A stretch of DNA of 64,000 bases from Bacillota bacterium. Its GTDB lineage: Bacteria > Bacillota > Sulfobacillia > JAJZIM01. The notes under the pieces were generated by a model that did not search any database, was not told the origin of the DNA, and saw only the letters and a list, made by a program, of their open reading frames with translations. A program made the position numbers and the translations under genes. This document shows positions 1-64,000 of the stretch, piece after piece. The stretch spans positions 1 to 64,000 of the forward strand of contig JAJZIM010000011.1 of NCBI GenBank assembly GCA_021810565.1. The letters are read 5' to 3'. Within the stretch, counting starts at the first letter, position 1, and every line of letters begins with the position of its first letter.

Positions 1-114
1 CTCATGGCCGCGATCCGTTCCGCCCTACCCCTGGGCTTCCGTGAACCGCGGCTTTTGTGGTCCGGGGCTGGAGAGGCACCCCGGAGCGGGTCCTGGAACC
101 TGGCTCCAACGTAG
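1..114 (+). pseudogene. Possible C-terminal end of a TnpB-type nuclease (cut by window edge)
   Basis: Frame 1 is open from the window edge to a TAG at 112-114 and encodes a tail containing NLAPT and GFREPRLLW. The proline/arginine-rich tail resembles the poorly conserved extreme C-terminus that follows the RuvC domain of GC-rich TnpB proteins. No catalytic residue is visible because the rest lies to the left of the window. The main argument is position: the folded RNA at 152-215 follows the stop at the distance expected for a TnpB right end. It could instead be chance open frame. Confidence 0.3.
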
Positions 115-151
115 CGCGGTCATCGGCTGGCATGCCTCCCGCGCTGGGTCT

Positions 152-215
152 GGTCAGCCGGGCACTCGGGACCTTGGTCCCTCATGCCCACGGCTTTAGC
201 CGTGGGTGGCTGACC
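152..215 (+). ncRNA. omegaRNA-like three-way junction at the right end of a TnpB (IS200/IS605-type) element
   Basis: The stretch folds into a compact three-way junction. The outer 8-bp stem is GGTCAGCC (152-159) with GGCTGACC (208-215). Inside are two perfect hairpins: GGGACC-TT-GGTCCC (168-181) and CCCACGGC-TTTA-GCCGTGGG (187-206). The second hairpin is the kind commonly seen at the right end of IS200/IS605 and IS1341 elements, where the transcript acts as the guide-RNA scaffold of TnpB. The structure is seen directly; the function is inferred from that resemblance. Bases just after 215 would then be the guide or the flanking target. Confidence 0.55.
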
Positions 216-278
216 CGTGCACACCTGCCTCGAGATTCACCGCCTCCGCCACCTCAGGTTATGGCCCCTGCCCGCGCT

Positions 279-893
279 TCATTCCCCCTCCTCCGGCCCG
301 GGTGCGCCCAACTCCCCCCAGAGGCGCTCCACCTGCTCCCGCGTCCGCTCCAAGCTGCCGGAGTTGTCGATGACCGCATGGGCCCGGCGGGCCTTGTGCG
401 CCGGGGGCAATCCCGCGGCCAGCCGCCGGCGGGCCTGGTCCAGGGACAATCCCTGGCCGGTCAGGCGCGCCAGCTGTTGGTCCGGGGTGGCCGTCACCGC
501 CCAGATCCGGTCGAACCAGCCCTCCAGGCCGGACTCGAAGAGCAGGGGCACCTCCGCCACCACCACCGCCGCCCGGGCTGCCGCCAACTCGCGGCGCAAA
601 AGCTCCCGGACCGGCGGATGGACGATAGCCTCCAGGGCGCGCCGCTCCCCCGGGTCGGCGAACACGATCTCCCCCAGGCGGCGCCGGTCGATCCCCCCGG
701 CGGGGGTAGCCACCCGGGGCCAGCGCCGCGCCACCCGCTGGGCCACCTCCCTCGCCCTGAGCACCCGGTGGGCCAGCTCGTCGGCGTCGATGCGGTACGC
801 TCCCAACTCCTCCAGCATGCGACCGACGGTGCTCTTGCCGCAGGCGATGCCCCCCGTCAGCCCGATGCACCACGCCTTGCCCACCGGCGGCAT
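279..893 (-). CDS. coaE: Dephospho-CoA kinase CoaE
   Basis: This enzyme phosphorylates the ribose 3'-hydroxyl of dephospho-CoA with ATP, the last step of coenzyme A synthesis in the cytoplasm. The Walker A loop GGIACGKST lies at residues 14-22, followed by the family motif RIDADELAH near residue 35 that holds the substrate. At 204 residues it has the usual length. The ATG start overlaps the stop of the 64-residue gene upstream by one base, so it is translationally coupled. It is the last gene of the polA-mutM-orf-coaE run, the same association as in Bacillus, where mutM and coaE are also neighbours. Confidence 0.95.
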   Translation of the reverse strand: MPPVGKAWCIGLTGGIACGKSTVGRMLEELGAYRIDADELAHRVLRAREVAQRVARRWPRVATPAGGIDRRRLGEIVFADPGERRALEAIVHPPVRELLRRELAAARAAVVVAEVPLLFESGLEGWFDRIWAVTATPDQQLARLTGQGLSLDQARRRLAAGLPPAHKARRAHAVIDNSGSLERTREQVERLWGELGAPGPEEGE

Positions 894-1087
894 CAGACCA
901 GCTTGCCCGGCAGCTTCTCCAGCGCGCTGGGCGGCAGATCCTGCTCCGCGCCCACCTCCAGGTGCCAGCGGTTCCCTCCCAAGGGGCGCCAGTGGATCTC
1001 CCCGGTGACGTGGTACTTCTCCTGCAGCTTGCGGCTGGCTTCCCGCAATTCCTCCTCGCTTTCGACTTCCAAGGTGAAATAGGTCAT
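893..1087 (-). CDS. Small conserved-looking protein, unknown function (64 aa)
   Basis: The protein is 64 residues, acidic at the N-terminus (VESEEELREASRKL) and mixed alpha/beta, with no membrane segment or signal. The ATG at 1087 is chosen because GAAAGGAG sits just upstream; longer open frame beyond it overlaps mutM and lacks a ribosome site. It sits between mutM (17 bp gap) and coaE (1-base overlap), the slot where Bacillus has ytaF, but it is soluble and shows no similarity to the YtaF membrane protein. I do not recognise the family. The position suggests co-expression with DNA repair and CoA genes, nothing more. Confidence 0.75.
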   Translation of the reverse strand: MTYFTLEVESEEELREASRKLQEKYHVTGEIHWRPLGGNRWHLEVGAEQDLPPSALEKLPGKLV

Positions 1088-1103
1088 GAACCTCGGTCTC
1101 CTT

Positions 1104-1925
1104 TCATGCCTGGCAGCGGCTGCACAGATGGGTACCGCGCCCCGCCAGGCGGATGCGCTCCACGGGCTGCCCGCAACGGGGGCAGGGCTGGCCGGTGCGC
1201 CGGAACACCCGCAGGTGGCGGGCATGCTCCCCCTGGCGCCCGGCCCCGTCCACATAGGTGGCGAAGGTGGTGCCGCGGTGAGCGATGGCCTCCCGCAGGA
1301 CCTCCCCGATCACCCGGTGCAGCCGCTGGGCCTCCGCGGGTTGCAGGCTGAGCGCCGCCCGGGCGGGATGGATACCCGCCGCGAAGAGGCACTCGTCCAC
1401 GTAGATGTTGCCCAGCCCCGCCACCACCTCCTGATCCAACAGCAGGGGCTTGATGCGGGTGCGCCGGCCCGCCAGGGCCGTGATCAGGTATTCCACGGTG
1501 AAGGCCTCGGACAGGGGCTCCGGTCCGAGGCGCGCCAGCCCCGGAGGACCACCGACGCCGCCCTTGGGGCGCAGGTGCAGCCCGCCGAAGCCCCGGGCGT
1601 CCTGGTAGACCAGCTCGCCGCCGTCCGCCAAGTGCAGCACCACGTGGGTGTGGCGCTCCCACTCCCGCTCCCCCGGGAACCACAAGAGCCGCCCGCTCAT
1701 CATCAGGTGCACGATCAGCTCCCGCTCCCCCAGGTCGGCCAGGATGTACTTGCCCCGCCGCCCCAGGGCCAGGATGCGCCGGCCCACCACCTGGCGGGCA
1801 AACTCCTCCGGGGTGTCCGAGCGCAGGAAGCGGGGCGAGATCACCTCCACCGCCGCGATGATCCTTCCAGTAACCTTTTCCCTCAGACTGGCGACTACCG
1901 TCTCCACCTCCGGCAACTCCGGCAA
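1104..1925 (-). CDS. mutM: Formamidopyrimidine-DNA glycosylase MutM/Fpg
   Basis: Bifunctional base-excision repair enzyme that removes 8-oxoguanine and formamidopyrimidines and nicks the abasic site. The N-terminus MPELPEVE supplies the catalytic proline (residue 2) and glutamate (residue 3); the lysine of GRRGKYIL is the conserved DNA-contacting lysine. A helix-two-turn-helix precedes a C-terminal zinc finger with CPRC and CSRC. The length of 273 residues is standard. It lies 56 bp downstream of polA, which would fill the gap it leaves, so the operon couples two steps of the same pathway. Confidence 0.96.
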   Translation of the reverse strand: MPELPEVETVVASLREKVTGRIIAAVEVISPRFLRSDTPEEFARQVVGRRILALGRRGKYILADLGERELIVHLMMSGRLLWFPGEREWERHTHVVLHLADGGELVYQDARGFGGLHLRPKGGVGGPPGLARLGPEPLSEAFTVEYLITALAGRRTRIKPLLLDQEVVAGLGNIYVDECLFAAGIHPARAALSLQPAEAQRLHRVIGEVLREAIAHRGTTFATYVDGAGRQGEHARHLRVFRRTGQPCPRCGQPVERIRLAGRGTHLCSRCQA

Positions 1926-1981
1926 GGCCCGTCCCCCCTGTTTTCCGCCCCATCATGTCCGGCCACCGGACGCCCCCGCCC

Positions 1982-4609
1982 TCAGGCCCGGGCCGCCTCC
2001 GGCCGTTGCAGGGGCTCCATGTCGAACCAGTCCGGGCCCACCTTCTCGTCCACCCGCAGCGGCACCGCCAGCTTAACCGCCTGCTCCATGCGCTCGGCGA
2101 CCAACTGCGCCAACTCCTCCAACTCGTCCCGAGGCACCTCGAAAAGCAGCTCGTCGTGGACCTGCAGGATCATCCGGGACGCCATCCGACGCCGGCTCAG
2201 CTCCCGGTGGATCTCCAGCATGGCCAGCTTGATGATGTCCGCGGCGCTGCCCTGGATGGGAGTGTTCATGGCCATCCGTTCGGCGAAGCTGCGGGCCACC
2301 CGGTTCTTGTGGTTCAAGTCCGGCAGGTAGCGGCGCCGTCCCAGGAGGGTGGTCACGTAGCCGCGCTCCCGGCCCTCGGCCACCGTGCGGTCCAGAAATT
2401 CCTTCACCTGGGGATAGCGGCGGAAGTAGCCGTCGATGTAGCTCTTGGCGTCCGCCTGCTCCATCCCGGTGCCCCGGGCCAACCCGAAGTCGCTGATGCC
2501 GTAGACGATCCCGAAATTGATGGCCTTGGCCCAGTTGCGCATGCGGTCGTTTACCGCCTCCGGGGCCACCCCCAGCACCTCGGAGGCGGTGCGCCGGTGG
2601 ATGTCCTCCTCCTCCCGGAAGGCCTGGCACAGCCGCTCGTCCCCCGACAGGTGGGCCAGCACCCTAAGCTCGATCTGGGAGTAGTCGGCCGCCAGAAACA
2701 GGCGCCCCTCTCCCGCCACGAACACCTTGCGCACTTGCCGACCGAGCTCCATGCGCACCGGGATGTTTTGGAGGTTGGGCTCGGCGCTGGACAGCCGCCC
2801 GGTGGCGGTCACGGTCTGGTGGAAGGTGGTGTGCACGCGGCCCGTGTTCGGGTCGATGAGGTCGCGCAATCCGTCCACGTAGGTGCCGCGCAGCTTCACC
2901 AGCTGCCGATACTCCAGGATATCCGCCACCACCTCGTGCTGGGACGCCAAGGTCTCCAGCACCTCGGCGTCGGTGGAGGGACCGGTCTTGGTGCGCTTCT
3001 GCACCGGCAGCCCCAGCTTGCCGAATAGCACCTCCGCCAATTGGCGCGGCGAGTTCAAGTTGAAGCTCACCCCCGCCGTCCGGTAGATCTGCCGCTCCAG
3101 GATCGCCAAACGCTCCGATAGTTGCCGACCCATGGCGTCCAGCGCCCTGCGGTCCACCGCCACGCCGGCCAGCTCCATCTCGGCCAGCACCTCCACCAGG
3201 GGCAGCTCCACTTTGAAATACAGGTCCGTCAGGCCGGCGGACTCCAGCTGCGCGGCCAGCACCTCCCGCAGCCGCGCCAGGAGGGACGCGCGGGCTCTGA
3301 GACCCGGCAACAGTTCCCCCGGCTCGGGCAGGCCGCCGCCGCCCACCCGCGGCTTGCCAAAGGGCAGCACGGTTACCGCCAGATAGCTGGACGCCAGCTC
3401 CTCCAGGGGATATCCGCCGCTCTTGCCCGGATTGAGCAGGTAGGCGGCCAGGGCGGTGTCGAAGGCCAGGCCCCCCAGAGACATGCCCCGCTGCCGCAGG
3501 TACACCGAGGCGGCCTTCGCCGCGTGCAGGTACTTGGGCCGCTCCGACTCCAAGAGAGCGCGCACCCGCTCCAAATCGGCGTCCGTAGACCCGGACCACC
3601 CCCGCCCTCGACCGTCGGCCAGGGCGATGCCTCCCAATTCCCAACGGAAGGGTCCCCGAGGGAGCAGGGCGAAGGACACGGACACCGGATCCTCCAGCCC
3701 TTCCGGCTCCGCCACCTCCGGCGCCGCAGCGACCGGCTCCTGCTCCGCCGGCGGGGGCAGCCGCTTGAGCAAACTCTTGAACTCCAACTCCTGAAACACC
3801 CGGCGGGCCTCGGTACGCGCCAGTTCCGGGCGCTCCAGACGATGCCAATCCACCTCCAGGGGCACGTCGCAACGGATGGTGGTCATGTGCTTGAACAATA
3901 CCGCCTCGTCCCCGTGCTCCCACAAGACCTCCCGCAGCTTCCGGTCGGAGAGCGCCTCCCTGGCCTTGAGCAGCTCCTCCAGCCCGGTATATTCCCTCAG
4001 CAGGGCCGTGGCCTTCTTGGGGCCGATCCCCGGCAGCCCGGGCAGGTTGTCGGAAGGGTCCCCCACCAGAGCCTTCCAATCCGGCAACCGTTCGGGATCC
4101 ACGCCGTACTCCTGGCAGACCTTGGCCGCGTCGTAGCGGTCCAGCTGGCTGATGCCTCGCCGGTTGACCAGCGCCGTGACCTGCGGTCCCACCAACTGGA
4201 GCACGTCCCGGTCGCCGCTCAGGATCAGCACCCGGCACCCGGCCGCCGCCCCCTGCCCGGCCAGGGTACCGATGACGTCGTCCGCCTCGTAGCCGGGCAC
4301 CCCCAGCACCGCGAAACCCGCGCGGCCCAGACTCTCCTCCAAGAGCTCCAGCTGGGGCCGCAGCTCCGACGGCATGGCCGGCCGCTGGGCCTTGTACTCG
4401 GCGAAGGCCGTGTGGCGGAAGGTGGGAGCGGCCCGATCGAAGGCCACCGCCACGTAGTCTGGCTGCTCCTCGTCCAGCAGGCGCAGCAGCATGGTGAAGA
4501 ACCCGAAGACCGCGTTGGTGTACACGCCCTGGACGGTGGTAAAAAGCGGCAAGGCGTAGAAGGCGCGGTGCGCCAAGCTGTGGCCGTCCACCAGGAGCAA
4601 TGTTTTCAA
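1982..4609 (-). CDS. polA: DNA polymerase I
   Basis: Repair and Okazaki-fragment polymerase, 875 residues. Residues 1 to about 290 are the 5' nuclease domain (VDGHSLAHRAF, later GIGPKKATALL). The middle domain has the 3'-5' exonuclease fold but the DxE metal-binding motif is missing (SVSFALLPRG at the expected place), so proofreading is probably lost, as in Thermus and Bacillus enzymes. The polymerase domain has motif A DYSQIELR, motif B around NWAKAINFGIVYG and motif C QVHDELLFE. The TTG at 4609 is chosen because AAAGGGGG lies 8 bases upstream and the protein then begins LKTLLLVDGHS, as in the family; the open frame runs on into the tRNA gene. Confidence 0.95.
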   Translation of the reverse strand: MKTLLLVDGHSLAHRAFYALPLFTTVQGVYTNAVFGFFTMLLRLLDEEQPDYVAVAFDRAAPTFRHTAFAEYKAQRPAMPSELRPQLELLEESLGRAGFAVLGVPGYEADDVIGTLAGQGAAAGCRVLILSGDRDVLQLVGPQVTALVNRRGISQLDRYDAAKVCQEYGVDPERLPDWKALVGDPSDNLPGLPGIGPKKATALLREYTGLEELLKAREALSDRKLREVLWEHGDEAVLFKHMTTIRCDVPLEVDWHRLERPELARTEARRVFQELEFKSLLKRLPPPAEQEPVAAAPEVAEPEGLEDPVSVSFALLPRGPFRWELGGIALADGRGRGWSGSTDADLERVRALLESERPKYLHAAKAASVYLRQRGMSLGGLAFDTALAAYLLNPGKSGGYPLEELASSYLAVTVLPFGKPRVGGGGLPEPGELLPGLRARASLLARLREVLAAQLESAGLTDLYFKVELPLVEVLAEMELAGVAVDRRALDAMGRQLSERLAILERQIYRTAGVSFNLNSPRQLAEVLFGKLGLPVQKRTKTGPSTDAEVLETLASQHEVVADILEYRQLVKLRGTYVDGLRDLIDPNTGRVHTTFHQTVTATGRLSSAEPNLQNIPVRMELGRQVRKVFVAGEGRLFLAADYSQIELRVLAHLSGDERLCQAFREEEDIHRRTASEVLGVAPEAVNDRMRNWAKAINFGIVYGISDFGLARGTGMEQADAKSYIDGYFRRYPQVKEFLDRTVAEGRERGYVTTLLGRRRYLPDLNHKNRVARSFAERMAMNTPIQGSAADIIKLAMLEIHRELSRRRMASRMILQVHDELLFEVPRDELEELAQLVAERMEQAVKLAVPLRVDEKVGPDWFDMEPLQRPEAARA

Positions 4610-4721
4610 GACCCATCCCCCTTTGCCGGAAGGATTCACCGTCGGGCCCGGAAAACCTGCCCCGATTTTCGCAGGGCCAACCAGGTCGGCCCCGCAGATG
4701 AGCGTTTCCCCGCGCCAACCG

Positions 4722-4745
4722 AAAACGCCGCCCCAGACGGCGGCG
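4722..4745 (-). terminator. Intrinsic terminator after tRNA-Leu(CAA)
   Basis: On the minus strand CGCCGCC pairs with GGCGGCG around a six-base loop and is followed by TTTT. It lies 10 bp past the tRNA 3' end and separates the tRNA from polA. Confidence 0.8.
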
Positions 4746-4754
4746 CGAAGCTCC

Positions 4755-4841
4755 TGGTGCCGGAGGTGGGACTCGAACCCACACGGAGTCACCCCCACCG
4801 CATTTTGAGTGCGGCTCGTCTGCCGATTCCGACACTCCGGC
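4755..4841 (-). tRNA. tRNA-Leu (anticodon CAA)
   Basis: An 87-base class II tRNA with a long variable arm. The acceptor stem begins GCCGGAG and pairs with CTCCGGC; the anticodon stem CCGCA/TGCGG encloses the loop CTCAAAA with anticodon CAA, which reads TTG. The T arm has GTTCGAGTC. The terminal CCA is encoded. A strong terminator follows directly. The window has three leucine tRNA genes, CAA here and CAG and GAG at 33305-33507. Confidence 0.95.
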
Positions 4842-4919
4842 CCTGATCTCAAGCTTACCACAGGGGCGGGGAGCCGCGCAACCGTCGCCCTTAACTCAAG
4901 TTTATTCTTTCAAAAAGGC

Positions 4920-5040
4920 TTGACTTTCTATTTCCCCCGTGATAGGCTTTTCCCGTAGGGCGATGCGCCCGTTGCGTGTCGCTCAAGTTCACACCACCCC
5001 ATCCTTGCTAGCCCCGGGGACTTCCCCGGGGCGCCTTTTT
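4920..5040 (+). ncRNA. Candidate small RNA with its own promoter and terminator
   Basis: A promoter-like TTGACT (4920-4925), 17-base spacer and TAGGCT (4943-4948) is followed 60 bp later by a strong intrinsic terminator: GCCCCGGGG (5011-5019) pairs with CCCCGGGGC (5024-5032) and TTTTT follows at 5036-5040. The T run is on the plus strand only, so it cannot serve the minus-strand spoVR gene that ends at 5052. Between them is a short hairpin GGGCG-ATG-CGCCC (4958-4970). No open frame of note is present. An RNA of about 85 bases would result. No known RNA family is recognised; the -10 is weak. Confidence 0.4.
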
Positions 5041-5051
5041 GGGGCGGCGGC

Positions 5052-6434
5052 TCACACCCGCCGCACCTCCTCCCCCTCGGCCCGAAAGACCGCCGGCTGG
5101 TCGCCCAGCACCGTTTCCAGATACACCGGGCGGCGCCAGATGCTGAACAAATGGCTCAGGGTGCGCTCCAGGTGGCGCAGATCCAGGGGGCGTCCGTCGT
5201 AGCGGTGCAAGAGATACAGCTCGCCCCGGTGGCCGTGGTCGTCGTCCACCACCTCCACCATGGGGAAGCCGTTGTTGGTGAGCTGGTCCACCAGGCCGTC
5301 GCGCACCTTCTCCCAATCCCGCTCCGTGATCCGCCACTCATCCCCCACCCGCCGATACAGGTAGAGATCCAGCTCCTCCACCAGCTCCCGGGTGAGGTAG
5401 TTGCGCAGGAAGGATTGATCCGTCTCGGTCTCGCGCACCTCGAAGAGCTTCTCCAGGCCCTCCCCGCCCGCCAGCCGCAGCTCCTCCCGGTCCCGCCCCC
5501 CGGGGTGCTCCCAGCGCGCCTCGAGGTCCTCGAACACCCGCATGCCCAGGAGGTAGGGGTTGGGTCGCAGCGGCGAGGCCTGCAGGATCCCCGCCGTCAT
5601 CCGGGCGAACTCCCAGGCCTCCTCCTCCGGCACGTCGAGCTCCCGCAGGATGCGCCGGTGCCACCGGGTGGCCCAGCCCTCGTTCATGATCTTGGTGGAC
5701 AGCTGCGGCCAGAAGTAGAGCATCTCCCCCCGCACGATCTCCAGCACGTCCCGCTGCCAATCCTCCAGATCCCGGGCGCGGCGGGAGAGGAACAGGAGCA
5801 GGTCCCCCTCCTCCCCCCCGCGAGGCCGCTTTTTCGGCGGGGGCGGCGGCGGCTCCTCCCCGATGCTCCACAGGTCGTCGTAGGGAGTCTCGGGGGGCCG
5901 CTCGACCTCGGCCCGCCCTCCCGGGGGCTTTTCCGGCGGCAGGCCGCAAGCCACCTGGCCCTGCACCGACAAGGCGGCGTCCAGGAAGGATTCCACCCGC
6001 TCCCGCCCTTCCCGGAACTCGTAGCCGCGGATGCGCTCGGCCGACTGGGCCATGGTCTCCAGCATCGCCCGGTTGGTGCGCTCGAAGGCTCGGTTGTGCT
6101 TGAAGAAATCGGCGTGGGCGAAGACGTGGGCCACCACCAGCTTGTTTTGGGCCCGGGAGTTGCCCTCCAGCAGGAAGGCGTAAGCCGGGTCGGAGTTGAT
6201 CACCAGCTCGTAGATCCGGCTGAGGTCGTAGTCGTAGTGGGTCTTCATGCGGTGGAAGGCCTTGCCGAAGCTCCAGTGGGAGAAGCGGGTGGGCATGCCG
6301 CCGTAGGCACCGAAGGTGTACAGGATCTGGGGCGGGCACACCTCGAAATGCAGCGGAAAGCTGTCCAAGCCCAGGCTGGCGGCCACCTCGCCGATGTCGG
6401 CGATGTCCCGCTCCAACAGCTCCAGGTCGGTCAT
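5052..6434 (-). CDS. spoVR: SpoVR family protein
   Basis: SpoVR is needed for proper spore cortex formation in Bacillus; in non-sporulating bacteria the same protein travels with PrkA and YhbH in stress and stationary-phase operons. Its biochemical activity is not settled. The protein has 460 residues, the usual length, with family sequence such as PPQILYTFGAYGGMP, HVFAHADFFKHN and NEGWATRWHRRI. The ATG at 6434 overlaps the yhbH stop in ATGA, showing coupling; the open frame before it is a shadow of yhbH. It is the last gene of the operon. Confidence 0.93.
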   Translation of the reverse strand: MTDLELLERDIADIGEVAASLGLDSFPLHFEVCPPQILYTFGAYGGMPTRFSHWSFGKAFHRMKTHYDYDLSRIYELVINSDPAYAFLLEGNSRAQNKLVVAHVFAHADFFKHNRAFERTNRAMLETMAQSAERIRGYEFREGRERVESFLDAALSVQGQVACGLPPEKPPGGRAEVERPPETPYDDLWSIGEEPPPPPPKKRPRGGEEGDLLLFLSRRARDLEDWQRDVLEIVRGEMLYFWPQLSTKIMNEGWATRWHRRILRELDVPEEEAWEFARMTAGILQASPLRPNPYLLGMRVFEDLEARWEHPGGRDREELRLAGGEGLEKLFEVRETETDQSFLRNYLTRELVEELDLYLYRRVGDEWRITERDWEKVRDGLVDQLTNNGFPMVEVVDDDHGHRGELYLLHRYDGRPLDLRHLERTLSHLFSIWRRPVYLETVLGDQPAVFRAEGEEVRRV

Positions 6435-7573
6435 CCTGACCCCACCTCCGCCGCCGGGCCCAAAAAGGCCCGGATGGCCCGGTAGACGTCGCGCTTTTCC
6501 GCGATGCGCACCGCCACGAAGCGCGGATCGCGCACCTCGGCCAGGGTCTTGAGCAAGCCGGAGCCCTCCGGGGCGGCGGCGATCTCCCCGTAGCCCAGAA
6601 GCTCCACCCGCTCCAAGAGTTCGCGCAGACGCTCCACGCAGCGCGGGTTGTCCTCCGGATAGTTGTCGCCGTCGGAGAAATGGAAGGCGTAGACGTTGTA
6701 GCCCGCGGGGGGATAGCGCTCCTCCACCACCCGGCGGGCCAGCTCGTAGACCGAGGAGCAGCGGGTACCGCCGCTCTCGCCGCGGTGGAAGAAATCCTCC
6801 TCCGTCACTTCCCGCGCCGTGGCGTCGTGGGCGAGGAAGGCGATCTGCACCTGGCGGTAGCGGGTGCGCAGGAAGCGCACCAGCCAGAAGAAGAAGCTGC
6901 GGGCGATATATTTCTGGAACTCCCCCATGGAGCCGGAGGTGTCCATCATGGCCAGGACCGCGGCGGCCGTCTCCTGCCGCGGCGACTCCTCCCAGGTCTT
7001 GAAGCGCAGGTCCTCCCGAGCGATGTCTCCCACCCCCCGCCGCCCGGCCCGGGCATTGCGCCGCAGGTTCTCCAGCAGGGTGCGCCGCCGATCCAGGTTG
7101 CCCCAAACCCCCACCCGGCGGAGTTCCCGGAACTCTTCCCCTGTGGTGCCCAACTGCGGCTGCGTCCGCGGGCGCAGCCGCGGCAGGTTCAGGTCGGCGA
7201 AGATCAGCTCGGCCAGCTCGTCCAGGGTGATCTCCGCCTCATAGACGTCGCCGCCCGGCTCGTCCCCGGGTCCGGCGCCGCCCCGGCCCGGCTCCACCGC
7301 CACCCGGTCGCCCACCCGGCTGCCGCCCCGCCCCTGCCCCGTGTGGGTGGTCTTGCCCTCGTCGAAACGCAGGCGAAACTCCTCCAGGGAGCGGATGGGC
7401 ACCCGCACCACCCGCGCCCCGTCGGAGAGGATGATGCTCTCCTGGGACACCACGTCCGGCAGGTTGCGGCGGATGGCCTCGCGCACCTTGGCCTGGTGCC
7501 GCTCCTGGTCCTGCTGCCCCTTGCGGTGCAGCGACCAGTCCTCGCGGGACAGGCTGAAGTTCAACGTGGACAA
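6431..7573 (-). CDS. yhbH: YhbH family (DUF444) sporulation/stress protein
   Basis: A 380-residue member of DUF444. The second half is a von Willebrand factor A-like domain with an intact metal-binding motif DTSGSM, and the segment around SGGTRCSSVYELA fits the T/S position of the same site. The N-terminus (FSLSREDWSLHRKGQ) has the arginine/lysine-rich character of the family. In Bacillus the gene is sporulation-controlled; in Enterobacteria the homologue is co-expressed with PrkA. It sits 12 bp after prkA and overlaps spoVR by 4 bases. What it binds is unknown. Confidence 0.93.
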   Translation of the reverse strand: MSTLNFSLSREDWSLHRKGQQDQERHQAKVREAIRRNLPDVVSQESIILSDGARVVRVPIRSLEEFRLRFDEGKTTHTGQGRGGSRVGDRVAVEPGRGGAGPGDEPGGDVYEAEITLDELAELIFADLNLPRLRPRTQPQLGTTGEEFRELRRVGVWGNLDRRRTLLENLRRNARAGRRGVGDIAREDLRFKTWEESPRQETAAAVLAMMDTSGSMGEFQKYIARSFFFWLVRFLRTRYRQVQIAFLAHDATAREVTEEDFFHRGESGGTRCSSVYELARRVVEERYPPAGYNVYAFHFSDGDNYPEDNPRCVERLRELLERVELLGYGEIAAAPEGSGLLKTLAEVRDPRFVAVRIAEKRDVYRAIRAFLGPAAEVGSG

Positions 7574-7585
7574 CTTCTACCCTCC

Positions 7586-9484
7586 TCAACGGTTCAAGAG
7601 GCTCCCGGTGTAGCGTAGAAGCTCGTTGGCGCAGGTGGCGCAATACCCCTGCTCGGCCACCAGCCGCGCCACCACCTCGTTCACCTTCTTCAGTTGCTGC
7701 TCGTCGGGGGTCTTGGTGGAGGTGGTGATCTTCACCACGTCCTTCAGGTCGGCGAAGAGCTTCTTCTCGATGGCCTCCCGCAGCCGCTCGTGGGAGCGGT
7801 AGTCGAAGTTCTTCCCCTTGCGGGCGTAGGTGGACAGCCGGATCAGGATCTCCTCCCGGAAGCTCTTCTTCTGGTTCTCCGACACCCCGATCTGCTCCTC
7901 GATGGAGCGCATCAACTGCTCGTCGGGGTTTTGCTCCTCCCCGGTGATGGGATCGCGCACCTTCTGCCAGTTGCAATAGGCCTCCACGTTGTCCAGGTAG
8001 TTGTTGAGCAGGGTGCGCATGGACTCCTCGTAGGAGTAGACGAAGGCCCGCTGCACCTCCCGCTTGGCCATCTCGTCGTACTCCTTGCGGGCCATGGCGA
8101 TGAAGTTCAGGAGGCGATCCCGCTCCTCCCGGGTGATGGAGGGGTGCTGGTCCAGCCCCTCCTTCAGAGACCGCAGCACGTCCAGGGCGTTGATGCACCG
8201 GGCATCGCTCCTCACCAGGGCCGCCGAGATCCGGTTGATGACGTAGCGGGGATCCACCCCGTCCATACCCTCCCCCTCCACCTCGGCCTCCAGCTCCGCC
8301 ACGTCCTTCTCCTTGTACTCCGGCAGCTCCTCGCCGTCGTACAGCCGCATCTTCTTCAGGAGGTCCACGCCCTGCTTCTTCGACTCCTTGAGCCGGGACA
8401 GGACGCTGAAGATGGCTGCGGTGCGCAGGGCGTAGGGAGCGATGTGCACGTCGACCAGGTCGCTTTGGCGGATCAGCTTCTCGTAGATGCGCACCTCGTC
8501 GCTGACCCGCAGGTTGTAGGGGATGGGCATGACGATGATGCGGGAGTGCAGGGCCTCGTTGCGGCGGTTGGCGATGAAGGAGCGGTACTCCGCCTCGTTG
8601 GTGTGGGCGACGATCATCTCGTCGGCGCTGATCAGGGCGAAGCGTCCGGCCTTGAAGTTGCCCTCCTGGGAGAGGCTGAGCAGGTTCCATAGGAACTTCT
8701 CGTCCAGCTTCAGCATCTCCTGGAACTCCATGATCCCCCGGTTGGCCTTGTTGAGCTCCCCGTCGAAGCGGTAGGCCCGCGGGTCCGACTCGGACCCGTA
8801 CTCCCCGATGGTGGCGAAGTCCACGCTGCCGGTCAGGTCCGCGATGTCCTGGGACTTGGGATCCGAGGGGGTGAAGGTGCCGATGCCGATGCGCTCCTCC
8901 TCGGAGAGGAAGATGCGCCGCACGGGCACCTCCTCGATGCGCCCACCGTAGCGCTCCTCCAGCATCAGGCGGCAGGAGGGGCACAGGCTGCCCTCGATCT
9001 TCAGGCCGTGGCGCTCCTCCAGCTCCGGCCGCAACAGCGGGGGGACCAGGTGCAGGGGCTCCTCGTGCATGGGACAGTCGCGGATGGCGTAGATGGCTCC
9101 CTCGGGGGTGCGGCTGAACCGCTCCAGCCCCCGCTTCAGGAGCTGGACCAGGGTGGACTTGCCGCCGCTCACCGGGCCCATGAGCAGCAGGATGCGCTTG
9201 CGCACGTCCAGCCGCCGGGAGGCCGAGTGGAAGTACTCCTCCACCAAGCGCTCCAGGGCCCGTCCAAGCCCGAACAGCTCCCCCTCGAAGAAGCGGTAGT
9301 GGCGCACCCCGTTCTCCTCGTCCACCCCCGCGGCCACGATCATCCGGTAGATCCGGGCGTGGGCGTGCTCCGCCACCCGCTGGTCCGCCGTAGCGACGGC
9401 CAGGTAGTCCCGGAAGGTTCCCTCCCACTCCAGGGCCTTCTCCTGCCGGCGGTACTCCTCCAACTTGTTCCAGAACTCCTCCAC
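7586..9484 (-). CDS. prkA: PrkA family serine protein kinase / AAA+ protein
   Basis: PrkA has an N-terminal AAA+ domain and a C-terminal kinase-like domain; kinase activity and, in Bacillus, protease activity have been reported, and it affects sporulation. The Walker A loop GPVSGGKST is near residue 100, after the family sequence WEGTFRDYL. The GTG at 9484 is preferred because GGGAGG lies 10 bases upstream and the protein then starts MEEFWNKLEEYRRQ; an in-frame TTG at 9508 lies upstream of that site. Length 632 residues, as expected. It heads the prkA-yhbH-spoVR operon. The 280 bp upstream shared with nikR contain a run of ten T (9529-9538) and no third gene. Confidence 0.95.
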   Translation of the reverse strand: MEEFWNKLEEYRRQEKALEWEGTFRDYLAVATADQRVAEHAHARIYRMIVAAGVDEENGVRHYRFFEGELFGLGRALERLVEEYFHSASRRLDVRKRILLLMGPVSGGKSTLVQLLKRGLERFSRTPEGAIYAIRDCPMHEEPLHLVPPLLRPELEERHGLKIEGSLCPSCRLMLEERYGGRIEEVPVRRIFLSEEERIGIGTFTPSDPKSQDIADLTGSVDFATIGEYGSESDPRAYRFDGELNKANRGIMEFQEMLKLDEKFLWNLLSLSQEGNFKAGRFALISADEMIVAHTNEAEYRSFIANRRNEALHSRIIVMPIPYNLRVSDEVRIYEKLIRQSDLVDVHIAPYALRTAAIFSVLSRLKESKKQGVDLLKKMRLYDGEELPEYKEKDVAELEAEVEGEGMDGVDPRYVINRISAALVRSDARCINALDVLRSLKEGLDQHPSITREERDRLLNFIAMARKEYDEMAKREVQRAFVYSYEESMRTLLNNYLDNVEAYCNWQKVRDPITGEEQNPDEQLMRSIEEQIGVSENQKKSFREEILIRLSTYARKGKNFDYRSHERLREAIEKKLFADLKDVVKITTSTKTPDEQQLKKVNEVVARLVAEQGYCATCANELLRYTGSLLNR

Positions 9485-9766
9485 GGCTGCAACACCTCCC
9501 GGAAACAAGTAGCAAAAGGGACGGCTTTTTTTTTTAGAACCCCCAGGAGTCCCAAAAACAGCCGCCCGCCGCCGGACCTCTATTCTGCTCTCACCATATT
9601 ATTCGAGAGGACTGTCCGAATTCCTGCTATTCTGTAAACCTGCTGGGGGCGCATCCCGGGCCGCGGCAGCCCACCCGGCGACGTCTTTGGCCCTCTCGAG
9701 CTTCCAAGCTGATTTTTTCGCCCGGGCGCAAGGCCGCGCATCATCCCGAACGCCACTTCCCGAATG

Positions 9767-9775
9767 TGGTATAAT
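9767..9775 (+). promoter_or_regulatory. Extended -10 promoter of nikR
   Basis: TGGTATAAT is a perfect extended -10 element 33 bp before the nikR start; the -35 region is poor, as is usual for extended -10 promoters. The same string GTGGTATAATC is found upstream of panD at 30501-30511. No clear GTATGA-type NikR palindrome is visible. Confidence 0.6.
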
Positions 9776-9808
9776 CCCGATGAAGTTTCCGGGGGGAGAT
9801 CTGCGATC

Positions 9809-10228
9809 ATGAAAAAACTGGTGCGCTTCGGGGTGTCCATGGAGGAGGAGCTTCTGCAACGCTTTGATCGGCTCTTGGAGGCCAAGGGCTACCCCAACCG
9901 CTCCGAGGCCCTCCGCGACCTGGTGCGCTCCGACCTGGTGGAGCACGACTGGGAAAGCGGTCAGGCGGAGGTGGCCGGCACCATCACCCTGGTCTACGAC
10001 CACCACAAGGCCGATCTGGAGAGCTGGCTTACCCGGACGCAGCACGCCTCCCACCGCCTGATCCTGGCCACCACCCACATCCACCTGGACCACGACAACT
10101 GCCTGGAGGTGCTCATCGTGCGCGGCCAGCCGGCCCAGATCCGGGCCCTGGCCAACCGGCTCACCGGCGCCAAGGGGGTCAAACACGGCCGGCTGACCAT
10201 CTCCACCACCGGGGCGGGGCTGGCGTGA
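9809..10228 (+). CDS. nikR: NikR family nickel-responsive regulator
   Basis: Nickel-dependent transcription factor of 139 residues. Residues 1-50 form a ribbon-helix-helix DNA-binding domain ([10 protein letters not shown], then a [12 protein letters not shown] helix). The C-terminal ACT-like domain carries the full nickel site H79, H90, H92 and C98, with exactly the spacing of Escherichia coli H76, H87, H89 and C95. The ATG at 9809 follows GGGGGGAG by 11 bases; the open frame extends upstream into the promoter. It stands alone, between divergent prkA and a terminator, so its targets (nickel uptake or hydrogenase genes) lie outside the window. Confidence 0.93.
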
Positions 10229-10258
10229 GCGGACCGGCAGTCCCGGCGACGCGAAGAA

Positions 10259-10293
10259 GGAGGGCCCGGTTTTCCCCGGGCCCTCCCCCTTTT
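10259..10293 (+). terminator. Intrinsic terminator of nikR
   Basis: GGAGGGCCCGG (10259-10269) pairs with CCGGGCCCTCC (10276-10286) around a TTTTCC loop, followed by CCCTTTT. It separates nikR from the convergent peptidase gene. Confidence 0.85.
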
Positions 10294-10296
10294 CCC

Positions 10297-11070
10297 CTAT
10301 TTCAGGTAGTCGGCCGTGAAGCTCTCCCCGTTCGCCGAGAGGGGCGACACGGTCACCTCGGGCGCCCCCTGGGCGTCGACCATGATCACCCCGGTGTGCG
10401 GCTGGCTCGCGATGCTGCCGGTGACGCCGGCGGTGGTGACCAGGCCGTCCTGGAAGGTGGCGGCGCCGAAGTCCGCCAGGGGCAACAGCTGCAGGTTGCC
10501 GCCAGCGGGATCCTCCTCGATCCACTCCGCGGAGGCCTCCTTCGAACGGTAGTGCACCACCTTGCGGAAGGTCTCCGCCCGGGTGACATCCTGTACCGTG
10601 AATCGCCAGCGCCGGCCCTTCAAATGGGTCACCGCCACGCTCATCCGGTCTCCCGCCGCGACGGTCATGGGGATGGTCACCATCGGCCGGGGCAGGGTTT
10701 CCCACCAGGCCAGATACCGCTCCCGACCGTTGACGATCTCCTGCAGGGTGCCGGCCTGGATCAGGGTGCGGTCGCCGGCCTGGAAGCCGCCGATGCCCAC
10801 CCAGGTGGCCGAGTAGCCCGGATCGGGCGGCGGGGTGACGGCGGGCACCTGCCAGGCGGCGGACACCGCCGTGTCGTGCGGCGCGGTCACCACGTAGCCC
10901 GCCCAGTTCAGGCTCTCCAGGGTGCCGCGCACCGCCCCGCCGGGGGCCACCCGCATCGACCCGGCGCCCAGGGGCGCCGCCCCCGCCGTCAGGGGCGCCA
11001 AGCCCGCCGCCGCCAGGACGACCGCCGCGCCCCAGGCCGCCAGCCCGCCTCGAAACCGGATCCTTCGCAA
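10297..11070 (-). CDS. Secreted G1 family (eqolisin-type) glutamic peptidase
   Basis: Acid-active endopeptidase of the scytalidoglutamic peptidase fold, which uses a Gln/Glu pair. Family motifs are present: SLNWAGYV, the catalytic glutamine in [14 protein letters not shown], and the catalytic glutamate in SAEWIEED. A signal peptide of about 30 residues (arginines, then [17 protein letters not shown]) ends in an alanine-rich stretch, so the enzyme is exported. The TTG at 11070 is preferred since GGAGG lies 10 bases upstream; a GTG at 11079 is only two bases from that site. About 257 residues. Bacterial members come mostly from acidophiles, which fits the host. A TGGTAAAAT element about 70 bp upstream may be its promoter. 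Confidence 0.88.
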
Positions 11071-11310
11071 ATTGACCACTCCCTCCTGCGTTGTGCTTCC
11101 CCCGTGGGTCTTGCCGTCGACGACCGAACAAATCTATTTTACCACCAAGCCGGGCATCTTCCCAAGCTTGGCATCTCCTCCCTGAGAGGCGTCGGGGAAG
11201 CCTGGCGCCCCCTGGCTCCTCCGCAGGCCCGCGCAGGCCCGAAACCGCCACTTCCCACCCGCTCCCCCCTTCCGTTGGAAGGACCTTTTCGCCCGTTCGC
11301 CGCCAACGGC

Positions 11311-11340
11311 TTGCCCTCTTGTGGGAATATGCCGTATAGT
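11311..11340 (+). promoter_or_regulatory. Putative promoter of the nuo operon
   Basis: TTGCCC (11311-11316), an 18-base spacer and TATAGT (11335-11340) lie 59 bp before nuoA. The rest of the 328-bp gap between the peptidase and nuoA shows only the divergent upstream region and the AAGGGGG ribosome site at 11384-11390. Confidence 0.5.
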
Positions 11341-11398
11341 GAGAAAGCGCTAGGGATTAGGCTTAGGTCCATGACTTGCAGGCAAGGGGGTAGCCAGC

Positions 11399-11757
11399 TT
11401 GCCCTATTTCCTGGGGTACACCTACGTGGCGGTCTTCCTGCTCTTCGGTATCCTGATCCCCGTGGGCGCCCTTCTGGCCAACCGCCTCCTGGCGCCCCGG
11501 CATCCCGACCCGGAGAAGCTGCAGGCCTACGAATGCGGCCTCGCCACGCCCTCCGACAACACCCTGCCCTACAACGTGCGCTACTACATCTTCGCCCTCT
11601 TGTTCGTGGTCTTCGACGTGGAGACCATCTTCCTGTACCCCTGGGCCGTGGCCTTCAACCGGCTGGGGCTCTTCGCCTTCGTGGAGATGATCGTCTTCAT
11701 CGGCATCCTGGTGGTGGGCCTGGTCTACGCCTGGAAGAAGCGGCTCCTGGAGTGGCT

Positions 11758-11761
<4 letters not shown>
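11399..11761 (+). CDS. nuoA: NADH-quinone oxidoreductase subunit A (NuoA)
   Basis: Small membrane subunit of respiratory complex I, 120 residues with three transmembrane helices. The conserved loop [11 protein letters not shown] carries the cysteine that lies near the quinone channel, and [14 protein letters not shown] is the strongly conserved helix 2 motif. The start is TTG at 11399, eight bases after AAGGGGG; the reading then matches the family N-terminus. First gene of a ten-gene operon that runs to 20699 with almost every gene overlapping the next. Confidence 0.95.
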
Positions 11762-12278
<517 letters not shown>

Positions 12279-12279
<1 letters not shown>

Positions 12280-13802
12280 TGCCGGATCTGGGCTGGGAGC
12301 GGGGATCCGACGACCTGCCCCGAGCCCACCTGCCGCCGGAGCGGCTGCCCTCCGGGGTGGCCGCCCTGCGGCAGGCCGGCTTCGACTACCTGATCTGCCT
12401 GTCGGGGGTGGACCGGGGCGAAGCGCGCCAGGTGGTCTACCACCTGCGGGACACCGCCCGGCACCGGGAGGTCGCCCTCTACGTGGACGTGCCGTCCCGT
12501 CGGGAGGAGGTGCCCTCCCTGACCGACCAATTCCGGGCCGCCGACTGGCCGGAACGGGAGGTCTACGACCTGTTCGGGGTGCGCTTCGCGGGCCACCCGG
12601 ACCTGCGCCGCATCCTCCTGCCGGAGACCTTCCTCGGCCACCCCCTGCGCAAGGACTACCGGGAGGACGACCCGGAGGTGGCCCCCGAGGGCGAGCCGGA
12701 ACTCCCGGCCGCCCCCGATGAGATGTGGATCAACGTGGGGCCGCAGCACCCCAGCACCCACGGCGTCTTCCGGATGCTGCTCAAGCTGTCGGGAGAGACG
12801 GTGGAGGGCTGCCGGCCCTGCATCGGATACCTGCACCGCGGTTTCGAGAAGCTGGCCGAGCGGCGGGATTACGTCCAGTACCAGCCCTACCCCGACCGCT
12901 GGGACTACCTGGCGGCCATGAACAATGAGCACGCCTACGTGGGGGCGGTGGAGCGCCTGATGCAGTTGGAGGTGCCGCGGCGGGCCGAGTACCTGCGCGT
13001 CCTGGCCACCGAGCTGAACCGCGTCGCGAGCCACCTTTTGTGGCTGGGCACCTTCCTCTTGGACCTGGGGGCCATGTCGCCCTTTCTGTACACCTTCCGG
13101 GAGCGCGAGATGATCATGGAGCTGTTCAACGAGCTTTCGGGAGCGCGCATGACCTACAACTACCTGCGGATCGGCGGCGCGGCCCACGACCTCACCCCCG
13201 AGCTTGCCCGCCAGATCCGCGCCTTCCTCCCCTATTTCCACCGGCGCCTGGCCGAGTACGAGGCGCTGATCAGCGACAACGAGATTTTCCTGGCCCGGGT
13301 GCGGGGCGTGGGGCTGCTCCCCCCCGACGAGGCGCTCAACCGGGGCGCCAGCGGGCCGCTGCTGCGCGCCTCCGGGGTGGACTGGGACCTGCGCCGGGAC
13401 CGCCCCTACGGCGCGTACCCCGAGCTGTCCTTCCAGGTGGCCACCGCCTCCACCTGGGACCTGCACGGCCGCTACCTGGTGCGCCTGGCGGAGATGCGGG
13501 AGAGCTGCCGGCTGGTGGAGCAGGTCCTGGACGGCCTGCCGGAGGGTCCCCACCGGGCCAAGGTGCCGGTCCGGGTGCGCCCTCCCGCCGGCGACACCTA
13601 TTTCGCCGTGGAGTCCCCCCGGGGGGAGTTGGGGGTCTTCCTGATCGGCGACGGCACCGACCACGCCTGGCGCCTCAAGATCCGGGCCCCCTCCTTCATG
13701 AACCTCATGTCCCTGGAGCCCATGCTCCAGGGACACCTGGCGGCGGACGCCATCGCCATCCTGGGCAGCATCGACATCCTGCTGGGGGAGGTGGACCGCT
13801 GA
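12279..13802 (+). CDS. nuoCD: Fused NADH-quinone oxidoreductase subunits C and D (NuoCD)
   Basis: One 507-residue chain. Residues 1 to about 140 are NuoC (WPEREVYDLFGVRFAGHP, then HPLRKDYR); residues 145-507 are NuoD, the 49-kDa hydrogenase-like subunit, beginning WINVGPQHPSTHGVFR and ending SIDILLGEVDR. NuoD and NuoB together form the quinone pocket; the histidine of HPSTHG is a quinone ligand. The fusion is also known in Escherichia coli but is not universal, and here it has a short linker rich in E and P. The ATG overlaps the nuoB stop in TGATG. Confidence 0.95.
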
Positions 13803-14752
13803 TGGGCCAGCCCTACCTGCGCCTGGCCGCCGCGGCGCTCATCCTCGCCGCCTTCGTCCTGGGCACGGCCGCCTTCCTGGTCTGGTTCGAGCGCAAGCTG
13901 TTGGGCCGCATGCAGGTGCGCCCCGGCCCCAACCGGGTGGGCCCGGGGGGCCTGCTGCAGCCGGTGGCGGACATCCTCAAGCTGACGGTGAAGGAGGACA
14001 TCCTGCCCGAGCACGCCGACCGGCCGCTGTTCCGCCTGGCCCCCCTGATGGCCTTCGTTCCCGCCTTCGCCGCCTTCGTGGTGCTGCCCTTCGGCCCGGG
14101 CCTGGTGAGCGCCGACCTGAACATCGGCCTGCTTTGGATCCTGGCCGTCTCCACCGTGTCGGTGCTGGCCCTGATCGCGGCGGGCTGGGCCTCCAACTCC
14201 AAGTATGCCCTCTTGGGCGGGATGCGCGCCGCGGCCCAGATGATCTCCTACGAGGTGCCCCTGGTGCTCTCCCTCATCGGGGTGGTGCTGGCCGCCGGCT
14301 CGCTCCGCCTCGGGCGCATCGTGGCCGCCCAGGCCCATCTGTGGTTCGCGGTGCCCCAGGTGCTGGGCTTCATCGTCTACCTGATCGCCGCCACCGCCGA
14401 GAGCAACCGCTCCCCCTTCGACCTGCCCGAGGGAGAGTCCGAACTGGTGGCGGGCTTTCACACCGAGTACAGCGGGGTGCGCTTCGCCTTCTTCTTCCTG
14501 GCCGAGTACTCCTACGTCTTCCTGGCCGCCGCCATCGCCACCCTGGCCTTCCTGGGGGGCTGGAGCGGCCCCTTCCTGCCCCCCGTGGTCTGGTTCCTCG
14601 TCAAGACCTACGCCGTGATCTTCTTCATCATCTGGCTGCGGGCCACCCTGCCTCGCATCCGCATCGACCAACTGTTGTCCTTCGGCTGGAAGGTGCTATT
14701 GCCCCTATCCCTGGTGAACATCTTCCTGGTCGGTCTGTTCCGCTTCATCTGA
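13802..14752 (+). CDS. nuoH: NADH-quinone oxidoreductase subunit H (NuoH)
   Basis: Membrane subunit at the joint between peripheral and membrane arms, 316 residues, about eight transmembrane helices. Conserved segments include FLVWFERKLLGRMQVRPGPN, the loop AESNRSPFDLPEGESELVAG with charged residues lining the quinone channel, and LRATLPRIRIDQL. Start ATG overlaps the nuoCD stop. Length and motifs are complete. Confidence 0.95.
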   Translation: MGQPYLRLAAAALILAAFVLGTAAFLVWFERKLLGRMQVRPGPNRVGPGGLLQPVADILKLTVKEDILPEHADRPLFRLAPLMAFVPAFAAFVVLPFGPGLVSADLNIGLLWILAVSTVSVLALIAAGWASNSKYALLGGMRAAAQMISYEVPLVLSLIGVVLAAGSLRLGRIVAAQAHLWFAVPQVLGFIVYLIAATAESNRSPFDLPEGESELVAGFHTEYSGVRFAFFFLAEYSYVFLAAAIATLAFLGGWSGPFLPPVVWFLVKTYAVIFFIIWLRATLPRIRIDQLLSFGWKVLLPLSLVNIFLVGLFRFI

Positions 14753-14772
14753 GCCGAAAGGGGGTCTGCGCC

Positions 14773-15222
14773 GTGCAAGGCAAGCATCTGTTCCTGGGCG
14801 GCATCCTCCAGGGCCTGGGCGTGACCCTGCGCCATCTCTTGCGTCCCCCGGTGACCATCCAGTACCCCGACGAGCTGCCGCCCCTGCCGGGGCGCTTCCG
14901 GGGGCGCCAGGACCTGGACGCCGCCCGGTGCACCTCCTGCGGGCTGTGCGCCAAGGCCTGTCCCGTGGACTGCATCCAGCTGAGCTTCCACGTGGGCGAG
15001 AACAAAAAGCGCGTCTTGGACAGCTTCCAGATCGATTTCTCCCGCTGCCTGTTCTGCGGGCTTTGCAGCGAGGTCTGCCCCCCGCAATGCCTGCCCATGG
15101 GCCCGGAGTTCGAGCTGGCGGCCGCCGACCGCGACGGGCTGGTCCTGGCGGCGCCCCAGCTGGCGCCCACGGCGGGACTGCGCCGCCCGGCCGCGGGAAA
15201 GGAGGACGACCGCATTGCCTGA
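14773..15222 (+). CDS. nuoI: NADH-quinone oxidoreductase subunit I (NuoI)
   Basis: Ferredoxin-like subunit with two [4Fe-4S] clusters (N6a and N6b) that pass electrons to NuoB. Both motifs are intact: CTSCGLCAKACP and CLFCGLCSEVCP. Start is GTG at 14773, 10 bases after AAAGGGGG; 149 residues. The longer open frame upstream is a shadow of nuoH. With NuoE, F and G absent from the operon, this subunit is the most likely docking point for ferredoxin or another donor. Confidence 0.95.
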   Translation: MQGKHLFLGGILQGLGVTLRHLLRPPVTIQYPDELPPLPGRFRGRQDLDAARCTSCGLCAKACPVDCIQLSFHVGENKKRVLDSFQIDFSRCLFCGLCSEVCPPQCLPMGPEFELAAADRDGLVLAAPQLAPTAGLRRPAAGKEDDRIA

Positions 15223-15709
15223 GGCCTTCGGGATCCTGACCCTGGCCACTCTGGGCGGCGCCCTGGGCGTGGTGCTGGCCACCGACGTGGTCCACTCCGC
15301 CTATTTCCTGGTGCTGGCCTTCCTGGGGGTGGCCGGCTACTACTTCCTGCTGGGCGGCGAATTCGTGGGGGCGGTGCAGATCCTGATCTACGCCGGGGCG
15401 GTGGCCGTGCTCTTCCTGTTCGCCGTGATGCTGACCCGCCGGCGCGCCGACCCGGTGTGGGGGCGCAGCCCGGCCCGCTGGTTGGGGGTGGGGGGAGCCG
15501 CGGCCCTCCTGGCCTGGCTGCTCTTGACCCACCTGGAGCGCCACCCCTGGCCGACCAAGCTGCCGCCGCCCGCCCCCCACAACACCGCCCTGATCGGAAA
15601 GGCCCTGTTCCGCCCCTTCGTGGTTCCCTTCGAGGTGGTCTCGGTGCTCCTGCTGGCCGCCCTGGTGGGGGCGCTGCTCTTGGCCCGCAAGGAAGGAGGC
15701 GCCTCCTGA
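15215..15709 (+). CDS. nuoJ: NADH-quinone oxidoreductase subunit J (NuoJ)
   Basis: Membrane subunit of 164 residues with five predicted helices; the conserved helix 3 sequence VGAVQILIYAGAVAVLFLF is present. TTG start at 15215 follows GAAAGGAGG; it overlaps the nuoI stop by 8 bases. Confidence 0.94.
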   Translation: MPEAFGILTLATLGGALGVVLATDVVHSAYFLVLAFLGVAGYYFLLGGEFVGAVQILIYAGAVAVLFLFAVMLTRRRADPVWGRSPARWLGVGGAAALLAWLLLTHLERHPWPTKLPPPAPHNTALIGKALFRPFVVPFEVVSVLLLAALVGALLLARKEGGAS

Positions 15710-16011
15710 TGCCCTCTTTGGGCGACTTCCTGGCGGTGGGAGCCGGGCTCTTCGTCCTGGGACTTTTCGGCGCCCTGATGAAGCGCACCGCCGTGGCCGT
15801 GCTCATGGGCATAGAGCTCATGCTGAACGCCGCCAACTTGAACCTGGTGGCCTTCGCCGCCTTTTCCGGCCGCATCTCCGGCCAGATCTTCGCCCTGTTC
15901 GTGATCGCCCTGGCCGCCGCCGAGGTGGCGGTGGGTCTGGCCATCCTCCTCTCCCTGTTCCGCAGCCGCGCCACGGTGCGGATGGACGACATCGACCTGT
16001 TGAAGGGGTGA
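15709..16011 (+). CDS. nuoK: NADH-quinone oxidoreductase subunit K (NuoK)
   Basis: Proton-channel membrane subunit, 100 residues, three helices. The buried glutamates of the family are present in MGIELMLNAANLN and in ALAAAEVAVGLAI. ATG overlaps nuoJ stop in TGATG. Ends DIDLLKG, close to the family tail. Confidence 0.95.
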   Translation: MPSLGDFLAVGAGLFVLGLFGALMKRTAVAVLMGIELMLNAANLNLVAFAAFSGRISGQIFALFVIALAAAEVAVGLAILLSLFRSRATVRMDDIDLLKG

Positions 16012-16030
16012 AGGGAAGATCATCACCGCC

Positions 16031-17833
16031 ATGGTTCTGGCCGTCTGGCTGCTGCCGCTCGCTTCCTTCCTGATCCTCCTGGCGGCGGGTCGTCGCCTGG
16101 GGCACCGCTCCGGCGTGGTGTCCAGCGTCCTCACGGGCCTCACCCTGCCCGGGGTGGTCGCCCTTTTGGCCGCCGCCCCCGCCGGCACGACCCGCCTCGC
16201 CGCCTGGCCCTGGCTGGGCATCTTGGGCCACGGCCTGTCCCTGGGCTGGCTGGTGGATCCCTTGAGCGTCATGATGGCCGGGGTGGTGGCCCTGGTCAGC
16301 ACCCTGGTGCAGGTGTATTCCCTGGCCTACATGAAAGGCGACCGGGACTTCCCCGTGTTCTTTGCCGAGATCTCCCTGTTCACCTTCGCCATGCAGGGCC
16401 TGGTCTTCGCCCCCGACCTGCTGCAGCTGTTCATCTTCTGGGAGCTGGTGGGGCTTTGCTCCTACCTGCTCATCGGCTTCTGGCACACCCGCCCCGCCGC
16501 CGCCCGGGCCGCCACCAAGGCCTTCGTGGTCACCCGCACCGGGGATCTGGGCCTTTTGGCCGGCATCCTGCTGCTTTGGAGCGCCACCGGCACTTTGAAC
16601 ATCCCGCGGCTCTTGGCCCTGGCCGGGTCGGGCGCTCTGGGCGGCTGGGTCCTGACCGGCAGCGCCCTTTTGGTCTTCGCCGGCGCCGTGGGCAAGTCCG
16701 CCCAGTTCCCCCTGCACACCTGGCTGCCCGACGCCATGGAGGGCCCCACCCCCATCAGCGCCCTGATCCACGCCGCCACCATGGTGGCCGCCGGGGTGTA
16801 CCTGGTGGCCCGGATGTATCCCCTCTTCGCCGCCTCCCCCACGGCGCTTGAGGTGGTGGCCTCCATCGGCGCCCTCACCGCCCTGCTGGCCGCCGGGATG
16901 GGCCTGGTGGAGAACGAGCTGAAGCGGGTGGTGGCCTACTCCACCATGTCCCAGCTGGGATACATGATGCTCGGGTTGGGAACCGGGGCCTACACCGCGG
17001 GGCTGTTCCAGCTGTTCAACCACGCCTTCTTCAAGTCGCTCTTGTTCCTGGCCGCGGGCAGCGTCATCCACGCGGCGGACACCCACGACCTCCGCCGGAT
17101 GGGCGGGCTGGCCCGGCGCCTGCCCCTGTCCGCTCCCGCCTTCCTGGCTGGCGCCCTGGCCCTGGGCGGCATCCCGCCCTTCAGCGGTTTCTTCAGCAAG
17201 GACCCCATCATCGCCGCGACGGCGCACCAGCCCGCCTTGTACGCCGCCGCCCTGGCCGGGGCGCTCCTCACCAGCCTGTATATCTTCCGCGCCTATTTCC
17301 TGGTCTTCGCCGGCACCCCCCGCGGCGAGCACCCGGGCGGCGAGGGCTCTTCGGCCATGCGCGGGCCCCTTTGGATCCTGACCGTGCTCAGCCTGGGCTC
17401 CGGTCTGGCCTATCACTTCTTCCACCGCTATCTGGGCCGGCACCCCGCCGCCCCCTATCCCGTCTGGTCCGGCTCCACCTGGATCACCCTCGCCGTCTCG
17501 GGGACGGGCATCCTCCTGGCCTGGCTGCTCTTCGCGAACCGGCCGGTGGAGCGTCCCCGTCTCGCCGCGCCGGCGCACCGCCTCCTGGCCGAGCGTTTCT
17601 ACCTGGACCAGCTGTACGCCGGGACCATCGTCCGGCCGATCTTGGCCCTGTCCCGCGCCGCTTCCTGGCTTGATCGCCGGGCGGTGGACGGCTTGGTGAA
17701 CGGTCTCGCCCGGATGGTCATGTCCTTTGGCCGAGGGCTGCGCCGGGTCGAGGTGGGCCGGGCCCAAAGCTACGCCCTGGCTGCCTTCTGGGGATTGGCG
17801 CTTTTCATCCTGCTCCTGGAAGGGGTGCGCTGA
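16031..17833 (+). CDS. nuoL: NADH-quinone oxidoreductase subunit L (NuoL)
   Basis: Largest antiporter-like, proton-pumping subunit at the far end of the membrane arm, 600 residues. Conserved features are the helix 5 glutamate in FWELVGLCSYLLIGFW, the lysine in AVGKSAQFPLHTWLPDAM, the segment EGPTPISALIHAATMVAAGV, and the lysine region of the second half (NHAFFKSLLFLAAG). The C-terminal part continues as the amphipathic lateral helix and ends in a final membrane helix. It starts 20 bp after nuoK with a modest ribosome site. Complete, with no sign of damage. Confidence 0.95.
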   Translation: MVLAVWLLPLASFLILLAAGRRLGHRSGVVSSVLTGLTLPGVVALLAAAPAGTTRLAAWPWLGILGHGLSLGWLVDPLSVMMAGVVALVSTLVQVYSLAYMKGDRDFPVFFAEISLFTFAMQGLVFAPDLLQLFIFWELVGLCSYLLIGFWHTRPAAARAATKAFVVTRTGDLGLLAGILLLWSATGTLNIPRLLALAGSGALGGWVLTGSALLVFAGAVGKSAQFPLHTWLPDAMEGPTPISALIHAATMVAAGVYLVARMYPLFAASPTALEVVASIGALTALLAAGMGLVENELKRVVAYSTMSQLGYMMLGLGTGAYTAGLFQLFNHAFFKSLLFLAAGSVIHAADTHDLRRMGGLARRLPLSAPAFLAGALALGGIPPFSGFFSKDPIIAATAHQPALYAAALAGALLTSLYIFRAYFLVFAGTPRGEHPGGEGSSAMRGPLWILTVLSLGSGLAYHFFHRYLGRHPAAPYPVWSGSTWITLAVSGTGILLAWLLFANRPVERPRLAAPAHRLLAERFYLDQLYAGTIVRPILALSRAASWLDRRAVDGLVNGLARMVMSFGRGLRRVEVGRAQSYALAAFWGLALFILLLEGVR

Positions 17834-19284
17834 TGGGCTGGCTTTTGCTGGCCGCCGTGGGGCTGCCCCTGGCGGGCGCCCCCGTCTCGGCGCTGCTGGG
17901 CCGGCGTCCTGCGGCGCCGCGCTGGCCGGCCCTGGTCACCTCCCTGGGCTCCCTGGCCCTGTCCGTGGCCGCCGCCCTGACCTTCCGAGGGGGGCAGCCC
18001 GGGATGCAGCTGGTGTCCCGGCTGAACTGGATCCCCGCCCTGGGCATCCGCCTGCACCTGGGAGTAGACGGGATCAGCTTGCCGCTCTTGCTCATGACCG
18101 CCTTCCTGGCGGCCACGACGGTGCTGGCCTCCTGGGGAGTGCGCCGGCGCTCCGGGGAATATTTCTTCTGGCTGCAGCTCTTGTCCGTGGGGATGCTGGG
18201 GGTGTTCACGGCCCTGGATCTGTTCGTGTTCTTCTTCTTTTTCGAGCTGGCCCTCATTCCCATGTATTTCTTGATCGGCCTGTGGGGCGGTCCCCGCAAG
18301 GACTACGCCGCCATGAAATTCCTTTTGTACACCGGGCTGGGGAGCATCGTGATGTTCCTGGCCTTCTTGGTGCTGCGCTTCTACGGCGGCACCTTCGACC
18401 TCTTGACCCTGGAGCACACCCGCTTCCCGGTCCCGGTGCAACTGGCGGTTTTCGCCGCCTTGTTCCTCGCCTGGGCGGTCAAGACCCCCGTGGTGCCGCT
18501 GCACACCTGGCTGCCCGATGCCCATGTGGAGGCGCCCACCCCTGCCAGCATGCTCCTGGCCGGGGTGCTGCTGAAGATGGGCACCTACGGCCTGTTGCGC
18601 ATCTCCCTGGGGATCTTCCCGGCCCTGTTCCACGCCTTCGCCCCCGTCCTGGCCGTCCTGGCGGTGGTCAACATCCTCTACGGCGCGCTGCTGGCCATGG
18701 CGCAGACGGACCTCAAGGGCCTGGTGGCCTACGCCAGCATCTCCAGCATGGGCTACATCCTCTTGGGCGCGGCCGCCGGCACCGGCCTGGCCCTGGAGGG
18801 AGCGGTGCTGCAGATGGTGGCCCACGGGCTGGTGGCCGCCCTGCTGTTCCTGGCGGCAGGGGATATCCACGAGCTAGCCGGCACCCGCGCCATCCCCGCC
18901 CTGGGCGGCCTGCTCACCCGGGCCCCCACCCTGGCCTGGCTCTCCCTGCTGGGAGCGCTCTGCTACCTGGGGCTGCCGGGGCTGGCCGTATTCGCCGCCG
19001 AGTTCCCCATCTTCCTGGGCTCCTTCGCCGCCTTCCCGACCTACACCGTGCTGGCCGCCGCCGGCATCGTGCTCACCGCCGGCTACCTCCTGTGGACGGC
19101 CCAGCGGATCCTCTTCGGGCCGGGCCGGGAGGCAGCCCTCCTGCCCGCCCTCGGCGGGATGCGCCTTTTACCCCTGGCCCTCCTGGCGGCCAGCCTGGTG
19201 GCGGTGGGGGTTTATCCGACCGTCTGGTACCACCTCATCGGTCCCGCGGTCCACCTCCTGGCCTGGGGAGGCGGCGCCCGATGA
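17833..19284 (+). CDS. nuoM: NADH-quinone oxidoreductase subunit M (NuoM)
   Basis: Antiporter-like proton-pumping subunit, 483 residues, about 14 helices. Key motifs: FFFFELALIPMYFLIGLWGG with the helix 5 glutamate, AWAVKTPVVPLHTWLPDAH with the helix 7 lysine, and VEAPTPASMLLAGVLLKMGTYG. ATG overlaps nuoL stop in TGATG. Confidence 0.95.
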   Translation: MGWLLLAAVGLPLAGAPVSALLGRRPAAPRWPALVTSLGSLALSVAAALTFRGGQPGMQLVSRLNWIPALGIRLHLGVDGISLPLLLMTAFLAATTVLASWGVRRRSGEYFFWLQLLSVGMLGVFTALDLFVFFFFFELALIPMYFLIGLWGGPRKDYAAMKFLLYTGLGSIVMFLAFLVLRFYGGTFDLLTLEHTRFPVPVQLAVFAALFLAWAVKTPVVPLHTWLPDAHVEAPTPASMLLAGVLLKMGTYGLLRISLGIFPALFHAFAPVLAVLAVVNILYGALLAMAQTDLKGLVAYASISSMGYILLGAAAGTGLALEGAVLQMVAHGLVAALLFLAAGDIHELAGTRAIPALGGLLTRAPTLAWLSLLGALCYLGLPGLAVFAAEFPIFLGSFAAFPTYTVLAAAGIVLTAGYLLWTAQRILFGPGREAALLPALGGMRLLPLALLAASLVAVGVYPTVWYHLIGPAVHLLAWGGGAR

Positions 19285-20699
19285 ACCTGGCCGCCCTGCT
19301 GCCGGCGGAAATCCTGGCCGGCACCGCCTTGGCCGTGCTCTTGGCGGACCTGTTCCTCCCCCACCGCGACAAGGCGTACCTGGGCCTCCTGAGCGCCGCC
19401 GGGCTGGCCGCGGCCCTGGGCGGCACGGCCAGGCAGCTGGCGGCGGGCCTCCACGCCAGTCTGTGGGGCGGGATCTTCCTCCTGGATCCCTTCGCCCTCT
19501 TCTTCCAGACCATCGTGCTCGGCGCCGCCCTGCTGGTGCTGGGCGTCAGCCTGCCCTACCTGGAGCGCTGGGGCCGCGACGACGGCGAGTTCTACGCCCT
19601 TTTGCTCATGGCCGTCCTGGGGGCCATGATGATGGTGGCCAGCCGCAATTTCCTGGAGATCTACGTGGCCATGGAGCTGCTCTCCGTGTCCTCCTACGCC
19701 CTGGCCGGCTTCCTGCGTCCCGACCCGCGCTCCGGGGAGGCCGCCCTGAAGTATTACCTGCAGGGGGTCCTGGCCTCCGCCGCCCTTTTGTACGGCATCT
19801 CCCTGCTCTACGGGCTCTCCGGCTCCCTGGACCTGTCGGTGGTGGGGGCCCGCTCCGCCGGATCCCTGGGAGTGGTGGCCCTGGTGCTGGTGGCGGGCGG
19901 CTTCGCCCTCAAGATCGCCGCCGTGCCCTTCCATATGTGGGCCCCGGACACCTACCAGGGGGCGCCCGCCCCGGTGGCGGCCTTCCTCTCCACCGCCTCC
20001 AAGGCCGCGGCCTTCGCCGTGCTGGCGCGGGTGCTGCTCACCGCCTTTCCCGCCGCCCAGGGCCCCTGGCAGGAACTCTTCGCCGTGGTGGCCGCCGCCA
20101 GCATGGCCCTGGGCAACCTGGCCGCCCTGGGGCAGCGCAATGTTCGACGCATGCTGGCCTACTCCAGCATCGCCCAGGGGGGCTACGTGCTGATCGCCCT
20201 CGCCGTGGCCACCCCCACGGCCGTGGCGGCCTCCCTCTTCTACCTGGCCGTTTACGTGTTCATGAACGTGGGCGCCTTCTCCGTCCTCTCCTTCCTGGCG
20301 GGACCCACGGGCGGCGAGGAGCTCGCCGACTTGGACGGCCTGGCCGAGCGCCGACCGGCCTTGGCCCTGGCCTTGGCCGTCTTCCTGATTTCCTTGGCCG
20401 GCATGCCCCTCACGGCGGGCCTCATGGGGAAGCTGTACCTGTTCTATGCCGCGGTGCAGGGCGGCTACGCCTGGTTGGCCCTGTGGGGCGTTGTGTTCAC
20501 CGTCGTCTCCTACTTCTACTATTTCCGCGTGCTGCGCCACCTGTTCTGGGGGACCGCCCCCCCGCGCCCCGCGGCTCCCGCCGCCTCCGTGCCGGCCGGC
20601 CTGGCCCTGGGCGCCGCCACCCTGGCCACGGTGCTCTTCGGGGTCTTCCCCCAGCCGCTGTTGCAGCTGGCCCTGCACTCCCTGGGCATGCTGCGCTGA
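19281..20699 (+). CDS. nuoN: NADH-quinone oxidoreductase subunit N (NuoN)
   Basis: Third antiporter-like subunit, 472 residues. Motifs: EIYVAMELLSVSSYALAGF with the helix 5 glutamate, FALKIAAVPFHMWAPDTY with the helix 7 lysine, and QGAPAPVAAFLSTASKAAAF. ATG overlaps nuoM stop in ATGA. It is the last nuo gene; no nuoE, nuoF or nuoG follows within the window, and the next gene has its own ribosome site after an 82-bp gap. Confidence 0.95.
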   Translation: MNLAALLPAEILAGTALAVLLADLFLPHRDKAYLGLLSAAGLAAALGGTARQLAAGLHASLWGGIFLLDPFALFFQTIVLGAALLVLGVSLPYLERWGRDDGEFYALLLMAVLGAMMMVASRNFLEIYVAMELLSVSSYALAGFLRPDPRSGEAALKYYLQGVLASAALLYGISLLYGLSGSLDLSVVGARSAGSLGVVALVLVAGGFALKIAAVPFHMWAPDTYQGAPAPVAAFLSTASKAAAFAVLARVLLTAFPAAQGPWQELFAVVAAASMALGNLAALGQRNVRRMLAYSSIAQGGYVLIALAVATPTAVAASLFYLAVYVFMNVGAFSVLSFLAGPTGGEELADLDGLAERRPALALALAVFLISLAGMPLTAGLMGKLYLFYAAVQGGYAWLALWGVVFTVVSYFYYFRVLRHLFWGTAPPRPAAPAASVPAGLALGAATLATVLFGVFPQPLLQLALHSLGMLR

Positions 20700-20781
20700 G
20701 CAGGGACTCCGCCGGGCAGGATTCGTTTGCTCCCCGTAGAAGTATTAGTCCGTAAGGACCAAACATGCGGAGGTGGCAAAC

Positions 20782-22554
20782 ATGAGTGCCTCGGAAGGGG
20801 ATCCCGCCGTATCCCTGGCCGCCCTCTCCGAGCGGCAGCAGCGCCTGGCCGAAGCCTTGGCGACCGCCGCCCAACAGACCGCCGCCGGGCGTCTGCCGGC
20901 AGCGGACCTGGCCGAGGAACTCGCCGCCGTGCGGCGGGAGTTTGCCGCGCTAAGGGAGGCGCTCCTGGCCGCCGCCCGAGACCTGGGGGTCGGCCCCCTG
21001 CCGGACCCCGCGACGCTTACCGACGTGTCCAGCCTGACCGGATTGCAACGGGCGGTGGCCGAGGGAGATCGGCGGCGGCGGCTGGTCCGCCGGGCGGCGC
21101 GGGTGCTGCAGCAGGCCCAATCCCTCTCCCACCGGGACGACCGGCTCTTCCAGCCCCTGGCCGAGGTCAAAAACCTGGCCCGCTCCCTGGGGGAGCGCCT
21201 GGAGGGCGACCCGGAATTGGCCGGGGCTTTGGTCGAGGGCCGCCATCCCCTGGCCCAGCTCCTGCTCCTGGTGGAACAGAATGCCGCCCTGGACGATGCC
21301 CGCTGGCACCAGTTGCAGGACGCCGTGCGTCAGGCCTTCGGCACGCCCCTGGCTCTGGCGGCGGCGCGGGGCAAGCTTCGCGCCTCGACGCCGGCGGCGG
21401 CTGCCGCGCCGGCCTCGACCCTTACCGCTCCGGTCGCCCCCGAACCCCCCGACGCCCTGCTGTGGCACCTGGTGGGCCTGGGCCGGGCCGACCTGGCCTA
21501 TCACCTCTCCGATCGCCTGGCCCGCCAAGACCCGGAGCACGCGCCCGAGCCGCCTCCCTGGCTGCTGCGCGCCCTCACCCTGGCCCCCCACCTCACCGAG
21601 CGCGACGGCCCCATCGCCGCGCTCTTGGCCCAAGACTTCCGCCGTCGGGACCCGGCCTGGCCGGGCGAAGACGCCCTGGGCCTCCAGTTGCTGCTGGTGG
21701 CGGCCGCCCTGCGTCCGGCGATCCTCTCCCCCCGCTGCGGCGCGGGCGCCGTCCTGGCCGAGCTGCCCCGCCATTCCCAGCTTCCCGGCCTGCGGGAGCT
21801 TTGCGGTACCCTGGCCGCCGAGCCGCCCCGGGAGGACCTGTTCGAGGCGTCCGGCGGCGAGGACCCGACCGCCCTGCGCCAGGAGGCCTCGGGATGGCTG
21901 GAGCAGTTGCCCCTGGGGATCACCATCTTCCCCTCGGCCACCCGGGTGTGGCGCCGCTGGCTGGCGGCCGAGGGCTGCTTGCGCCGACTGCTGGAACCGG
22001 TGGCGGCCGACGACGCTTCCCGGCGGGAGCTGATCACAGCCGAGCTGGCCCGCTTGGATAACGAGGCCGAACTCACCCGGGAGGTGGACGCCGTCGACCC
22101 CGGAATCCTGGGCCGCATGGGCAGCGATCCGCTCAATGAGCGCATCCTGAACCAGCTCATTCTGCATGGTCGGCAAGTGCTGGCCTTGGCGGATCGCTGG
22201 GCCCGGCTGACTCCCTCCGCCGCGGCGGGGTCCGTCCACCGGTTGGCCAAGCTCGCCGCCGAGGCCCGGGCGGAGCTACCCGCCGTGCTGCGGCGGCTTG
22301 CTCCCTCCCCCGCGCTGCGCGCCGGTGCCGCCGAGTGCGCCCGGTCCCTGGAGCAGGCGGAAAACCTCCTGACCGAGCGGGTCCGCCCCCCCGGAGACGA
22401 GCCAAACCCCGGGGACGTCCTGGCCCAGGCCTTGGCGGCGCTGGCAGACCACTCTCCGGCCGACCTGCCCCCCCAGGAACCGCCCGCCGCGGCCTTCGCC
22501 CAGCAGATCCGCCATTTCCTGGCGGCCCAGCCCTCCCCTCCCGCCGGTCTCTAA
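20782..22554 (+). CDS. Unknown 590-residue cytoplasmic protein
   Basis: I do not recognise this protein. It is rich in alanine, leucine, arginine and proline, with no signal peptide, membrane helix or known catalytic motif. Residues 1 to about 130 are strongly helical (ALSERQQRLAEALATAAQ), then an alanine/proline linker near residue 210 separates a second helical part containing LLWHLVGLGRADLAYHLSDR and later LDNEAELTREVDAVDPG. The ATG at 20782 is chosen for the GGAGG 8 bases upstream; an in-frame GTG at 20773 overlaps that site. It lies 82 bp after nuoN, separated by a small GTCC-GTAA-GGAC hairpin (20748-20759), so it may be partly co-transcribed with nuo. Codon use matches neighbours. Confidence 0.8.
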   Translation: MSASEGDPAVSLAALSERQQRLAEALATAAQQTAAGRLPAADLAEELAAVRREFAALREALLAAARDLGVGPLPDPATLTDVSSLTGLQRAVAEGDRRRRLVRRAARVLQQAQSLSHRDDRLFQPLAEVKNLARSLGERLEGDPELAGALVEGRHPLAQLLLLVEQNAALDDARWHQLQDAVRQAFGTPLALAAARGKLRASTPAAAAAPASTLTAPVAPEPPDALLWHLVGLGRADLAYHLSDRLARQDPEHAPEPPPWLLRALTLAPHLTERDGPIAALLAQDFRRRDPAWPGEDALGLQLLLVAAALRPAILSPRCGAGAVLAELPRHSQLPGLRELCGTLAAEPPREDLFEASGGEDPTALRQEASGWLEQLPLGITIFPSATRVWRRWLAAEGCLRRLLEPVAADDASRRELITAELARLDNEAELTREVDAVDPGILGRMGSDPLNERILNQLILHGRQVLALADRWARLTPSAAAGSVHRLAKLAAEARAELPAVLRRLAPSPALRAGAAECARSLEQAENLLTERVRPPGDEPNPGDVLAQALAALADHSPADLPPQEPPAAAFAQQIRHFLAAQPSPPAGL

Positions 22555-22562
22555 GCCCATGC

Positions 22563-22589
22563 GGAGGGGGCGGTCGTCCCGCCCCCTCC
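22563..22589. terminator. Hairpin between convergent genes
   Basis: GGAGGGGGCGG (22563-22573) pairs with CCGCCCCCTCC (22579-22589). There is no T run on either strand, so it is a barrier or processing structure more than a classic terminator. Confidence 0.5.
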
Positions 22590-22603
22590 CGCCGCTCGAT
22601 GGT

Positions 22604-23299
22604 TCAGCGGTGATACAAGACCTGCACCTGCTGCAGACAGCCGGGGCAGGTGAAGACGTGCAGTCCCAGCGGCACGCGGGTGGGCCGATGGCAATGGGGA
22701 CAGATGACCTCCCGGGAACGCCCCGCGAACTGCGTGGCCTTGGACAGGACCAGGGCGACGACCCCCAGGGCCAGCATGGGCACGCCCCAGGAGAGCATCA
22801 CCACGGTGGCGGCCAGGGCGCCACCGGTGGCCAAGAGCACCGCCGCGGCCCACATGAGCCCCCGGGCGGCCACGCGAGCCTGCTCCCGACCGTCCACCGG
22901 CAGGGTGATATGGGCCGCCGGCGCCTCGGCCAACTCCCGCACCATGTCGCGGGTGGAGAAGATCCCCCCCGGCTTGCCGTCGTCCCCCACCACCACCAGG
23001 CGGTGCACCCCTTCCCGGCGCATCCGCCTGGCCGCCTCCTGGGCATCCTCCTCTGGATGGGCGGTGAGCACGGGAGCGTGCATGACCTCGGTGGCCGTGC
23101 GGGGGGGCGCCCCGTGGCGCAGGGCGTGCAGCAGGTCCATGGCGGTCACGATGCCCTGGGCCTTGCCCTGCTCGGCATCCACCACCACCACCGCCCCCAC
23201 CCCGTCGCGCCGAAAGATCTCCGCCACCTCCCGCAAGGGGGTATCAGCCTGACAGGTGCTCAACCGCTCGGTCATCAGCTGGGACACGCGGCTCTTCAT
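22604..23299 (-). CDS. CBS-pair membrane protein with C-terminal zinc ribbon
   Basis: 231 residues in three parts. Residues 1-125 are two CBS motifs (SQLMTERLSTCQADTPL and ATEVMHAPVLTAHPEEDA), which in this family bind adenine nucleotides. Residues about 145-195 contain two hydrophobic helices (AAAVLLATGGALAATVVML, then GVPMLALGVVALVL). The end has a CPHC...CPGC zinc ribbon. It probably reports the energy state at the membrane, but the output is unknown. ATG overlaps the preceding ABM-CBS gene by 4 bases, so the two are coupled and may form one sensor complex. Confidence 0.8.
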   Translation of the reverse strand: MKSRVSQLMTERLSTCQADTPLREVAEIFRRDGVGAVVVVDAEQGKAQGIVTAMDLLHALRHGAPPRTATEVMHAPVLTAHPEEDAQEAARRMRREGVHRLVVVGDDGKPGGIFSTRDMVRELAEAPAAHITLPVDGREQARVAARGLMWAAAVLLATGGALAATVVMLSWGVPMLALGVVALVLSKATQFAGRSREVICPHCHRPTRVPLGLHVFTCPGCLQQVQVLYHR

Positions 23300-23967
23300 C
23301 CCGCCGCACCTCCCTCCGCCAGCGCCTCGGCCAGATCGCCCACGCTGAGGGTCCCCACGGGGCGGTTGCCCTCCTGCGGATCCACCACCAAAAGGTTGGG
23401 AAGGCCCTTGGACAGCATCAGGTCCGCGGCCTCCTCCAGGGAGGCCCGGGCCGACACCGCCACCGGGGCCGGGGTCATCAGGTCGCGGGCCGGGGCCGCC
23501 GCCCGCCCCTCCTCGAAAGCCCAGGTCAGCTCCCGTTCGGTCACGATCCCCCGGCAGCCGGCGGGACCGGCCGGTCCCACGGCCACGGCGTAGGTGTTCT
23601 GGCCCAGCATGATCCGGGCCATCTCCCCCGCCGAGGTCTCCGGCGGGCAGCACACGATGCCGGGATGCATCAGGTCCTGGACCAGCCGGCGCCGCCCGCC
23701 GACCTCCTCCCAGGACTCCCGGGAGAATTCCGTCAGGTGCTGCCGTAGGGTCTCCCCGCCCGGCCCCTTCAGGAAGGCCTCCAGCTCCTCGGGATCGTCC
23801 CAAGCAGTGTGCACCGCCACCCGCTCCGGCGCATCCGCCTCGCGGCAGGTACGCCATTCGCGACAGCCGGTCCGCCGCGCCGTCTCCTCCGCCTGCTGCA
23901 GCGCGGCCAGGGTCTTCTGCCAATCCTCCGCTCCCTTGACCTTTCCCCGCATCACGGCCAGCAACAT
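23296..23967 (-). CDS. ABM-like domain fused to a CBS pair
   Basis: 223 residues. Residues 1 to about 90 look like an antibiotic-biosynthesis-monooxygenase-type ferredoxin-like domain (MLLAVMRGKVKG, ERVAVHTAWDDPEELEAFL). Residues 95-223 are two CBS motifs: VQDLMHPGIVCCPPETSAGE with VTERELTWAFEEG, and ARDLMTPAPVAVSARASLEE with VGTLSVGDLAEAL. ABM-like domains are small dimeric units, some haem- or quinol-acting. Pairing one with CBS suggests a nucleotide-gated sensor or enzyme. ATG at 23967; the ribosome site GGGGGG is modest. The pair of cysteines at IVCCPP is unusual for a CBS motif. Confidence 0.72.
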   Translation of the reverse strand: MLLAVMRGKVKGAEDWQKTLAALQQAEETARRTGCREWRTCREADAPERVAVHTAWDDPEELEAFLKGPGGETLRQHLTEFSRESWEEVGGRRRLVQDLMHPGIVCCPPETSAGEMARIMLGQNTYAVAVGPAGPAGCRGIVTERELTWAFEEGRAAAPARDLMTPAPVAVSARASLEEAADLMLSKGLPNLLVVDPQEGNRPVGTLSVGDLAEALAEGGAAG

Positions 23968-24048
23968 GATCTTTGCCCCCCTTCTCTGATTTGTACCGCC
24001 CGCGGCGGGCACGACCCCTCCCACCCCCCCTCCCGGTTTCTACAGAAT

Positions 24049-24078
24049 ATTCTAACATGACCGGCCGGGGAAAGGCAA
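24049..24078 (-). promoter_or_regulatory. Putative promoter of the ABM-CBS / CBS gene pair
   Basis: On the minus strand TTGCCT (24078-24073), an 18-base spacer and TAGAAT (24054-24049) precede the ABM-CBS gene by 80 bp. Confidence 0.5.
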
Positions 24079-24103
24079 GACCCCTGCGGTTTTTTCCCCT
24101 GGG

Positions 24104-24439
24104 CTAGCGGACCGTGGACACCAGCAGCGGGAACCGCCCCGCCACGCCCCGGCCCTCCAGCTCCACCTCCAGGGTGTAAACCCCGGGCAGCGCGAAGCGG
24201 GTCCGCTCCAGGAGGAGGATCAGGCTGGCGGGAGTGAAGGGGCCGTCCAGGCGGAACTCCTGGGGCGGCGGCTCCAGGGCCGGATCACCCAGGGGATCCG
24301 ACAGCCGCAGGCGCTGCCGGAACTCTCCCTCCCCGCCCACCCAGACCGTGACCACGGCCCAACGGGAGACGACCCCGGGACCCCGCACCTGGGAGAACAC
24401 CCCTAGGTAGTTGTTCTTGCCGCCCTCTCCCTTGACCAC
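24104..24439 (-). CDS. DUF6941-like small protein (start uncertain)
   Basis: About 111 residues of beta-rich sequence with NNYLGVFSQVRGPG near the start and LLLERTRFALPGVYTLEVEL near the end, the pattern of the DUF6941 family of unknown function, whose members usually begin with a LCD...GK.N.LGVF block. Open frame continues upstream of the GTG at 24439 as LQCCLFCDGVV, which matches the missing first strand, so the real start may be a non-standard CTG at 24466 or 24454, coupled to the nitroreductase stop at 24474. No standard start codon with a good ribosome site is available. Confidence 0.6.
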   Translation of the reverse strand: MVKGEGGKNNYLGVFSQVRGPGVVSRWAVVTVWVGGEGEFRQRLRLSDPLGDPALEPPPQEFRLDGPFTPASLILLLERTRFALPGVYTLEVELEGRGVAGRFPLLVSTVR

Positions 24440-24473
24440 CCCGTCGCAGAACAGGCAGCACTGCAGGGACGGC

Positions 24474-25139
24474 TCAAGTCCCGTCTTCCTCGCCCTCCTT
24501 CAGGAAGCGCACCAGGTCCGATACCTCGCGGCGGTGACCCCGGGGCGGTGCTCCGGCGGCGTATCCCAGACACACCAGCGCCACCAGGTGCAGCTGCGGC
24601 GCCACTCCCAGCTGCGGCTTGAGGCTGCGCTCGTGGAACAGGGTGAACCACAGGCTGCCCAGGCCCAGGGAGTAGGCGGCCAGGAGCATGTTCTGAATGG
24701 CCGCCGCTGCCGCGTACTTGTGCCCGTCGTCCCGCCCCTCGTTGACCCAGTCGGGGGTGGCCCGGGGGTCGGCGGCCACCGCCACAAACACCGGGACCCG
24801 CTCCAGGAAATCCAGGTGGTAGCTCTCATGCACCGGCGGCGGACGATGGCTCCCGAAACCAACCCCGTCCAGGGGGCGCAGGTCGAAGCGGTGCAGGGCC
24901 GGCAGCTGGAAGCCGCTGACCTCGTACAGGTGGTAGCGCAGGGCCAGCCGGGCGTTCTCCCGGATGGCCTTCTTGCGCGCCGCGTCCTGCATGATCACGA
25001 AGCGCCACGGCTGGCTGTTCCCGGGGGATGGCGCCCAGGTGGCCGCCTCCACCACCGCCAGGAGCTTCTCCTGCTCCACCGGCCGGGGGTCGTAGCGGCG
25101 GCAGCTGCGCCGTCCGCGGATCGCCTCCAACACCTCCAT
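24474..25139 (-). CDS. Nitroreductase family protein (FMN-dependent)
   Basis: 221 residues. The N-terminus VLEAIRGRRSCRRYDPRPV and the segment ATWAPSPGNSQPWRFVI are the FMN-phosphate binding motifs of the family, and AAAAAIQNMLLAAYSLGLG with a later LGYAAG completes the site. Such enzymes reduce nitro groups, flavins or quinones, or act as dehydrogenases; the substrate cannot be read from sequence. ATG at 25139. It lies 14 bp after the receiver-FNT gene and before the DUF6941-like gene, all in the same direction, so one transcript from pyk onward is possible. Confidence 0.88.
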   Translation of the reverse strand: MEVLEAIRGRRSCRRYDPRPVEQEKLLAVVEAATWAPSPGNSQPWRFVIMQDAARKKAIRENARLALRYHLYEVSGFQLPALHRFDLRPLDGVGFGSHRPPPVHESYHLDFLERVPVFVAVAADPRATPDWVNEGRDDGHKYAAAAAIQNMLLAAYSLGLGSLWFTLFHERSLKPQLGVAPQLHLVALVCLGYAAGAPPRGHRREVSDLVRFLKEGEEDGT

Positions 25140-25153
25140 CTACCATGCCCCCC

Positions 25154-26413
25154 TCATACCGTGTCCTCGGTGGAGGCCAGATCGCTCGCGGCCGGTGCCA
25201 GTTCCATCGACTCCCCCGCCTTGAGCACCTGCAGGTACTGCAGCAGGGTGACGAAGACCGTTCCTCCCACGAAATTGCCCAGGGCCACCGGCAGGAAGAA
25301 ATGCGCGAACCAGCTGGCGTAGGAGATGCGGAAGCCCTCGTCCATGGCGAAGAAGATCTCCGAGGAGTTGACCACCACGTGATTAAAGCCGTTGAGATAG
25401 ATCAGAAAGCCCACGCACCAGATCACCATGATCTTGGCCTGGGTGCCCCGGCTGGCGACGATGAGCCAGGTCATCAGGGTTATCAGCCAACCGGCGAACA
25501 CGCCGCTCAAGGCCGTGGAGAAGAAGCCCTGGGAGACCTTGTGCCGGGCCAGGTCAACGACGTAGCGGATCCCCGCGGCGTGGAACACGTCGGTGCCACG
25601 GCTCAACAGGTAGGCGAAGAGCGCCGCTCCCAGCACGTTGCCCAAAAGGGTCAGCCCCCACAGGCGAAACAGCTGCCGAGTACGCCCCCGCCGGGCCAGC
25701 ACCGCCGTGGTAGGGATGAGGAAGTTCTCGGTGAAAAGCTCGCTTTTTCCGATGGACAGGAAGATGAACCCCACGGGGAACACCACGGCGCCGGCCACGG
25801 TGGCCCCCAGCGGCCCCACGGCGGGCAGGAAGGCGGCACTCACCAGGGCCGCTCCCAGAGCGCCGAAGGTGACATTCATCCCCGCTATGAAGCCGGAGCT
25901 CAGCATCTCCAGCCAGGCGCGCTTGAGCCGCCGCTCTCCCACCTTGATGGCGCTCTGGAAGATCTCCGCCGGCTCCGCCCCCATGGGGGCCTCCCGCTCG
26001 GTGGCGATCTCGATGGCCTCCCGCACCTGGGAGAGCACCTCCCCCAGACGACCGGAGGCGGCCAGATGCGGCTGCACCTCGCTGCGGATGAAGCTGCGCA
26101 GGCCCTCCAGGATCTCCTCGCGCTCCAGGACCGGGCCGCCCCGCCGCTCCGCCTCCAGGGCCCGCTTGCCGCCCAAGAGCAGCACCGGGGTGCCTAGCTG
26201 CAGCTCCTCCCGGTAGCGGCGACCCCACTCCTCTCCCGTTCCATCGGGGAGCTGCTCGTCCAAAACCAACAGCTGGAAGTAGGGGTCCCGCCGCAAGAGC
26301 TCTGCCGCCGCCGCCCCGGAATCCGCCACCGTCACCTGGTGCCCGTCGGCCTCCAGGCTGCGGCGCACCAGGTCGGCCAGCTCCCCGGACTCCTCCACCA
26401 ACAGGATCCGCAC
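25154..26413 (-). CDS. Receiver domain fused to a formate/nitrite transporter (FNT, YfdC-like) channel
   Basis: One uninterrupted frame of 419 residues joins two families. Residues 1-110 have the CheY-type receiver fold: RILLVEESGELADLVRRSL, then FQLLVLDEQLPDGTG with a candidate phospho-acceptor D52. The acidic pocket is E7-E8 in place of the usual aspartates, the switch Thr/Ser is glycine (LLLGGK), and no lysine stands at the usual KP position, so phosphorylation may be altered or lost. Residues about 165-400 are an FNT channel with six hydrophobic helices, SELFTENFLIPTTAV and the conserved central histidine in NGFNHVVVNSSE. FNT pentamers carry formate, nitrite or similar small anions. GTG at 26413 follows a G-rich site, 14 bp after pyk. 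The architecture is not one I know. Confidence 0.85.
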   Translation of the reverse strand: MRILLVEESGELADLVRRSLEADGHQVTVADSGAAAAELLRRDPYFQLLVLDEQLPDGTGEEWGRRYREELQLGTPVLLLGGKRALEAERRGGPVLEREEILEGLRSFIRSEVQPHLAASGRLGEVLSQVREAIEIATEREAPMGAEPAEIFQSAIKVGERRLKRAWLEMLSSGFIAGMNVTFGALGAALVSAAFLPAVGPLGATVAGAVVFPVGFIFLSIGKSELFTENFLIPTTAVLARRGRTRQLFRLWGLTLLGNVLGAALFAYLLSRGTDVFHAAGIRYVVDLARHKVSQGFFSTALSGVFAGWLITLMTWLIVASRGTQAKIMVIWCVGFLIYLNGFNHVVVNSSEIFFAMDEGFRISYASWFAHFFLPVALGNFVGGTVFVTLLQYLQVLKAGESMELAPAASDLASTEDTV

Positions 26414-26427
26414 CGCCGTCCCCCCCC

Positions 26428-28188
26428 TCAGCGCACGGTCACCCGTCCCCGATACACCAGGCCGCGCGCCCCATCCAGAGTCACCACCTCTCCATCGGAC
26501 AGCCGCTCGGCGGCGCCGGACGCCCCCACCACCGCCGGCACACCCAGCTCCCGGGCCAAGAGCGCCGTCGGAGAGGTCAGCCCCGCCTCCTCGGCCACCA
26601 CCCCCGCCGCCCGGCGCATGGCCGGCACCAGGGGGGGCAGGCCGACGCCCGCCAGGATCTCCCCCGGCCGCACCAAGGCCGCGTCCTCGGCCCCGCGCAG
26701 CACCCGCACCGGCCCCGTCGCCGCGCCCCAGCCCAGACCCGTGCCCCGCAGCAGCACCTCCCCCACCGTCAGGACCCGGATCAGGTTGGTGGTGCCGGGA
26801 ACCCCCACCGGTGTGCCCGCCGTGAGCACCAGCAGGTCCCCCTCCCGGACGGCGCCCCGGGCCAGGGCGCCCGCCACGGCGTCCTCCAGCACCGCCTCCC
26901 CGGTATCGCCGCCCCGGCCCACCAAGGGCTCCACCCCCCACACCACGGCCAGCCGCCGCGCCACCCCCGGGTCGGGAGTGACGGCCACCACCCGGGCGCG
27001 GGGCCGGTGCTTGGCCACCATGCGGGCGGTGTGTCCAGAATGGGTGGCCGTCAATATGGCCTGGGCCGCCAGGTCCTCCGCCAGACGGCAGGCGGCGCGG
27101 GACACCGCGTCGGTGGTCCGCCCCGGTCCCTCCGAGCCCAGGTCGGGGAGCCGGCCGAAGAGCAGCTCCTCCTCGGTGCGAACGGCGATGCGGGCCATGA
27201 CCCGCACCGCCTCCAGGGGGAAGGCCCCGGTGGCCGTCTCCTCCGACAGCATCACCGCATCGGTGCCGTCCAGGATGGCGTTGGCCACGTCGCTGGCCTC
27301 GGCCCGGGTGGGGCGCGGCGCGGCCACCATGGACTCCAGCATCTGGGTGGCGGTGATCACCGGCTTGCCCGCCCGCCGGCAGCGGTCGATGGCCAGCTTC
27401 TGCACCAGGGGGACCTCCTCGGGGGCCAGTTCCACCCCCAGATCGCCCCTGGCCACCATCAGGCCGTCGGCCGCCCCCAGCACCTCCTCCAGCCGGTCCA
27501 CCCCCCGGCGGCTCTCCAGCTTGGCGATCACGGCGGCCGCGCTGCCGACCGCCTCCAGGGCCGCGCGCACCTCCCAGACGTCGTCGGCCTTGCCCGCGAA
27601 GGAGGCGGCCACCAGATCCGCCTCGCCCCCCAGGCTGGCCAGATCCGCCCGGTCCGCCGGACTCAGAAAGGGCAACCCCAGCTCCGCTCCGGGCACGTTC
27701 AGCTTCTTGTGCTGGACCAGGGTTCCTCCCGCCGTCACCCGGCAGCGCACCTCTCCCGGCAGCACCCGCTCCACCGCCAGGACGATGGCGCCGTCGTCCA
27801 AGAGCAGCGTACGCCCGGGCTCCAGCACCGCCCCCAGACCGGGATGGGACACCCCCGCCCCCCTGCCGTCCGCCAGACGCCCATCCAGGTACAGGGAGAA
27901 GCGCTGCCCCACCTCCAGGCGCACCGCCCCTCCGGGCAGGTCCCCCAGGCGCACCTCGGGGCCGCGGGTGTCCAGCATGACGGCCACCGTTCGACCGGCG
28001 GCCTCGGCCGCCTCCCGCACCGCCCGAACGCGCGCGCGGTGCTCCGAAGGGCTGCCGTGGGACAGGTTCACCCGGGCGACGTCCACGCCGGCCTCGAACA
28101 GCTCGGCCAAACGGCCCGGAGCATCGATGGCCGGCCCCAGGGTGGCCACAATCTTGGTGCGACGCAAGGCCCGCCCCCCCTCCCGCAT
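26428..28188 (-). CDS. pyk: Pyruvate kinase with C-terminal PEP-utiliser swivel domain
   Basis: Glycolytic enzyme that makes pyruvate and ATP from phosphoenolpyruvate and ADP; 586 residues. The barrel shows RRTKIVATLGPA, NLSHGS, MLDTRGPEVRLG, the catalytic lysine region VIAKLES, MVARGDLGVEL and ITATQMLESM. The last 100 residues (GVGLPPLVPAMRRAAGVV, later LARELGVPAVVGASG) are a phosphohistidine-swivel-like domain, as in Bacillus and Geobacillus enzymes, without the swivel histidine (TSPTALLA). The ATG at 28188 overlaps the upstream small gene in TGATG. Confidence 0.95.
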   Translation of the reverse strand: MREGGRALRRTKIVATLGPAIDAPGRLAELFEAGVDVARVNLSHGSPSEHRARVRAVREAAEAAGRTVAVMLDTRGPEVRLGDLPGGAVRLEVGQRFSLYLDGRLADGRGAGVSHPGLGAVLEPGRTLLLDDGAIVLAVERVLPGEVRCRVTAGGTLVQHKKLNVPGAELGLPFLSPADRADLASLGGEADLVAASFAGKADDVWEVRAALEAVGSAAAVIAKLESRRGVDRLEEVLGAADGLMVARGDLGVELAPEEVPLVQKLAIDRCRRAGKPVITATQMLESMVAAPRPTRAEASDVANAILDGTDAVMLSEETATGAFPLEAVRVMARIAVRTEEELLFGRLPDLGSEGPGRTTDAVSRAACRLAEDLAAQAILTATHSGHTARMVAKHRPRARVVAVTPDPGVARRLAVVWGVEPLVGRGGDTGEAVLEDAVAGALARGAVREGDLLVLTAGTPVGVPGTTNLIRVLTVGEVLLRGTGLGWGAATGPVRVLRGAEDAALVRPGEILAGVGLPPLVPAMRRAAGVVAEEAGLTSPTALLARELGVPAVVGASGAAERLSDGEVVTLDGARGLVYRGRVTVR

Positions 28189-28415
28189 CACCGGCGCAGC
28201 GCGTCCATCAGGATCTGGTGCGCCTCCGGCGCCTCCCCCGCCGGCACCAGCACGTCCACCCGTCCTTCGCCGCCCGCTCCCACCGGGCGCCAGGTGGCCA
28301 GGATCCCCTCCCGGCGCAACAGCTCGCAGACCCGCTCCCCGTCCGACTGGTCCTGGGCGATGTGTATCACCAGCCACACGGCGCCGACCCCCTTCTCCCG
28401 CGCGCCCTGCCGCAT
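28188..28415 (-). CDS. Small DUF2007-like protein upstream of pyk
   Basis: 75 residues with a ferredoxin-like alpha/beta pattern: VWLVIHIAQDQSDGERVCEL, then RPVGAGGEGRVDVLVP and EAPEAHQILMDALRR. This matches the short DUF2007-type proteins often found beside accA, pfkA and pyk in Clostridia, sometimes misnamed glutamate decarboxylase. The ATG at 28415 follows GGAGGG by 6 bases. Coupling to pyk suggests a role in glycolytic regulation, but no function is established. Confidence 0.72.
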   Translation of the reverse strand: MRQGAREKGVGAVWLVIHIAQDQSDGERVCELLRREGILATWRPVGAGGEGRVDVLVPAGEAPEAHQILMDALRR

Positions 28416-28501
28416 CGTTTCCCTCCGGTGGCCTGCCGGAATCCTTCTACCTTCCCGCTCCATCTCCTCTTCGCCCGGGGGCCGCGATGAAAATTTCCGT
28501 T

Positions 28502-28524
28502 GCGGCAGGGATCCACCCTGCCGC
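28502..28524. promoter_or_regulatory. Perfect hairpin in the pyk / GGDEF divergent region
   Basis: GCGGCAGGG (28502-28510) and CCCTGCCGC (28516-28524) form a 9-bp perfect stem around ATCCA. On the minus strand AATTTTC follows about 8 bases further on. It lies in the 174-bp region shared by two divergent transcripts and could be a leader structure of the pyk operon or an operator. Confidence 0.4.
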
Positions 28525-28589
28525 CCCAGAAGATATGTATGGAGTTACCTCAAACCTGTATCGCTCATCCTGCGACAACGGAGGCAAGC

Positions 28590-30479
28590 ATGGGCCAACC
28601 GCCCCCACCCTCGGAACTGGCCACCTATCGCGCCCGGTTGCGCGTCGCCAGCATGTACGTCTACCTCGGCGCCGCGGCCGCGGTGCTGGTCTTCATAGCC
28701 GCCTCCGGGCCCACGCCCAACGAGCCCTACATCCTGGCTCTGATCGCCTCCGGCTTCGCGACCGCCGCCGGGGTGCGCTACCTGCCCTGGGAGCGCTGGC
28801 CGCCCGAGGCCTTCCTGAGCGTGACCCTCACCGCCTGCGCCCAGATCCTCATCCTGACGAAGTTGGGACCTCCCTTCGACGACCTCCTTTTCTTCGTGGC
28901 CTTCACCGCCGGGTTGTATTACCGCGGCTGGTCCCTGGTCGCCGCCATCGCCCTGGTGGCCGCCACCAATCTCCTCTCGACACCCCGGCTCACCGAAGTT
29001 ACCGTGGTGGATGTGACCATCTACGCCGGCAGCGCCCTCCTGGCCAACCAGCTCTTCGCCTCCCTGCGCGACCTGACCGAGCTCCTGGAGGAGAAGGTGG
29101 CCCGGCGCACCGCCGAGTGGCAGGAGTCCTTCGACGCCTCCCCCGCCGCCGTGCTGCTGCTGGACGCCCAGGGCCGGGTTCGGCGGGCCAACGCCGCCGC
29201 GGTTGAACTCTTGGGAAAAAACGCGGCCCAATTGCACAGGCGCCCCTGCCACGAGGTGCTGCCCCCGCAGCTTTGCCTTTGCGACGACTGCCCGCTGAAG
29301 AACCCCGGCCAAGCCCCCGCCGCGACGGTCTCCCAGAGCACCGATGGGCGTTGGTACCTGGTGAAGGTCACCCCCACCTCCGGTCAGGGCTACCAGTGGA
29401 CGGCGCAGGACATAACCGAGGAGAAGGGCAAGGAGGAAACCGCCAAGGCCCAGGCCCAGGAGCTGTCCCTGCTCCTGGGCCTCACCGACCTATTGAACCA
29501 CCCCTGGGCGCTGCCCGAGCTGCTGCGGGCCGCCCTGGACCACCTGCTCACCCACCTGGCCACCGTCTTCCCCACCGGCGCCCAACCCCGGGGCGGGATT
29601 TTCCTCCTGGATCCGGCGGGGAACGAACTGCGCCTGACCGCCCACCGGGACCTGACCAAGGAATTCGTCGCCGCGGAGGAGCGGGTACCGGTAGGGGAAT
29701 GCCTTTGCGGCACGGCCGCCGCCACGGGGGAGCTTTTGACCATGGCCTCCGTTCGGGAGGAAGGCCGCCGCCTGCGGCTGCGTCCCCAGCCGGGAGAGGG
29801 AGACCACGGTCACGCCGTGGTTCCCCTGGCCTCCGAGGAGCGGGTGGAGGGCGTCCTGTTCATGTATTTCCAGGCGGGCCACCGCTTCACCGACGAGGAG
29901 CGCTCCTTCCTGCGCTCGGTCGGCAGCACCTTGGGCATGGCCATCCGCAGCGCCCGGCTGCGGGAATTGTCCGAGCACCTGGCCACCCACGACGGCCTCA
30001 CCGACCTGGTCAACCACCGGGAGTTCCACCGTCGGCTTCAGGAGGAGGTGACACGGGCCCTGCGCTACGCCCGCCCCCTGTCCCTGCTGATGCTGGACAT
30101 CGACCATTTCAAGCAGATCAACGACACCTACGGCCACCTGCAGGGAGATCAGGTCCTCTCCGAGTTGGGCCGCATCCTGCGGGGGAACTCCCGCTCCTCC
30201 GACATGGCGGCCCGCTACGGCGGCGAGGAGTTCACCCTGCTTTTGCCGGAGCTGGGCGGGGAAGAAGCCAGGTTGGCCGCCGAGCGGCTGCGGGCGGCGG
30301 TGGAGGGCCATCCCTTCCGCCTGAACGGCTCGCCCGTCCCGGTGACGGTGAGCGTCGGCGTCGCCTCCCTGGGCGGGCCCGTGGGCAGCGCCCCGGCCCT
30401 CCTGGAGGCCGCCGACCGGGCCATGTACGCCTCCAAGACCGCCGGGCGCAACCGGGTGCGCGCCACGCCGCGCCGCTAG
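28590..30479 (+). CDS. Membrane PAS-GAF-GGDEF protein (diguanylate cyclase)
   Basis: 629 residues. Residues 20-170 hold five or six membrane helices of a MASE-like sensor. A PAS domain ([19 protein letters not shown]) follows, carrying a cysteine cluster [20 protein letters not shown] that could bind a metal, haem or redox cofactor. Residues about 285-450 are a GAF domain with another ECLCG motif. The C-terminal GGDEF domain has [18 protein letters not shown] and an active-site signature RYGGEEF, so it should make cyclic di-GMP. An RxxD inhibitory site is absent in the expected place. ATG at 28590 is 7 bases after GGAGG. No EAL domain is present. Confidence 0.92.
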
Positions 30480-30501
30480 ACTTTCCGCCCGCCGCCCCGG
30501 G

Positions 30502-30510
30502 TGGTATAAT
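30502..30510 (+). promoter_or_regulatory. Extended -10 promoter of panD
   Basis: TGGTATAAT lies 18 bp before the panD start, giving a very short leader of about 12 bases without a clear Shine-Dalgarno sequence. The element matches the one before nikR. Confidence 0.6.
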
Positions 30511-30528
30511 CGGGACGGTGATGCAAAG

Positions 30529-30888
30529 ATGTGGCGGATGATGTTCAAAGGCAAGATCCATCGGGCCCGGGTGACCGAGGCCAATTTGAATTACATGGGC
30601 AGTATCACCGTGGACGCCGAACTGTTGGCGGCGGCGGACATCCTGCCCCATGAACAGGTGCAGGTGGTAAACCTGCACACGGGGCAGCGCTTCGAGACCT
30701 ATGCCGTAGCGGGGGAGCCCGGATCGGGCACGGTGTGTCTGAACGGCGGCACCGCCCGCATGGGCCAGCCGGGAGACATCGTGCTGATCATAAGCTACGG
30801 CCTTTGCTCCCCGGAGGAGCTGCGGGAGTTCCGGCCGCGGGTGGTCATGGTGGATGAGCACAACCGGCCCCTTAAAGCGGATCGATAG
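30529..30888 (+). CDS. panD: Aspartate 1-decarboxylase PanD
   Basis: Makes beta-alanine for pantothenate and hence coenzyme A. The pyruvoyl enzyme is made by self-cleavage between Gly and Ser in NYMGSITVD (G24-S25 in this numbering). Other conserved pieces are [25 protein letters not shown] and [13 protein letters not shown]. 119 residues, usual length. No panB or panC is next to it. ATG at 30529 follows the promoter at once, so translation may be near-leaderless. Confidence 0.95.
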
Positions 30889-30914
30889 CGCCGGAGGAAA
30901 GGTGGTGGATTCCG

Positions 30915-31175
30915 GTGGCGTCCATCGAGGCCATCGCCGAGGAATATGCCTTCTTCCGACAGATGCTGGCCGAGTGGCTGCCCCTTTACGGCGGCAGATG
31001 GGTTCTGATCAAAAAGACGCAGCTCGTGGGGGTTTTCGACACCTTTCCCGACGCCTACGCCGAGGGGGTGGAGCGCTTCGGCGGCGGCCCCTTCTTGGTG
31101 ATGCGGGTCCAGGACCAGGCCGCGTCCGAGCAGATACCCGCCCTCAGCTCCGGCATATTGAATGCTCATATCTAA
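30915..31175 (+). CDS. Small partner protein of the retropepsin gene
   Basis: 86 residues. The core LPLYGGRWVLIKKTQLVGVFDTFPDAYAEGVERFG fits a DUF5678-like small domain: a GxxVLIK strand, then a (D/E)TFxxAYxxG helix and a PFLVMRV strand. Such proteins are often encoded directly before retropepsin-like proteases in diverse bacteria. GTG at 30915 lies 12 bases after GGAGGAAAGG; no other in-frame start is nearer. Its 3' end overlaps the protease gene by 14 bases. Role unknown. Confidence 0.7.
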   Translation: MASIEAIAEEYAFFRQMLAEWLPLYGGRWVLIKKTQLVGVFDTFPDAYAEGVERFGGGPFLVMRVQDQAASEQIPALSSGILNAHI

Positions 31176-31614
31176 CGGCCCGCCCAACGCGCAGGGCTTG
31201 GCCGCGGCGGGCATACTCATCCCGGCCCGCGTGGGATATCCCGGCATCCTGGCGCGCAAACTCGGGCCTCAAGGCGCCGCTTTGCGAAGCGCCATGGTGC
31301 AGGCCCTGCTGGACACCGGCGCCGGCATCAGCGCCATCGACCAGCGGGTCCTGGAGGAGCTGGGTCTGCAACCGGTGAGCGTCGTCTCCATCGGCTCGGC
31401 CCACGGCTCCAACCCCCACGCCGTGTATTCGGTGCTGATCGATCTGCTGCCGGTGGGTCCCGCCATTCCCACCTCCATGCGCCTGGACCCCATCACCGTG
31501 ATCGAGGCGGACCTGTCGGGGCAGCCGCAGCAGATGCTGCTCGGAAGAGACGTCCTCTCCCGCCTGCTCCTGGTGTATAACGGCCCCAGCGGGATATGGA
31601 ACTTGGCGCTCTGA
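31162..31614 (+). CDS. Retropepsin-like aspartic protease
   Basis: 150 residues with the single-domain retropepsin signature: the catalytic triad VQALLDTGAGISAI (D51-T-G), and the partner segment QQMLLGRDVLSRLLLVYNG near the C-terminus, where G-R-D follows the hydrophobic flap strand. Like viral proteases it must dimerise to form the site. There is no signal peptide. ATG at 31162 lies inside the end of the partner gene, so coupling is likely. Substrate is unknown; the pairing with the small protein upstream suggests a regulatory or processing unit. Confidence 0.85.
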   Translation: MLISNGPPNAQGLAAAGILIPARVGYPGILARKLGPQGAALRSAMVQALLDTGAGISAIDQRVLEELGLQPVSVVSIGSAHGSNPHAVYSVLIDLLPVGPAIPTSMRLDPITVIEADLSGQPQQMLLGRDVLSRLLLVYNGPSGIWNLAL

Positions 31615-31969
31615 TGGCGAACCGGGAAGGCGCGGGGCACCAGGGCCGCCATGAAGGACGGTCGGACCGATGCCGTAGTGGCGCGGCTGCGCCCCGAAGC
31701 CCAGATGGACCGTCGCGGGCAGAGACTTGGGAACGCGTGCGAACTCCTCTCCCGGAGCGCGGCCTGTCGGCAGGGGCGATGGCCGCCGCCGGTCCCGGGG
31801 GGAGCGGTGGCGGAGACCGGGCGCATCTCGCCTACGAGTCGTCGCCCACGATGACCTGGGGGGCATGTCCTTCGTCCCCCGGCGGCCGCTCGGGAGCACG
31901 GGTATTTCCTCCCGGATCCAGGCGAGTGCGGAAGACGGAAAGACTCGTTGCGGAGAGGAGGCCTATGCG
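31615..31969. other. 355-bp gap without a convincing gene
   Basis: Open frames here are short or run through from dinB without a ribosome site. No tRNA, terminator or promoter stands out apart from the GGAGG of dinB at 31957-31961. I see nothing else. Confidence 0.6.
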
Positions 31970-33238
31970 GTGGCGCATCCCCCATCGCCGGAGGCGGCGG
32001 CCGCACCACGCCGCCTGATCCTGCACGTGGACATGAACGCCTTCTACGCCGCCTGCCACGCGGCGGCCCAGCCGGCGCGCTACGCGGCGCGCCCGGTGGC
32101 CGTGGCCGGCGACCCGGCCCGCCGCCACGGCATCATCCTCACCGCCTCCTACGAGGCGCGCTCCCGCGGTGTGCGCACCGCCATGCCCGTGGGCCAAGCC
32201 CTGAGTTTGTGCCCCGAGCTGGTGCTGATCGCTCCCGACTTCACCCTGTACCGCACGGTATCCCGGCGGATGTTGGACCTGTTCCGGCGTTTCACCCCCC
32301 TGGTGGAGCCCTTCTCCATCGACGAGGCCTGGCTGGACCTCACCGGCTGCCCCGCACAGGCGTCCGGCCCCCGGGAGGCGGCCCGCACCCTCCAGCGGCA
32401 GGTGGCCGCGGAGTTGTCTTTGCCCTGCTCGGTGGGCATCGCCGACAACAAGCTGCTGGCCAAGATCGCCTCGGGCTGGCGCAAGCCCGGCGGCATCACC
32501 ACCCTGTGGTCCGCCCAGGTGCCCGAGCTCCTGTGGCCCCGGCCCGTGGAGGCCCTCTTCGGGGTGGGTCCCGGCACCGCCCGGCAGTTGCAGGCCCTGG
32601 GCATCCGCACCGTGGGGCAGCTGGCCGCCGCCCCGGCTGCGCTGCTGCGTCGGCGCTGCGGCGTCCTCGGTCTGGTGCTCCAGGCCCGGGCCAATGGCCT
32701 GGACGATAGCCCGGTGGTGGCCGAAGACACCGAGCGCAAGTCCGTCAGCCACTCGGTGACCCTGCCCGCCGACCTGCGCGACCCGCGGGCGGCGCGCCCG
32801 GTCCTCCTGGCCCTGGCGGATCAGGTGGGCCGCCGCCTGCGCCACCTGGGCCTCATGGCGGGGCAGGTGACCCTCCAGCTCAAGGACACCTCCTTCCGCT
32901 CGACCAGCCGTTCCGCGCCGCTATCCGAGCCCAGCGACCTGACCGGCGTCCTCTTCGCCGCCGCCTGGCACCTGTTCACCGCGCGGCCCACCCCCGCCTT
33001 GCGGCTGGTGGGCCTGGCCGCCGGCAACCTGTCTCCGGTCGACGCCCCCCGGCAATTGCGCCTGTTCCCGGAACCGGCGTCGAACATGACCGCCCGGCGC
33101 TTGGCCGAGGCCGAAGACCGCATCCGCGACCGCTTCGGAGAGCAGGCCCTGGTGCGCGCCGCCCTCCTGGACGGTTCTCCCCGCGCCCTGCTGAACCGAC
33201 GCGCCTGGGGCAGTTCCTTTCAAAAATCCGCCCCGTGA
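31970..33238 (+). CDS. dinB: DNA polymerase IV (Y-family)
   Basis: Translesion polymerase of 422 residues. Catalytic motifs are HVDMNAFYAA (first metal aspartate), the YEARSRGVRTAMP finger block, and FSIDEAWLDLTG with the DE pair. SVGIADNKLLAKIASGWRKPGG precedes the thumb helix-hairpin-helix (VEALFGVGPGTARQL), and the little-finger domain begins around KSVSHSVTLP. The end is longer than the minimal enzyme and rich in arginine; a QxxLFP-type clamp motif is seen at RQLRLFPEP. GTG at 31970 is 8 bases after GGAGG. Confidence 0.94.
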   Translation: MAHPPSPEAAAAPRRLILHVDMNAFYAACHAAAQPARYAARPVAVAGDPARRHGIILTASYEARSRGVRTAMPVGQALSLCPELVLIAPDFTLYRTVSRRMLDLFRRFTPLVEPFSIDEAWLDLTGCPAQASGPREAARTLQRQVAAELSLPCSVGIADNKLLAKIASGWRKPGGITTLWSAQVPELLWPRPVEALFGVGPGTARQLQALGIRTVGQLAAAPAALLRRRCGVLGLVLQARANGLDDSPVVAEDTERKSVSHSVTLPADLRDPRAARPVLLALADQVGRRLRHLGLMAGQVTLQLKDTSFRSTSRSAPLSEPSDLTGVLFAAAWHLFTARPTPALRLVGLAAGNLSPVDAPRQLRLFPEPASNMTARRLAEAEDRIRDRFGEQALVRAALLDGSPRALLNRRAWGSSFQKSAP

Positions 33239-33256
33239 GTCGCCGCGCGGTGCCCC

Positions 33257-33285
33257 TTGTCACGAACGGCTCCGTGTGCTAGAAT
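33257..33285 (+). promoter_or_regulatory. Promoter of the tRNA-Leu pair
   Basis: TTGTCA (33257-33262), a 17-base spacer and TAGAAT (33280-33285) end 19 bp before the first tRNA. This is one of the best sigma-70/sigma-A matches in the window. Confidence 0.8.
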
Positions 33286-33304
33286 ACGTCTTGCTCGCAA
33301 AGAT

Positions 33305-33391
33305 GCCGAAGTGGTGGAACTGGCAGACACGCGGTGTTCAGGGCGCCGTGAGCCTACGCTCGTGTGGGTTCAAATCCCACCTTCGGCACCA
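33305..33391 (+). tRNA. tRNA-Leu (anticodon CAG)
   Basis: 87 bases including an encoded CCA. Acceptor GCCGAAG pairs with CTTCGGC. The anticodon stem CGGTG/CGCCG encloses TTCAGGG, anticodon CAG, which reads CTG, the commonest leucine codon in this GC-rich genome. Long variable arm and GGTTCAAAT T-loop present. Confidence 0.95.
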
Positions 33392-33424
33392 CTTTAGACC
33401 AACAGCCCGCCCGGGTTTAGCCGC

Positions 33425-33507
33425 GTCGGAGTGGCGGAACTGGCAGACGCGTACGTTTGAGGGGCGTATGGGCAACCGTGGGGGTTCAAGTCCCCCCTCC
33501 GACACCA
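33425..33507 (+). tRNA. tRNA-Leu (anticodon GAG)
   Basis: 83 bases including encoded CCA. Acceptor GTCGGAG pairs with CTCCGAC; the anticodon stem TACGT/GCGTA encloses TTGAGGG, anticodon GAG, reading CTC and CTT. Only 33 bp separate it from tRNA-Leu(CAG), so both come from one transcript. Confidence 0.95.
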
Positions 33508-33518
33508 AGGACCAACAA

Positions 33519-33550
33519 ACCCAGGAGCCGCAAGGGTTCCCGGGTTTTTT
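33519..33550 (+). terminator. Intrinsic terminator of the tRNA-Leu pair
   Basis: ACCCAGGAGCC pairs with the later GGTTCCCGGGT with one mismatch and one G-T pair, and a T6 run closes it. It lies 11 bp past the second tRNA. The 241 bp from here to 33791 hold no gene I can support. Confidence 0.85.
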
Positions 33551-33791
33551 GTCGCCCGCGGATCGTCTGAGGGAGCACCGGCGGCGCGGCATCCCGGAGC
33601 CGAACATCTCGGGACGAGAGCGGAGCAGGCCGGGTCGCGGCCCTCCGGTCCAACCCCGACACCGTCCTTTGGCGCAGTCACCCAACTGCCGCCAAGCCGC
33701 CCGCCGGCGGAGCCTGATTCCCGCGCTTGACGGTGCGCGGATATCGCCGGATGTTCTCGCCCCTAAGCCGAATACCCACCCCTATCGCCCG

Positions 33792-34964
33792 TCACTCGGG
33801 CGCCGTCCAGTCCACTCCGCCATCCGTGCTCTCGGCCATGAACCCATGCACCGCCGAGTTCTCGGCATGAAGCCATCCAACCATCCATCCCTCGTTCCCA
33901 TTTATGAAATCGATATCCGTTACGAATTTATCCGCCAAGTTTATATTCGGGGATATCTGGTGCCAGTGGCCATTCCGCAGGGAGTAGATAAACTTGGTTG
34001 TATGTTCGGCTCCATTGCCGTTATCTACCACCCATCCTTCCTTGCCGCTCAGGAAGTCATAAACGATGTCTCCGGATGCCGGAGTAACCCTTAGGGAACT
34101 CGAGGCCTTCCATGTGTTTCCCTGATTTGCCGTAGTGTACACCACAAAAACTTGGTCCTTTTTCTCTAGATAACGCACGAACATTGCTACATCCCTGGAG
34201 TTAAATGCTTGAAGTCCCATATAATCTATACGTGCTGTGCGATAGGCCGTAGGTATTGGGATGTATGTGTGGCTCCACGTCCTACCTCCGTCATGTGTGA
34301 CCAACAGCGCCTCTTTGGGCGGGTTTGCCGAAGACGCGATATTGCTGACCGCCCACCCGGTCGATGAGTCGGCAAAGCCAAGGATATTCCCTGGCAGACT
34401 GCCAACCGGCAGGTACGGGGGGTTGTCCCGGTACCTGGAGGCCAGTCCATGCCAGTCTAGTCCCCCGTTATCCGTCCTGAAAAGAATAGCCCCCTCGAAT
34501 TGCATTCCGGGCGCGGTAACGGTTAGCCACCCGTGGCGCGAATCCGAAAAGCCCATATTGATACCGCCGTTTTGGTAATTAGCGGGAACGTCGATGGTTC
34601 CCTGCCGGTTCCAGGCCATTGCTTCACTTGACGTGGCAAAGATATATATTTTGGAATACCTGTCGACGGCCAGCCAGCCCTTCGCGCCTCGAAAAGCCCA
34701 CACCACCGCTTTCCCATATCCTCCTGGCAACACCAGGGGATGCCATGTCCCCCCGCCGTCCGTGGTGTACAGTACCCTGCCGGCATTCGCTATGGCCCAG
34801 CCCTTCTTGGTGCTTTCCATGTGCATCCTCACCAAGGCGGCATTCTGTGGCAACACCTTTATTCGACTGACAGCCGAAGTTGCCGTGCGGTTCCCGCATC
34901 CCGCCATCACCGCCGCCACGGCAAGGGCCGCAGCCATGATTTTTAGTGGTCTCACTGATCGCAC
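33792..34964 (-). CDS. Beta-propeller (BNR/Ycf48-like) lipoprotein
   Basis: About 390 residues. The N-terminus is a lipoprotein signal (KIMAAALAVAAVMAGCGN) with cysteine in a MAGC lipobox. The rest has repeated blades of the form LYTTDGGGTWHPL, LFRTDNGGLDWHGL, LVTHDGGRTWSHTY, VYTTANQGNTWKAS and ESTDGGVDWTAPE, each with an Asp-box and a GWA/GWL strand before it. This is the sialidase/Ycf48-like propeller, usually a binding or assembly scaffold outside the membrane. Base composition is clearly lower in GC than neighbours and codons ending in A/T are common, a sign of transfer. Two GTG starts (34964, 34955) are possible. It stands alone. Confidence 0.82.
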   Translation of the reverse strand: MRSVRPLKIMAAALAVAAVMAGCGNRTATSAVSRIKVLPQNAALVRMHMESTKKGWAIANAGRVLYTTDGGGTWHPLVLPGGYGKAVVWAFRGAKGWLAVDRYSKIYIFATSSEAMAWNRQGTIDVPANYQNGGINMGFSDSRHGWLTVTAPGMQFEGAILFRTDNGGLDWHGLASRYRDNPPYLPVGSLPGNILGFADSSTGWAVSNIASSANPPKEALLVTHDGGRTWSHTYIPIPTAYRTARIDYMGLQAFNSRDVAMFVRYLEKKDQVFVVYTTANQGNTWKASSSLRVTPASGDIVYDFLSGKEGWVVDNGNGAEHTTKFIYSLRNGHWHQISPNINLADKFVTDIDFINGNEGWMVGWLHAENSAVHGFMAESTDGGVDWTAPE

Positions 34965-35197
34965 CGCCTTCCCTCTGCCTCCCCTGCTCCAGCACCCCAT
35001 ACTCCCCTGATAGCTCTTCTGTACCGTCAGCCGACTCTCCTGGCAAGCCCGCCAGGATCCCTTCCTCCAAAGACCGTGGATACCCCGCCCTCCGCCGCCA
35101 GCCTCCCCGCGCTCATCCTCGCCCTCCCCCAAACCTGGGCCTTGGCTCGGCCCCCCAAGGCAACGCGTTGGCGAGCATGCGCCCGCTCAGCCCCTCC

Positions 35198-36478
35198 CTA
35201 CTCACCCCCCGGCGTGGCGGCGTAGCGCCCCATCACCCGGGTGAACAAGACCAGATAGGAGGACTGCAGCAGGGCGGCCAGGACGAAGGGCCAGATGAGC
35301 TCCCCGCGTCCCAGAAACCAGCCCCCGATGGCCGGTCCCAGGGCCGCTGGCACGGTCATGGACACGGCGTTCAGGCTGCTGGCCAGTCCCCGGCGCCGAT
35401 CCCGGACCAGCCCCATGCTGAAGGCCTGGCGGACCCCGACGGACCCCCGGTTCACCACCGAGCGGGTCAGGTAGAATCCCGCCGCCAGCGGAAAGGACGG
35501 AGACACCGCCAAGGCCACGAAGGCCGCGACGCCCACCAGCCGCGGCACCACGATGGCCCGCACCACGCCCACGCGCTGGGACCACCTGCCCACCACCAGG
35601 GAGGCCGCACCGGTCAAGGTGAAGGCCGCCGCATACACCGGGCCGATATCCTGGGGCCCGACCCCGAAGCGCACGTTGAACCAGTAGGGCAACAGGGGGG
35701 CGATCAGCCCGATGCCCAGGGCGTTCACCGCATTCACCGCCACCATCAGCGCCAGCGCACGGTTCTCTCCCCGGCGCACGCGCCGGTCCTCCTGCATGCG
35801 CTGGAGGGAAGGCGGGCCCTCCTCCCGCTCCCCCCGGCCCTCCCGCTGCTCCCGCAAAGAGGCGATCTGCCCGAGGTTGATCAGGGCGATTAGGCCGTTG
35901 GCGACGAACAGGGCCGCATACGGGGAACTCAGCCCAGGCAGGGGCAGCCCCCGGGCCAATATCCCTGCACCGGCCGCTCCCAGGCCCATCCCCCAGAACA
36001 CCAGGGCGGCGTTGATGCTGAAGAACACCCCCCGGCGCGCGGCAGGGATGCAGCGGGCCAGCCAGGCCTGCTCCGCGGGGGCGAAGGGGCCCGACGCCCC
36101 GTTGGCGCCGCGGCCGAAACCGAAGGCCACCGCCAACCCCACTATGAGCCACGGCACCGGCGCCGCCAGCAAGGCCGCGATGCCCAGGGCCAGCCCCCCC
36201 TCATAGAAGAGGAGAAAACCGCGCCGCCCCGTCCGGTCCGACAGGGTCCCCACCAGCAGGCTCAATACCGCCCCGGCCAGCCCGCCGCCCATCAGCAACA
36301 GCCCTATGTCCACCACCGGCCAGCCGTGGGCGTGCAGAAACAGCACGAAGTCCACCGCCATGGCTCCCTGGCCCACGCTGCGCAGGAAGCGCACCGCCAT
36401 CAGCCCCCGCGCCGTGGGCGCGGTCTGCCGCCAAAAGCCGGCGGCGCGCCGCAGCGCACCCCGGGCCGGCCGGATCAC
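35198..36478 (-). CDS. Major facilitator superfamily transporter (second of pair)
   Basis: 426 residues, 12 predicted helices. The helix 2-3 loop motif GTLSDRTGRRGFLL is the MFS signature, repeated in weaker form in the second half (VGRWSQRVGVVRAI). The central loop is charged (REQREGRGEREEG). The GTG at 36478 overlaps the stop of the first MFS gene, so the two are translated together and may act as one efflux system or two separate pumps. Substrate cannot be named. Last gene of the marR-sdr-mfs-mfs run. Confidence 0.88.
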   Translation of the reverse strand: MIRPARGALRRAAGFWRQTAPTARGLMAVRFLRSVGQGAMAVDFVLFLHAHGWPVVDIGLLLMGGGLAGAVLSLLVGTLSDRTGRRGFLLFYEGGLALGIAALLAAPVPWLIVGLAVAFGFGRGANGASGPFAPAEQAWLARCIPAARRGVFFSINAALVFWGMGLGAAGAGILARGLPLPGLSSPYAALFVANGLIALINLGQIASLREQREGRGEREEGPPSLQRMQEDRRVRRGENRALALMVAVNAVNALGIGLIAPLLPYWFNVRFGVGPQDIGPVYAAAFTLTGAASLVVGRWSQRVGVVRAIVVPRLVGVAAFVALAVSPSFPLAAGFYLTRSVVNRGSVGVRQAFSMGLVRDRRRGLASSLNAVSMTVPAALGPAIGGWFLGRGELIWPFVLAALLQSSYLVLFTRVMGRYAATPGGE

Positions 36479-37662
36479 GGGGAGCCTCCCGCCGCCGGCC
36501 CGCGGCGTCGGTGGGCCACCTCATACGCGAGGGTTCCCGCCAGCACCACCGCGGCGGCGGTGAGATACATGGCACGATAGGACACGGCCTGCACCAAGGC
36601 TCCCAGGACCAAGGCGCTGATCCCGATGCCCAGGTCGAAAGCCGCGAAAAAGGTCCCCATGGCCCGCCCCCACTCCCGGGGCGGCGTGCGGTCGATGGTC
36701 CAGGCCATCAACGAGGGCTGGGCGGCGCCGAAGCCCACGCCCATGGCGATCCCGAAGAGCAGCAGCTGGGGGAAGGTGTGCAGGAAGGCCAGGAAAACGG
36801 TGGCCCCCGCCAACAGCGCCATCCCCGGCAGGATGGCCCAGGCCCGGCCGCGCCGGTCGGAGATCCGCCCCACCGGCCCGCGCACCGCCAGCAGAGTCAG
36901 GGCGTAGGCCACGTAGAACCAGGCGAAGGCGTTCACCCCCCACACCGCTCCCCCCAGACCGTGGCGCGGCGTGTACAAGGGCAGGAAGGTCACCACCGCC
37001 CCGAAGCTGCAGGTGGCGGTGAGCAGCACCAGGGCCGGCAGCAGGGCGCGGGATGACAAAACTCCGCCCTCGGCGCCGCCGCGGGGCCGGTGCGACAGGC
37101 GCAAGAAGGCCAACGGCACCGCAGCCGCCAGCGCCAAGGCGCCGCCCAGCAGAAAGGTGGCGGCGAAACCCAGGCGGTCCATGGTGAACACCGCCAGCCA
37201 GGGGCCCACCCCCATGGCCACGTCGCCGAAGTTGGCGTAGTACCCCATGGCCTCCCCTCGCCGGGGAGCCGGCACCACGTCGGCCACCAGGGCGCTGGCG
37301 GAGGTGCTGGTCATGGCCCAGCCCAGCCCGTGCAGCACCCGCAGGGCCCCCAACCACCACAGGGAGCGCACCGCGGCGTAGGCGCCGAAGGAGAAGACGA
37401 TCACCACCAGCCCCGCTCCCAGGATCCAGCGTCGATCCGCCCGATCGGCCCAGCGGCCCACCCAAGGCCGAAAGAGCACCGCGGCCACGGTGAACAGAGC
37501 CATCATCGCCCCCACGTCCACCGGTGTGCCGCCCACCCGCAGCACATACAAAGGCAGGATCCCGTTCAGGGAGAAGAAGCTCAAGAACACCAGAAAGCCG
37601 GTCAGGCAGATCAGCACGTAGCTGCGGGTGACAATGGTCGGGCGAGTGCCCTCAGCCGCCAA
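36475..37662 (-). CDS. Major facilitator superfamily transporter (first of pair)
   Basis: 395 residues, 12 helices, MFS loop motif VGRWADRADRRWILG and the second-half equivalent VGRISDRRGRAWAIL. The start is TTG at 37662, eight bases after a GGAGG that lies within the end of the SDR gene; the two overlap by 11 bases. Sequence character suggests a drug/metabolite efflux or sugar MFS. MarR control upstream favours export of a small toxic or signalling compound. Confidence 0.9.
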   Translation of the reverse strand: MAAEGTRPTIVTRSYVLICLTGFLVFLSFFSLNGILPLYVLRVGGTPVDVGAMMALFTVAAVLFRPWVGRWADRADRRWILGAGLVVIVFSFGAYAAVRSLWWLGALRVLHGLGWAMTSTSASALVADVVPAPRRGEAMGYYANFGDVAMGVGPWLAVFTMDRLGFAATFLLGGALALAAAVPLAFLRLSHRPRGGAEGGVLSSRALLPALVLLTATCSFGAVVTFLPLYTPRHGLGGAVWGVNAFAWFYVAYALTLLAVRGPVGRISDRRGRAWAILPGMALLAGATVFLAFLHTFPQLLLFGIAMGVGFGAAQPSLMAWTIDRTPPREWGRAMGTFFAAFDLGIGISALVLGALVQAVSYRAMYLTAAAVVLAGTLAYEVAHRRRGPAAGGSP

Positions 37663-38422
37663 GCAGGGTGCCTCCGTCCACCAGGGTGTCCGTGCCGGTG
37701 AGGAAGGCCGCCTCAGGACGCACCAGGCCGCCGATCACCCGCGCCACGTCCTCCGGTAGGGCCAGGCGCCGCAGGGCGGCGGCCTCCCGCAGCCGTTCCC
37801 GAAAATCCTGCGGCAAAGTCGCGGTGCGCTCGGTCTGCACCATCCCCGGCGACACCACCTGCACCCGGATGCCCACCGGCCCCAGTTCCCCGGCCAGATA
37901 CCGCCCGAAGTGAGTCAAGGCGGCCTTGGCCGTGCCGTGCGCCACGAAACCGCTCTGCACGGTGCGGGCAAGCGCGCTTGAGACCAGCACGACGCAGCCG
38001 TCCCCCGCCTCGACCAGCTGCGGCAAAAGGGCCTGCACCCCGCAAAACGCCGCCTTGAGCTCCCCGGCGAGCTTGGCGTGGAAGTCTTCCCAGACCATCT
38101 CCCGGAAGGACCCCCGCGGGAAGGACATGGCGGCGTTGCCCACCAGAATCCCCACGGGACCAAGCTGCTCGCGCACCTGGCGCGCCATCAGCTCCCACGC
38201 CGCCGACTCCCGCACGTCCCCCTGGATCACCATCCCTTCCCCACCCGCGGCCCGCACCTCGTCCAACACCGCCGTGGCCGCCTCCCGGCTGTTCCGGTGG
38301 TTCACCGCCACCCGCGCCCCCAACCGGGCCAACTCCCGCACCGTGGCCGCACCGATCCCCCGCGACCCGCCCGTCACCAGGGCCACCCGCCCCCCCAGGG
38401 GACGGGGATCCGCTCCCGTCAC
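37652..38422 (-). CDS. SDR-family oxidoreductase with the catalytic tyrosine replaced by histidine
   Basis: 256 residues, Rossmann fold. The cofactor loop VTGGSRGIG and a preference for NADP (arginine in NHRNSRE) are clear, as are GNAAMS and PGMVQTE. The active site has S149 and K166, but the usual YxxxK is HGTAK, placing H162 where tyrosine is expected. The change would remove the normal proton donor, so the protein may use another residue, have another chemistry, or be a regulator. GTG at 38422 is eight bases after GGGAGG; 15 bp separate it from marR. Confidence 0.85.
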   Translation of the reverse strand: MTGADPRPLGGRVALVTGGSRGIGAATVRELARLGARVAVNHRNSREAATAVLDEVRAAGGEGMVIQGDVRESAAWELMARQVREQLGPVGILVGNAAMSFPRGSFREMVWEDFHAKLAGELKAAFCGVQALLPQLVEAGDGCVVLVSSALARTVQSGFVAHGTAKAALTHFGRYLAGELGPVGIRVQVVSPGMVQTERTATLPQDFRERLREAAALRRLALPEDVARVIGGLVRPEAAFLTGTDTLVDGGTLLGG

Positions 38423-38437
38423 GCCGCGTGCCTCCCC

Positions 38438-38878
38438 TCATTCCTCCAGCTGCCGCAGCCGCTCCACCAGGGCGGTCAGCAGCCGGGCCAATTCCGCCAA
38501 CTCCTGGGCCTTAATGCCGGCGAAGGCGGCCGCGTTGAAGCGGCGGGTGGGCTCGCGCAGCCCCTCCAGCGCCTGTCGCCCCTGGGGCGTCAGCCGCACC
38601 CGCACCACCCGCCGGTCCGCGGGGTCCTCCGCCGTGCTCACCAGGCCGCGGACCGCCAGCCGGTCCACCATGGCGGTGACGTTCTGCTTGGTCACCAAAG
38701 TGCTGCGGCAAAGCTCCCCCATGGAGAGCTCCCCGCTTCGGGCGATCTCGCCCAGGCACAGCCACTGCTGCACGCTATCCAGGTCGGCGCCGGTCGTCAG
38801 CCGTCCCCCGGCGCGCAGCAAGAGATTGTTGGCGCGGAAGATGCCCAGCACCACCCCGGCCCGCAGTTCGTCCTCCAA
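38438..38878 (-). CDS. MarR family transcriptional regulator
   Basis: 146 residues with a winged helix-turn-helix: SVQQWLCLGEIARSGELSM, then the recognition helix region TKQNVTAMVDRLAVRGLV and the wing DPADRRVVRVRLTPQG. The TTG at 38878 is preferred: GGAGG lies 8 bases upstream and the protein then starts LEDELRAGVVLG. It heads the sdr-mfs-mfs operon and probably represses it in the absence of ligand, binding the inverted repeat in its own promoter. Confidence 0.9.
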   Translation of the reverse strand: MEDELRAGVVLGIFRANNLLLRAGGRLTTGADLDSVQQWLCLGEIARSGELSMGELCRSTLVTKQNVTAMVDRLAVRGLVSTAEDPADRRVVRVRLTPQGRQALEGLREPTRRFNAAAFAGIKAQELAELARLLTALVERLRQLEE

Positions 38879-38897
38879 AGGCCATCCCTCCGCCACT

Positions 38898-38935
38898 ACT
38901 CTAGCAGCCTCGGGGCGGATAGTCAAATAGTTGAC
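38898..38935 (-). promoter_or_regulatory. marR operon promoter with overlapping inverted repeat (likely MarR operator)
   Basis: On the minus strand TTGACT (38926-38921), a 17-base spacer and TAGAGT (38903-38898) form a good promoter. The perfect inverted repeat GTCAA-ATAG-TTGAC (38922-38935) covers the -35 box, the usual site for self-repression by MarR proteins. It also lies 20 bp before the end of doxX, so the upstream operon may read in. Confidence 0.65.
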
Positions 38936-38955
38936 CTTTGGGCCGAGAGGAGGGG

Positions 38956-39491
38956 CTAGCCCCTCGCCCTCCGCTCCCCCCGCACCCCCAGGGCCGGCAG
39001 CACCCAGCGGTCCAGTCCCCAGTACCCGGCGGTCTTCCAGGCCAGCATCAGGATGACGGCCAAGAGGAACAACACCGGGTTGGTGCTGGCCGAGCCGGCC
39101 AGCATGTAGTTGAAGTTCATGAAGGCCCCGGCGAAGGCCGCGATGCCGGTCACCAGGCCCAGGATCAAGGCCGCTCCCACCAGGAGCTCTCCCCAGGCGA
39201 TGAGGCCGGCGAAGAAGACCCAAAGCCCGTGGCCGCCGTGCAAAAGGCCCACCAGGAAGTCCCTGTACCAGCCGTAGGCGATCAGCGGCCTGGCCGGCGG
39301 CTTGGGCATCGCCACCGCCTGCTTCCAAAAGCCGTAGATCACCTCGCCGCTGCCCCAGGCCGGCGAGGCCAGCTTCTCCAGAGCCGCCGCCAGCCACTGG
39401 TAGCCCACGTACAGCCGCACCAGGAGCCACAGCCAGGACACTCGCGTGTCGTCCCATAAGAACTCCGACACCGCCGATTCGCGAAAACGCA

Positions 39492-39492
<1 letters not shown>
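38956..39492 (-). CDS. DoxX-family membrane protein
   Basis: 178 residues with four to five membrane helices. Family sequence: LVRLYVGYQWLAAALEKL, LVGLLHGGHGLWVFFAGLI and MNFNYMLAGSASTNPVLFL. DoxX/DoxD proteins are quinone-linked subunits; in Acidianus DoxD/DoxA form thiosulfate:quinone oxidoreductase, and other members protect against oxidative stress. No DoxA-like partner is here. The ATG at 39492 overlaps the glgA stop, so it is the last cistron of the glycogen operon, an odd partner. Confidence 0.85.
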
Positions 39493-40897
<1,405 letters not shown>

Positions 40898-40901
<4 letters not shown>

Positions 40902-42367
40902 CGCCACCAGCCCGGATCCACTTCCCGAAACACGTCCCGGCTGCCTCCCCGGGCCAGGAACTCCTCCAGGTGCCGGCGGTGGTCGGCCAGGCGCTGTCGG
41001 GCGTAGTCCTCGGCCTCCCCGGTGAAGATGCAAAAGGGCCAGTCCGAACCCTCCAGCAGCAACAGCTCCTGGGCCGCCGCCGCCACCTCCTCCCCGCCCG
41101 CCTGGACCTCCCGGCGGGCCACCTCGGCGTCGCCCTCCTGGATGGCCTGCCACACCCAACGGGTATCGGGGTTGTCCCACACCCGAAAGTCGCCGCCCTC
41201 CCCCCAGGATCCGGCCGCAGGCTTGCACACCTTCCGGGGCGGATGCTCCTCCAGGTAGCGGCCGAGGGTGATGGCCCGGTAGCCGCTCACGGCGCTCCAG
41301 CGGCGCAGCACCTCCCCCAGCCAGCGCGGTCCCTCGAACCACCAGTGTCCGAACAGTTCACCGTCGAAGGGGGATACCAGGATGCCGCCCGGCTCGTAGC
41401 CCAGGTGCTCGCGGGCCTGCGCCACGAAATGGTCCGCCTGCATCCGGACGGGCTCCGCCACCGCCGCGGGATCGTAGACCTCCTTGAACGCCAGGTCGCA
41501 ATGGTGGTCGGTGACCCGCCAGTAGCGGTGCCCCCCCGGGTCGCGCCGCTTGTGGAACTCCAGGTAGGCTGGGTCGCCCGGGTACCCCCATCGGCGGCTC
41601 CAGACGGTCTGGGCGGTGCGGGGATCCCGCACGAAGAAGGCCACCTTGCCCCCCGGGAACCGGTAGGGCCGGTATGGTGAGCAGGTGGGACCGTTCGACC
41701 CCGCCGTCTCGCCGCCGTAGGGCTCCACCCGTCGGCCGCCCAAAAGCCCCGCGTCCAGGATCGTGTAGCGCACCCCCGCCTGGGCCAGGTCCTGCTCCAA
41801 CCCCGGGCGGTAGGCGCACTCGGGCAGCCAGAAACCGGCGGGATCCCCGCCGAACACCCTCCGGCTGGTGCTCATGCCCAGGGCGATCTGGGCGCGCCGG
41901 CTGCCGGGGGGCAAAAGGGGCAGGATCCCGTGGGTGGCGGCCGAGGTGAGGATCTCCACCCGGCCCCGCTCCGCCAGGGTCCGGAAGGCTCCGGGCAGGT
42001 CGCCCCCCAGCTCCTCGAAGCGGCGCAGCCGCTCCTCGAACACGCCGGCCCAGAAGCGGGCCAGCCCGGCCTGGGTCCCCTCGCCCCGGCGCTCGAACTC
42101 CCCCTCGTCCCGGCGGGCGGCGTCCCGCCGCTCGGTCAGGTAGCTGCGGAAATCCGCCTGCCAGTCGGCGTCCCCCAGCTGGCGCAGCAGCACGGGGGTG
42201 AAGCTGACGGATACCGCGCCCTCCTCCAGCCGGGACAGTTCCTCCCAAAGGGGCAGGTAGGAGTCCGCCGCCGCCTGATGCAGCCAGTGGACGCCGTGAG
42301 GCCACACCCCCTCTCCCAGCACCCAGGGGATGTGACAATGCAGCACGACGGCCAGATATCTATCCAT
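40898..42367 (-). CDS. GH57 1,4-alpha-glucan branching enzyme
   Basis: 489 residues of the GH57/DUF1957 type that makes alpha-1,6 branches in glycogen. Visible are the start YLAVVLHCHIPWV, the nucleophile region GFWLPECAYRPG (glutamate), the acid/base region SPFDGELFGHWWFEGPRWL (aspartate), and a C-terminal helical domain with GEAEDYARQRL. This type replaces the common GH13 GlgB in many thermophiles. ATG at 42367 overlaps galT by 8 bases. Confidence 0.92.
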
Positions 42368-43400
42368 TCTCTTTTCCTCCCTCCCGCAGTTGTTCCGCCG
42401 CCTCTTCCGGCGAGGTCTGGTTGATGGGGATGGCCGTGCCCCACTCGAAGCCCCCCCAGACCCCCAGCCGCGGCACCAGCTCCAGGTGCCAGTGGAAGGC
42501 ATGCGGCAGGTGCTCCCAGTAGCCCGGCCGCGGTCCCGAGCCGGGGGGCGGCCCGGTGTGCAGAAAATAGTTGTAGGGGGGGTCGCTGAGCAAGCGTTTC
42601 AGCCGCCCCAGAGTGTCGCCCAGCACCCGTGCCAAGCGCGACATGGCGGCGTCGTCGGCGGCGGTGAAGTCGCTGTGGTGCAGCGCCGGCAGGATCAAGA
42701 GCTCGTAGGGTGCCCCCGAGGCGTAGGGGGCCAGCACCACGAAATCCCCGTAGTCGGCCACCAGGCGCCGCCCCACCGCGCGCTCGTAGGCCAGCATGTC
42801 GCAGAGAAGGCAACGCTCCTTCAGCAGGTAGTGGTTGGCGGTGGTGTGGTACTCCGCCTCCAGGGTCTCCGGGATGATGGGCGTGGCGATGAGCTGGGAG
42901 TGGGGATGGCGCACCGAGGCCCCGGCCTCCACCCGGTGGTTGCGGAACACCTGCACGTAGCGCACCGCCGGGTCGGCATACATGACCCGCATCCGCTCCC
43001 GGTAGGCGAAGAGCACCCGCTGCACCGCCGGGGTCTCCGCGTCCGCCAGATCCGCCCCGTGGTCAGGCGACTCCACCACCACCTCGTGGGCACCGTAGCC
43101 CTCGATCATGTCCCAGGGACCCTCGGCGCGCCGCGCCGGGCGCAGGTCCCGGCGCAGGGCCGGGTATTTGTTGGGCACCACCCGCACCTGCCAACCCGGG
43201 CCGTCCGGCGACGAGCCGTCCGGGCGCAAGGCCCAAAGCTCCGCGGGCGTCTCCTCCTCATGCCCCGCGCAGAAGAAGCACTCCCCGGCCAGGGGAGGCT
43301 CCCGGTCCCGGCCGCCCAGGTAGTCGCTGGGGCGGCGCGAGCGCTCCGTGGACACGATCACCCAGCGCCGCCGCAGCGGATCGTGACGCAGCTCCCGCAA
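42360..43400 (-). CDS. galT: Galactose-1-phosphate uridylyltransferase
   Basis: HIT-fold enzyme that moves UMP between glucose-1-phosphate and galactose-1-phosphate. The active-site triad is in SVRHPHSQLIATP; a zinc site includes CFFC near residue 45, and the second half has ERCLLCDML and HWHLELVPRL. The TTG at 43400 gives the family N-terminus (LRELRHDPLRRRWVIV); an earlier TTG at 43433 overlaps the upstream gene. 346 residues. With GH57 enzymes and no galK/galE, it may act as a sugar-1-phosphate nucleotidyl exchanger in glycogen turnover. Confidence 0.92.
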   Translation of the reverse strand: MRELRHDPLRRRWVIVSTERSRRPSDYLGGRDREPPLAGECFFCAGHEEETPAELWALRPDGSSPDGPGWQVRVVPNKYPALRRDLRPARRAEGPWDMIEGYGAHEVVVESPDHGADLADAETPAVQRVLFAYRERMRVMYADPAVRYVQVFRNHRVEAGASVRHPHSQLIATPIIPETLEAEYHTTANHYLLKERCLLCDMLAYERAVGRRLVADYGDFVVLAPYASGAPYELLILPALHHSDFTAADDAAMSRLARVLGDTLGRLKRLLSDPPYNYFLHTGPPPGSGPRPGYWEHLPHAFHWHLELVPRLGVWGGFEWGTAIPINQTSPEEAAEQLREGGKENG

Positions 43401-43410
43401 CTTCCCCTCA

Positions 43411-45360
43411 CTACCTCCGATCCCAGGATACAAGGAGCGTCACCTCCCCCTCGCCCACCGTCAGTTCCCAGGAACCGGAGAGATCCAGGCCCTGCATCAC
43501 CGCCTCGGCCCCCCGCTCCGTGCGCAGCGGCGTGCGCACCGGGGCCAGCCGCCACACCGCCGGCGGGTCGGAGCGCAACCGGAGTTCTCCCGACACCACC
43601 CGGTCCCGAAAGGCAAGTTCCCCCGCCGTCACCACCGCCTCCTGACCGAAGCCCCCCGCTCCGCGTCCGTCCACCATCAACTCCCCCGCCGGGGAATCCC
43701 CGGCGGGCAGGGCCAGGGGCAGGGAGACCCGAAAGGTTTCCCCCGCCGGAGCGCGCACCCGGTAGCGGACGGCAAACCGCCGTTCGCGCACCGGCATTTG
43801 GAACTCCTTCGCCACGGCGCGCTCAGCCTCCTCCCGCTGGAGGAGCAGGCTCCAGGCCCCCACCTCGGTCCGGTAGATCCCTTGTGCGAAGCCGCCCGCC
43901 TGGTTCCCGTCGACCCAAAAGGAGTCCCGGAAGGCGCTCAGACGGTGGGAATCGAGGACCGCCGGCGGCTGGACCCCAAAGCCCCGCTCGTGGATGGTGG
44001 CCACGTCCTGCGCCGCCGCCTCGGCCTCCTCGGGCCGCAGGTGATAGGCCTCCAGGCGCCGGGCCAACACATCGCCCAGGTTAACCCCCCAGGCCCCCAG
44101 GCTCAGCTCCCGCAGCACCCCGCCGTCGCGGGGGCACCAGGCGAAGACCGCCTCCCCGGTGCGAAAGAAATGCTCCGGGAAGCCGTCGCCGTCCAGGTCC
44201 GCCGCCCAGGCCGCAGGCTTTAGCCCCGCCTCCGCCGCCAAGAGCTCCCCCCACAGGGCGCGGCGCAGGTGGGGCAGGTAGATGCCGCCGAAGACGCCGT
44301 GCCAGTAAGCATCGTTGCACTGGGCCCGCAGCAGGTGGCGCCGCGCCGCCGGATCGGCCCGCCCCCGGGCCTCGGCGCCCGCGGCCAGCACTCGCTGGCG
44401 CAAGTAGCCGCCCTCCGGGTACTTGGCGAAAAAGAAAGGGAAAGTGCCGCCGCGCAAGAGGGGCTGCTCCGCCTCCCCCATCTGCCGGCGCAGCTCGGCC
44501 AGCCGCGCCGCTTGGGCCGCCGGCAAAGACCACTCCCCCATCTCGGCGTAGGAGGTGGTGGGCAGGTAGACGAAGCCCCGGGTGGGCACCGCCGCCAGAT
44601 AGTCCCCGATGCGCGCGGTGCGGATGTCGGGGTGCTCCACCATGGCGGCCAGGAAGCGGCGCAGCCAGCCCCGCTCGTGCACCCACTCCCGGGTGCCGGG
44701 CCAGGCTCCGAACTTCTCCCCGTCGTCCACCAGCACCGCCGCCCCGCGCCGGCCGGCCAGATCCGCCACCACCTCCTCCACCGGGTGGAAGGGCACCAGG
44801 TAGCGCAGTTTCTGCGATATGGGCAGCACCGTCAGGCCGCGCCCCCCCGCCTCGGTGCGGTACGCCCCCGTGAGTTCGTCCGCCGCCAGCCCCGCGCAGC
44901 GGAAATGGTAGTCGTCCAGGAGTACATATGCGATCCCCGCCGCCGCCAGATCCTCCGCCAGCTCCGGGCTCCACACCCGCTCGGCCAGCCACGCCCCCCG
45001 GGGCGGCACCCCCGTGCGCTCGGCCCAGAACTCCTGCATCCGCGCCAGCTGCGCCCGGCGATCCCGCGGCGGGATCACCGCCAGCACCGGCTCGTAGAAG
45101 CCGCCGCCCAAGAGCTCCAGCTGGCCCCGCCGGGCCAGTTCGACCAAAAGCCCCAGATGCTCGGGATGGTGCCGCTCCAGCCACTCCAGGAGGGGACCGC
45201 TGTAGTGGCAGACGAAGCGGAACGCGGGGAACTCGGCCAGGGTCTCCAGGGTGGGGCGATAGGCGTCGCGGTAAACCCCCTCCACCACGCCGGAGAAGTT
45301 GCCCACCGGCTGATGGCAATGGATCCCGAACAGCAGGCGGTCCTCCTCAGAGTTTGACAC
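43411..45360 (-). CDS. GH57 4-alpha-glucanotransferase/alpha-amylase
   Basis: 649 residues like the Thermococcus litoralis glucanotransferase. N-terminal barrel: LLFGIHCHQPVGNF, nucleophile region GAWLAERVWSPEL (glutamate) and acid/base region VDDGEKFGAWPGT (aspartate). The C-terminal half has the two beta-sandwich domains of this type (DUF1925/DUF1926), with HRLSAFRDSFWVDG. The enzyme shortens or reshuffles alpha-glucans. GTG at 45360 follows AAGGAGGAG by 7 bases and overlaps the upstream GH57 gene by 14 bases. Confidence 0.92.
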   Translation of the reverse strand: MSNSEEDRLLFGIHCHQPVGNFSGVVEGVYRDAYRPTLETLAEFPAFRFVCHYSGPLLEWLERHHPEHLGLLVELARRGQLELLGGGFYEPVLAVIPPRDRRAQLARMQEFWAERTGVPPRGAWLAERVWSPELAEDLAAAGIAYVLLDDYHFRCAGLAADELTGAYRTEAGGRGLTVLPISQKLRYLVPFHPVEEVVADLAGRRGAAVLVDDGEKFGAWPGTREWVHERGWLRRFLAAMVEHPDIRTARIGDYLAAVPTRGFVYLPTTSYAEMGEWSLPAAQAARLAELRRQMGEAEQPLLRGGTFPFFFAKYPEGGYLRQRVLAAGAEARGRADPAARRHLLRAQCNDAYWHGVFGGIYLPHLRRALWGELLAAEAGLKPAAWAADLDGDGFPEHFFRTGEAVFAWCPRDGGVLRELSLGAWGVNLGDVLARRLEAYHLRPEEAEAAAQDVATIHERGFGVQPPAVLDSHRLSAFRDSFWVDGNQAGGFAQGIYRTEVGAWSLLLQREEAERAVAKEFQMPVRERRFAVRYRVRAPAGETFRVSLPLALPAGDSPAGELMVDGRGAGGFGQEAVVTAGELAFRDRVVSGELRLRSDPPAVWRLAPVRTPLRTERGAEAVMQGLDLSGSWELTVGEGEVTLLVSWDRR

Positions 45361-47155
45361 GGTGCGTCTCCTCCTTGCCGTCGGGCCAGCGGGCGGTGAG
45401 GGTAAGGGCAATCCAGTTTCCCGGAGGCAGCTGGAACTCCCCTCCGGCCTCCCCGGCGGTGAGCTCCCGCCGATATTCCCCCTCCCCCGCGGCCGCCACC
45501 TCCACCCGCACCCCCGCCGCCGCCAACTCTCCCAGGGTAGGGGCGGTCTCCAGCAGGAGGCGCAGCTCCCCCGTCGCGGGCCGCTGCAACCAAAGCCGCC
45601 GCAGGGCGCCGCCCCCGGCCATCACCTGGGGCCAAAGCTCGAACAGGCGCGGCGCCGGCCCCGCCCAGCGCGGCCCTCCGGCCACCGGGGTCAGGAGGAA
45701 CTCCGGCGCCCCCCGTCCGGCCTGACGGTAGGCGTCACTCAGATGGCGGCGGAACAGCGCCTCGAACTCGGCCTTCTCGGGTGTATAGTGATCCTCGCCC
45801 AGCCACCAGAACCAGTCGCTGCCCTCGGCCGCCAACAGGCTATCCTGGGTGCCCCCCAGATCCCGCCGGCATTCCAGCAGGTACTCCCAGGCCCGGGTCT
45901 TCTCGGCGTGGCCGATCCAGGTGGACAGGTCCCCCGCCCAGGATCCGGTGGGCATCCGGGGCAGGACGCGATCCGACTCCCCCATCGTCTCGTCCAGGGT
46001 CGTCGTGGTCAGGCGCGGGTGGTCGGCCAAGCGGCCGTAGAGGCGGCGCAGGAAGGGCACGCCGTTGTCGGGATAGAACTCCCACGGGTTCTCGCCGTCC
46101 AGGGCCACCAGCACCAATCCCTCCCCGCCGCCCAGCCGGTCGGCGATGTGCTCCAGGCGGTGCACCAGGTCGTCGGCCGCCGTTTCGGGGGGCCAGGCGT
46201 GGTAGCTGAAGCCGACCAGGTCAGACAGCACCCGGTCGCGGAAGAAGACGGGCAACCCCCGATAGCGGTAAGGCTGCCGGTACAGATGCTCCCCGCCGAA
46301 ACCTTCCTCCCGGCGCTCCTCCCCCAGGGCCCGGTGCAGCATCCCCTCGTCGGTGGCCACCCACCCCACCCCCGCCTCCTGGGCCACCTGGGCCGCCGCC
46401 GGAGAGAGCGCCCCCTCGGGCGGCCACATCCCCCCCGGCGCGGCGCCGAAACGGCGCTGGTGGGCCGCCCTGCCCCGCAGGATCTGCTCCCGGGCGTCCT
46501 CGGGATAGCGGAAGGGCACCGCCCCCGTGCCGCACAAGAGCGGCAGGATGGGGTGGTAGTAGGGGCTGGCCGACAGGGCGCATCCCGCGGCCTGGGCCTT
46601 AAGCAGTTCCTCCTCCGTGCCGCCCAGGATCTGCCGGCAATGCCGGCGCAGGATGTCCCGCTGCTCGGGAGTGTAGTCCCGACCCTGCTCCCAAAGGGCA
46701 CGGATATGCGCCGCCTCCCGGTAGAGGGGGGACAGCCAGGCCAAGTGGAACAACACCACCAGATCCCGCAGCTCGTCGTCGGTGAGCACCCCGTCGCGCC
46801 GTTCCCATAGCTCCCGGTAGCGGGCCGAGGGGGCGATGATCCGCTCGTAGTTGGCGGTGAAGCAGGCCCGCCGCAGGAAGTGGCGCTCCCCGCGGGAGAA
46901 CTCCGCCGGCTCGCGGCTCAGAAGCGCCCAATAGGGATCGCGGATCCGCTCCGCGCGGTAGTCCGCCAACTGCTCCATCAGGCAGGGCACCAAATTGAAG
47001 GTGACCCGCACGCCCGCCTCCCGGGCCAGGCGGGGCATGGCGCCGTAATCCTTCAAACCATACAGGTAGACCCAGGGAAAGTGCTGCCGCCCGTCGGCGT
47101 CCCGGTAGAGGGGCTGGTGCAGGTGCCAGAGGAAGGCTACCCTCAGTTTCCCCAT
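45347..47155 (-). CDS. GH57 amylopullulanase-type glycoside hydrolase
   Basis: 602 residues. Start VAFLWHLHQPLYRD, nucleophile region GMWPPEGALSP (glutamate), acid/base region VALDGENPWEFY (aspartate), all as in GH57 amylopullulanases and alpha-amylases. The final 100 residues are beta-rich and arranged like the carbohydrate-binding tail. There is no signal peptide, so it works inside the cell on glycogen or maltodextrin. It overlaps the nucleotidyltransferase gene by 13 bases. Confidence 0.9.
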   Translation of the reverse strand: MGKLRVAFLWHLHQPLYRDADGRQHFPWVYLYGLKDYGAMPRLAREAGVRVTFNLVPCLMEQLADYRAERIRDPYWALLSREPAEFSRGERHFLRRACFTANYERIIAPSARYRELWERRDGVLTDDELRDLVVLFHLAWLSPLYREAAHIRALWEQGRDYTPEQRDILRRHCRQILGGTEEELLKAQAAGCALSASPYYHPILPLLCGTGAVPFRYPEDAREQILRGRAAHQRRFGAAPGGMWPPEGALSPAAAQVAQEAGVGWVATDEGMLHRALGEERREEGFGGEHLYRQPYRYRGLPVFFRDRVLSDLVGFSYHAWPPETAADDLVHRLEHIADRLGGGEGLVLVALDGENPWEFYPDNGVPFLRRLYGRLADHPRLTTTTLDETMGESDRVLPRMPTGSWAGDLSTWIGHAEKTRAWEYLLECRRDLGGTQDSLLAAEGSDWFWWLGEDHYTPEKAEFEALFRRHLSDAYRQAGRGAPEFLLTPVAGGPRWAGPAPRLFELWPQVMAGGGALRRLWLQRPATGELRLLLETAPTLGELAAAGVRVEVAAAGEGEYRRELTAGEAGGEFQLPPGNWIALTLTARWPDGKEETHRVKL

Positions 47156-49641
47156 GCCGCACCCGTGCCCTGGGACATCTCCTCCCGCCAGGTCGCCAGT
47201 TTCCGGCTGTAGCGCTCGAGCAGGTTGCGGGCCAGGGACGCGTCCCTCCCCTCGGCCCACACGTCGATCCGCGAGCCGCGCTCGTCGGGCAGGATCAGGG
47301 CCCAGCCGCCGGGCTCGTCCACCAGGATCTCGCTGCCCTCCGGAGCCCGGATGCCGCTCAGCACCCGCTGGGCCAGATGCAGCACGCTTCCCCTGAGGTC
47401 GGGGGGGCAAAACACCGAGGTGTGCAGGACGTTGGCCCGCGGCACCTCCTGTCCCAGCTCCCGCAGGCTGCGGCCCGCCGCCTCCAAAAGCGCCAAGGCC
47501 TCGGCCGCGGCGAAACACGCATCGGGATAGGCGGCAAAGGCGGGAAAGGCGCAGGCCCCCGGCGGATCGGCCGCCAGCAGCACGCGCTCCTCCTGCAGCC
47601 GCCGGCGCCACTCCGGGCCCCTGGCCCGGCAGCGCGCCACCCCCATGCCGTGTTCGGCCGCCAGTTTCTCCACCGCGCGGCTGGCCTGCAGCCCCACCAG
47701 CACCTCGCCGGTGCGGCCGGCCCCGCCCAGCAGCACGACCATCAAGAGCACCGCCTCCGGCCCCTGGTACACCCGCCCGGCGCCGTCCACCAAGGCCAGG
47801 CGCTCACCCGCCGAGTCGATCCACACCCCCACGCCGTCCGGCGAGTCCGGGCGCAGGATCCTGGACAGCCGGCCCGCGGCGGGCTCCGCCTCCGTGCGCA
47901 CCACCTCCGGGGCATAGCCCCGCTGCGCCAGCAGGCGGTGCAGCAATTCCCCCCCCGGCCCCGGGGAGCAGCCCAGGACCACCGGCAGCGTTCCCCGCCC
48001 CGGGGGCAGGACACGACGGATCGAGTGCCGGTAGGCCTCCTCCACCTCCGGCCCCAGCTGGCGCAGTCGGCCCAGGTGCGCCTCGTCGGCGCGCCGGTAC
48101 TCCTCCTGACGGAAGGTGCGCTCCAAACGGCGTGCCTCGCCGCGGGAAAGCTCCACTCCTCCCGCCCCGAACAGGCGCAGGCAAAGCTGCCCCTCCTCCC
48201 CCGGCACCGACTCCGCGAAGATACCTCCCGCGCGGCCCTCCCGCCCGATCCGATAGCGCAGCAAAGGCAGGGCCAGGCTGGTCGCCAGCTCGCCGTCGAC
48301 GCCGCTGGAGGACAAACCCGCCCCCAGCGCCCCCAGGGCCATCTGGGAGGCCGCGCTGCCGTCGCCCGCCAGGGCCACGCTGGCCCCCAAAGGCAGGAGA
48401 CTGCCCCAGGCCTCTCCCAGTCGGACCAGCAGTTCCGGCGGCAGATCCACGGCCGGGTTGCCCCGCACCGCGCTTCCCGACAGGAGGTGACGGCGGGAAA
48501 CCGCCTCCCCCACCAGGGAGTAGGACACCACCGCCCGCTCCTCCACCTGCCGGTCGGGCCAGATGCGCACGTGGCGCCGCACCAGGGCGCGCTGACCCAG
48601 GTTGCAGCCGTCCGCCAGCACCGCCCCCGGCATGATCCGGACCCGCTCGCCCAGGTGCACCGCCGCTCCCAGCACGCACCCCTCCAGGCGGCACCCCGCC
48701 CCGATCTCCGTCCACTCCCAGGCCACCGTCTCCCGCAGCCGGGCCTGGGGGCCAACACTGCAGCCGTCCCCCAGGACGCAATCCGTGAGCTGGGCCCCCG
48801 CCATCACACGGACCCCGCGGCCCAGCACCACCGTACCCTCCAGCCGGGCCTGGGGGGACACCACCGTGCCCTCGCCCCAGACCACGCGCGTGCCCGGCCG
48901 CCATGGATCGGGCAGTTCCAACTCCACCCTCCCCCGCCACAGGTCCTGATGCGCGGCCAGGTAGGCGACGGGGTCGCCCACGTCGCGCCAGTAGCCGCCG
49001 GGGGCCATGGCATACAAAGGGGCGCGCTCCTCCAGCAGCCGGGGGAACAGGTCCTGGCTGAAATCCCACGGCTCCTCCGGCGGCACCAGATCCAAGACCT
49101 GGGGCTGGAGCAGGTAGTAGCCGGCGTTCACCGTGTCCGTGCAGGTCTCCCCCGGCGAGGGCTTCTCGGTGAAGTGGCGCACCCGCCCGGTGTCGCTGGT
49201 CTGCACCACCCCGAAGGGGGAAGTGTCCGCCACCCGGCTCAGGAGGATGGTGGCCAGGGCGGCCCGCTGCCGGTGGAAGGCCAGGGCGCGGGTGAGGTCG
49301 AAGTCCGTCACCACGTCGGCGCTGGCCACCAGGAAGGTCTCGCGTCCCAGGAGGTGGCGGGCCAGGGCGGTGGCTCCCGCCGTGCCCAGGTCCCGCTCCG
49401 GCTGCAGGTAGGTGATGCGGCAGCCCCAGGGAGCGCCGTCCTGAAAGTAGCGGCGGATGACCTCCGGCTGGTGGTGCAAAAGGAACACCAAGTCGTCGAA
49501 GCCGCTACGCACCAAGGCCCGCACCGTGTGTTCCAAGAGCGGCCGGTTGCCCAAAGGCAGCATGGGCTTGGGCCGATTGGCCGTGAGGGGTCGGGCCCGG
49601 GTGCCGAAACCGCCGGCCAGGATCACTGCGCGCACCTGCAT
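47143..49641 (-). CDS. Sugar nucleotidyltransferase fused to a degenerate phosphohexomutase
   Basis: 832 residues. Residues 1-230 are a nucleotidyltransferase (VILAGGFGTRARPLTANRPK, then ASADVVTDFD), residues about 245-375 are a left-handed beta-helix of hexapeptide repeats, and 380-832 have the fold and length of a phosphomannomutase/phosphoglucomutase. Where the mutase needs TASHNP there is AESVPG, so the catalytic serine is lost; the later metal loop DxDxD is also not seen. The whole is the mannose-1-phosphate guanylyltransferase/mutase-like fusion known from cyanobacteria and Clostridia. First gene of the glycogen operon; ATG at 49641 after AGGAG. Confidence 0.88.
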   Translation of the reverse strand: MQVRAVILAGGFGTRARPLTANRPKPMLPLGNRPLLEHTVRALVRSGFDDLVFLLHHQPEVIRRYFQDGAPWGCRITYLQPERDLGTAGATALARHLLGRETFLVASADVVTDFDLTRALAFHRQRAALATILLSRVADTSPFGVVQTSDTGRVRHFTEKPSPGETCTDTVNAGYYLLQPQVLDLVPPEEPWDFSQDLFPRLLEERAPLYAMAPGGYWRDVGDPVAYLAAHQDLWRGRVELELPDPWRPGTRVVWGEGTVVSPQARLEGTVVLGRGVRVMAGAQLTDCVLGDGCSVGPQARLRETVAWEWTEIGAGCRLEGCVLGAAVHLGERVRIMPGAVLADGCNLGQRALVRRHVRIWPDRQVEERAVVSYSLVGEAVSRRHLLSGSAVRGNPAVDLPPELLVRLGEAWGSLLPLGASVALAGDGSAASQMALGALGAGLSSSGVDGELATSLALPLLRYRIGREGRAGGIFAESVPGEEGQLCLRLFGAGGVELSRGEARRLERTFRQEEYRRADEAHLGRLRQLGPEVEEAYRHSIRRVLPPGRGTLPVVLGCSPGPGGELLHRLLAQRGYAPEVVRTEAEPAAGRLSRILRPDSPDGVGVWIDSAGERLALVDGAGRVYQGPEAVLLMVVLLGGAGRTGEVLVGLQASRAVEKLAAEHGMGVARCRARGPEWRRRLQEERVLLAADPPGACAFPAFAAYPDACFAAAEALALLEAAGRSLRELGQEVPRANVLHTSVFCPPDLRGSVLHLAQRVLSGIRAPEGSEILVDEPGGWALILPDERGSRIDVWAEGRDASLARNLLERYSRKLATWREEMSQGTGAAWGN

Positions 49642-49670
49642 CCACTCCTCTCGTGCCTCCTTGCACCCAT

Positions 49671-49703
49671 AAAAAACGGGGAGCCTTTTCCTCAAGACTC
49701 CCC
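49671..49703 (-). terminator. Leader terminator (attenuator) before the glycogen operon
   Basis: On the minus strand GGGGAG (49703-49698) pairs with CTCCCC (49683-49678), 14-base loop, then G and T6 (49676-49671). It lies between the promoter at 49735-49763 and the first gene, so it would stop transcription unless relieved. No small gene lies in the leader. No known riboswitch is recognised. Confidence 0.6.
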
Positions 49704-49734
49704 CTTCTCTGTGCGGTCTTCTGTTTGTAGGAAT

Positions 49735-49763
49735 ATGTTAGCATCTGATGCTGCAAAAATCAA
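49735..49763 (-). promoter_or_regulatory. Promoter of the glycogen operon with palindrome in the spacer
   Basis: TTGATT (49763-49758), a 17-base spacer and TAACAT (49740-49735). A perfect palindrome AGCATC-T-GATGCT (49740-49752, plus strand) fills the spacer and touches the -10 box, which looks like a repressor site. The rest of the gap to 49956 is non-coding. Confidence 0.6.
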
Positions 49764-49992
49764 AAAAGATTTCAGCCGCGTCAGCCAGCTTGTCAGGCTC
49801 AGGGCCTGCCCGGGAGCGGCCATTCATTCGGCTCCCCTAATTTACGCCTAAACGGCGGATTTTGCCCATCTGCGAAGGCCGGGAAGCCTCCGGCACCGCC
49901 ATTCTCAGGTGTCTCTCAGCAAAACTCGGGGGGCGTTCTAAGCCGACCGGCCCAGAATGAAGAGGCAACTTTCCGGGAAGGAGATGCCACCC

Positions 49993-50811
49993 ATGCCCAG
50001 CCTTCGCTCCGTGTGGCTCCCGGCGCTCCTGGCGCTGGGGCTGTCCGGCTCCGCCCTGGCCCGGCCCCCCTTGCCCGCCTCGCCTCCCCACCGTCCCCCG
50101 GGGCCCGCCGCCGCCGTGGTTTCCGGCATCAGCGCCGCTTCCCTGACCCTAACCCTGGCCGACGGCAAGACCGCCACGCGATCCCTGGCCGAGGTGCGGG
50201 CTCAAAGCGGCCCGGTGCCGGTGGCCGTGTACCGCCTGCACCCCGGCATGCGGGTGCATTTCGCCCCGCCGCCCCGGGGCCGGGGCGTTTGGAACCTCCA
50301 GGTTCCGCTGACCACCTGGCACGGCGTGCTGCAAAGCGTCGCCAACCGCGTGTACACGCTGCGTCTGAGCGACGGCAGCCTGCGGCAGGTATCCGTCGCC
50401 GGCGATACCCTGGTGTCCTGGGCCGGCCCGCCCCCCTTCCGAAGCACGACCACCGCGGCACAGCCCTTTCTCGGCGCGCAGCTCACCGCGGTGGGCACCT
50501 CCGACGGCTCGACCTTGGCGGCCTGGGGCATCGCGGTGCAGCCGCGGCAGTGGCGCGGCACGCTGGTCTCCAGCTCGGGCGATCGGTTGGTCGTGCGCAC
50601 GGCCCGGGGCCTGCGCACCGCCATGGTGGACGAGGCCACCCGCTTCGGTCCCCCGGGATCCAAGCCTGCCGTAGGCAGCATGGTCACCGTGCTCCTGGCG
50701 CCCGGTTCGGCTTCCGCGGCCTGGCAGGTAAGCGCCGCCCCGTCCCCACCCACCGGGAAAGCCCCGCGGCCCGGCCATCCGGCGCGTCTCCCCGCCCCCC
50801 CGGGCAAGTAG
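49993..50811 (+). CDS. Secreted protein of unknown function next to a two-component system
   Basis: 272 residues. Signal peptide LPALLALGLSGSALA, then a proline-rich stretch and three repeats of a beta-rich unit (AAVVSGISAASLTLTLADGKT, TWHGVLQSVANRVYTLRLSD, QWRGTLVSSSGDRLVVRTA), resembling DUF5666-type domains. No enzyme motif is seen. ATG at 49993 is 9 bases after AAGGAG. It lies 38 bp before the response regulator and may be its envelope sensor partner or target. Confidence 0.75.
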   Translation: MPSLRSVWLPALLALGLSGSALARPPLPASPPHRPPGPAAAVVSGISAASLTLTLADGKTATRSLAEVRAQSGPVPVAVYRLHPGMRVHFAPPPRGRGVWNLQVPLTTWHGVLQSVANRVYTLRLSDGSLRQVSVAGDTLVSWAGPPPFRSTTTAAQPFLGAQLTAVGTSDGSTLAAWGIAVQPRQWRGTLVSSSGDRLVVRTARGLRTAMVDEATRFGPPGSKPAVGSMVTVLLAPGSASAAWQVSAAPSPPTGKAPRPGHPARLPAPPGK

Positions 50812-50849
50812 GGATTTGCCCCGGCGCGCCGAAACATCCTGCTTAGGGG

Positions 50850-51533
50850 GTGGCGAAGCTGCCGCAAAGCCGGGTGCGGGTGCTGATCGTGGAGGATGAG
50901 GCCAATCTGGCGGAGATGCTGGCCATGGGCCTGCGCTACGAAGGCTTCGAGGTGACCTGCGCCGCCGATGGATCCCAGGCTCTTGGCACCGCCCGCAGCT
51001 TTGATCCGCAGGTGGTGGTCCTGGACGTGATGCTGCCCCAAATCGACGGCTGGTCTGTGTGCCAGCGGTTGCGCCGACCGGGACGGGTCATCCTCATGCT
51101 CACGGCCCGGGATGACGTGGACGACCGGGTGCGGGGGCTCGATCTGGGCGCCGACGACTACCTGGTGAAGCCCTTCGCCTTCCGAGAACTGTTGGCCCGC
51201 ATCCGCGCCCAGCTGCGCCACCTGCATCGCGAGCAATCCGACCGGCTGGAGTTCGGGCCGGTGCGCCTGGACCGGTGCACCCACCAGGTCCGGGGGGCGG
51301 CGGGTCCCGTGGAGTTGACCCCTCGGGAATACGACCTCTTGGAGCTATTCCTGACCCATCCCCGCCAGGTGCTGTCCAAGGATCAGATCCTGGATCGGGT
51401 TTGGGGGCAGGGATATTTCGGCGACCACAATGTGGTGGAGGTGTACGTGGGCTACCTGCGTCAGAAGCTCGGGGACCGGGATCACCTGCTCATCCAGACC
51501 GTCCGGGGCTTCGGCTACCGGTTGGGCCAGTGA
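50850..51533 (+). CDS. OmpR/PhoB family response regulator
   Basis: 227 residues. Receiver domain with the ED pair in VLIVEDEANLAE, the phosphorylated aspartate in VVVLDVMLPQIDG, the threonine in LTARDD and the lysine in YLVKPFAF. Winged-helix C-terminus: LTPREYDLLELFL and QTVRGFGYRL. The GTG at 50850 directly abuts a G-rich site; a CTG at 50859 or a GTG at 50874 are alternatives. Works with the kinase that follows at a 1-base gap. Confidence 0.93.
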   Translation: MAKLPQSRVRVLIVEDEANLAEMLAMGLRYEGFEVTCAADGSQALGTARSFDPQVVVLDVMLPQIDGWSVCQRLRRPGRVILMLTARDDVDDRVRGLDLGADDYLVKPFAFRELLARIRAQLRHLHREQSDRLEFGPVRLDRCTHQVRGAAGPVELTPREYDLLELFLTHPRQVLSKDQILDRVWGQGYFGDHNVVEVYVGYLRQKLGDRDHLLIQTVRGFGYRLGQ

Positions 51534-51534
51534 C

Positions 51535-52944
51535 ATGGCGCGCCTGCCACGCTGGCCGCGCAGCCTCCCCTGGCGCCTGGCCGCCTGGCACCTCCTGGTC
51601 TTCGGCGGCCTAGTCTTGCTGCTGGCCTTCTTGGAATTGCTGGCCCTGCGCCAGATCCTGATCCACGATGCCACCCAGGGGCTGCGCTCCGATCTGGCGA
51701 CCTTGCCGGCCCAGCTTGGCCCCCGCCCGTCGGCCGACCGGCTGGCCGCCCGGGCTCCTGCGCTGCTGCGGACGTTAGGCGGCCCCCGGACGCCGTCGCG
51801 CATCATTTCCGTTGCGGGAAAGGTGCTGGCCCAAAGTCCCGCCGCCGCCGACTTCCCCGCGCTACCGCCGCCGGCAGGACCGACGGCGGCCGCCATCCGC
51901 TCCGTCCGGGGTCGCTCTTTCCTGATGGCGCAACTCGTCTTGGGCCCTCCGGGACATCCCGTGGGAACGGCCCTGGTGGCCCGCGATCTGGCCGGGGTGT
52001 TGCAGCCCCTGGGGCCGGCCGCCGCCGCCTGGGCCGTCGGCACGGCGACCGCCATGCTGCTGGCCCTGCTCCTGGCCCTGCCTTTGACCCGACGCGCGCT
52101 GCAGCCTTTGCGGGTGCTGGCCGAGCGGGCCCAGGGCATCGCCGCCGGAGACTTCGGGCAGCCGCTGCCGGTACCGGACACCGCGGATGAGGTGGCCCGC
52201 CTCACCGCGGCCTTCAACACCATGTCCCAGGGACTGGCGGCGGCCTTCGCCAAGGAGCGGCGCACCCAGGAGCGCATGCGCCGCTTTCTGGCGGACGCCT
52301 CCCACGAGTTGCGCACGCCCCTCTCCGCCCTGAACGGCTACCTGGAGCTTTGGCGCTCCGGCCGCCTAGCCGCCCCGGATCGGGAGCGCGCCCTGGAGGT
52401 CATGGAGCGGGAGGGAAACCGCATGGCCAAATTGGTGGCGGACCTCCTGACGCTGAGCCGTCTGGATCAGGGCCTGCACCCGGCCAAGCTGCCGGTCGCC
52501 CTGGCCCCTTTGGCTCGGGAGGTCTGCGATGCCCTGCTGCCCCTGGCCGCCGGGCGCCGCCTCACGCTGCGGGAAGAGGACCCGGGTTGGATCGCCGGCG
52601 ACTCGGACGCCCTGCGGCGCATCCTGTTCAATCTCCTGGAAAACGCCCTGCGCTACACGCCGGTCGGCGGCGAGGTCACCGTCCGCATCGCCGCCGGCGG
52701 TGAGCTGTCCGTGGAGGACCACGGCCCGGGCATCGACCCGACCGAAGTGCCCCGCATCTTCGAGCGGTTCTACCGCGGCGACCCCTCCCGCAGTCGGGAG
52801 GCCGGAGGAGCGGGCCTGGGTCTGGCCATCGTGGCCGGCCTGACGGCGCAGCTCGACGGCAGGATCCAGGTGCAAAGCACCCCCGGCCGGGGGACCACCT
52901 TCACCCTGCATTTCCCGCCCCTGGCGCCTCCGGGCGCCTCTTGA
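51535..52944 (+). CDS. Sensor histidine kinase
   Basis: 469 residues. Two membrane helices (WHLLVFGGLVLLLAFLELLAL and a second near residue 165) flank an extracytoplasmic domain of about 125 residues, followed by HAMP (LRVLAERAQGIAAGDFGQPL). Catalytic parts: H-box ASHELRTPLSALNGY, N-box NLLENALRYTP, G boxes DHGPGID and GGAGLGLAIV. It should phosphorylate the regulator upstream. The extracellular domain has no recognised ligand. Confidence 0.94.
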   Translation: MARLPRWPRSLPWRLAAWHLLVFGGLVLLLAFLELLALRQILIHDATQGLRSDLATLPAQLGPRPSADRLAARAPALLRTLGGPRTPSRIISVAGKVLAQSPAAADFPALPPPAGPTAAAIRSVRGRSFLMAQLVLGPPGHPVGTALVARDLAGVLQPLGPAAAAWAVGTATAMLLALLLALPLTRRALQPLRVLAERAQGIAAGDFGQPLPVPDTADEVARLTAAFNTMSQGLAAAFAKERRTQERMRRFLADASHELRTPLSALNGYLELWRSGRLAAPDRERALEVMEREGNRMAKLVADLLTLSRLDQGLHPAKLPVALAPLAREVCDALLPLAAGRRLTLREEDPGWIAGDSDALRRILFNLLENALRYTPVGGEVTVRIAAGGELSVEDHGPGIDPTEVPRIFERFYRGDPSRSREAGGAGLGLAIVAGLTAQLDGRIQVQSTPGRGTTFTLHFPPLAPPGAS

Positions 52945-52950
52945 CCGCCG

Positions 52951-54117
52951 CTACTCGGTGCGCAAAGCCTCCACCGGCTGCATCTTCCCCGCTTTGTAGG
53001 CCGGGTAGAGGCCGAAGATGACCCCCACCGCCATGGCGAAGACCAGGGAACCCAGCACCGCCCCCGGGGAGATCACCGGGTGCCAGCCGGCCGCCCGGGA
53101 CAGCCCGACGGCCAAGAGCGTTCCGCAAACCACCCCTGCGCCGCCCCCCACCGTGGTCAAAAGCACCGCCTCGGTCAGGAATTGCCCCATGATATGCCCG
53201 CGCCTGGCGCCCAGCGCCTTGCGGATGCCGATCTCCCGCGTGCGCTCCGCCACCGCGGCCAGCATGATGTTCATGATCCCGATGCCGCCCACCAGCAGCG
53301 ACACGGCGGCCACCGCCCCCAGCAGGCCGGTCATGGTGTTCTGCGCCTGCCGGTTCGCTAAGATCAGGGAGTCCTGGCTGCGCACCTGCACCGCGCGGCT
53401 GTTCCCGTAGCGGTATTTGAACAGACGCACCAGTTGGGTGGCCAACAGCTCCGCCCGGCGAGGTCCCCCGGCCTGGGCATACAGGGTGCTCAATTGGTCG
53501 GTGCCGGCCATGGCCTGGGCGGTGCTCACCGGCACGAAGGCCAAGAGGTCGTTGTCCGTGTGCAAGGTGGTGCCCTTGGGCGCCATGATCCCCTCCACCG
53601 TGAACTGGGTTCCGTTGATCAGCACCCGGCGCCCCAAGGGGTTGCGGGTGCCGAAAAGCTTCTCCGCCAGCCGCTCACCCAGCGCCGTCACGTGCTGGCG
53701 CGCGGCCACGCTGAAGGATCCCACGAAGCTGCCTTGGGCCACGGGAAAACGCCGCGCTACGGGATAGCCCTGGTCGGTGCCCACAACCTTGGTGGAGACG
53801 CTGTTGGTTCCCGCCACCACCGTTGCGGAAAGGGTGACCACCGGCACCAGCCGCTGGGCCACCGGTATCTCCCGGCGGATCCAGGACAGCTCGTCCAATC
53901 GCAGTTGGCCCCCCGGCCCCGGCGACACCAGGACCAGGTTGGTGCCCAGGGAGCGGAGTTCCTGCAGAACCCGCTGCCGCGCCCCCTCGCCCACCGAGAC
54001 CAAGGCGACCACGGTGGCCACCCCGATGATGATGCCCAGGGCCGCCAGGGCGGAACGCAGCTTGGCGGTGATCAGGTTGCCCCAAGCCACCTGAAACATG
54101 GGCAGCAGTTCCGTCAT
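52951..54117 (-). CDS. MacB-like ABC permease (FtsX fold)
   Basis: 388 residues: an N-terminal helix, a large extracytoplasmic domain, and three C-terminal helices. Motifs are AKLRSALAALGIIIGVATVV, GGIGIMNIMLAAVAERTREIGIRKALGARR and YPAYKAGKMQPVEALRTE, all typical of MacB/LolC-type permeases. In MacB the ATPase is fused; here the permease is separate and no ATPase gene is next to it. It overlaps the adaptor by 4 bases and converges with the histidine kinase. Confidence 0.92.
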   Translation of the reverse strand: MTELLPMFQVAWGNLITAKLRSALAALGIIIGVATVVALVSVGEGARQRVLQELRSLGTNLVLVSPGPGGQLRLDELSWIRREIPVAQRLVPVVTLSATVVAGTNSVSTKVVGTDQGYPVARRFPVAQGSFVGSFSVAARQHVTALGERLAEKLFGTRNPLGRRVLINGTQFTVEGIMAPKGTTLHTDNDLLAFVPVSTAQAMAGTDQLSTLYAQAGGPRRAELLATQLVRLFKYRYGNSRAVQVRSQDSLILANRQAQNTMTGLLGAVAAVSLLVGGIGIMNIMLAAVAERTREIGIRKALGARRGHIMGQFLTEAVLLTTVGGGAGVVCGTLLAVGLSRAAGWHPVISPGAVLGSLVFAMAVGVIFGLYPAYKAGKMQPVEALRTE

Positions 54118-55508
54118 CCCGCACCTCCCCCTGCTCCGGCAGGCGGCGTTCCCTTGCCTGCGGGAGGGCCTCCCTGGCCGCCCGGCCCGCCCCCCGCCGG
54201 CCGTCCGTTCAGGTTCAAGGGGCCGTGGCTGTTGGAGACCGTAGACAGGCTGGAGGTCAGCACGGTCTCCCCTAAGGTTACTCCCCGGGTCACCTCCACC
54301 CGGCTGCTGTCGGCAATGCCCACCTGCACCTGGACCGCCCGGATGGCACCGCCGGAGCGCACCAGCACGTAGTCCTTGCCGCCGCGCACATGGATGGCCA
54401 AGGGCGGCACATACAAAACGCCGCTCTTTTGGGCCACGCGGATCCGGGCGTGGGCGCTCATCCCGGGCAGCACCCCCTTCGGCGGAGTAAGCACCACCGT
54501 GGCCTGGTAGACGGCCACGCCGTTGCTGACGGTGCCCAGGGGCGAGATGCTGCCGATGCGACCGGTGATACTCTTGCCGGGTAGCGCCCGCACACTCACC
54601 TGCACCGGGTCGCCTGGCGCCAGCCGGTTCACGTCCAACTCGCTCACGTCGATCTGCATGGTCATGCGGCGCAGATCGGCCACGGTGAACAGATCGGCGC
54701 CCGCCTGGACATAGGTGCCCGCCGAGGCATCCACGGCCAGCACCGTGCCGGATAAGGGCGTCTGGACCGGAACGGTCGAAGACCCGGAACCGTTGGCCAG
54801 TTGATACTCGGCTTTGGCCAAGGTGAGGCGGTCCTGGGCCAACTCCTGGTCCAGGCTGAAGCTCTTCAGCCGCAGGATCGGGGCGTTCTTCTTCACCCAC
54901 TGGCCCTGTCGGGCGTAGATCTGCTCCACCGTGCCCGCCACCGGGGCGGTGAGCGGGTACTTGGTTATCTGATAGCCGAACTGCCCGCCTGAATTCACCG
55001 GCAATGCGGAGTGCAGGTTCACCAGGGTCTGCCCCGCTTGCACCTGCTCCCCCGGCTGCACCTGGAAGGTACCCACATTCAGATACCAATGGGGCGCGCG
55101 CAGGGTGAGGCCGGCCAACTGCTGTTCGACCCCGGCCAAAGCGTGCCGGTCCTGCGCCACCTGGAGCTGCTCCGCTTGCAGGGTGAAAGAGGCGGGCAGC
55201 GTCGTGCCGCCGCTGGAGCTTTGCGCCGCCAGACTGGCCAAGGTTCCTCCCCCGTAGACCGTCTGGCCCACCTGGGGCAGGCTGCCGCCCAGCATGCCGC
55301 CGGCGGGCGCCGTGATCGTCGCCTCCCGGTATGGCCGCAGATTGCCGTCGGCCGACACATATTGGGTGACCGTGCCTCGCCGCACCGTGGTGGTCAGATA
55401 CAATTGGCCGCCGCTCCCGGAACCCTGCAGCAGGCGGTGGCCGTAAAGGCCCCAGGCCGCCCCCACCGCCGCCAGCGAGACCACCGCGATCAGGATCCGC
55501 TTGCGCAA
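54114..55508 (-). CDS. Periplasmic adaptor (HlyD/MacA family)
   Basis: 464 residues. An N-terminal signal anchor (RILIAVVSLAAVGAAWGLYG), two biotinyl-lipoyl-like parts (APVAGTVEQIYARQGQWVKK and VQTPLSGTVLAVDASAGTYV), a helical hairpin and a beta-barrel domain (VSVRALPGKSITGRIGSISP). The tail is rich in glycine and proline. It partners the permease to move a substrate through the envelope. The TTG at 55508 is 7 bases after AAGGGGG. Confidence 0.9.
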   Translation of the reverse strand: MRKRILIAVVSLAAVGAAWGLYGHRLLQGSGSGGQLYLTTTVRRGTVTQYVSADGNLRPYREATITAPAGGMLGGSLPQVGQTVYGGGTLASLAAQSSSGGTTLPASFTLQAEQLQVAQDRHALAGVEQQLAGLTLRAPHWYLNVGTFQVQPGEQVQAGQTLVNLHSALPVNSGGQFGYQITKYPLTAPVAGTVEQIYARQGQWVKKNAPILRLKSFSLDQELAQDRLTLAKAEYQLANGSGSSTVPVQTPLSGTVLAVDASAGTYVQAGADLFTVADLRRMTMQIDVSELDVNRLAPGDPVQVSVRALPGKSITGRIGSISPLGTVSNGVAVYQATVVLTPPKGVLPGMSAHARIRVAQKSGVLYVPPLAIHVRGGKDYVLVRSGGAIRAVQVQVGIADSSRVEVTRGVTLGETVLTSSLSTVSNSHGPLNLNGRPAGGGPGGQGGPPAGKGTPPAGAGGGAG

Positions 55509-55573
55509 AGCAGCACCCCCTTGCGGCTTCAGCCTACCGCATGCCGCTGTGCTCAACCTGGGCAAGGCCTTAG

Positions 55574-55618
55574 AAAAAGCTGAGCGCGGGAAGGCGACAA
55601 ACCCTGCCGCTCCCGCGC
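55574..55618 (-). terminator. Terminator of the cotF-like genes
   Basis: On the minus strand GCGCGGGA pairs with TCCCGCGC and TCAGC-TTTTT follows. It lies 19 bp past the stop of the CotF-like gene at 55637, and also ends upstream of the adaptor gene. Confidence 0.7.
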
Positions 55619-55636
55619 CGTCCCCCCGGCCTGGGG

Positions 55637-55825
55637 TCAGGCCTTGCCGTACACGAACTCCGCCAGTTTATGGGCGTGGTCGTGCTCCTCCCGCTCCATG
55701 GTCAGGAACATGTCCCGCAGGGCCTCGTCGAAGGTCTCGTTGGCGAACTGGCTGTAGTTCACGCACAGGAACTTCTCATCCTTCAGGGCGTCCCCCGCCA
55801 GGTCCCGGTCGCTCAGCTGGCTCAC
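55637..55825 (-). CDS. CotF-like spore coat protein, C-terminal-type half
   Basis: 62 residues. The start QLSDRDLAGDALKDEKF and MEREEHDHAHKLAEFVYGKA match the Coat_F ferritin-like four-helix fold found in the Bacillus CotF spore coat protein. In Bacillus the Coat_F unit is carried on one chain; here it is divided between two small genes 13 bp apart. GTG at 55825 follows GGAGG by 7 bases. Confidence 0.8.
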   Translation of the reverse strand: MSQLSDRDLAGDALKDEKFLCVNYSQFANETFDEALRDMFLTMEREEHDHAHKLAEFVYGKA

Positions 55826-55838
55826 GGCGTCCCCTCCT

Positions 55839-56039
55839 TCAGGCCTGTTGCAGCGAATGGAGCTTGTCCTGGACCATCTGCACGTGATGGTTCTCCACCC
55901 GCTGGATGTCGGCGGCCACCTGGCGCAAGCGGGCGTCAGCCGCCTGGGCGGCCAAGAGGCCGTACTTCTTGACCTCCAGCTGCTCCCAAGCCAGGGCGTC
56001 CTGCAGCATCTTGACCTCCTTGGTCTGATTCGGCTGCAA
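55839..56039 (-). CDS. CotF-like spore coat protein, N-terminal-type half
   Basis: 66 residues, helical: MLQDALAWEQLEVKKYGLLA, then ADIQRVENHHVQMVQDKL. This is the first half of a Coat_F four-helix unit. The TTG at 56039 is chosen because GGGAGG lies 8 bases upstream; this ribosome site and start are also preserved in the decayed copy at 58515. An ATG at 56063 has no ribosome site. Confidence 0.75.
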   Translation of the reverse strand: MQPNQTKEVKMLQDALAWEQLEVKKYGLLAAQAADARLRQVAADIQRVENHHVQMVQDKLHSLQQA

Positions 56040-56081
56040 AGTGTCCACCTCCCGCCCTAGCATGAGCCGGGCGGCGCCGGG

Positions 56082-56300
56082 ATATACCGGGTGCTACGGA
56101 ACGCCGCCGCCGTCGGACGGCGTCGGCTGGTAGGCATACTCTTGGAGGGAGCCGGGGCGGAGCCCGCCGGCTCTCCGGAAGCGTTGATCGGCGTGCTCGT
56201 GTTGGCCGCCTGCCCCGCCTCCTCGCCTTTTGCTTCGCGTCGCCTGCGTTATATCGTGACCGACGGCAAGGGCCGAAGGGGGGCCACGCCCTGGCCAGGA
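56082..56300 (-). pseudogene. Deletion remnant of the small membrane-protein gene found intact at 60836
   Basis: Bases 56082-56225 match 60828-60973, the 3' end of the membrane-protein gene at 60836-61600, and 56226-56300 match 61641-61716, the region just before its start. About 630 bp between are missing, joined at a shared GCCTCCTCG-like string. Only the ends of the gene remain, so nothing functional is expected. Confidence 0.75.
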
Positions 56301-56538
56301 GAAAGCGCCCCGGCGGCGAATCCTTCTGCGGAGGGATCACCGTTGCCTGTACACATGGATCCCCGAGGTTTCGATGCCGGGGGCGACCCCCTGCGACAGG
56401 AAGGCGGTTCCGAGGCGCCCCGGCGCGGCGGTTGTTGCCGGCGCGCCCTGCGGGAGGCCCTCGTACGGCTGCGCGAGCGGCGCCGGGGTCACCGGCCACG
56501 GCTGCCGCGGCCCTCACCCCCCTCCGACTCTGGACGCG

Positions 56539-56838
56539 GTGGGCATCCGCCGCCTCCTGGCTGCCGCGGTGCTGCTCTTCCTCCTGGTCGCCGCCTTCGC
56601 CGCGGGCGAGTTCGTCGGCCTGGGCAAGGCCGTGCGCCAATCCCCCGCCACCACCTGGAGTTACCGCTGTCCGCTCGGTGGCACCGTGGCCATCGTGCGC
56701 GACGCGGCCGAGTGCGCCGCGCTGCGCCGATTCCCCGGGGTATACCAACCCGGCGGCGCCTTTTGGTACGGAGTGGCCGTCGGGGCCGGCGCTACCCTGG
56801 CCGTCCTCCTGGAGTGCCGGCGACGGCGCAGAACCTGA
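56539..56838 (+). CDS. Small membrane protein with WxYRC signature (family of unknown function)
   Basis: About 99 residues from the GTG at 56539, with a helix AAAVLLFLLVAAFAAGEFVG, an exposed loop TTWSYRCPLGGTVAIVRDAAE and a second helix GVAVGAGATLAVLLE ending in RRRRR. The same order AAFAAG, GK, W-x-YRC, G, RDA, C is in the gene at 60836 and in the broken copy at 61700, so this is a small family. Two conserved cysteines may form a disulphide. The ribosome site is poor; a GGAGGG site with TTG/ATG starts at 56342-56354 lies in another frame, so a frameshift at the N-terminus is possible. Function unknown. Confidence 0.6.
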   Translation: MGIRRLLAAAVLLFLLVAAFAAGEFVGLGKAVRQSPATTWSYRCPLGGTVAIVRDAAECAALRRFPGVYQPGGAFWYGVAVGAGATLAVLLECRRRRRT

Positions 56839-56857
56839 CGCCTGCCGCCTCGAAGAA

Positions 56858-56889
56858 CCGGGAGGAGCCGACGGGGCGGCTCCTCCCGG
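56858..56889. terminator. Long perfect hairpin after the small membrane-protein gene
   Basis: CCGGGAGGAGCC (56858-56869) pairs perfectly with GGCTCCTCCCGG (56878-56889). No T run follows, so Rho-independent function is uncertain, but it sits 19 bp past the stop. Confidence 0.6.
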
Positions 56890-57377
56890 CCCGCGAGTTG
56901 CCGGAGGAGTTCCACGGCGGTCCGGATGGACGCCCCCGCGAGGTGATGTAGCTCTGCAACCGAGGGGGTGGGAGCATCGAGATGTACTACAAGGGGACAA
57001 AAACGGAATCTTCATCAATCACCCGCGCGCGCTCTTTTTATGGCGCTTGGGCCTTCCCCGTCACCGCTTCCTTCACCGCAAACCTGCTCAGAATGCCGGG
57101 CCGGGTCAGCATCCAGGAGAGGATGATCGACATCGTGGTCCCGTCAGGACACCCCTTGGCAGATGCCCTCGCGCGTTCAGGCGGTGCATACCTCGGGTCT
57201 AAGAGCTTTCCTGCAAGACTTAGGCGTCAGCAAGGGCTTGGCCGTCGGTCTGGAACTGCAGGACGGGTGGGCGCAGACGCGGATCGCCATCATGCCCCCC
57301 GGCGAGGGGCATGAGGCTATGGAAGGCCGGGAGCGTGGGCCGCACCGGAGCCCGGAGTAACAGGGGCCACGTGGCTC
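56890..57377. other. Non-coding or decayed stretch before the vapBC pair
   Basis: Two short frames exist (56982-57314 and 57163-57360) with MYYKGTKTESS and LRAFLQDLGVSKGLAVGLEL, but neither has a recognisable family and their starts are weak. They may be pieces of one frameshifted gene. I cannot support a gene here. Confidence 0.4.
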
Positions 57378-57406
57378 TTGACATCTTACCTAGTCGGTAT
57401 TACCTT
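57378..57406 (+). promoter_or_regulatory. Promoter and operator of vapBC
   Basis: TTGACA (57378-57383) is a perfect -35 box, with TACCTT at 57401 after 17 bases. The spacer holds the inverted repeat TACC-TAGTC-GGTA (57387-57399), a likely site for the antitoxin. GTAAGGAGG gives a strong ribosome site. Confidence 0.6.
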
Positions 57407-57426
57407 TATCGTAAGGAGGGTTCGGT

Positions 57427-57651
57427 ATGTCTGTGGTTACGGTCAAGGGGCAGATCACCCTGCCGAAGCGGGTGAGGGACGGTTTAGGCTTGCGCCGCGG
57501 CGATGAGGTGGAATTCGAATTACGCAACGGAGAGGCGGTCATCAGGAAAAAACTGCCGGCCGAGGCCCTCGAGAAATGGTATGGATATCTAGCCCGCAAA
57601 GGGAAAGTCGAGCGCACGGATGCTGTAATGGAAGAACTGCGCGGAAAATGA
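57427..57651 (+). CDS. vapB: AbrB/MazE-type antitoxin (VapB)
   Basis: 74 residues. The swapped-hairpin DNA-binding fold SVVTVKGQITLPKRVRDGLGL with GDEVEFEL is the AbrB/SpoVT type that serves as the antitoxin in many VapBC pairs. The C-terminal 25 residues (EALEKWYGYLARKGKVERT) would block the toxin. ATG at 57427 after GTAAGGAGG; it overlaps the toxin gene by 4 bases. GC content here is lower than the surroundings, in line with a mobile TA module. Confidence 0.9.
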   Translation: MSVVTVKGQITLPKRVRDGLGLRRGDEVEFELRNGEAVIRKKLPAEALEKWYGYLARKGKVERTDAVMEELRGK

Positions 57652-58133
57652 AGACGGCCGTAGACACCAATGTTCTGCTGGACATTTTATTAGAGGACTT
57701 GGTTTTCGCCAATAACTCCCTTGAGGCGTTTCAGAAATCGCTCCGGTCCGGTATCGTTACCATTTGCCCCATAGTCTACGCTGAATTGGCGGCCAAATTC
57801 GATTCGTTGGAAGAATTGGGTCTATTCCTTGATGACTTGGGCATCAAGCCGGAGCCATTCTCCGAGGATGCCCTTTGGCAAGCCGCCCAGGCCTGGACAA
57901 CGTATACCAGCAATCGAGACAACAAGGTGCTGTGCCCTCATTGCGGGCAGGGTTTTCAGACGAAATGCCCTGGGTGCGGGCAACAGATCAGGTGGAGACA
58001 GCACCTGATGGCGGACTTCCTGGTGGGTGGCCACGCCATGGCGCAGGCCGATGCCTTGCTGACGCGAGATCGTGGATACTTCGGCAAGTACTTTCCGCAG
58101 CTTCGAGTCCAAGACCCCACGAACGGGAAATAG
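57648..58133 (+). CDS. vapC: PIN-domain toxin VapC with inserted zinc ribbon
   Basis: 161 residues. PIN nuclease metal residues: AVDTNVLLDILL (first aspartate), YAELAAKF (glutamate) and HAMAQADALLTRDRG (later aspartates). Between the glutamate and last helix is an insert with CPHC and CPGC, spaced as a zinc ribbon (residues about 90-115). The enzyme should cut tRNA or mRNA when freed from the antitoxin; the ribbon might add RNA specificity. ATGA overlap with the antitoxin. Confidence 0.88.
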   Translation: MKTAVDTNVLLDILLEDLVFANNSLEAFQKSLRSGIVTICPIVYAELAAKFDSLEELGLFLDDLGIKPEPFSEDALWQAAQAWTTYTSNRDNKVLCPHCGQGFQTKCPGCGQQIRWRQHLMADFLVGGHAMAQADALLTRDRGYFGKYFPQLRVQDPTNGK

Positions 58134-58365
58134 CCATAGACATTGCACAGTGCTCTCATAAACTCGCCGCCCCGCCTGGCCCCGTTGCCTCTCGGCAGGA
58201 GCGTCGAGCAAGAAACAGAACCTAATGCCATATCGTAGCAGTCGCCTAACGCATCCTCACTTCTAGCTTGGCAATTTGCTGGAGGCAAGCCCTCGGTTGG
58301 CAATATGAGGTTTGACCAGACGGCCTCCAGTTTGGCCAAGGAGGGGCGATGCTTCCTGAACACGA

Positions 58366-58515
58366 TTTCTCCGACCGCTGCATGCCGCCGGCCACCTGGC
58401 GCAGACGGGCGTCGGCCGCCTGGGTGGCCAAAAGGCCGTCCTTCTTGACCTCCAACTGCTCCCAGGCCGGGGCATCCTGCAGCATCCTGACCTCCTTGGT
58501 CTGACTGGGCTGCAA
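58366..58515 (-). pseudogene. Decayed copy of the CotF-like N-terminal-type gene
   Basis: Bases 58366-58550 closely match the region 55886-56072, including the GGGAGG site, the TTG start at 58515 and LQPSQTKEVRMLQDAPAWEQLEVKK. The frame then runs into unrelated sequence after VAGGMQRSEK, so the protein has lost its last third. Two changes (A to P, Y to D) fit relaxed selection. It marks the left part of a second copy of the 55.6-56.8 kb region. Confidence 0.8.
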
Positions 58516-58686
58516 CCTGTCCACCTCCCGCCCTGGCATGAGCCGGGGAGAGGTGACTTTTCCACCTGACATAGCCTGACAATTGGCCATTGACGAAAGG
58601 GAAACTGGCGGCTGTGCACCCTCCGGTTGCCGCAAACCTGGCGGTCCTAACGATAAACCAACCAGGAAAAGATCCTAAAGCGGCGG

Positions 58687-58846
58687 GGAACACGTTGGAT
58701 AGGAACCGGGCGGGCACTTTCCCCCTGCCGCCACCGTAGCCGTCCGAGGAACCGATGGCATCCTGGGAGCCGAGGCGCCGCCCAGAACGGCACGACGAAC
58801 CCCGACGCCCGAACCACTCGGAACCCCCGTTGGATGGGGGCCGGGC
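58687..58846 (+). repeat. Two degenerate 25-27-bp direct repeats in the element left part
   Basis: Copies at 58687-58711 and 58820-58846 share GGAAC, CGTTGGAT, GG and CCGGGC in the same order, about 108 bp apart. The second adds a CCCCC...GGGGG hairpin. They may be sites for the element ends or RNA structure. Only two copies are seen, so it is not a CRISPR array. Confidence 0.45.
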
Positions 58847-58939
58847 AGCCCTTTGTTTCCTGATATTTGGCGATGATCATATCTCTTGACAGGCAGCCCA
58901 TCGCGGTGGGCATCATCTGTAGTTTGGGAGGTGAGCGGC

Positions 58940-60535
58940 ATGCCGGCCATGTCCTGCATCACGGTGACCCGCACCGTGAAATTCAAGGTCCGGCCCGAGA
59001 CCAATGCCGGCAAGCGTGACGCCCTCCTCGCCACCGTCCAGGGCTGGGACCGGGCCGTGGGCTTCTACACGGATTTCTTCCTGGAGCACCCGGGTATCTT
59101 CAGCGAGCAAAAACCCTACGTCGTGCGGCGGGGCAAGCACGCCGGAGAGGAACGGCGCCGCCCGCTCACCAATCAGGAGATCCTGACCTGGGCGGAGCGC
59201 TGCACCGTGGCCACCAGGGCGCATCCGAACCCGGCACGCGACTTCGGGAAGGTCTGCCCCGAGGCGCCGACCGTGCTGCGCCGGGCGGCCGTCAACCACG
59301 CCGCCGGGGCGGTGCGACAGCACCTGTCGAACCTGGCCAACTGGGAGGCGGCGGATCCCGGAAAGCGGGGCAAGGCCCCGGCCCCGCCCCGGCCCCATCC
59401 GCACCTGGTGGCCTACGAAGGAATCTCCACCCTGCGCCTGGAGGACTACCGGAAGGGCCACCTTCGCCTGCGCCTTCTGGACGGCGGGTGCTGGGAATGG
59501 CGCAACCTGCCGGTGCAAGGTCCTCCCTACGCCGGGGAGCTTTTCGCCCAGTCCCAGGCGGAAAAGGCGCGCATCGTTGCCGAGCGGGAGGCGCAAAACG
59601 CACGGCTGAGGGCCGAGGGCCGCACCGAGCGCACCCGGGAGGAACGGGAGGCCCTACGGCCGGCCATCGGTGTCTGGGTGGCCCGGTCTCCGGTGCTGAT
59701 CCCCAAAGGGGCCGACTGGTGGATCCACGTGCCCTTCGAAAAGCGGGTGGCCGTCCGGGGCAAGGCCGAGGACCGGCGGCTGGCGGAACCCGACCTGCGG
59801 GTGGGCACCTTCGACCTGAACGCGGCCTCCACCGTGGGGGCGGCCTGGCAGGGACGGCGCTGCATCGGAATCAAGACCGTTTGGCATGCCCGGGAGAACG
59901 CCAATCGGGAGAATGCCCTGCGGAAGGTAGCCCGAAAGCAGCGCCGATCCGGGAAGCCCGTCAAGGGCGAGCGCTCCAACCATTCCCTTTGGAACTACGT
60001 GCGCAACCTGGACGACGCCCTGGCCTGGCAGATCGCCGCACGGATCGTCACCTGGGCGGTGCTCCTGGGTCTCCAGGTGCTGGTCTTCGAGCACCTGCGG
60101 CCCTACCGGCCCCGGCGGGGCCTTTCCTGGAGCCGGCGCACCAACCGGAAACGCTCCTACTGGCTGCGCGGAAAGGTGGTGAAGTACGCGAGGCACCTGG
60201 CCCTGATCCAAGGTATCCTGGTGGTGGAGCGAAACCCTGCCTGGACCAGTCGAGCATGCCCCAAGTGTCACCGCCTGGCGGAGAGGTTCTCCCCCGGCGG
60301 TACCGGCTACCCCAGCCGGCTGGCTTGCGGGCACTGCCTTGCCCCTGGCCTTGCCGGCCTGAGGCATAGAGATGCGAACGTGGCGGCGGCCTTGAACCTG
60401 AAGCCCAAGTGGGATCGGACCTTCCGGTATCCCACGAAGGAGGAGGTCCAGGCGGCGGCTGAACCAAGACGCGCCGGAAACGGCGGCGCAGCTTCGGGGG
60501 CCAACGGCCAAACGGCGGATGCCCTCCCGGCCTGA
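58940..60535 (+). CDS. tnpB: TnpB-family RNA-guided nuclease (531 aa)
   Basis: Large TnpB-type protein. The split RuvC nuclease has its three acidic residues in VGTFDLNAAS, LVFEHLRPY and RHRDANVAAAL; a zinc ribbon follows with CPKC and CGHC. At 531 residues it is longer than common TnpB (about 400) owing to an N-terminal part with HPGIFSEQKPYVVRR and an arginine-rich helix. ATG at 58940 is 8 bases after GGAGG. All catalytic residues are intact, so it may still cut DNA under guide RNA control. A cystein-free tail (KKEEVQAAA-type) follows the ribbon. Confidence 0.9.
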   Translation: MPAMSCITVTRTVKFKVRPETNAGKRDALLATVQGWDRAVGFYTDFFLEHPGIFSEQKPYVVRRGKHAGEERRRPLTNQEILTWAERCTVATRAHPNPARDFGKVCPEAPTVLRRAAVNHAAGAVRQHLSNLANWEAADPGKRGKAPAPPRPHPHLVAYEGISTLRLEDYRKGHLRLRLLDGGCWEWRNLPVQGPPYAGELFAQSQAEKARIVAEREAQNARLRAEGRTERTREEREALRPAIGVWVARSPVLIPKGADWWIHVPFEKRVAVRGKAEDRRLAEPDLRVGTFDLNAASTVGAAWQGRRCIGIKTVWHARENANRENALRKVARKQRRSGKPVKGERSNHSLWNYVRNLDDALAWQIAARIVTWAVLLGLQVLVFEHLRPYRPRRGLSWSRRTNRKRSYWLRGKVVKYARHLALIQGILVVERNPAWTSRACPKCHRLAERFSPGGTGYPSRLACGHCLAPGLAGLRHRDANVAAALNLKPKWDRTFRYPTKEEVQAAAEPRRAGNGGAASGANGQTADALPA

Positions 60536-60690
60536 TGGGTTTCGGTGGTCCCGGAACCGATCGGCCCAGCCGGAACACTTCCGGCGGAAGCCCAAAGCCC
60601 GAGGGCCGCAAGGTCCTCACGCAATGTGGTGGGGCTGGTGTTGGCGTTGTGTGAATGGTGCAGGGGCATGCCCCCAGAGGCACAACGCGA
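60536..60690 (+). ncRNA. Candidate omegaRNA region downstream of tnpB
   Basis: The 3' flank of tnpB is G/C-rich, hairpin-prone and lacks a frame of its own; it includes the perfect 12-base palindrome GGGGCATGCCCC (60663-60674), flanked by GTGCA and GGCAC. TnpB guide RNAs come from exactly this position, the 3' end of tnpB and the right element end. No homology search was possible, so the bounds are only approximate. Confidence 0.4.
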
Positions 60691-60835
60691 CTCCCTGCGG
60701 GTTGCCGATCCGAACTGGCGCACCGGAGGATCGGCCCGGAAACGGTCCCCGCGCAGGGGCGGCACGAACGACGGTTGTCGCGGTTTGTCAGGCAAATCGG
60801 GCAGCTGTTGACACCACACCTGGATATACCGGGCG

Positions 60836-61600
60836 CTATGGAACGCTGCCGCCGTTGGACAGCGTCGGTTGGTAGGGATACTCGTTGGAGGGAGCCGGGG
60901 CGGAGCCCGCCGGCTGTCCGGAAGAGTTGATCGGGGTGGTCGTGGTAGTGGTGGTGGCCGCCTGCGCCGCCGCCTCGGCCTTAGCCGCAGCGGCCTCGGC
61001 CGCCGTCGCCCGGGAAGCGGCCTGCTGGTAGGCGGCGTGCCAGTGCTGCTCCGTAGCCGTCAGCTGGGAGAAGGCGTGCTGCACGCGGCCGCAGGACGAC
61101 GCATCGCGCGTGCGCACCAGATGACCGTCCACCCGGCAGCGGTAGCCCCATGCCTGTTGGCTCTTCTTAGGCGCAGCGGCGGGGGCCGCGGTCTTGCCAC
61201 GGGCGGTGAGGTTACCGGCAGCGAAGGCCGCCAGCACCAGGGCCAGACCCGCCAAACCCCACAGCCAGCCGGGAGTCCGACGAGCGACGCGAACGGGAGC
61301 GGGCTTGGCGCGCCGCAGCCCCGGCGTCTCCGGCACGGGGTCCCAAGGGCGAGCGGCCTGGGACACCTGTTGCGCAGCCGAGGGCAGCGACTCCTCCACC
61401 GGCCGGGCCGCCGCCGGGAATGCCGGTTCTCCCTTCCCCACCGGCTCCGGCGCCGCCGGAGCCGGTGGCTCCCCCTCGGATCCCGGCTGCGGCTCCCACA
61501 GCCAGTCCCGCAGCGCCAGCAGGACCCGCAGCGGGAAAAGCAGCACGGAACTAAAAACGGAATGCCGTCGGGGACCGTAACCGTAAGGATCCCTCGCCAT
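60836..61600 (-). CDS. Membrane protein of the WxYRC family (254 aa), unknown function
   Basis: 254 residues. Residues 1-110 are a proline/alanine-rich cytoplasmic part after MARDPYGYGPRRH, then one membrane helix (WLWGLAGLALVLAAFAAG) at about 115-135. Outside follow AWGYRCRVDGHLVRTRDASSC, a coiled alanine-rich stretch ASRATAAEAAAAKAEAAAQ, a run of seven threonines and a tail PSNEYPYQPTLSNGG. It shares AAFAAG...GK...WxYRC...RDAxxC with the gene at 56539. ATG at 61600 is 8 bases after GGAGG. No function is known to me; the order suggests a surface or spore-related protein, being next to cotF in the ancestral block. Confidence 0.75.
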   Translation of the reverse strand: MARDPYGYGPRRHSVFSSVLLFPLRVLLALRDWLWEPQPGSEGEPPAPAAPEPVGKGEPAFPAAARPVEESLPSAAQQVSQAARPWDPVPETPGLRRAKPAPVRVARRTPGWLWGLAGLALVLAAFAAGNLTARGKTAAPAAAPKKSQQAWGYRCRVDGHLVRTRDASSCGRVQHAFSQLTATEQHWHAAYQQAASRATAAEAAAAKAEAAAQAATTTTTTTPINSSGQPAGSAPAPSNEYPYQPTLSNGGSVP

Positions 61601-61699
61601 CGGCCTCGCCTCCTCGCCGGGAAGGTCGCGCCTCCCCGCTTGGTTCTTCGCGTTGCCTGCATTATATCACGACCGACGGCCAGGGCCGAAGGGGGCCGC

Positions 61700-61893
61700 G
61701 CCCCGGCACGGCGGTCGTTGTCGGCACGCCCACCGGCTCTCGTCGTGGCGGCGCTGCTCCTGCTCCTGATCGCAACCTTCGCCGCGGGCGAGTTCACCGG
61801 ACTGGGCAAGGCCGTGCGGCGCCCCCCTGACCACTCCTGGAGCTACCGCTGCCCGGTGGGATCCACCTTACTCCATCCCGTCCGGGGGCTTTA
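61700..61893 (+). pseudogene. Broken copy of the small WxYRC membrane-protein gene
   Basis: The frame with VVAALLLLLIATFAAGEFTG and SWSYRCPVG is the counterpart of 56539-56838 but has lost its front part (about 130 bp deleted relative to the other copy) and stops at 61891-61893 after diverging at about 61869. The IS607 element follows immediately, so the 3' part was cut by that insertion. Confidence 0.75.
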
Positions 61894-61903
61894 GCAGTTT
61901 CGC

Positions 61904-61932
61904 TTGACATTATCTAAAACTATCTGTGTACT
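61904..61932 (+). promoter_or_regulatory. Promoter of the IS607 tnpA gene
   Basis: TTGACA (61904-61909), a 17-base spacer and TGTACT (61927-61932) lie only 6 bp before the ATG, so the message is nearly leaderless and has no Shine-Dalgarno sequence. Confidence 0.55.
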
Positions 61933-61938
61933 ACTAAT

Positions 61939-62556
61939 ATGAGCAAGTTGGTATCTGTGGCCGAGGCGGCGAAATTTCTGGGCGTCTCGAAATCCACCCT
62001 GCGCCGGTGGGAAAGAGAGGGGAGATTGCTGCCGGACGAGCGGACTCCCGGTGGCCAAAGGCGGTATGACCTGGCAAGGCTGCGGCCAAATGCTTTTCAC
62101 GCCGGGTCGCATGCCAGAACCACCATCGCCTATGCCCGGATGTCGAGTCATGACCAGAAAGCGGATCTGGAACGACAGGTCCGGATGCTGGAGATGTTCT
62201 GTTCCGCCAACGGATGGTCGTTCGAAATCATCTCGGATCTTGGATCGGGAATGAACTACCACCAGCGCGGTCTTCGGAATCTTCTGGAGGGGATCGTTGC
62301 TGGCGATGTGGATCGCCTGGTGCTTACCCACAAGGATCGCCTTCTGCGTTTCGGCGCGGAATTGGTATTCGCGATCTGTGAGATCAAGGACATTGAGGTC
62401 GTCATCGTTAACAAAGGCGAGGAGCCAACCTTCGAGGAGGAACTGGCCCAGGACGTGCTGGAGATCATCACCGTTTTTTCAGCCCGTCTCTACGGCAGTC
62501 GGAGCCACAAGAACAAGAAGATGCTGGAGAAAATGAAGGGGGCGGTAGAAGAGTGA
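61939..62556 (+). CDS. tnpA: IS607-family serine recombinase TnpA
   Basis: 205 residues. N-terminal MerR-type helix-turn-helix (SVAEAAKFLGVSKSTLRRWE, then PGGQRRYDL), then a small serine-recombinase catalytic domain: the nucleophile in AYARMSSHDQKADLERQ, with LTHKDRLLRFG as the arginine-bearing helix. IS607 transposases carry out site-loose integration without target duplication. Complete and probably active. Confidence 0.93.
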   Translation: MSKLVSVAEAAKFLGVSKSTLRRWEREGRLLPDERTPGGQRRYDLARLRPNAFHAGSHARTTIAYARMSSHDQKADLERQVRMLEMFCSANGWSFEIISDLGSGMNYHQRGLRNLLEGIVAGDVDRLVLTHKDRLLRFGAELVFAICEIKDIEVVIVNKGEEPTFEEELAQDVLEIITVFSARLYGSRSHKNKKMLEKMKGAVEE

Positions 62557-63998
62557 CCCGAACCGTAAAGTGGCTTTCCAGCATTCTCAATACCGGCAAG
62601 TGGGCGACGGTTCTGGCCATTGCCACGGCCTACTCCCTTCAGAAGGATGCCTTTCTCCGGACCCTCGCCCGAACTGTTCGGTGGGCCGACCTGGACAAAC
62701 CACGAGCCTTCCGAAATCGTGACAAGGAGTCCCGGGTGAACCTCTGGAAGCTGCCGGTCCACCTCTACGACCGTGCCCTCTTCGATGCCGTGGATACGAT
62801 GAGACGCTGGATCCTTGCTGCCATCGACCAGGCGCACATCGAGGGGAAACTCTTCCGGGCATTCGAGGGGCCGCAGCGCCGATACGCCTTTTGGCTGCTC
62901 CGAAAATTCGTCCGGATCGGGGCTGCGCTCCGGGGCGAGGCCCCGGAGCCCAAGTTCGAGATCTCCCTGGCCCAGCGCCAGGCGGTGGTCCGGCTGCTGC
63001 GCCGTCTTCTCCGGAAGGCCCTCGGCAAATCACCGCGAGTTCATCTGCGCCGCTCGTTCGAACTGGACAATACGCTGTACCGCTTCTTCACGCACCGGGG
63101 CAAGCCGTACCTTTCCATTGCCAGCCTGGTCCCGGGCCAGCGGACCGTCATTCCCCTCAAGGGCTTCCCGGTTCCGGCGGTCACCGGCAATGTCCGGGTG
63201 GTGCTCGACCCGCGCAAGCACGCGGTTGCCGTCCATGTTCCCGTTCCAGTCCGGGTCAAGACCTTGCCCGACCGCCGCGAACCTGTGGTCGTCGGCTTGG
63301 ACGCCGGCGTGACGGAGGTCTTCGCCGACAGCCGGGGCAATTTCTACGGTGAGGGTTTCGGTCTCGTCTTGGACCGCCTGAGCGCACGGACCACGGCGCA
63401 GGGGGCGGAGCGAAACCGCCTCCATGCGGCGGAGAAAAAACTGGCCGCCGCTTCCCAGGCCGGGGAGCGGCAAAAAGCGGGCCGGATTCGGCGTTTCAAC
63501 CTTGGCCGGGTGAAACTGGATGCGCGCAGAGCCAGGGGGCAAGCCGAGGTGAAGCGTCGGATTTCCGAAGCGTTGCGGGAGGTGCTGCGCTTCCGGCCGG
63601 ATGTGTTGGTCATGGAGGATCTCAGCCGGATGCGGGGCCGGACCAAGAGCCGGAACCTCTCCCGCGTGGTCTCGCGCTGGATGCGGTCAAGCCTGAAGGA
63701 AAGGGCGGAGTTCCTATCCCAAGCGGGAGGTTCCCGGTTGGAGACGGTGAATGCGGCCTACACTTCCCAAGAGTGCCCGAAGTGCGGTTATGTCCACCGG
63801 GACAATCGCCAGGGCGACCGTTTCCACTGCCGGGATTGCCATTTCACCGGCCACGCCGACACGGTGGGCGCGGTGAACGTGGAACGCCGGCATACCGACC
63901 CCGAACTGCGGGAGCGGATCCAGGTCTTCACGCCGAAGGAGGTGGTGTTGAAGAGTCTTCGGGAGATTTTCGAGCGCAAGCGGGCGCTCTCCACCTGA
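62553..63998 (+). CDS. tnpB: IS607-associated TnpB nuclease (481 aa)
   Basis: RNA-guided nuclease partner of the IS607 transposase, 481 residues. RuvC acidic residues are in VVGLDAGVTEVFAD, VLVMEDLSRMRGR and GHADTVGAVNV; the zinc ribbon is CPKCGYVHRD with CRDC. Start GTG overlaps the tnpA stop in GTGA, and the stop lies just inside the window. It is only distantly like the other TnpB at 58940 and has a different N-terminus, so the two elements are unrelated arrivals. Confidence 0.92.
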   Translation: MTRTVKWLSSILNTGKWATVLAIATAYSLQKDAFLRTLARTVRWADLDKPRAFRNRDKESRVNLWKLPVHLYDRALFDAVDTMRRWILAAIDQAHIEGKLFRAFEGPQRRYAFWLLRKFVRIGAALRGEAPEPKFEISLAQRQAVVRLLRRLLRKALGKSPRVHLRRSFELDNTLYRFFTHRGKPYLSIASLVPGQRTVIPLKGFPVPAVTGNVRVVLDPRKHAVAVHVPVPVRVKTLPDRREPVVVGLDAGVTEVFADSRGNFYGEGFGLVLDRLSARTTAQGAERNRLHAAEKKLAAASQAGERQKAGRIRRFNLGRVKLDARRARGQAEVKRRISEALREVLRFRPDVLVMEDLSRMRGRTKSRNLSRVVSRWMRSSLKERAEFLSQAGGSRLETVNAAYTSQECPKCGYVHRDNRQGDRFHCRDCHFTGHADTVGAVNVERRHTDPELRERIQVFTPKEVVLKSLREIFERKRALST

Positions 63999-64000
63999 TT

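Follow-up and report, generated by a model that had tools for sequence, protein, structure and literature searches.

The window, by which we mean the whole 64,000-nucleotide stretch analysed (positions 1 to 64,000 of contig JAJZIM010000011.1, from a Bacillota bacterium of the class Sulfobacillia), carries on its minus strand a single stop-free frame that runs from 26413 to 25154, starts with GTG and encodes 419 residues followed by a stop codon (25154..26413). Its GTG start lies 14 bp past the stop codon of the upstream pyruvate kinase gene pyk (26428..28377, minus strand) and is preceded by a G-rich, ribosome-binding-like stretch (GGGGGGGGA), and a gene for a nitroreductase-family flavoprotein (24474..25139, minus strand) follows 14 bp downstream. 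Pfam revealed a Response_reg domain at residues 3-86 of the encoded protein (E 8e-8; 32.9 bits against a cut-off of 30.2) and a Form_Nir_trans domain at residues 150-393 (E 6e-58). This fusion of a receiver to a formate/nitrite-type (FNT) channel, referred to as REC-FNT, is encoded by the sole FNT gene detected in its own genome. The adjoining pyruvate kinase (26428-28377) has a C-terminal PEP-utiliser mobile domain, and the Pfam scan further showed that the product of the gene at 23299-24024 (minus strand) unites a CBS pair with a domain resembling antibiotic biosynthesis monooxygenases (ABM), which is an unusual combination.

A second REC-FNT was found on contig JAJZBP010000014.1 (referred to as L022), which belongs to a separately assembled genome from another family of the same order, meaning that the fusion is present in both of the two genomes representing this order. 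The two proteins are ~56% identical in an alignment spanning residues 1 to 419. Their FNT domains (65%) and C-terminal tails (25157..25234, minus strand; 58%) are more alike than their receivers (40%) and the stretches at residues 87-149 (42%), and they share a DLASTEDT(V/L) ending as well as D52 and H345. The original prediction had described one continuous frame joining a receiver to an FNT channel, and had named a frameshift or misjoin between residues 110 and 165 as one way in which it could fail. We looked for such a break and found none, the frame containing neither a stop nor a frame change. Since the same fusion recurs in the independently assembled L022 genome, an assembly artefact or misjoined frame can in practice be dismissed, and the fusion is real.

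Beyond these two members, no match running through the receiver was found in fusion-sensitive searches of ~1,700 genomes. These were drawn from the class (154), the phylum (399), the Acidulodesulfobacteriota (30) and the phyla to which a Thermomicrobiales MAG (G539; 301 genomes), a Mycobacterium (G870; 397) and a Methanonatronarchaeales MAG (G541; 394) belong. A few matches started at residues 80-107, and those extracted carry no receiver. No match covering 80% of the query was obtained among 72,556 plasmids, viral contigs contained no relative of REC-FNT, and PADLOC gave no match. A peptide-pattern scan of 84,980 species genomes, which reaches close relatives only, returned L022 as the only full-length relative. 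When 91 FNT frames and their flanks were scanned with Pfam, a receiver was revealed only in the two REC-FNTs. Several actinobacterial FNTs lie in long open frames, and these showed no extra Pfam domain. Moreover, no published report of a receiver-FNT fusion was found in the literature searched. The expectation that this would not be a common or already described architecture therefore held in everything searched, the domain-architecture scan yielding only the two members. The fusion is thus rare and apparently undescribed, each of its parts being a known domain.

The core of the receiver (residues 3-86; 26156..26407, minus strand) comprises beta1-beta4 and alpha1-alpha3, as delineated by Pfam PF00072, by matches to the PDB receivers CpxR, CtrA and CarR and by an AlphaFold2 model, and PF00072 scored above its curated cut-off in L022 as well (33.4 bits). 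Alignment to these and other solved receivers placed Asp52 (codon 26258..26260, minus strand) at the phospho-acceptor position, as the original prediction had it, and this residue is conserved in L022. The acidic pocket that had been thought altered turned out to be intact, the acidic pair being kept as E7/E8 in the window protein and as E7/D8 in L022. The proposed lack of a Thr/Ser switch and of the KP lysine was confirmed in both members, with Gly81 (window protein) or Asn (L022) at the switch position and no conserved Lys after beta5. The canonical five-residue set (acidic pair, Asp, Thr/Ser and Lys) is incomplete in both members, with two of the five missing. Both families retain the linker, the GK motif and the P56/G58 loop.

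A pseudo-receiver is defined as a receiver without at least one of these five key residues (Bourret et al. 2025, PMC12632262), and REC-FNT shares with such atypical response regulators a receiver-like fold from which one or more of the five are missing. Judged by its sequence, the domain is a pseudo-receiver under this definition, of the sort that keeps its Asp. Because both the Thr/Ser and the Lys are missing, a classical phospho-switch is disfavoured; substitution of either does not necessarily abolish phosphorylation (PMC12632262), and weak phosphorylation is possible. The gating by a signalling kinase or a nucleotide that the original prediction put forward is conceivable. Known pseudo-receivers work via partner binding, multimer state or a ligand (PMC12632262). 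The examples of direct regulation in that paper, from whose main text the words 'transporter' and 'channel' are both absent, comprise a clock protein as well as hybrid kinases and DNA-binding proteins, whereas here the domain is attached to a membrane channel. Redox control via a receiver Cys was also considered and is unsupported, the receiver of the window protein being devoid of Cys.

In the AlphaFold2 model, receiver elements beta1-beta4 and alpha1-alpha3 were obtained at pLDDT ~76-88, followed by a weak alpha4 helix at residues 82-90 and no beta5 strand, an outcome that is provisional given the shallow alignment of two receiver sequences. Mixed receiver and FNT alignments (A3 and A4) were left out of folding because they misplaced short receiver fragments. 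Residues 87-149 (25967..26155, minus strand) were modelled as a degenerate alpha4/beta5 region, a long alpha5-like helix (98-117) and a low-confidence linker (pLDDT < 50 at residues 115-144). As the model is a monomer with a linker below pLDDT 50, it is uninformative on contact between receiver and pore.

The FNT domain (residues 150-393; 25235..25966, minus strand) is the complete channel with a central histidine that had been proposed. PF01226 matched over its full length (196 bits against a cut-off of 34.6; profile positions 1-239 of 240), the domain was modelled confidently by AlphaFold2, and a Foldseek search with the model returned PfFNT, LciA, FocA and HSC at target-normalised TM values of about 0.75-0.93. 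Residue mapping onto FocA (with F212, L226, F227, T228, K292 and H345 as equivalents in the channel) located H345 (codon 25379..25381, minus strand) at His209 of the central constriction, and L226 and T228 at the Omega-loop residues L89 and T91. As tabulated for the FNT subfamilies by Mukherjee et al. (PMC5525234), YfdC-type channels have V/I/M/L at FocA position F202, Val at A212, Gly at N172, Glu at S92, a basic residue at G86 and aromatic residues at L79 and N254; in REC-FNT, these positions hold I338, V348, G308, E229, K223, F216 and F372, respectively. The FocA formate signature (F202, A212, N172, S92, E208 and N254) is correspondingly replaced by I338, V348, G308, E229, N344 and F372. 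These diagnostic residues assign the channel to the YfdC type and not to the formate type. The YfdC-alpha/beta subfamilies, with which REC-FNT shares the central His and the YfdC-type residues, form a large FNT group whose substrate and genetic partner are not established and for which a survey reported no linked metabolic enzyme (Mukherjee et al. 2017, PMC5525234). In the same survey (PMC5525234), the segment ahead of TM1 averages 42-55 residues in YfdC proteins; in REC-FNT, this position is taken by the receiver.

Both termini of FNT channels are cytoplasmic, and binding of PflB to the N-terminal helix of FocA controls translocation (PMC5572259). FocA of E. coli resembles REC-FNT in its FNT fold, its central His and its cytoplasmic N-terminus as a control point. 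However, FocA is controlled by a separate enzyme (PflB/TdcE) and has another pore signature, whereas REC-FNT carries a receiver in cis.

From the position of pyk, the channel had been suggested to be coupled to pyruvate/formate metabolism. We dropped this link as unsupported, since no PFL-like gene was revealed by PF02901 in the own genome (99.4% complete; E. coli control positive), since pyk is absent beside the L022 fusion, where a diverging GGDEF gene takes its place, and since the pore is of the YfdC type. The nitroreductase-family gene, on the other hand, is a conserved partner, being 60% identical to its L022 counterpart and lying 14-15 bp downstream of the fusion in both. Its product is BluB-like but remains below the curated BluB cut-off (94.7 vs 150 bits), and among possible metabolic partners we regard this enzyme as the strongest candidate. 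A kinase gene adjoining REC-FNT was found beside neither copy.

In the FNT tree, the REC-FNTs were split with full support from all other FNTs sampled from their own phylum, from which they also differ in lying on the side of the E. coli YfdC sequences, and they grouped with proteins of the Acidulodesulfobacteriota (support 98/97, and 93/94 in a second tree). Lateral transfer between these two lineages is plausible. This sister channel was found in 23 of the 30 Acidulodesulfobacteriota genomes, and the proteins read (L023-L045; 46-50% identity) likewise carry an N-terminal soluble domain in the same place, in their case a four-helix, di-iron ferritin-like fold instead of a receiver. In eight ferritin-FNT sequences, the candidate metal-ligand positions E23, E53xxH56, E106 and E135xxH138 (L045 numbering) are invariant. 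Some of these proteins also share a C-terminal tail similar to that of REC-FNT, with L045 and L053 ending in EDTL or EDT. The ferritin-FNTs (L045:5638-7005 and its homologs L023-L043, L053 and L054), near inspected copies of which a VIT1-like gene was noticed by eye, are comparable to MbfA (ferritin-like plus VIT1). This fusion, too, is apparently undescribed, as none was found in the papers searched.

HMM and tblastn alignments of REC-FNT to the ferritin-FNTs include part of the linker, reaching as far as about residue 95-104. When the linker was compared with helix 4 of the ferritin-like domain, shuffles gave p 0.002-0.03 for the window protein and nothing for L022, and hhalign gave E 0.056. 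Descent of the linker from this helix was therefore set aside as an unproven hint.

Our preferred reading, to which we assign a probability of roughly one half, is that the cytoplasmic pseudo-receiver regulates the YfdC-type channel in cis and in a non-canonical way, presumably by gating it. The basis for such control is the occurrence of the fusion in two families of one order, with Asp52 and the acidic pair kept and the T and K lost, support for a conserved receiver coming from just two sequences. Linked as it is to the N-terminal helix, the receiver would by analogy with FocA and PflB be well placed to act at the entrance of the channel or to keep a partner at this site. Beyond anatomy and conservation, we infer a YfdC-type anion channel, expected to be a pentamer, with a pseudo-receiver on each cytoplasmic N-terminus, so that five receivers would form a cytoplasmic cap. 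This cap might act on the channel entrance by way of linker and N-terminal helix, or it might hold a partner protein there, and partner binding, oligomer state, a ligand or slow phosphorylation of Asp52 could then alter the anion flow. The classical T/K switch would be unused, and the model predicts a remodelled alpha4-beta5 face.

A clearly less likely reading is that the receiver does not gate at all, and serves as a tether recruiting a soluble partner such as the co-transcribed nitroreductase-family enzyme, or as an assembly aid. The conserved pairing and spacing of the two genes would fit such a role, and the ferritin-like domain in the same place of the sister clade is as compatible with an enzymatic or metal-handling role at the channel as with a sensory one. 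However, no relative of the window nitroreductase was found near the ferritin-FNTs or the Thermomicrobiales channels. About as likely as the tether is that a histidine kinase phosphorylates Asp52 to open or close the channel, which would make this a two-component system with ion flow as its output: retention of Asp52 and of both acidic metal-binding positions in the two members would allow it, as would the tolerance of phosphorylation to T or K substitution reported in PMC12632262. Against it stand the loss of the switch Thr/Ser and of the Lys from both members, an alpha4-beta5 output face that the AlphaFold2 model shows shortened, and the lack of any kinase gene found adjacent to the fusion in either genome. 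That the receiver is a decaying, functionless relic of a gene fusion appears quite improbable, since its lower conservation compared with the channel (40% vs 65%), the lost T and K and the unpredicted beta5 are set against a frame, Asp52, acidic pair, P56/G58 loop, GK motif and linker that have all been kept at 56% overall identity.

Regulation in cis also has to be seen against the other soluble domains on related channels. Haloarchaeal YfdC-type FNTs, of which those placed in the tree fell on its YfdC side, carried a C-terminal Usp domain in all five long-frame proteins examined, and two of them in four of these five. Such two-Usp channels are encoded in single frames at L170:1273-3177, L171:1929-3743, L172:2165-4078 and L176:593-2443, and many haloarchaeal matches sit in comparably long frames of about 600-770 codons. 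With the receiver included, YfdC-type channels thus carry soluble domains of at least four kinds, which makes a chance fusion less likely than a role in regulation or partner binding on the cytoplasmic side. More broadly, and tentatively, YfdC-type FNTs may form a chassis that is repeatedly fitted with cytoplasmic signal, stress or redox domains, with the receiver directly controlling the channel in cis in this particular order. The receiver, ferritin-like, Usp and DsbA-like domains offer handles on the control and purpose of YfdC-type FNTs, and in REC-FNT the question of control can be addressed within one protein. If correct, cis regulation would widen the range of outputs joined directly to receiver-like domains to include a membrane channel, the signalling output then being exerted on ion flow and not on DNA, enzymes or motors. 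The DsbA-like thioredoxin domain was observed at the N-terminus of FNTs encoded by plasmid genes of Halostagnicola larsenii (L184:1344-2867) and Natrinema zhouii (L185:1554-3065), both of which are annotated merely as formate/nitrite transporter.
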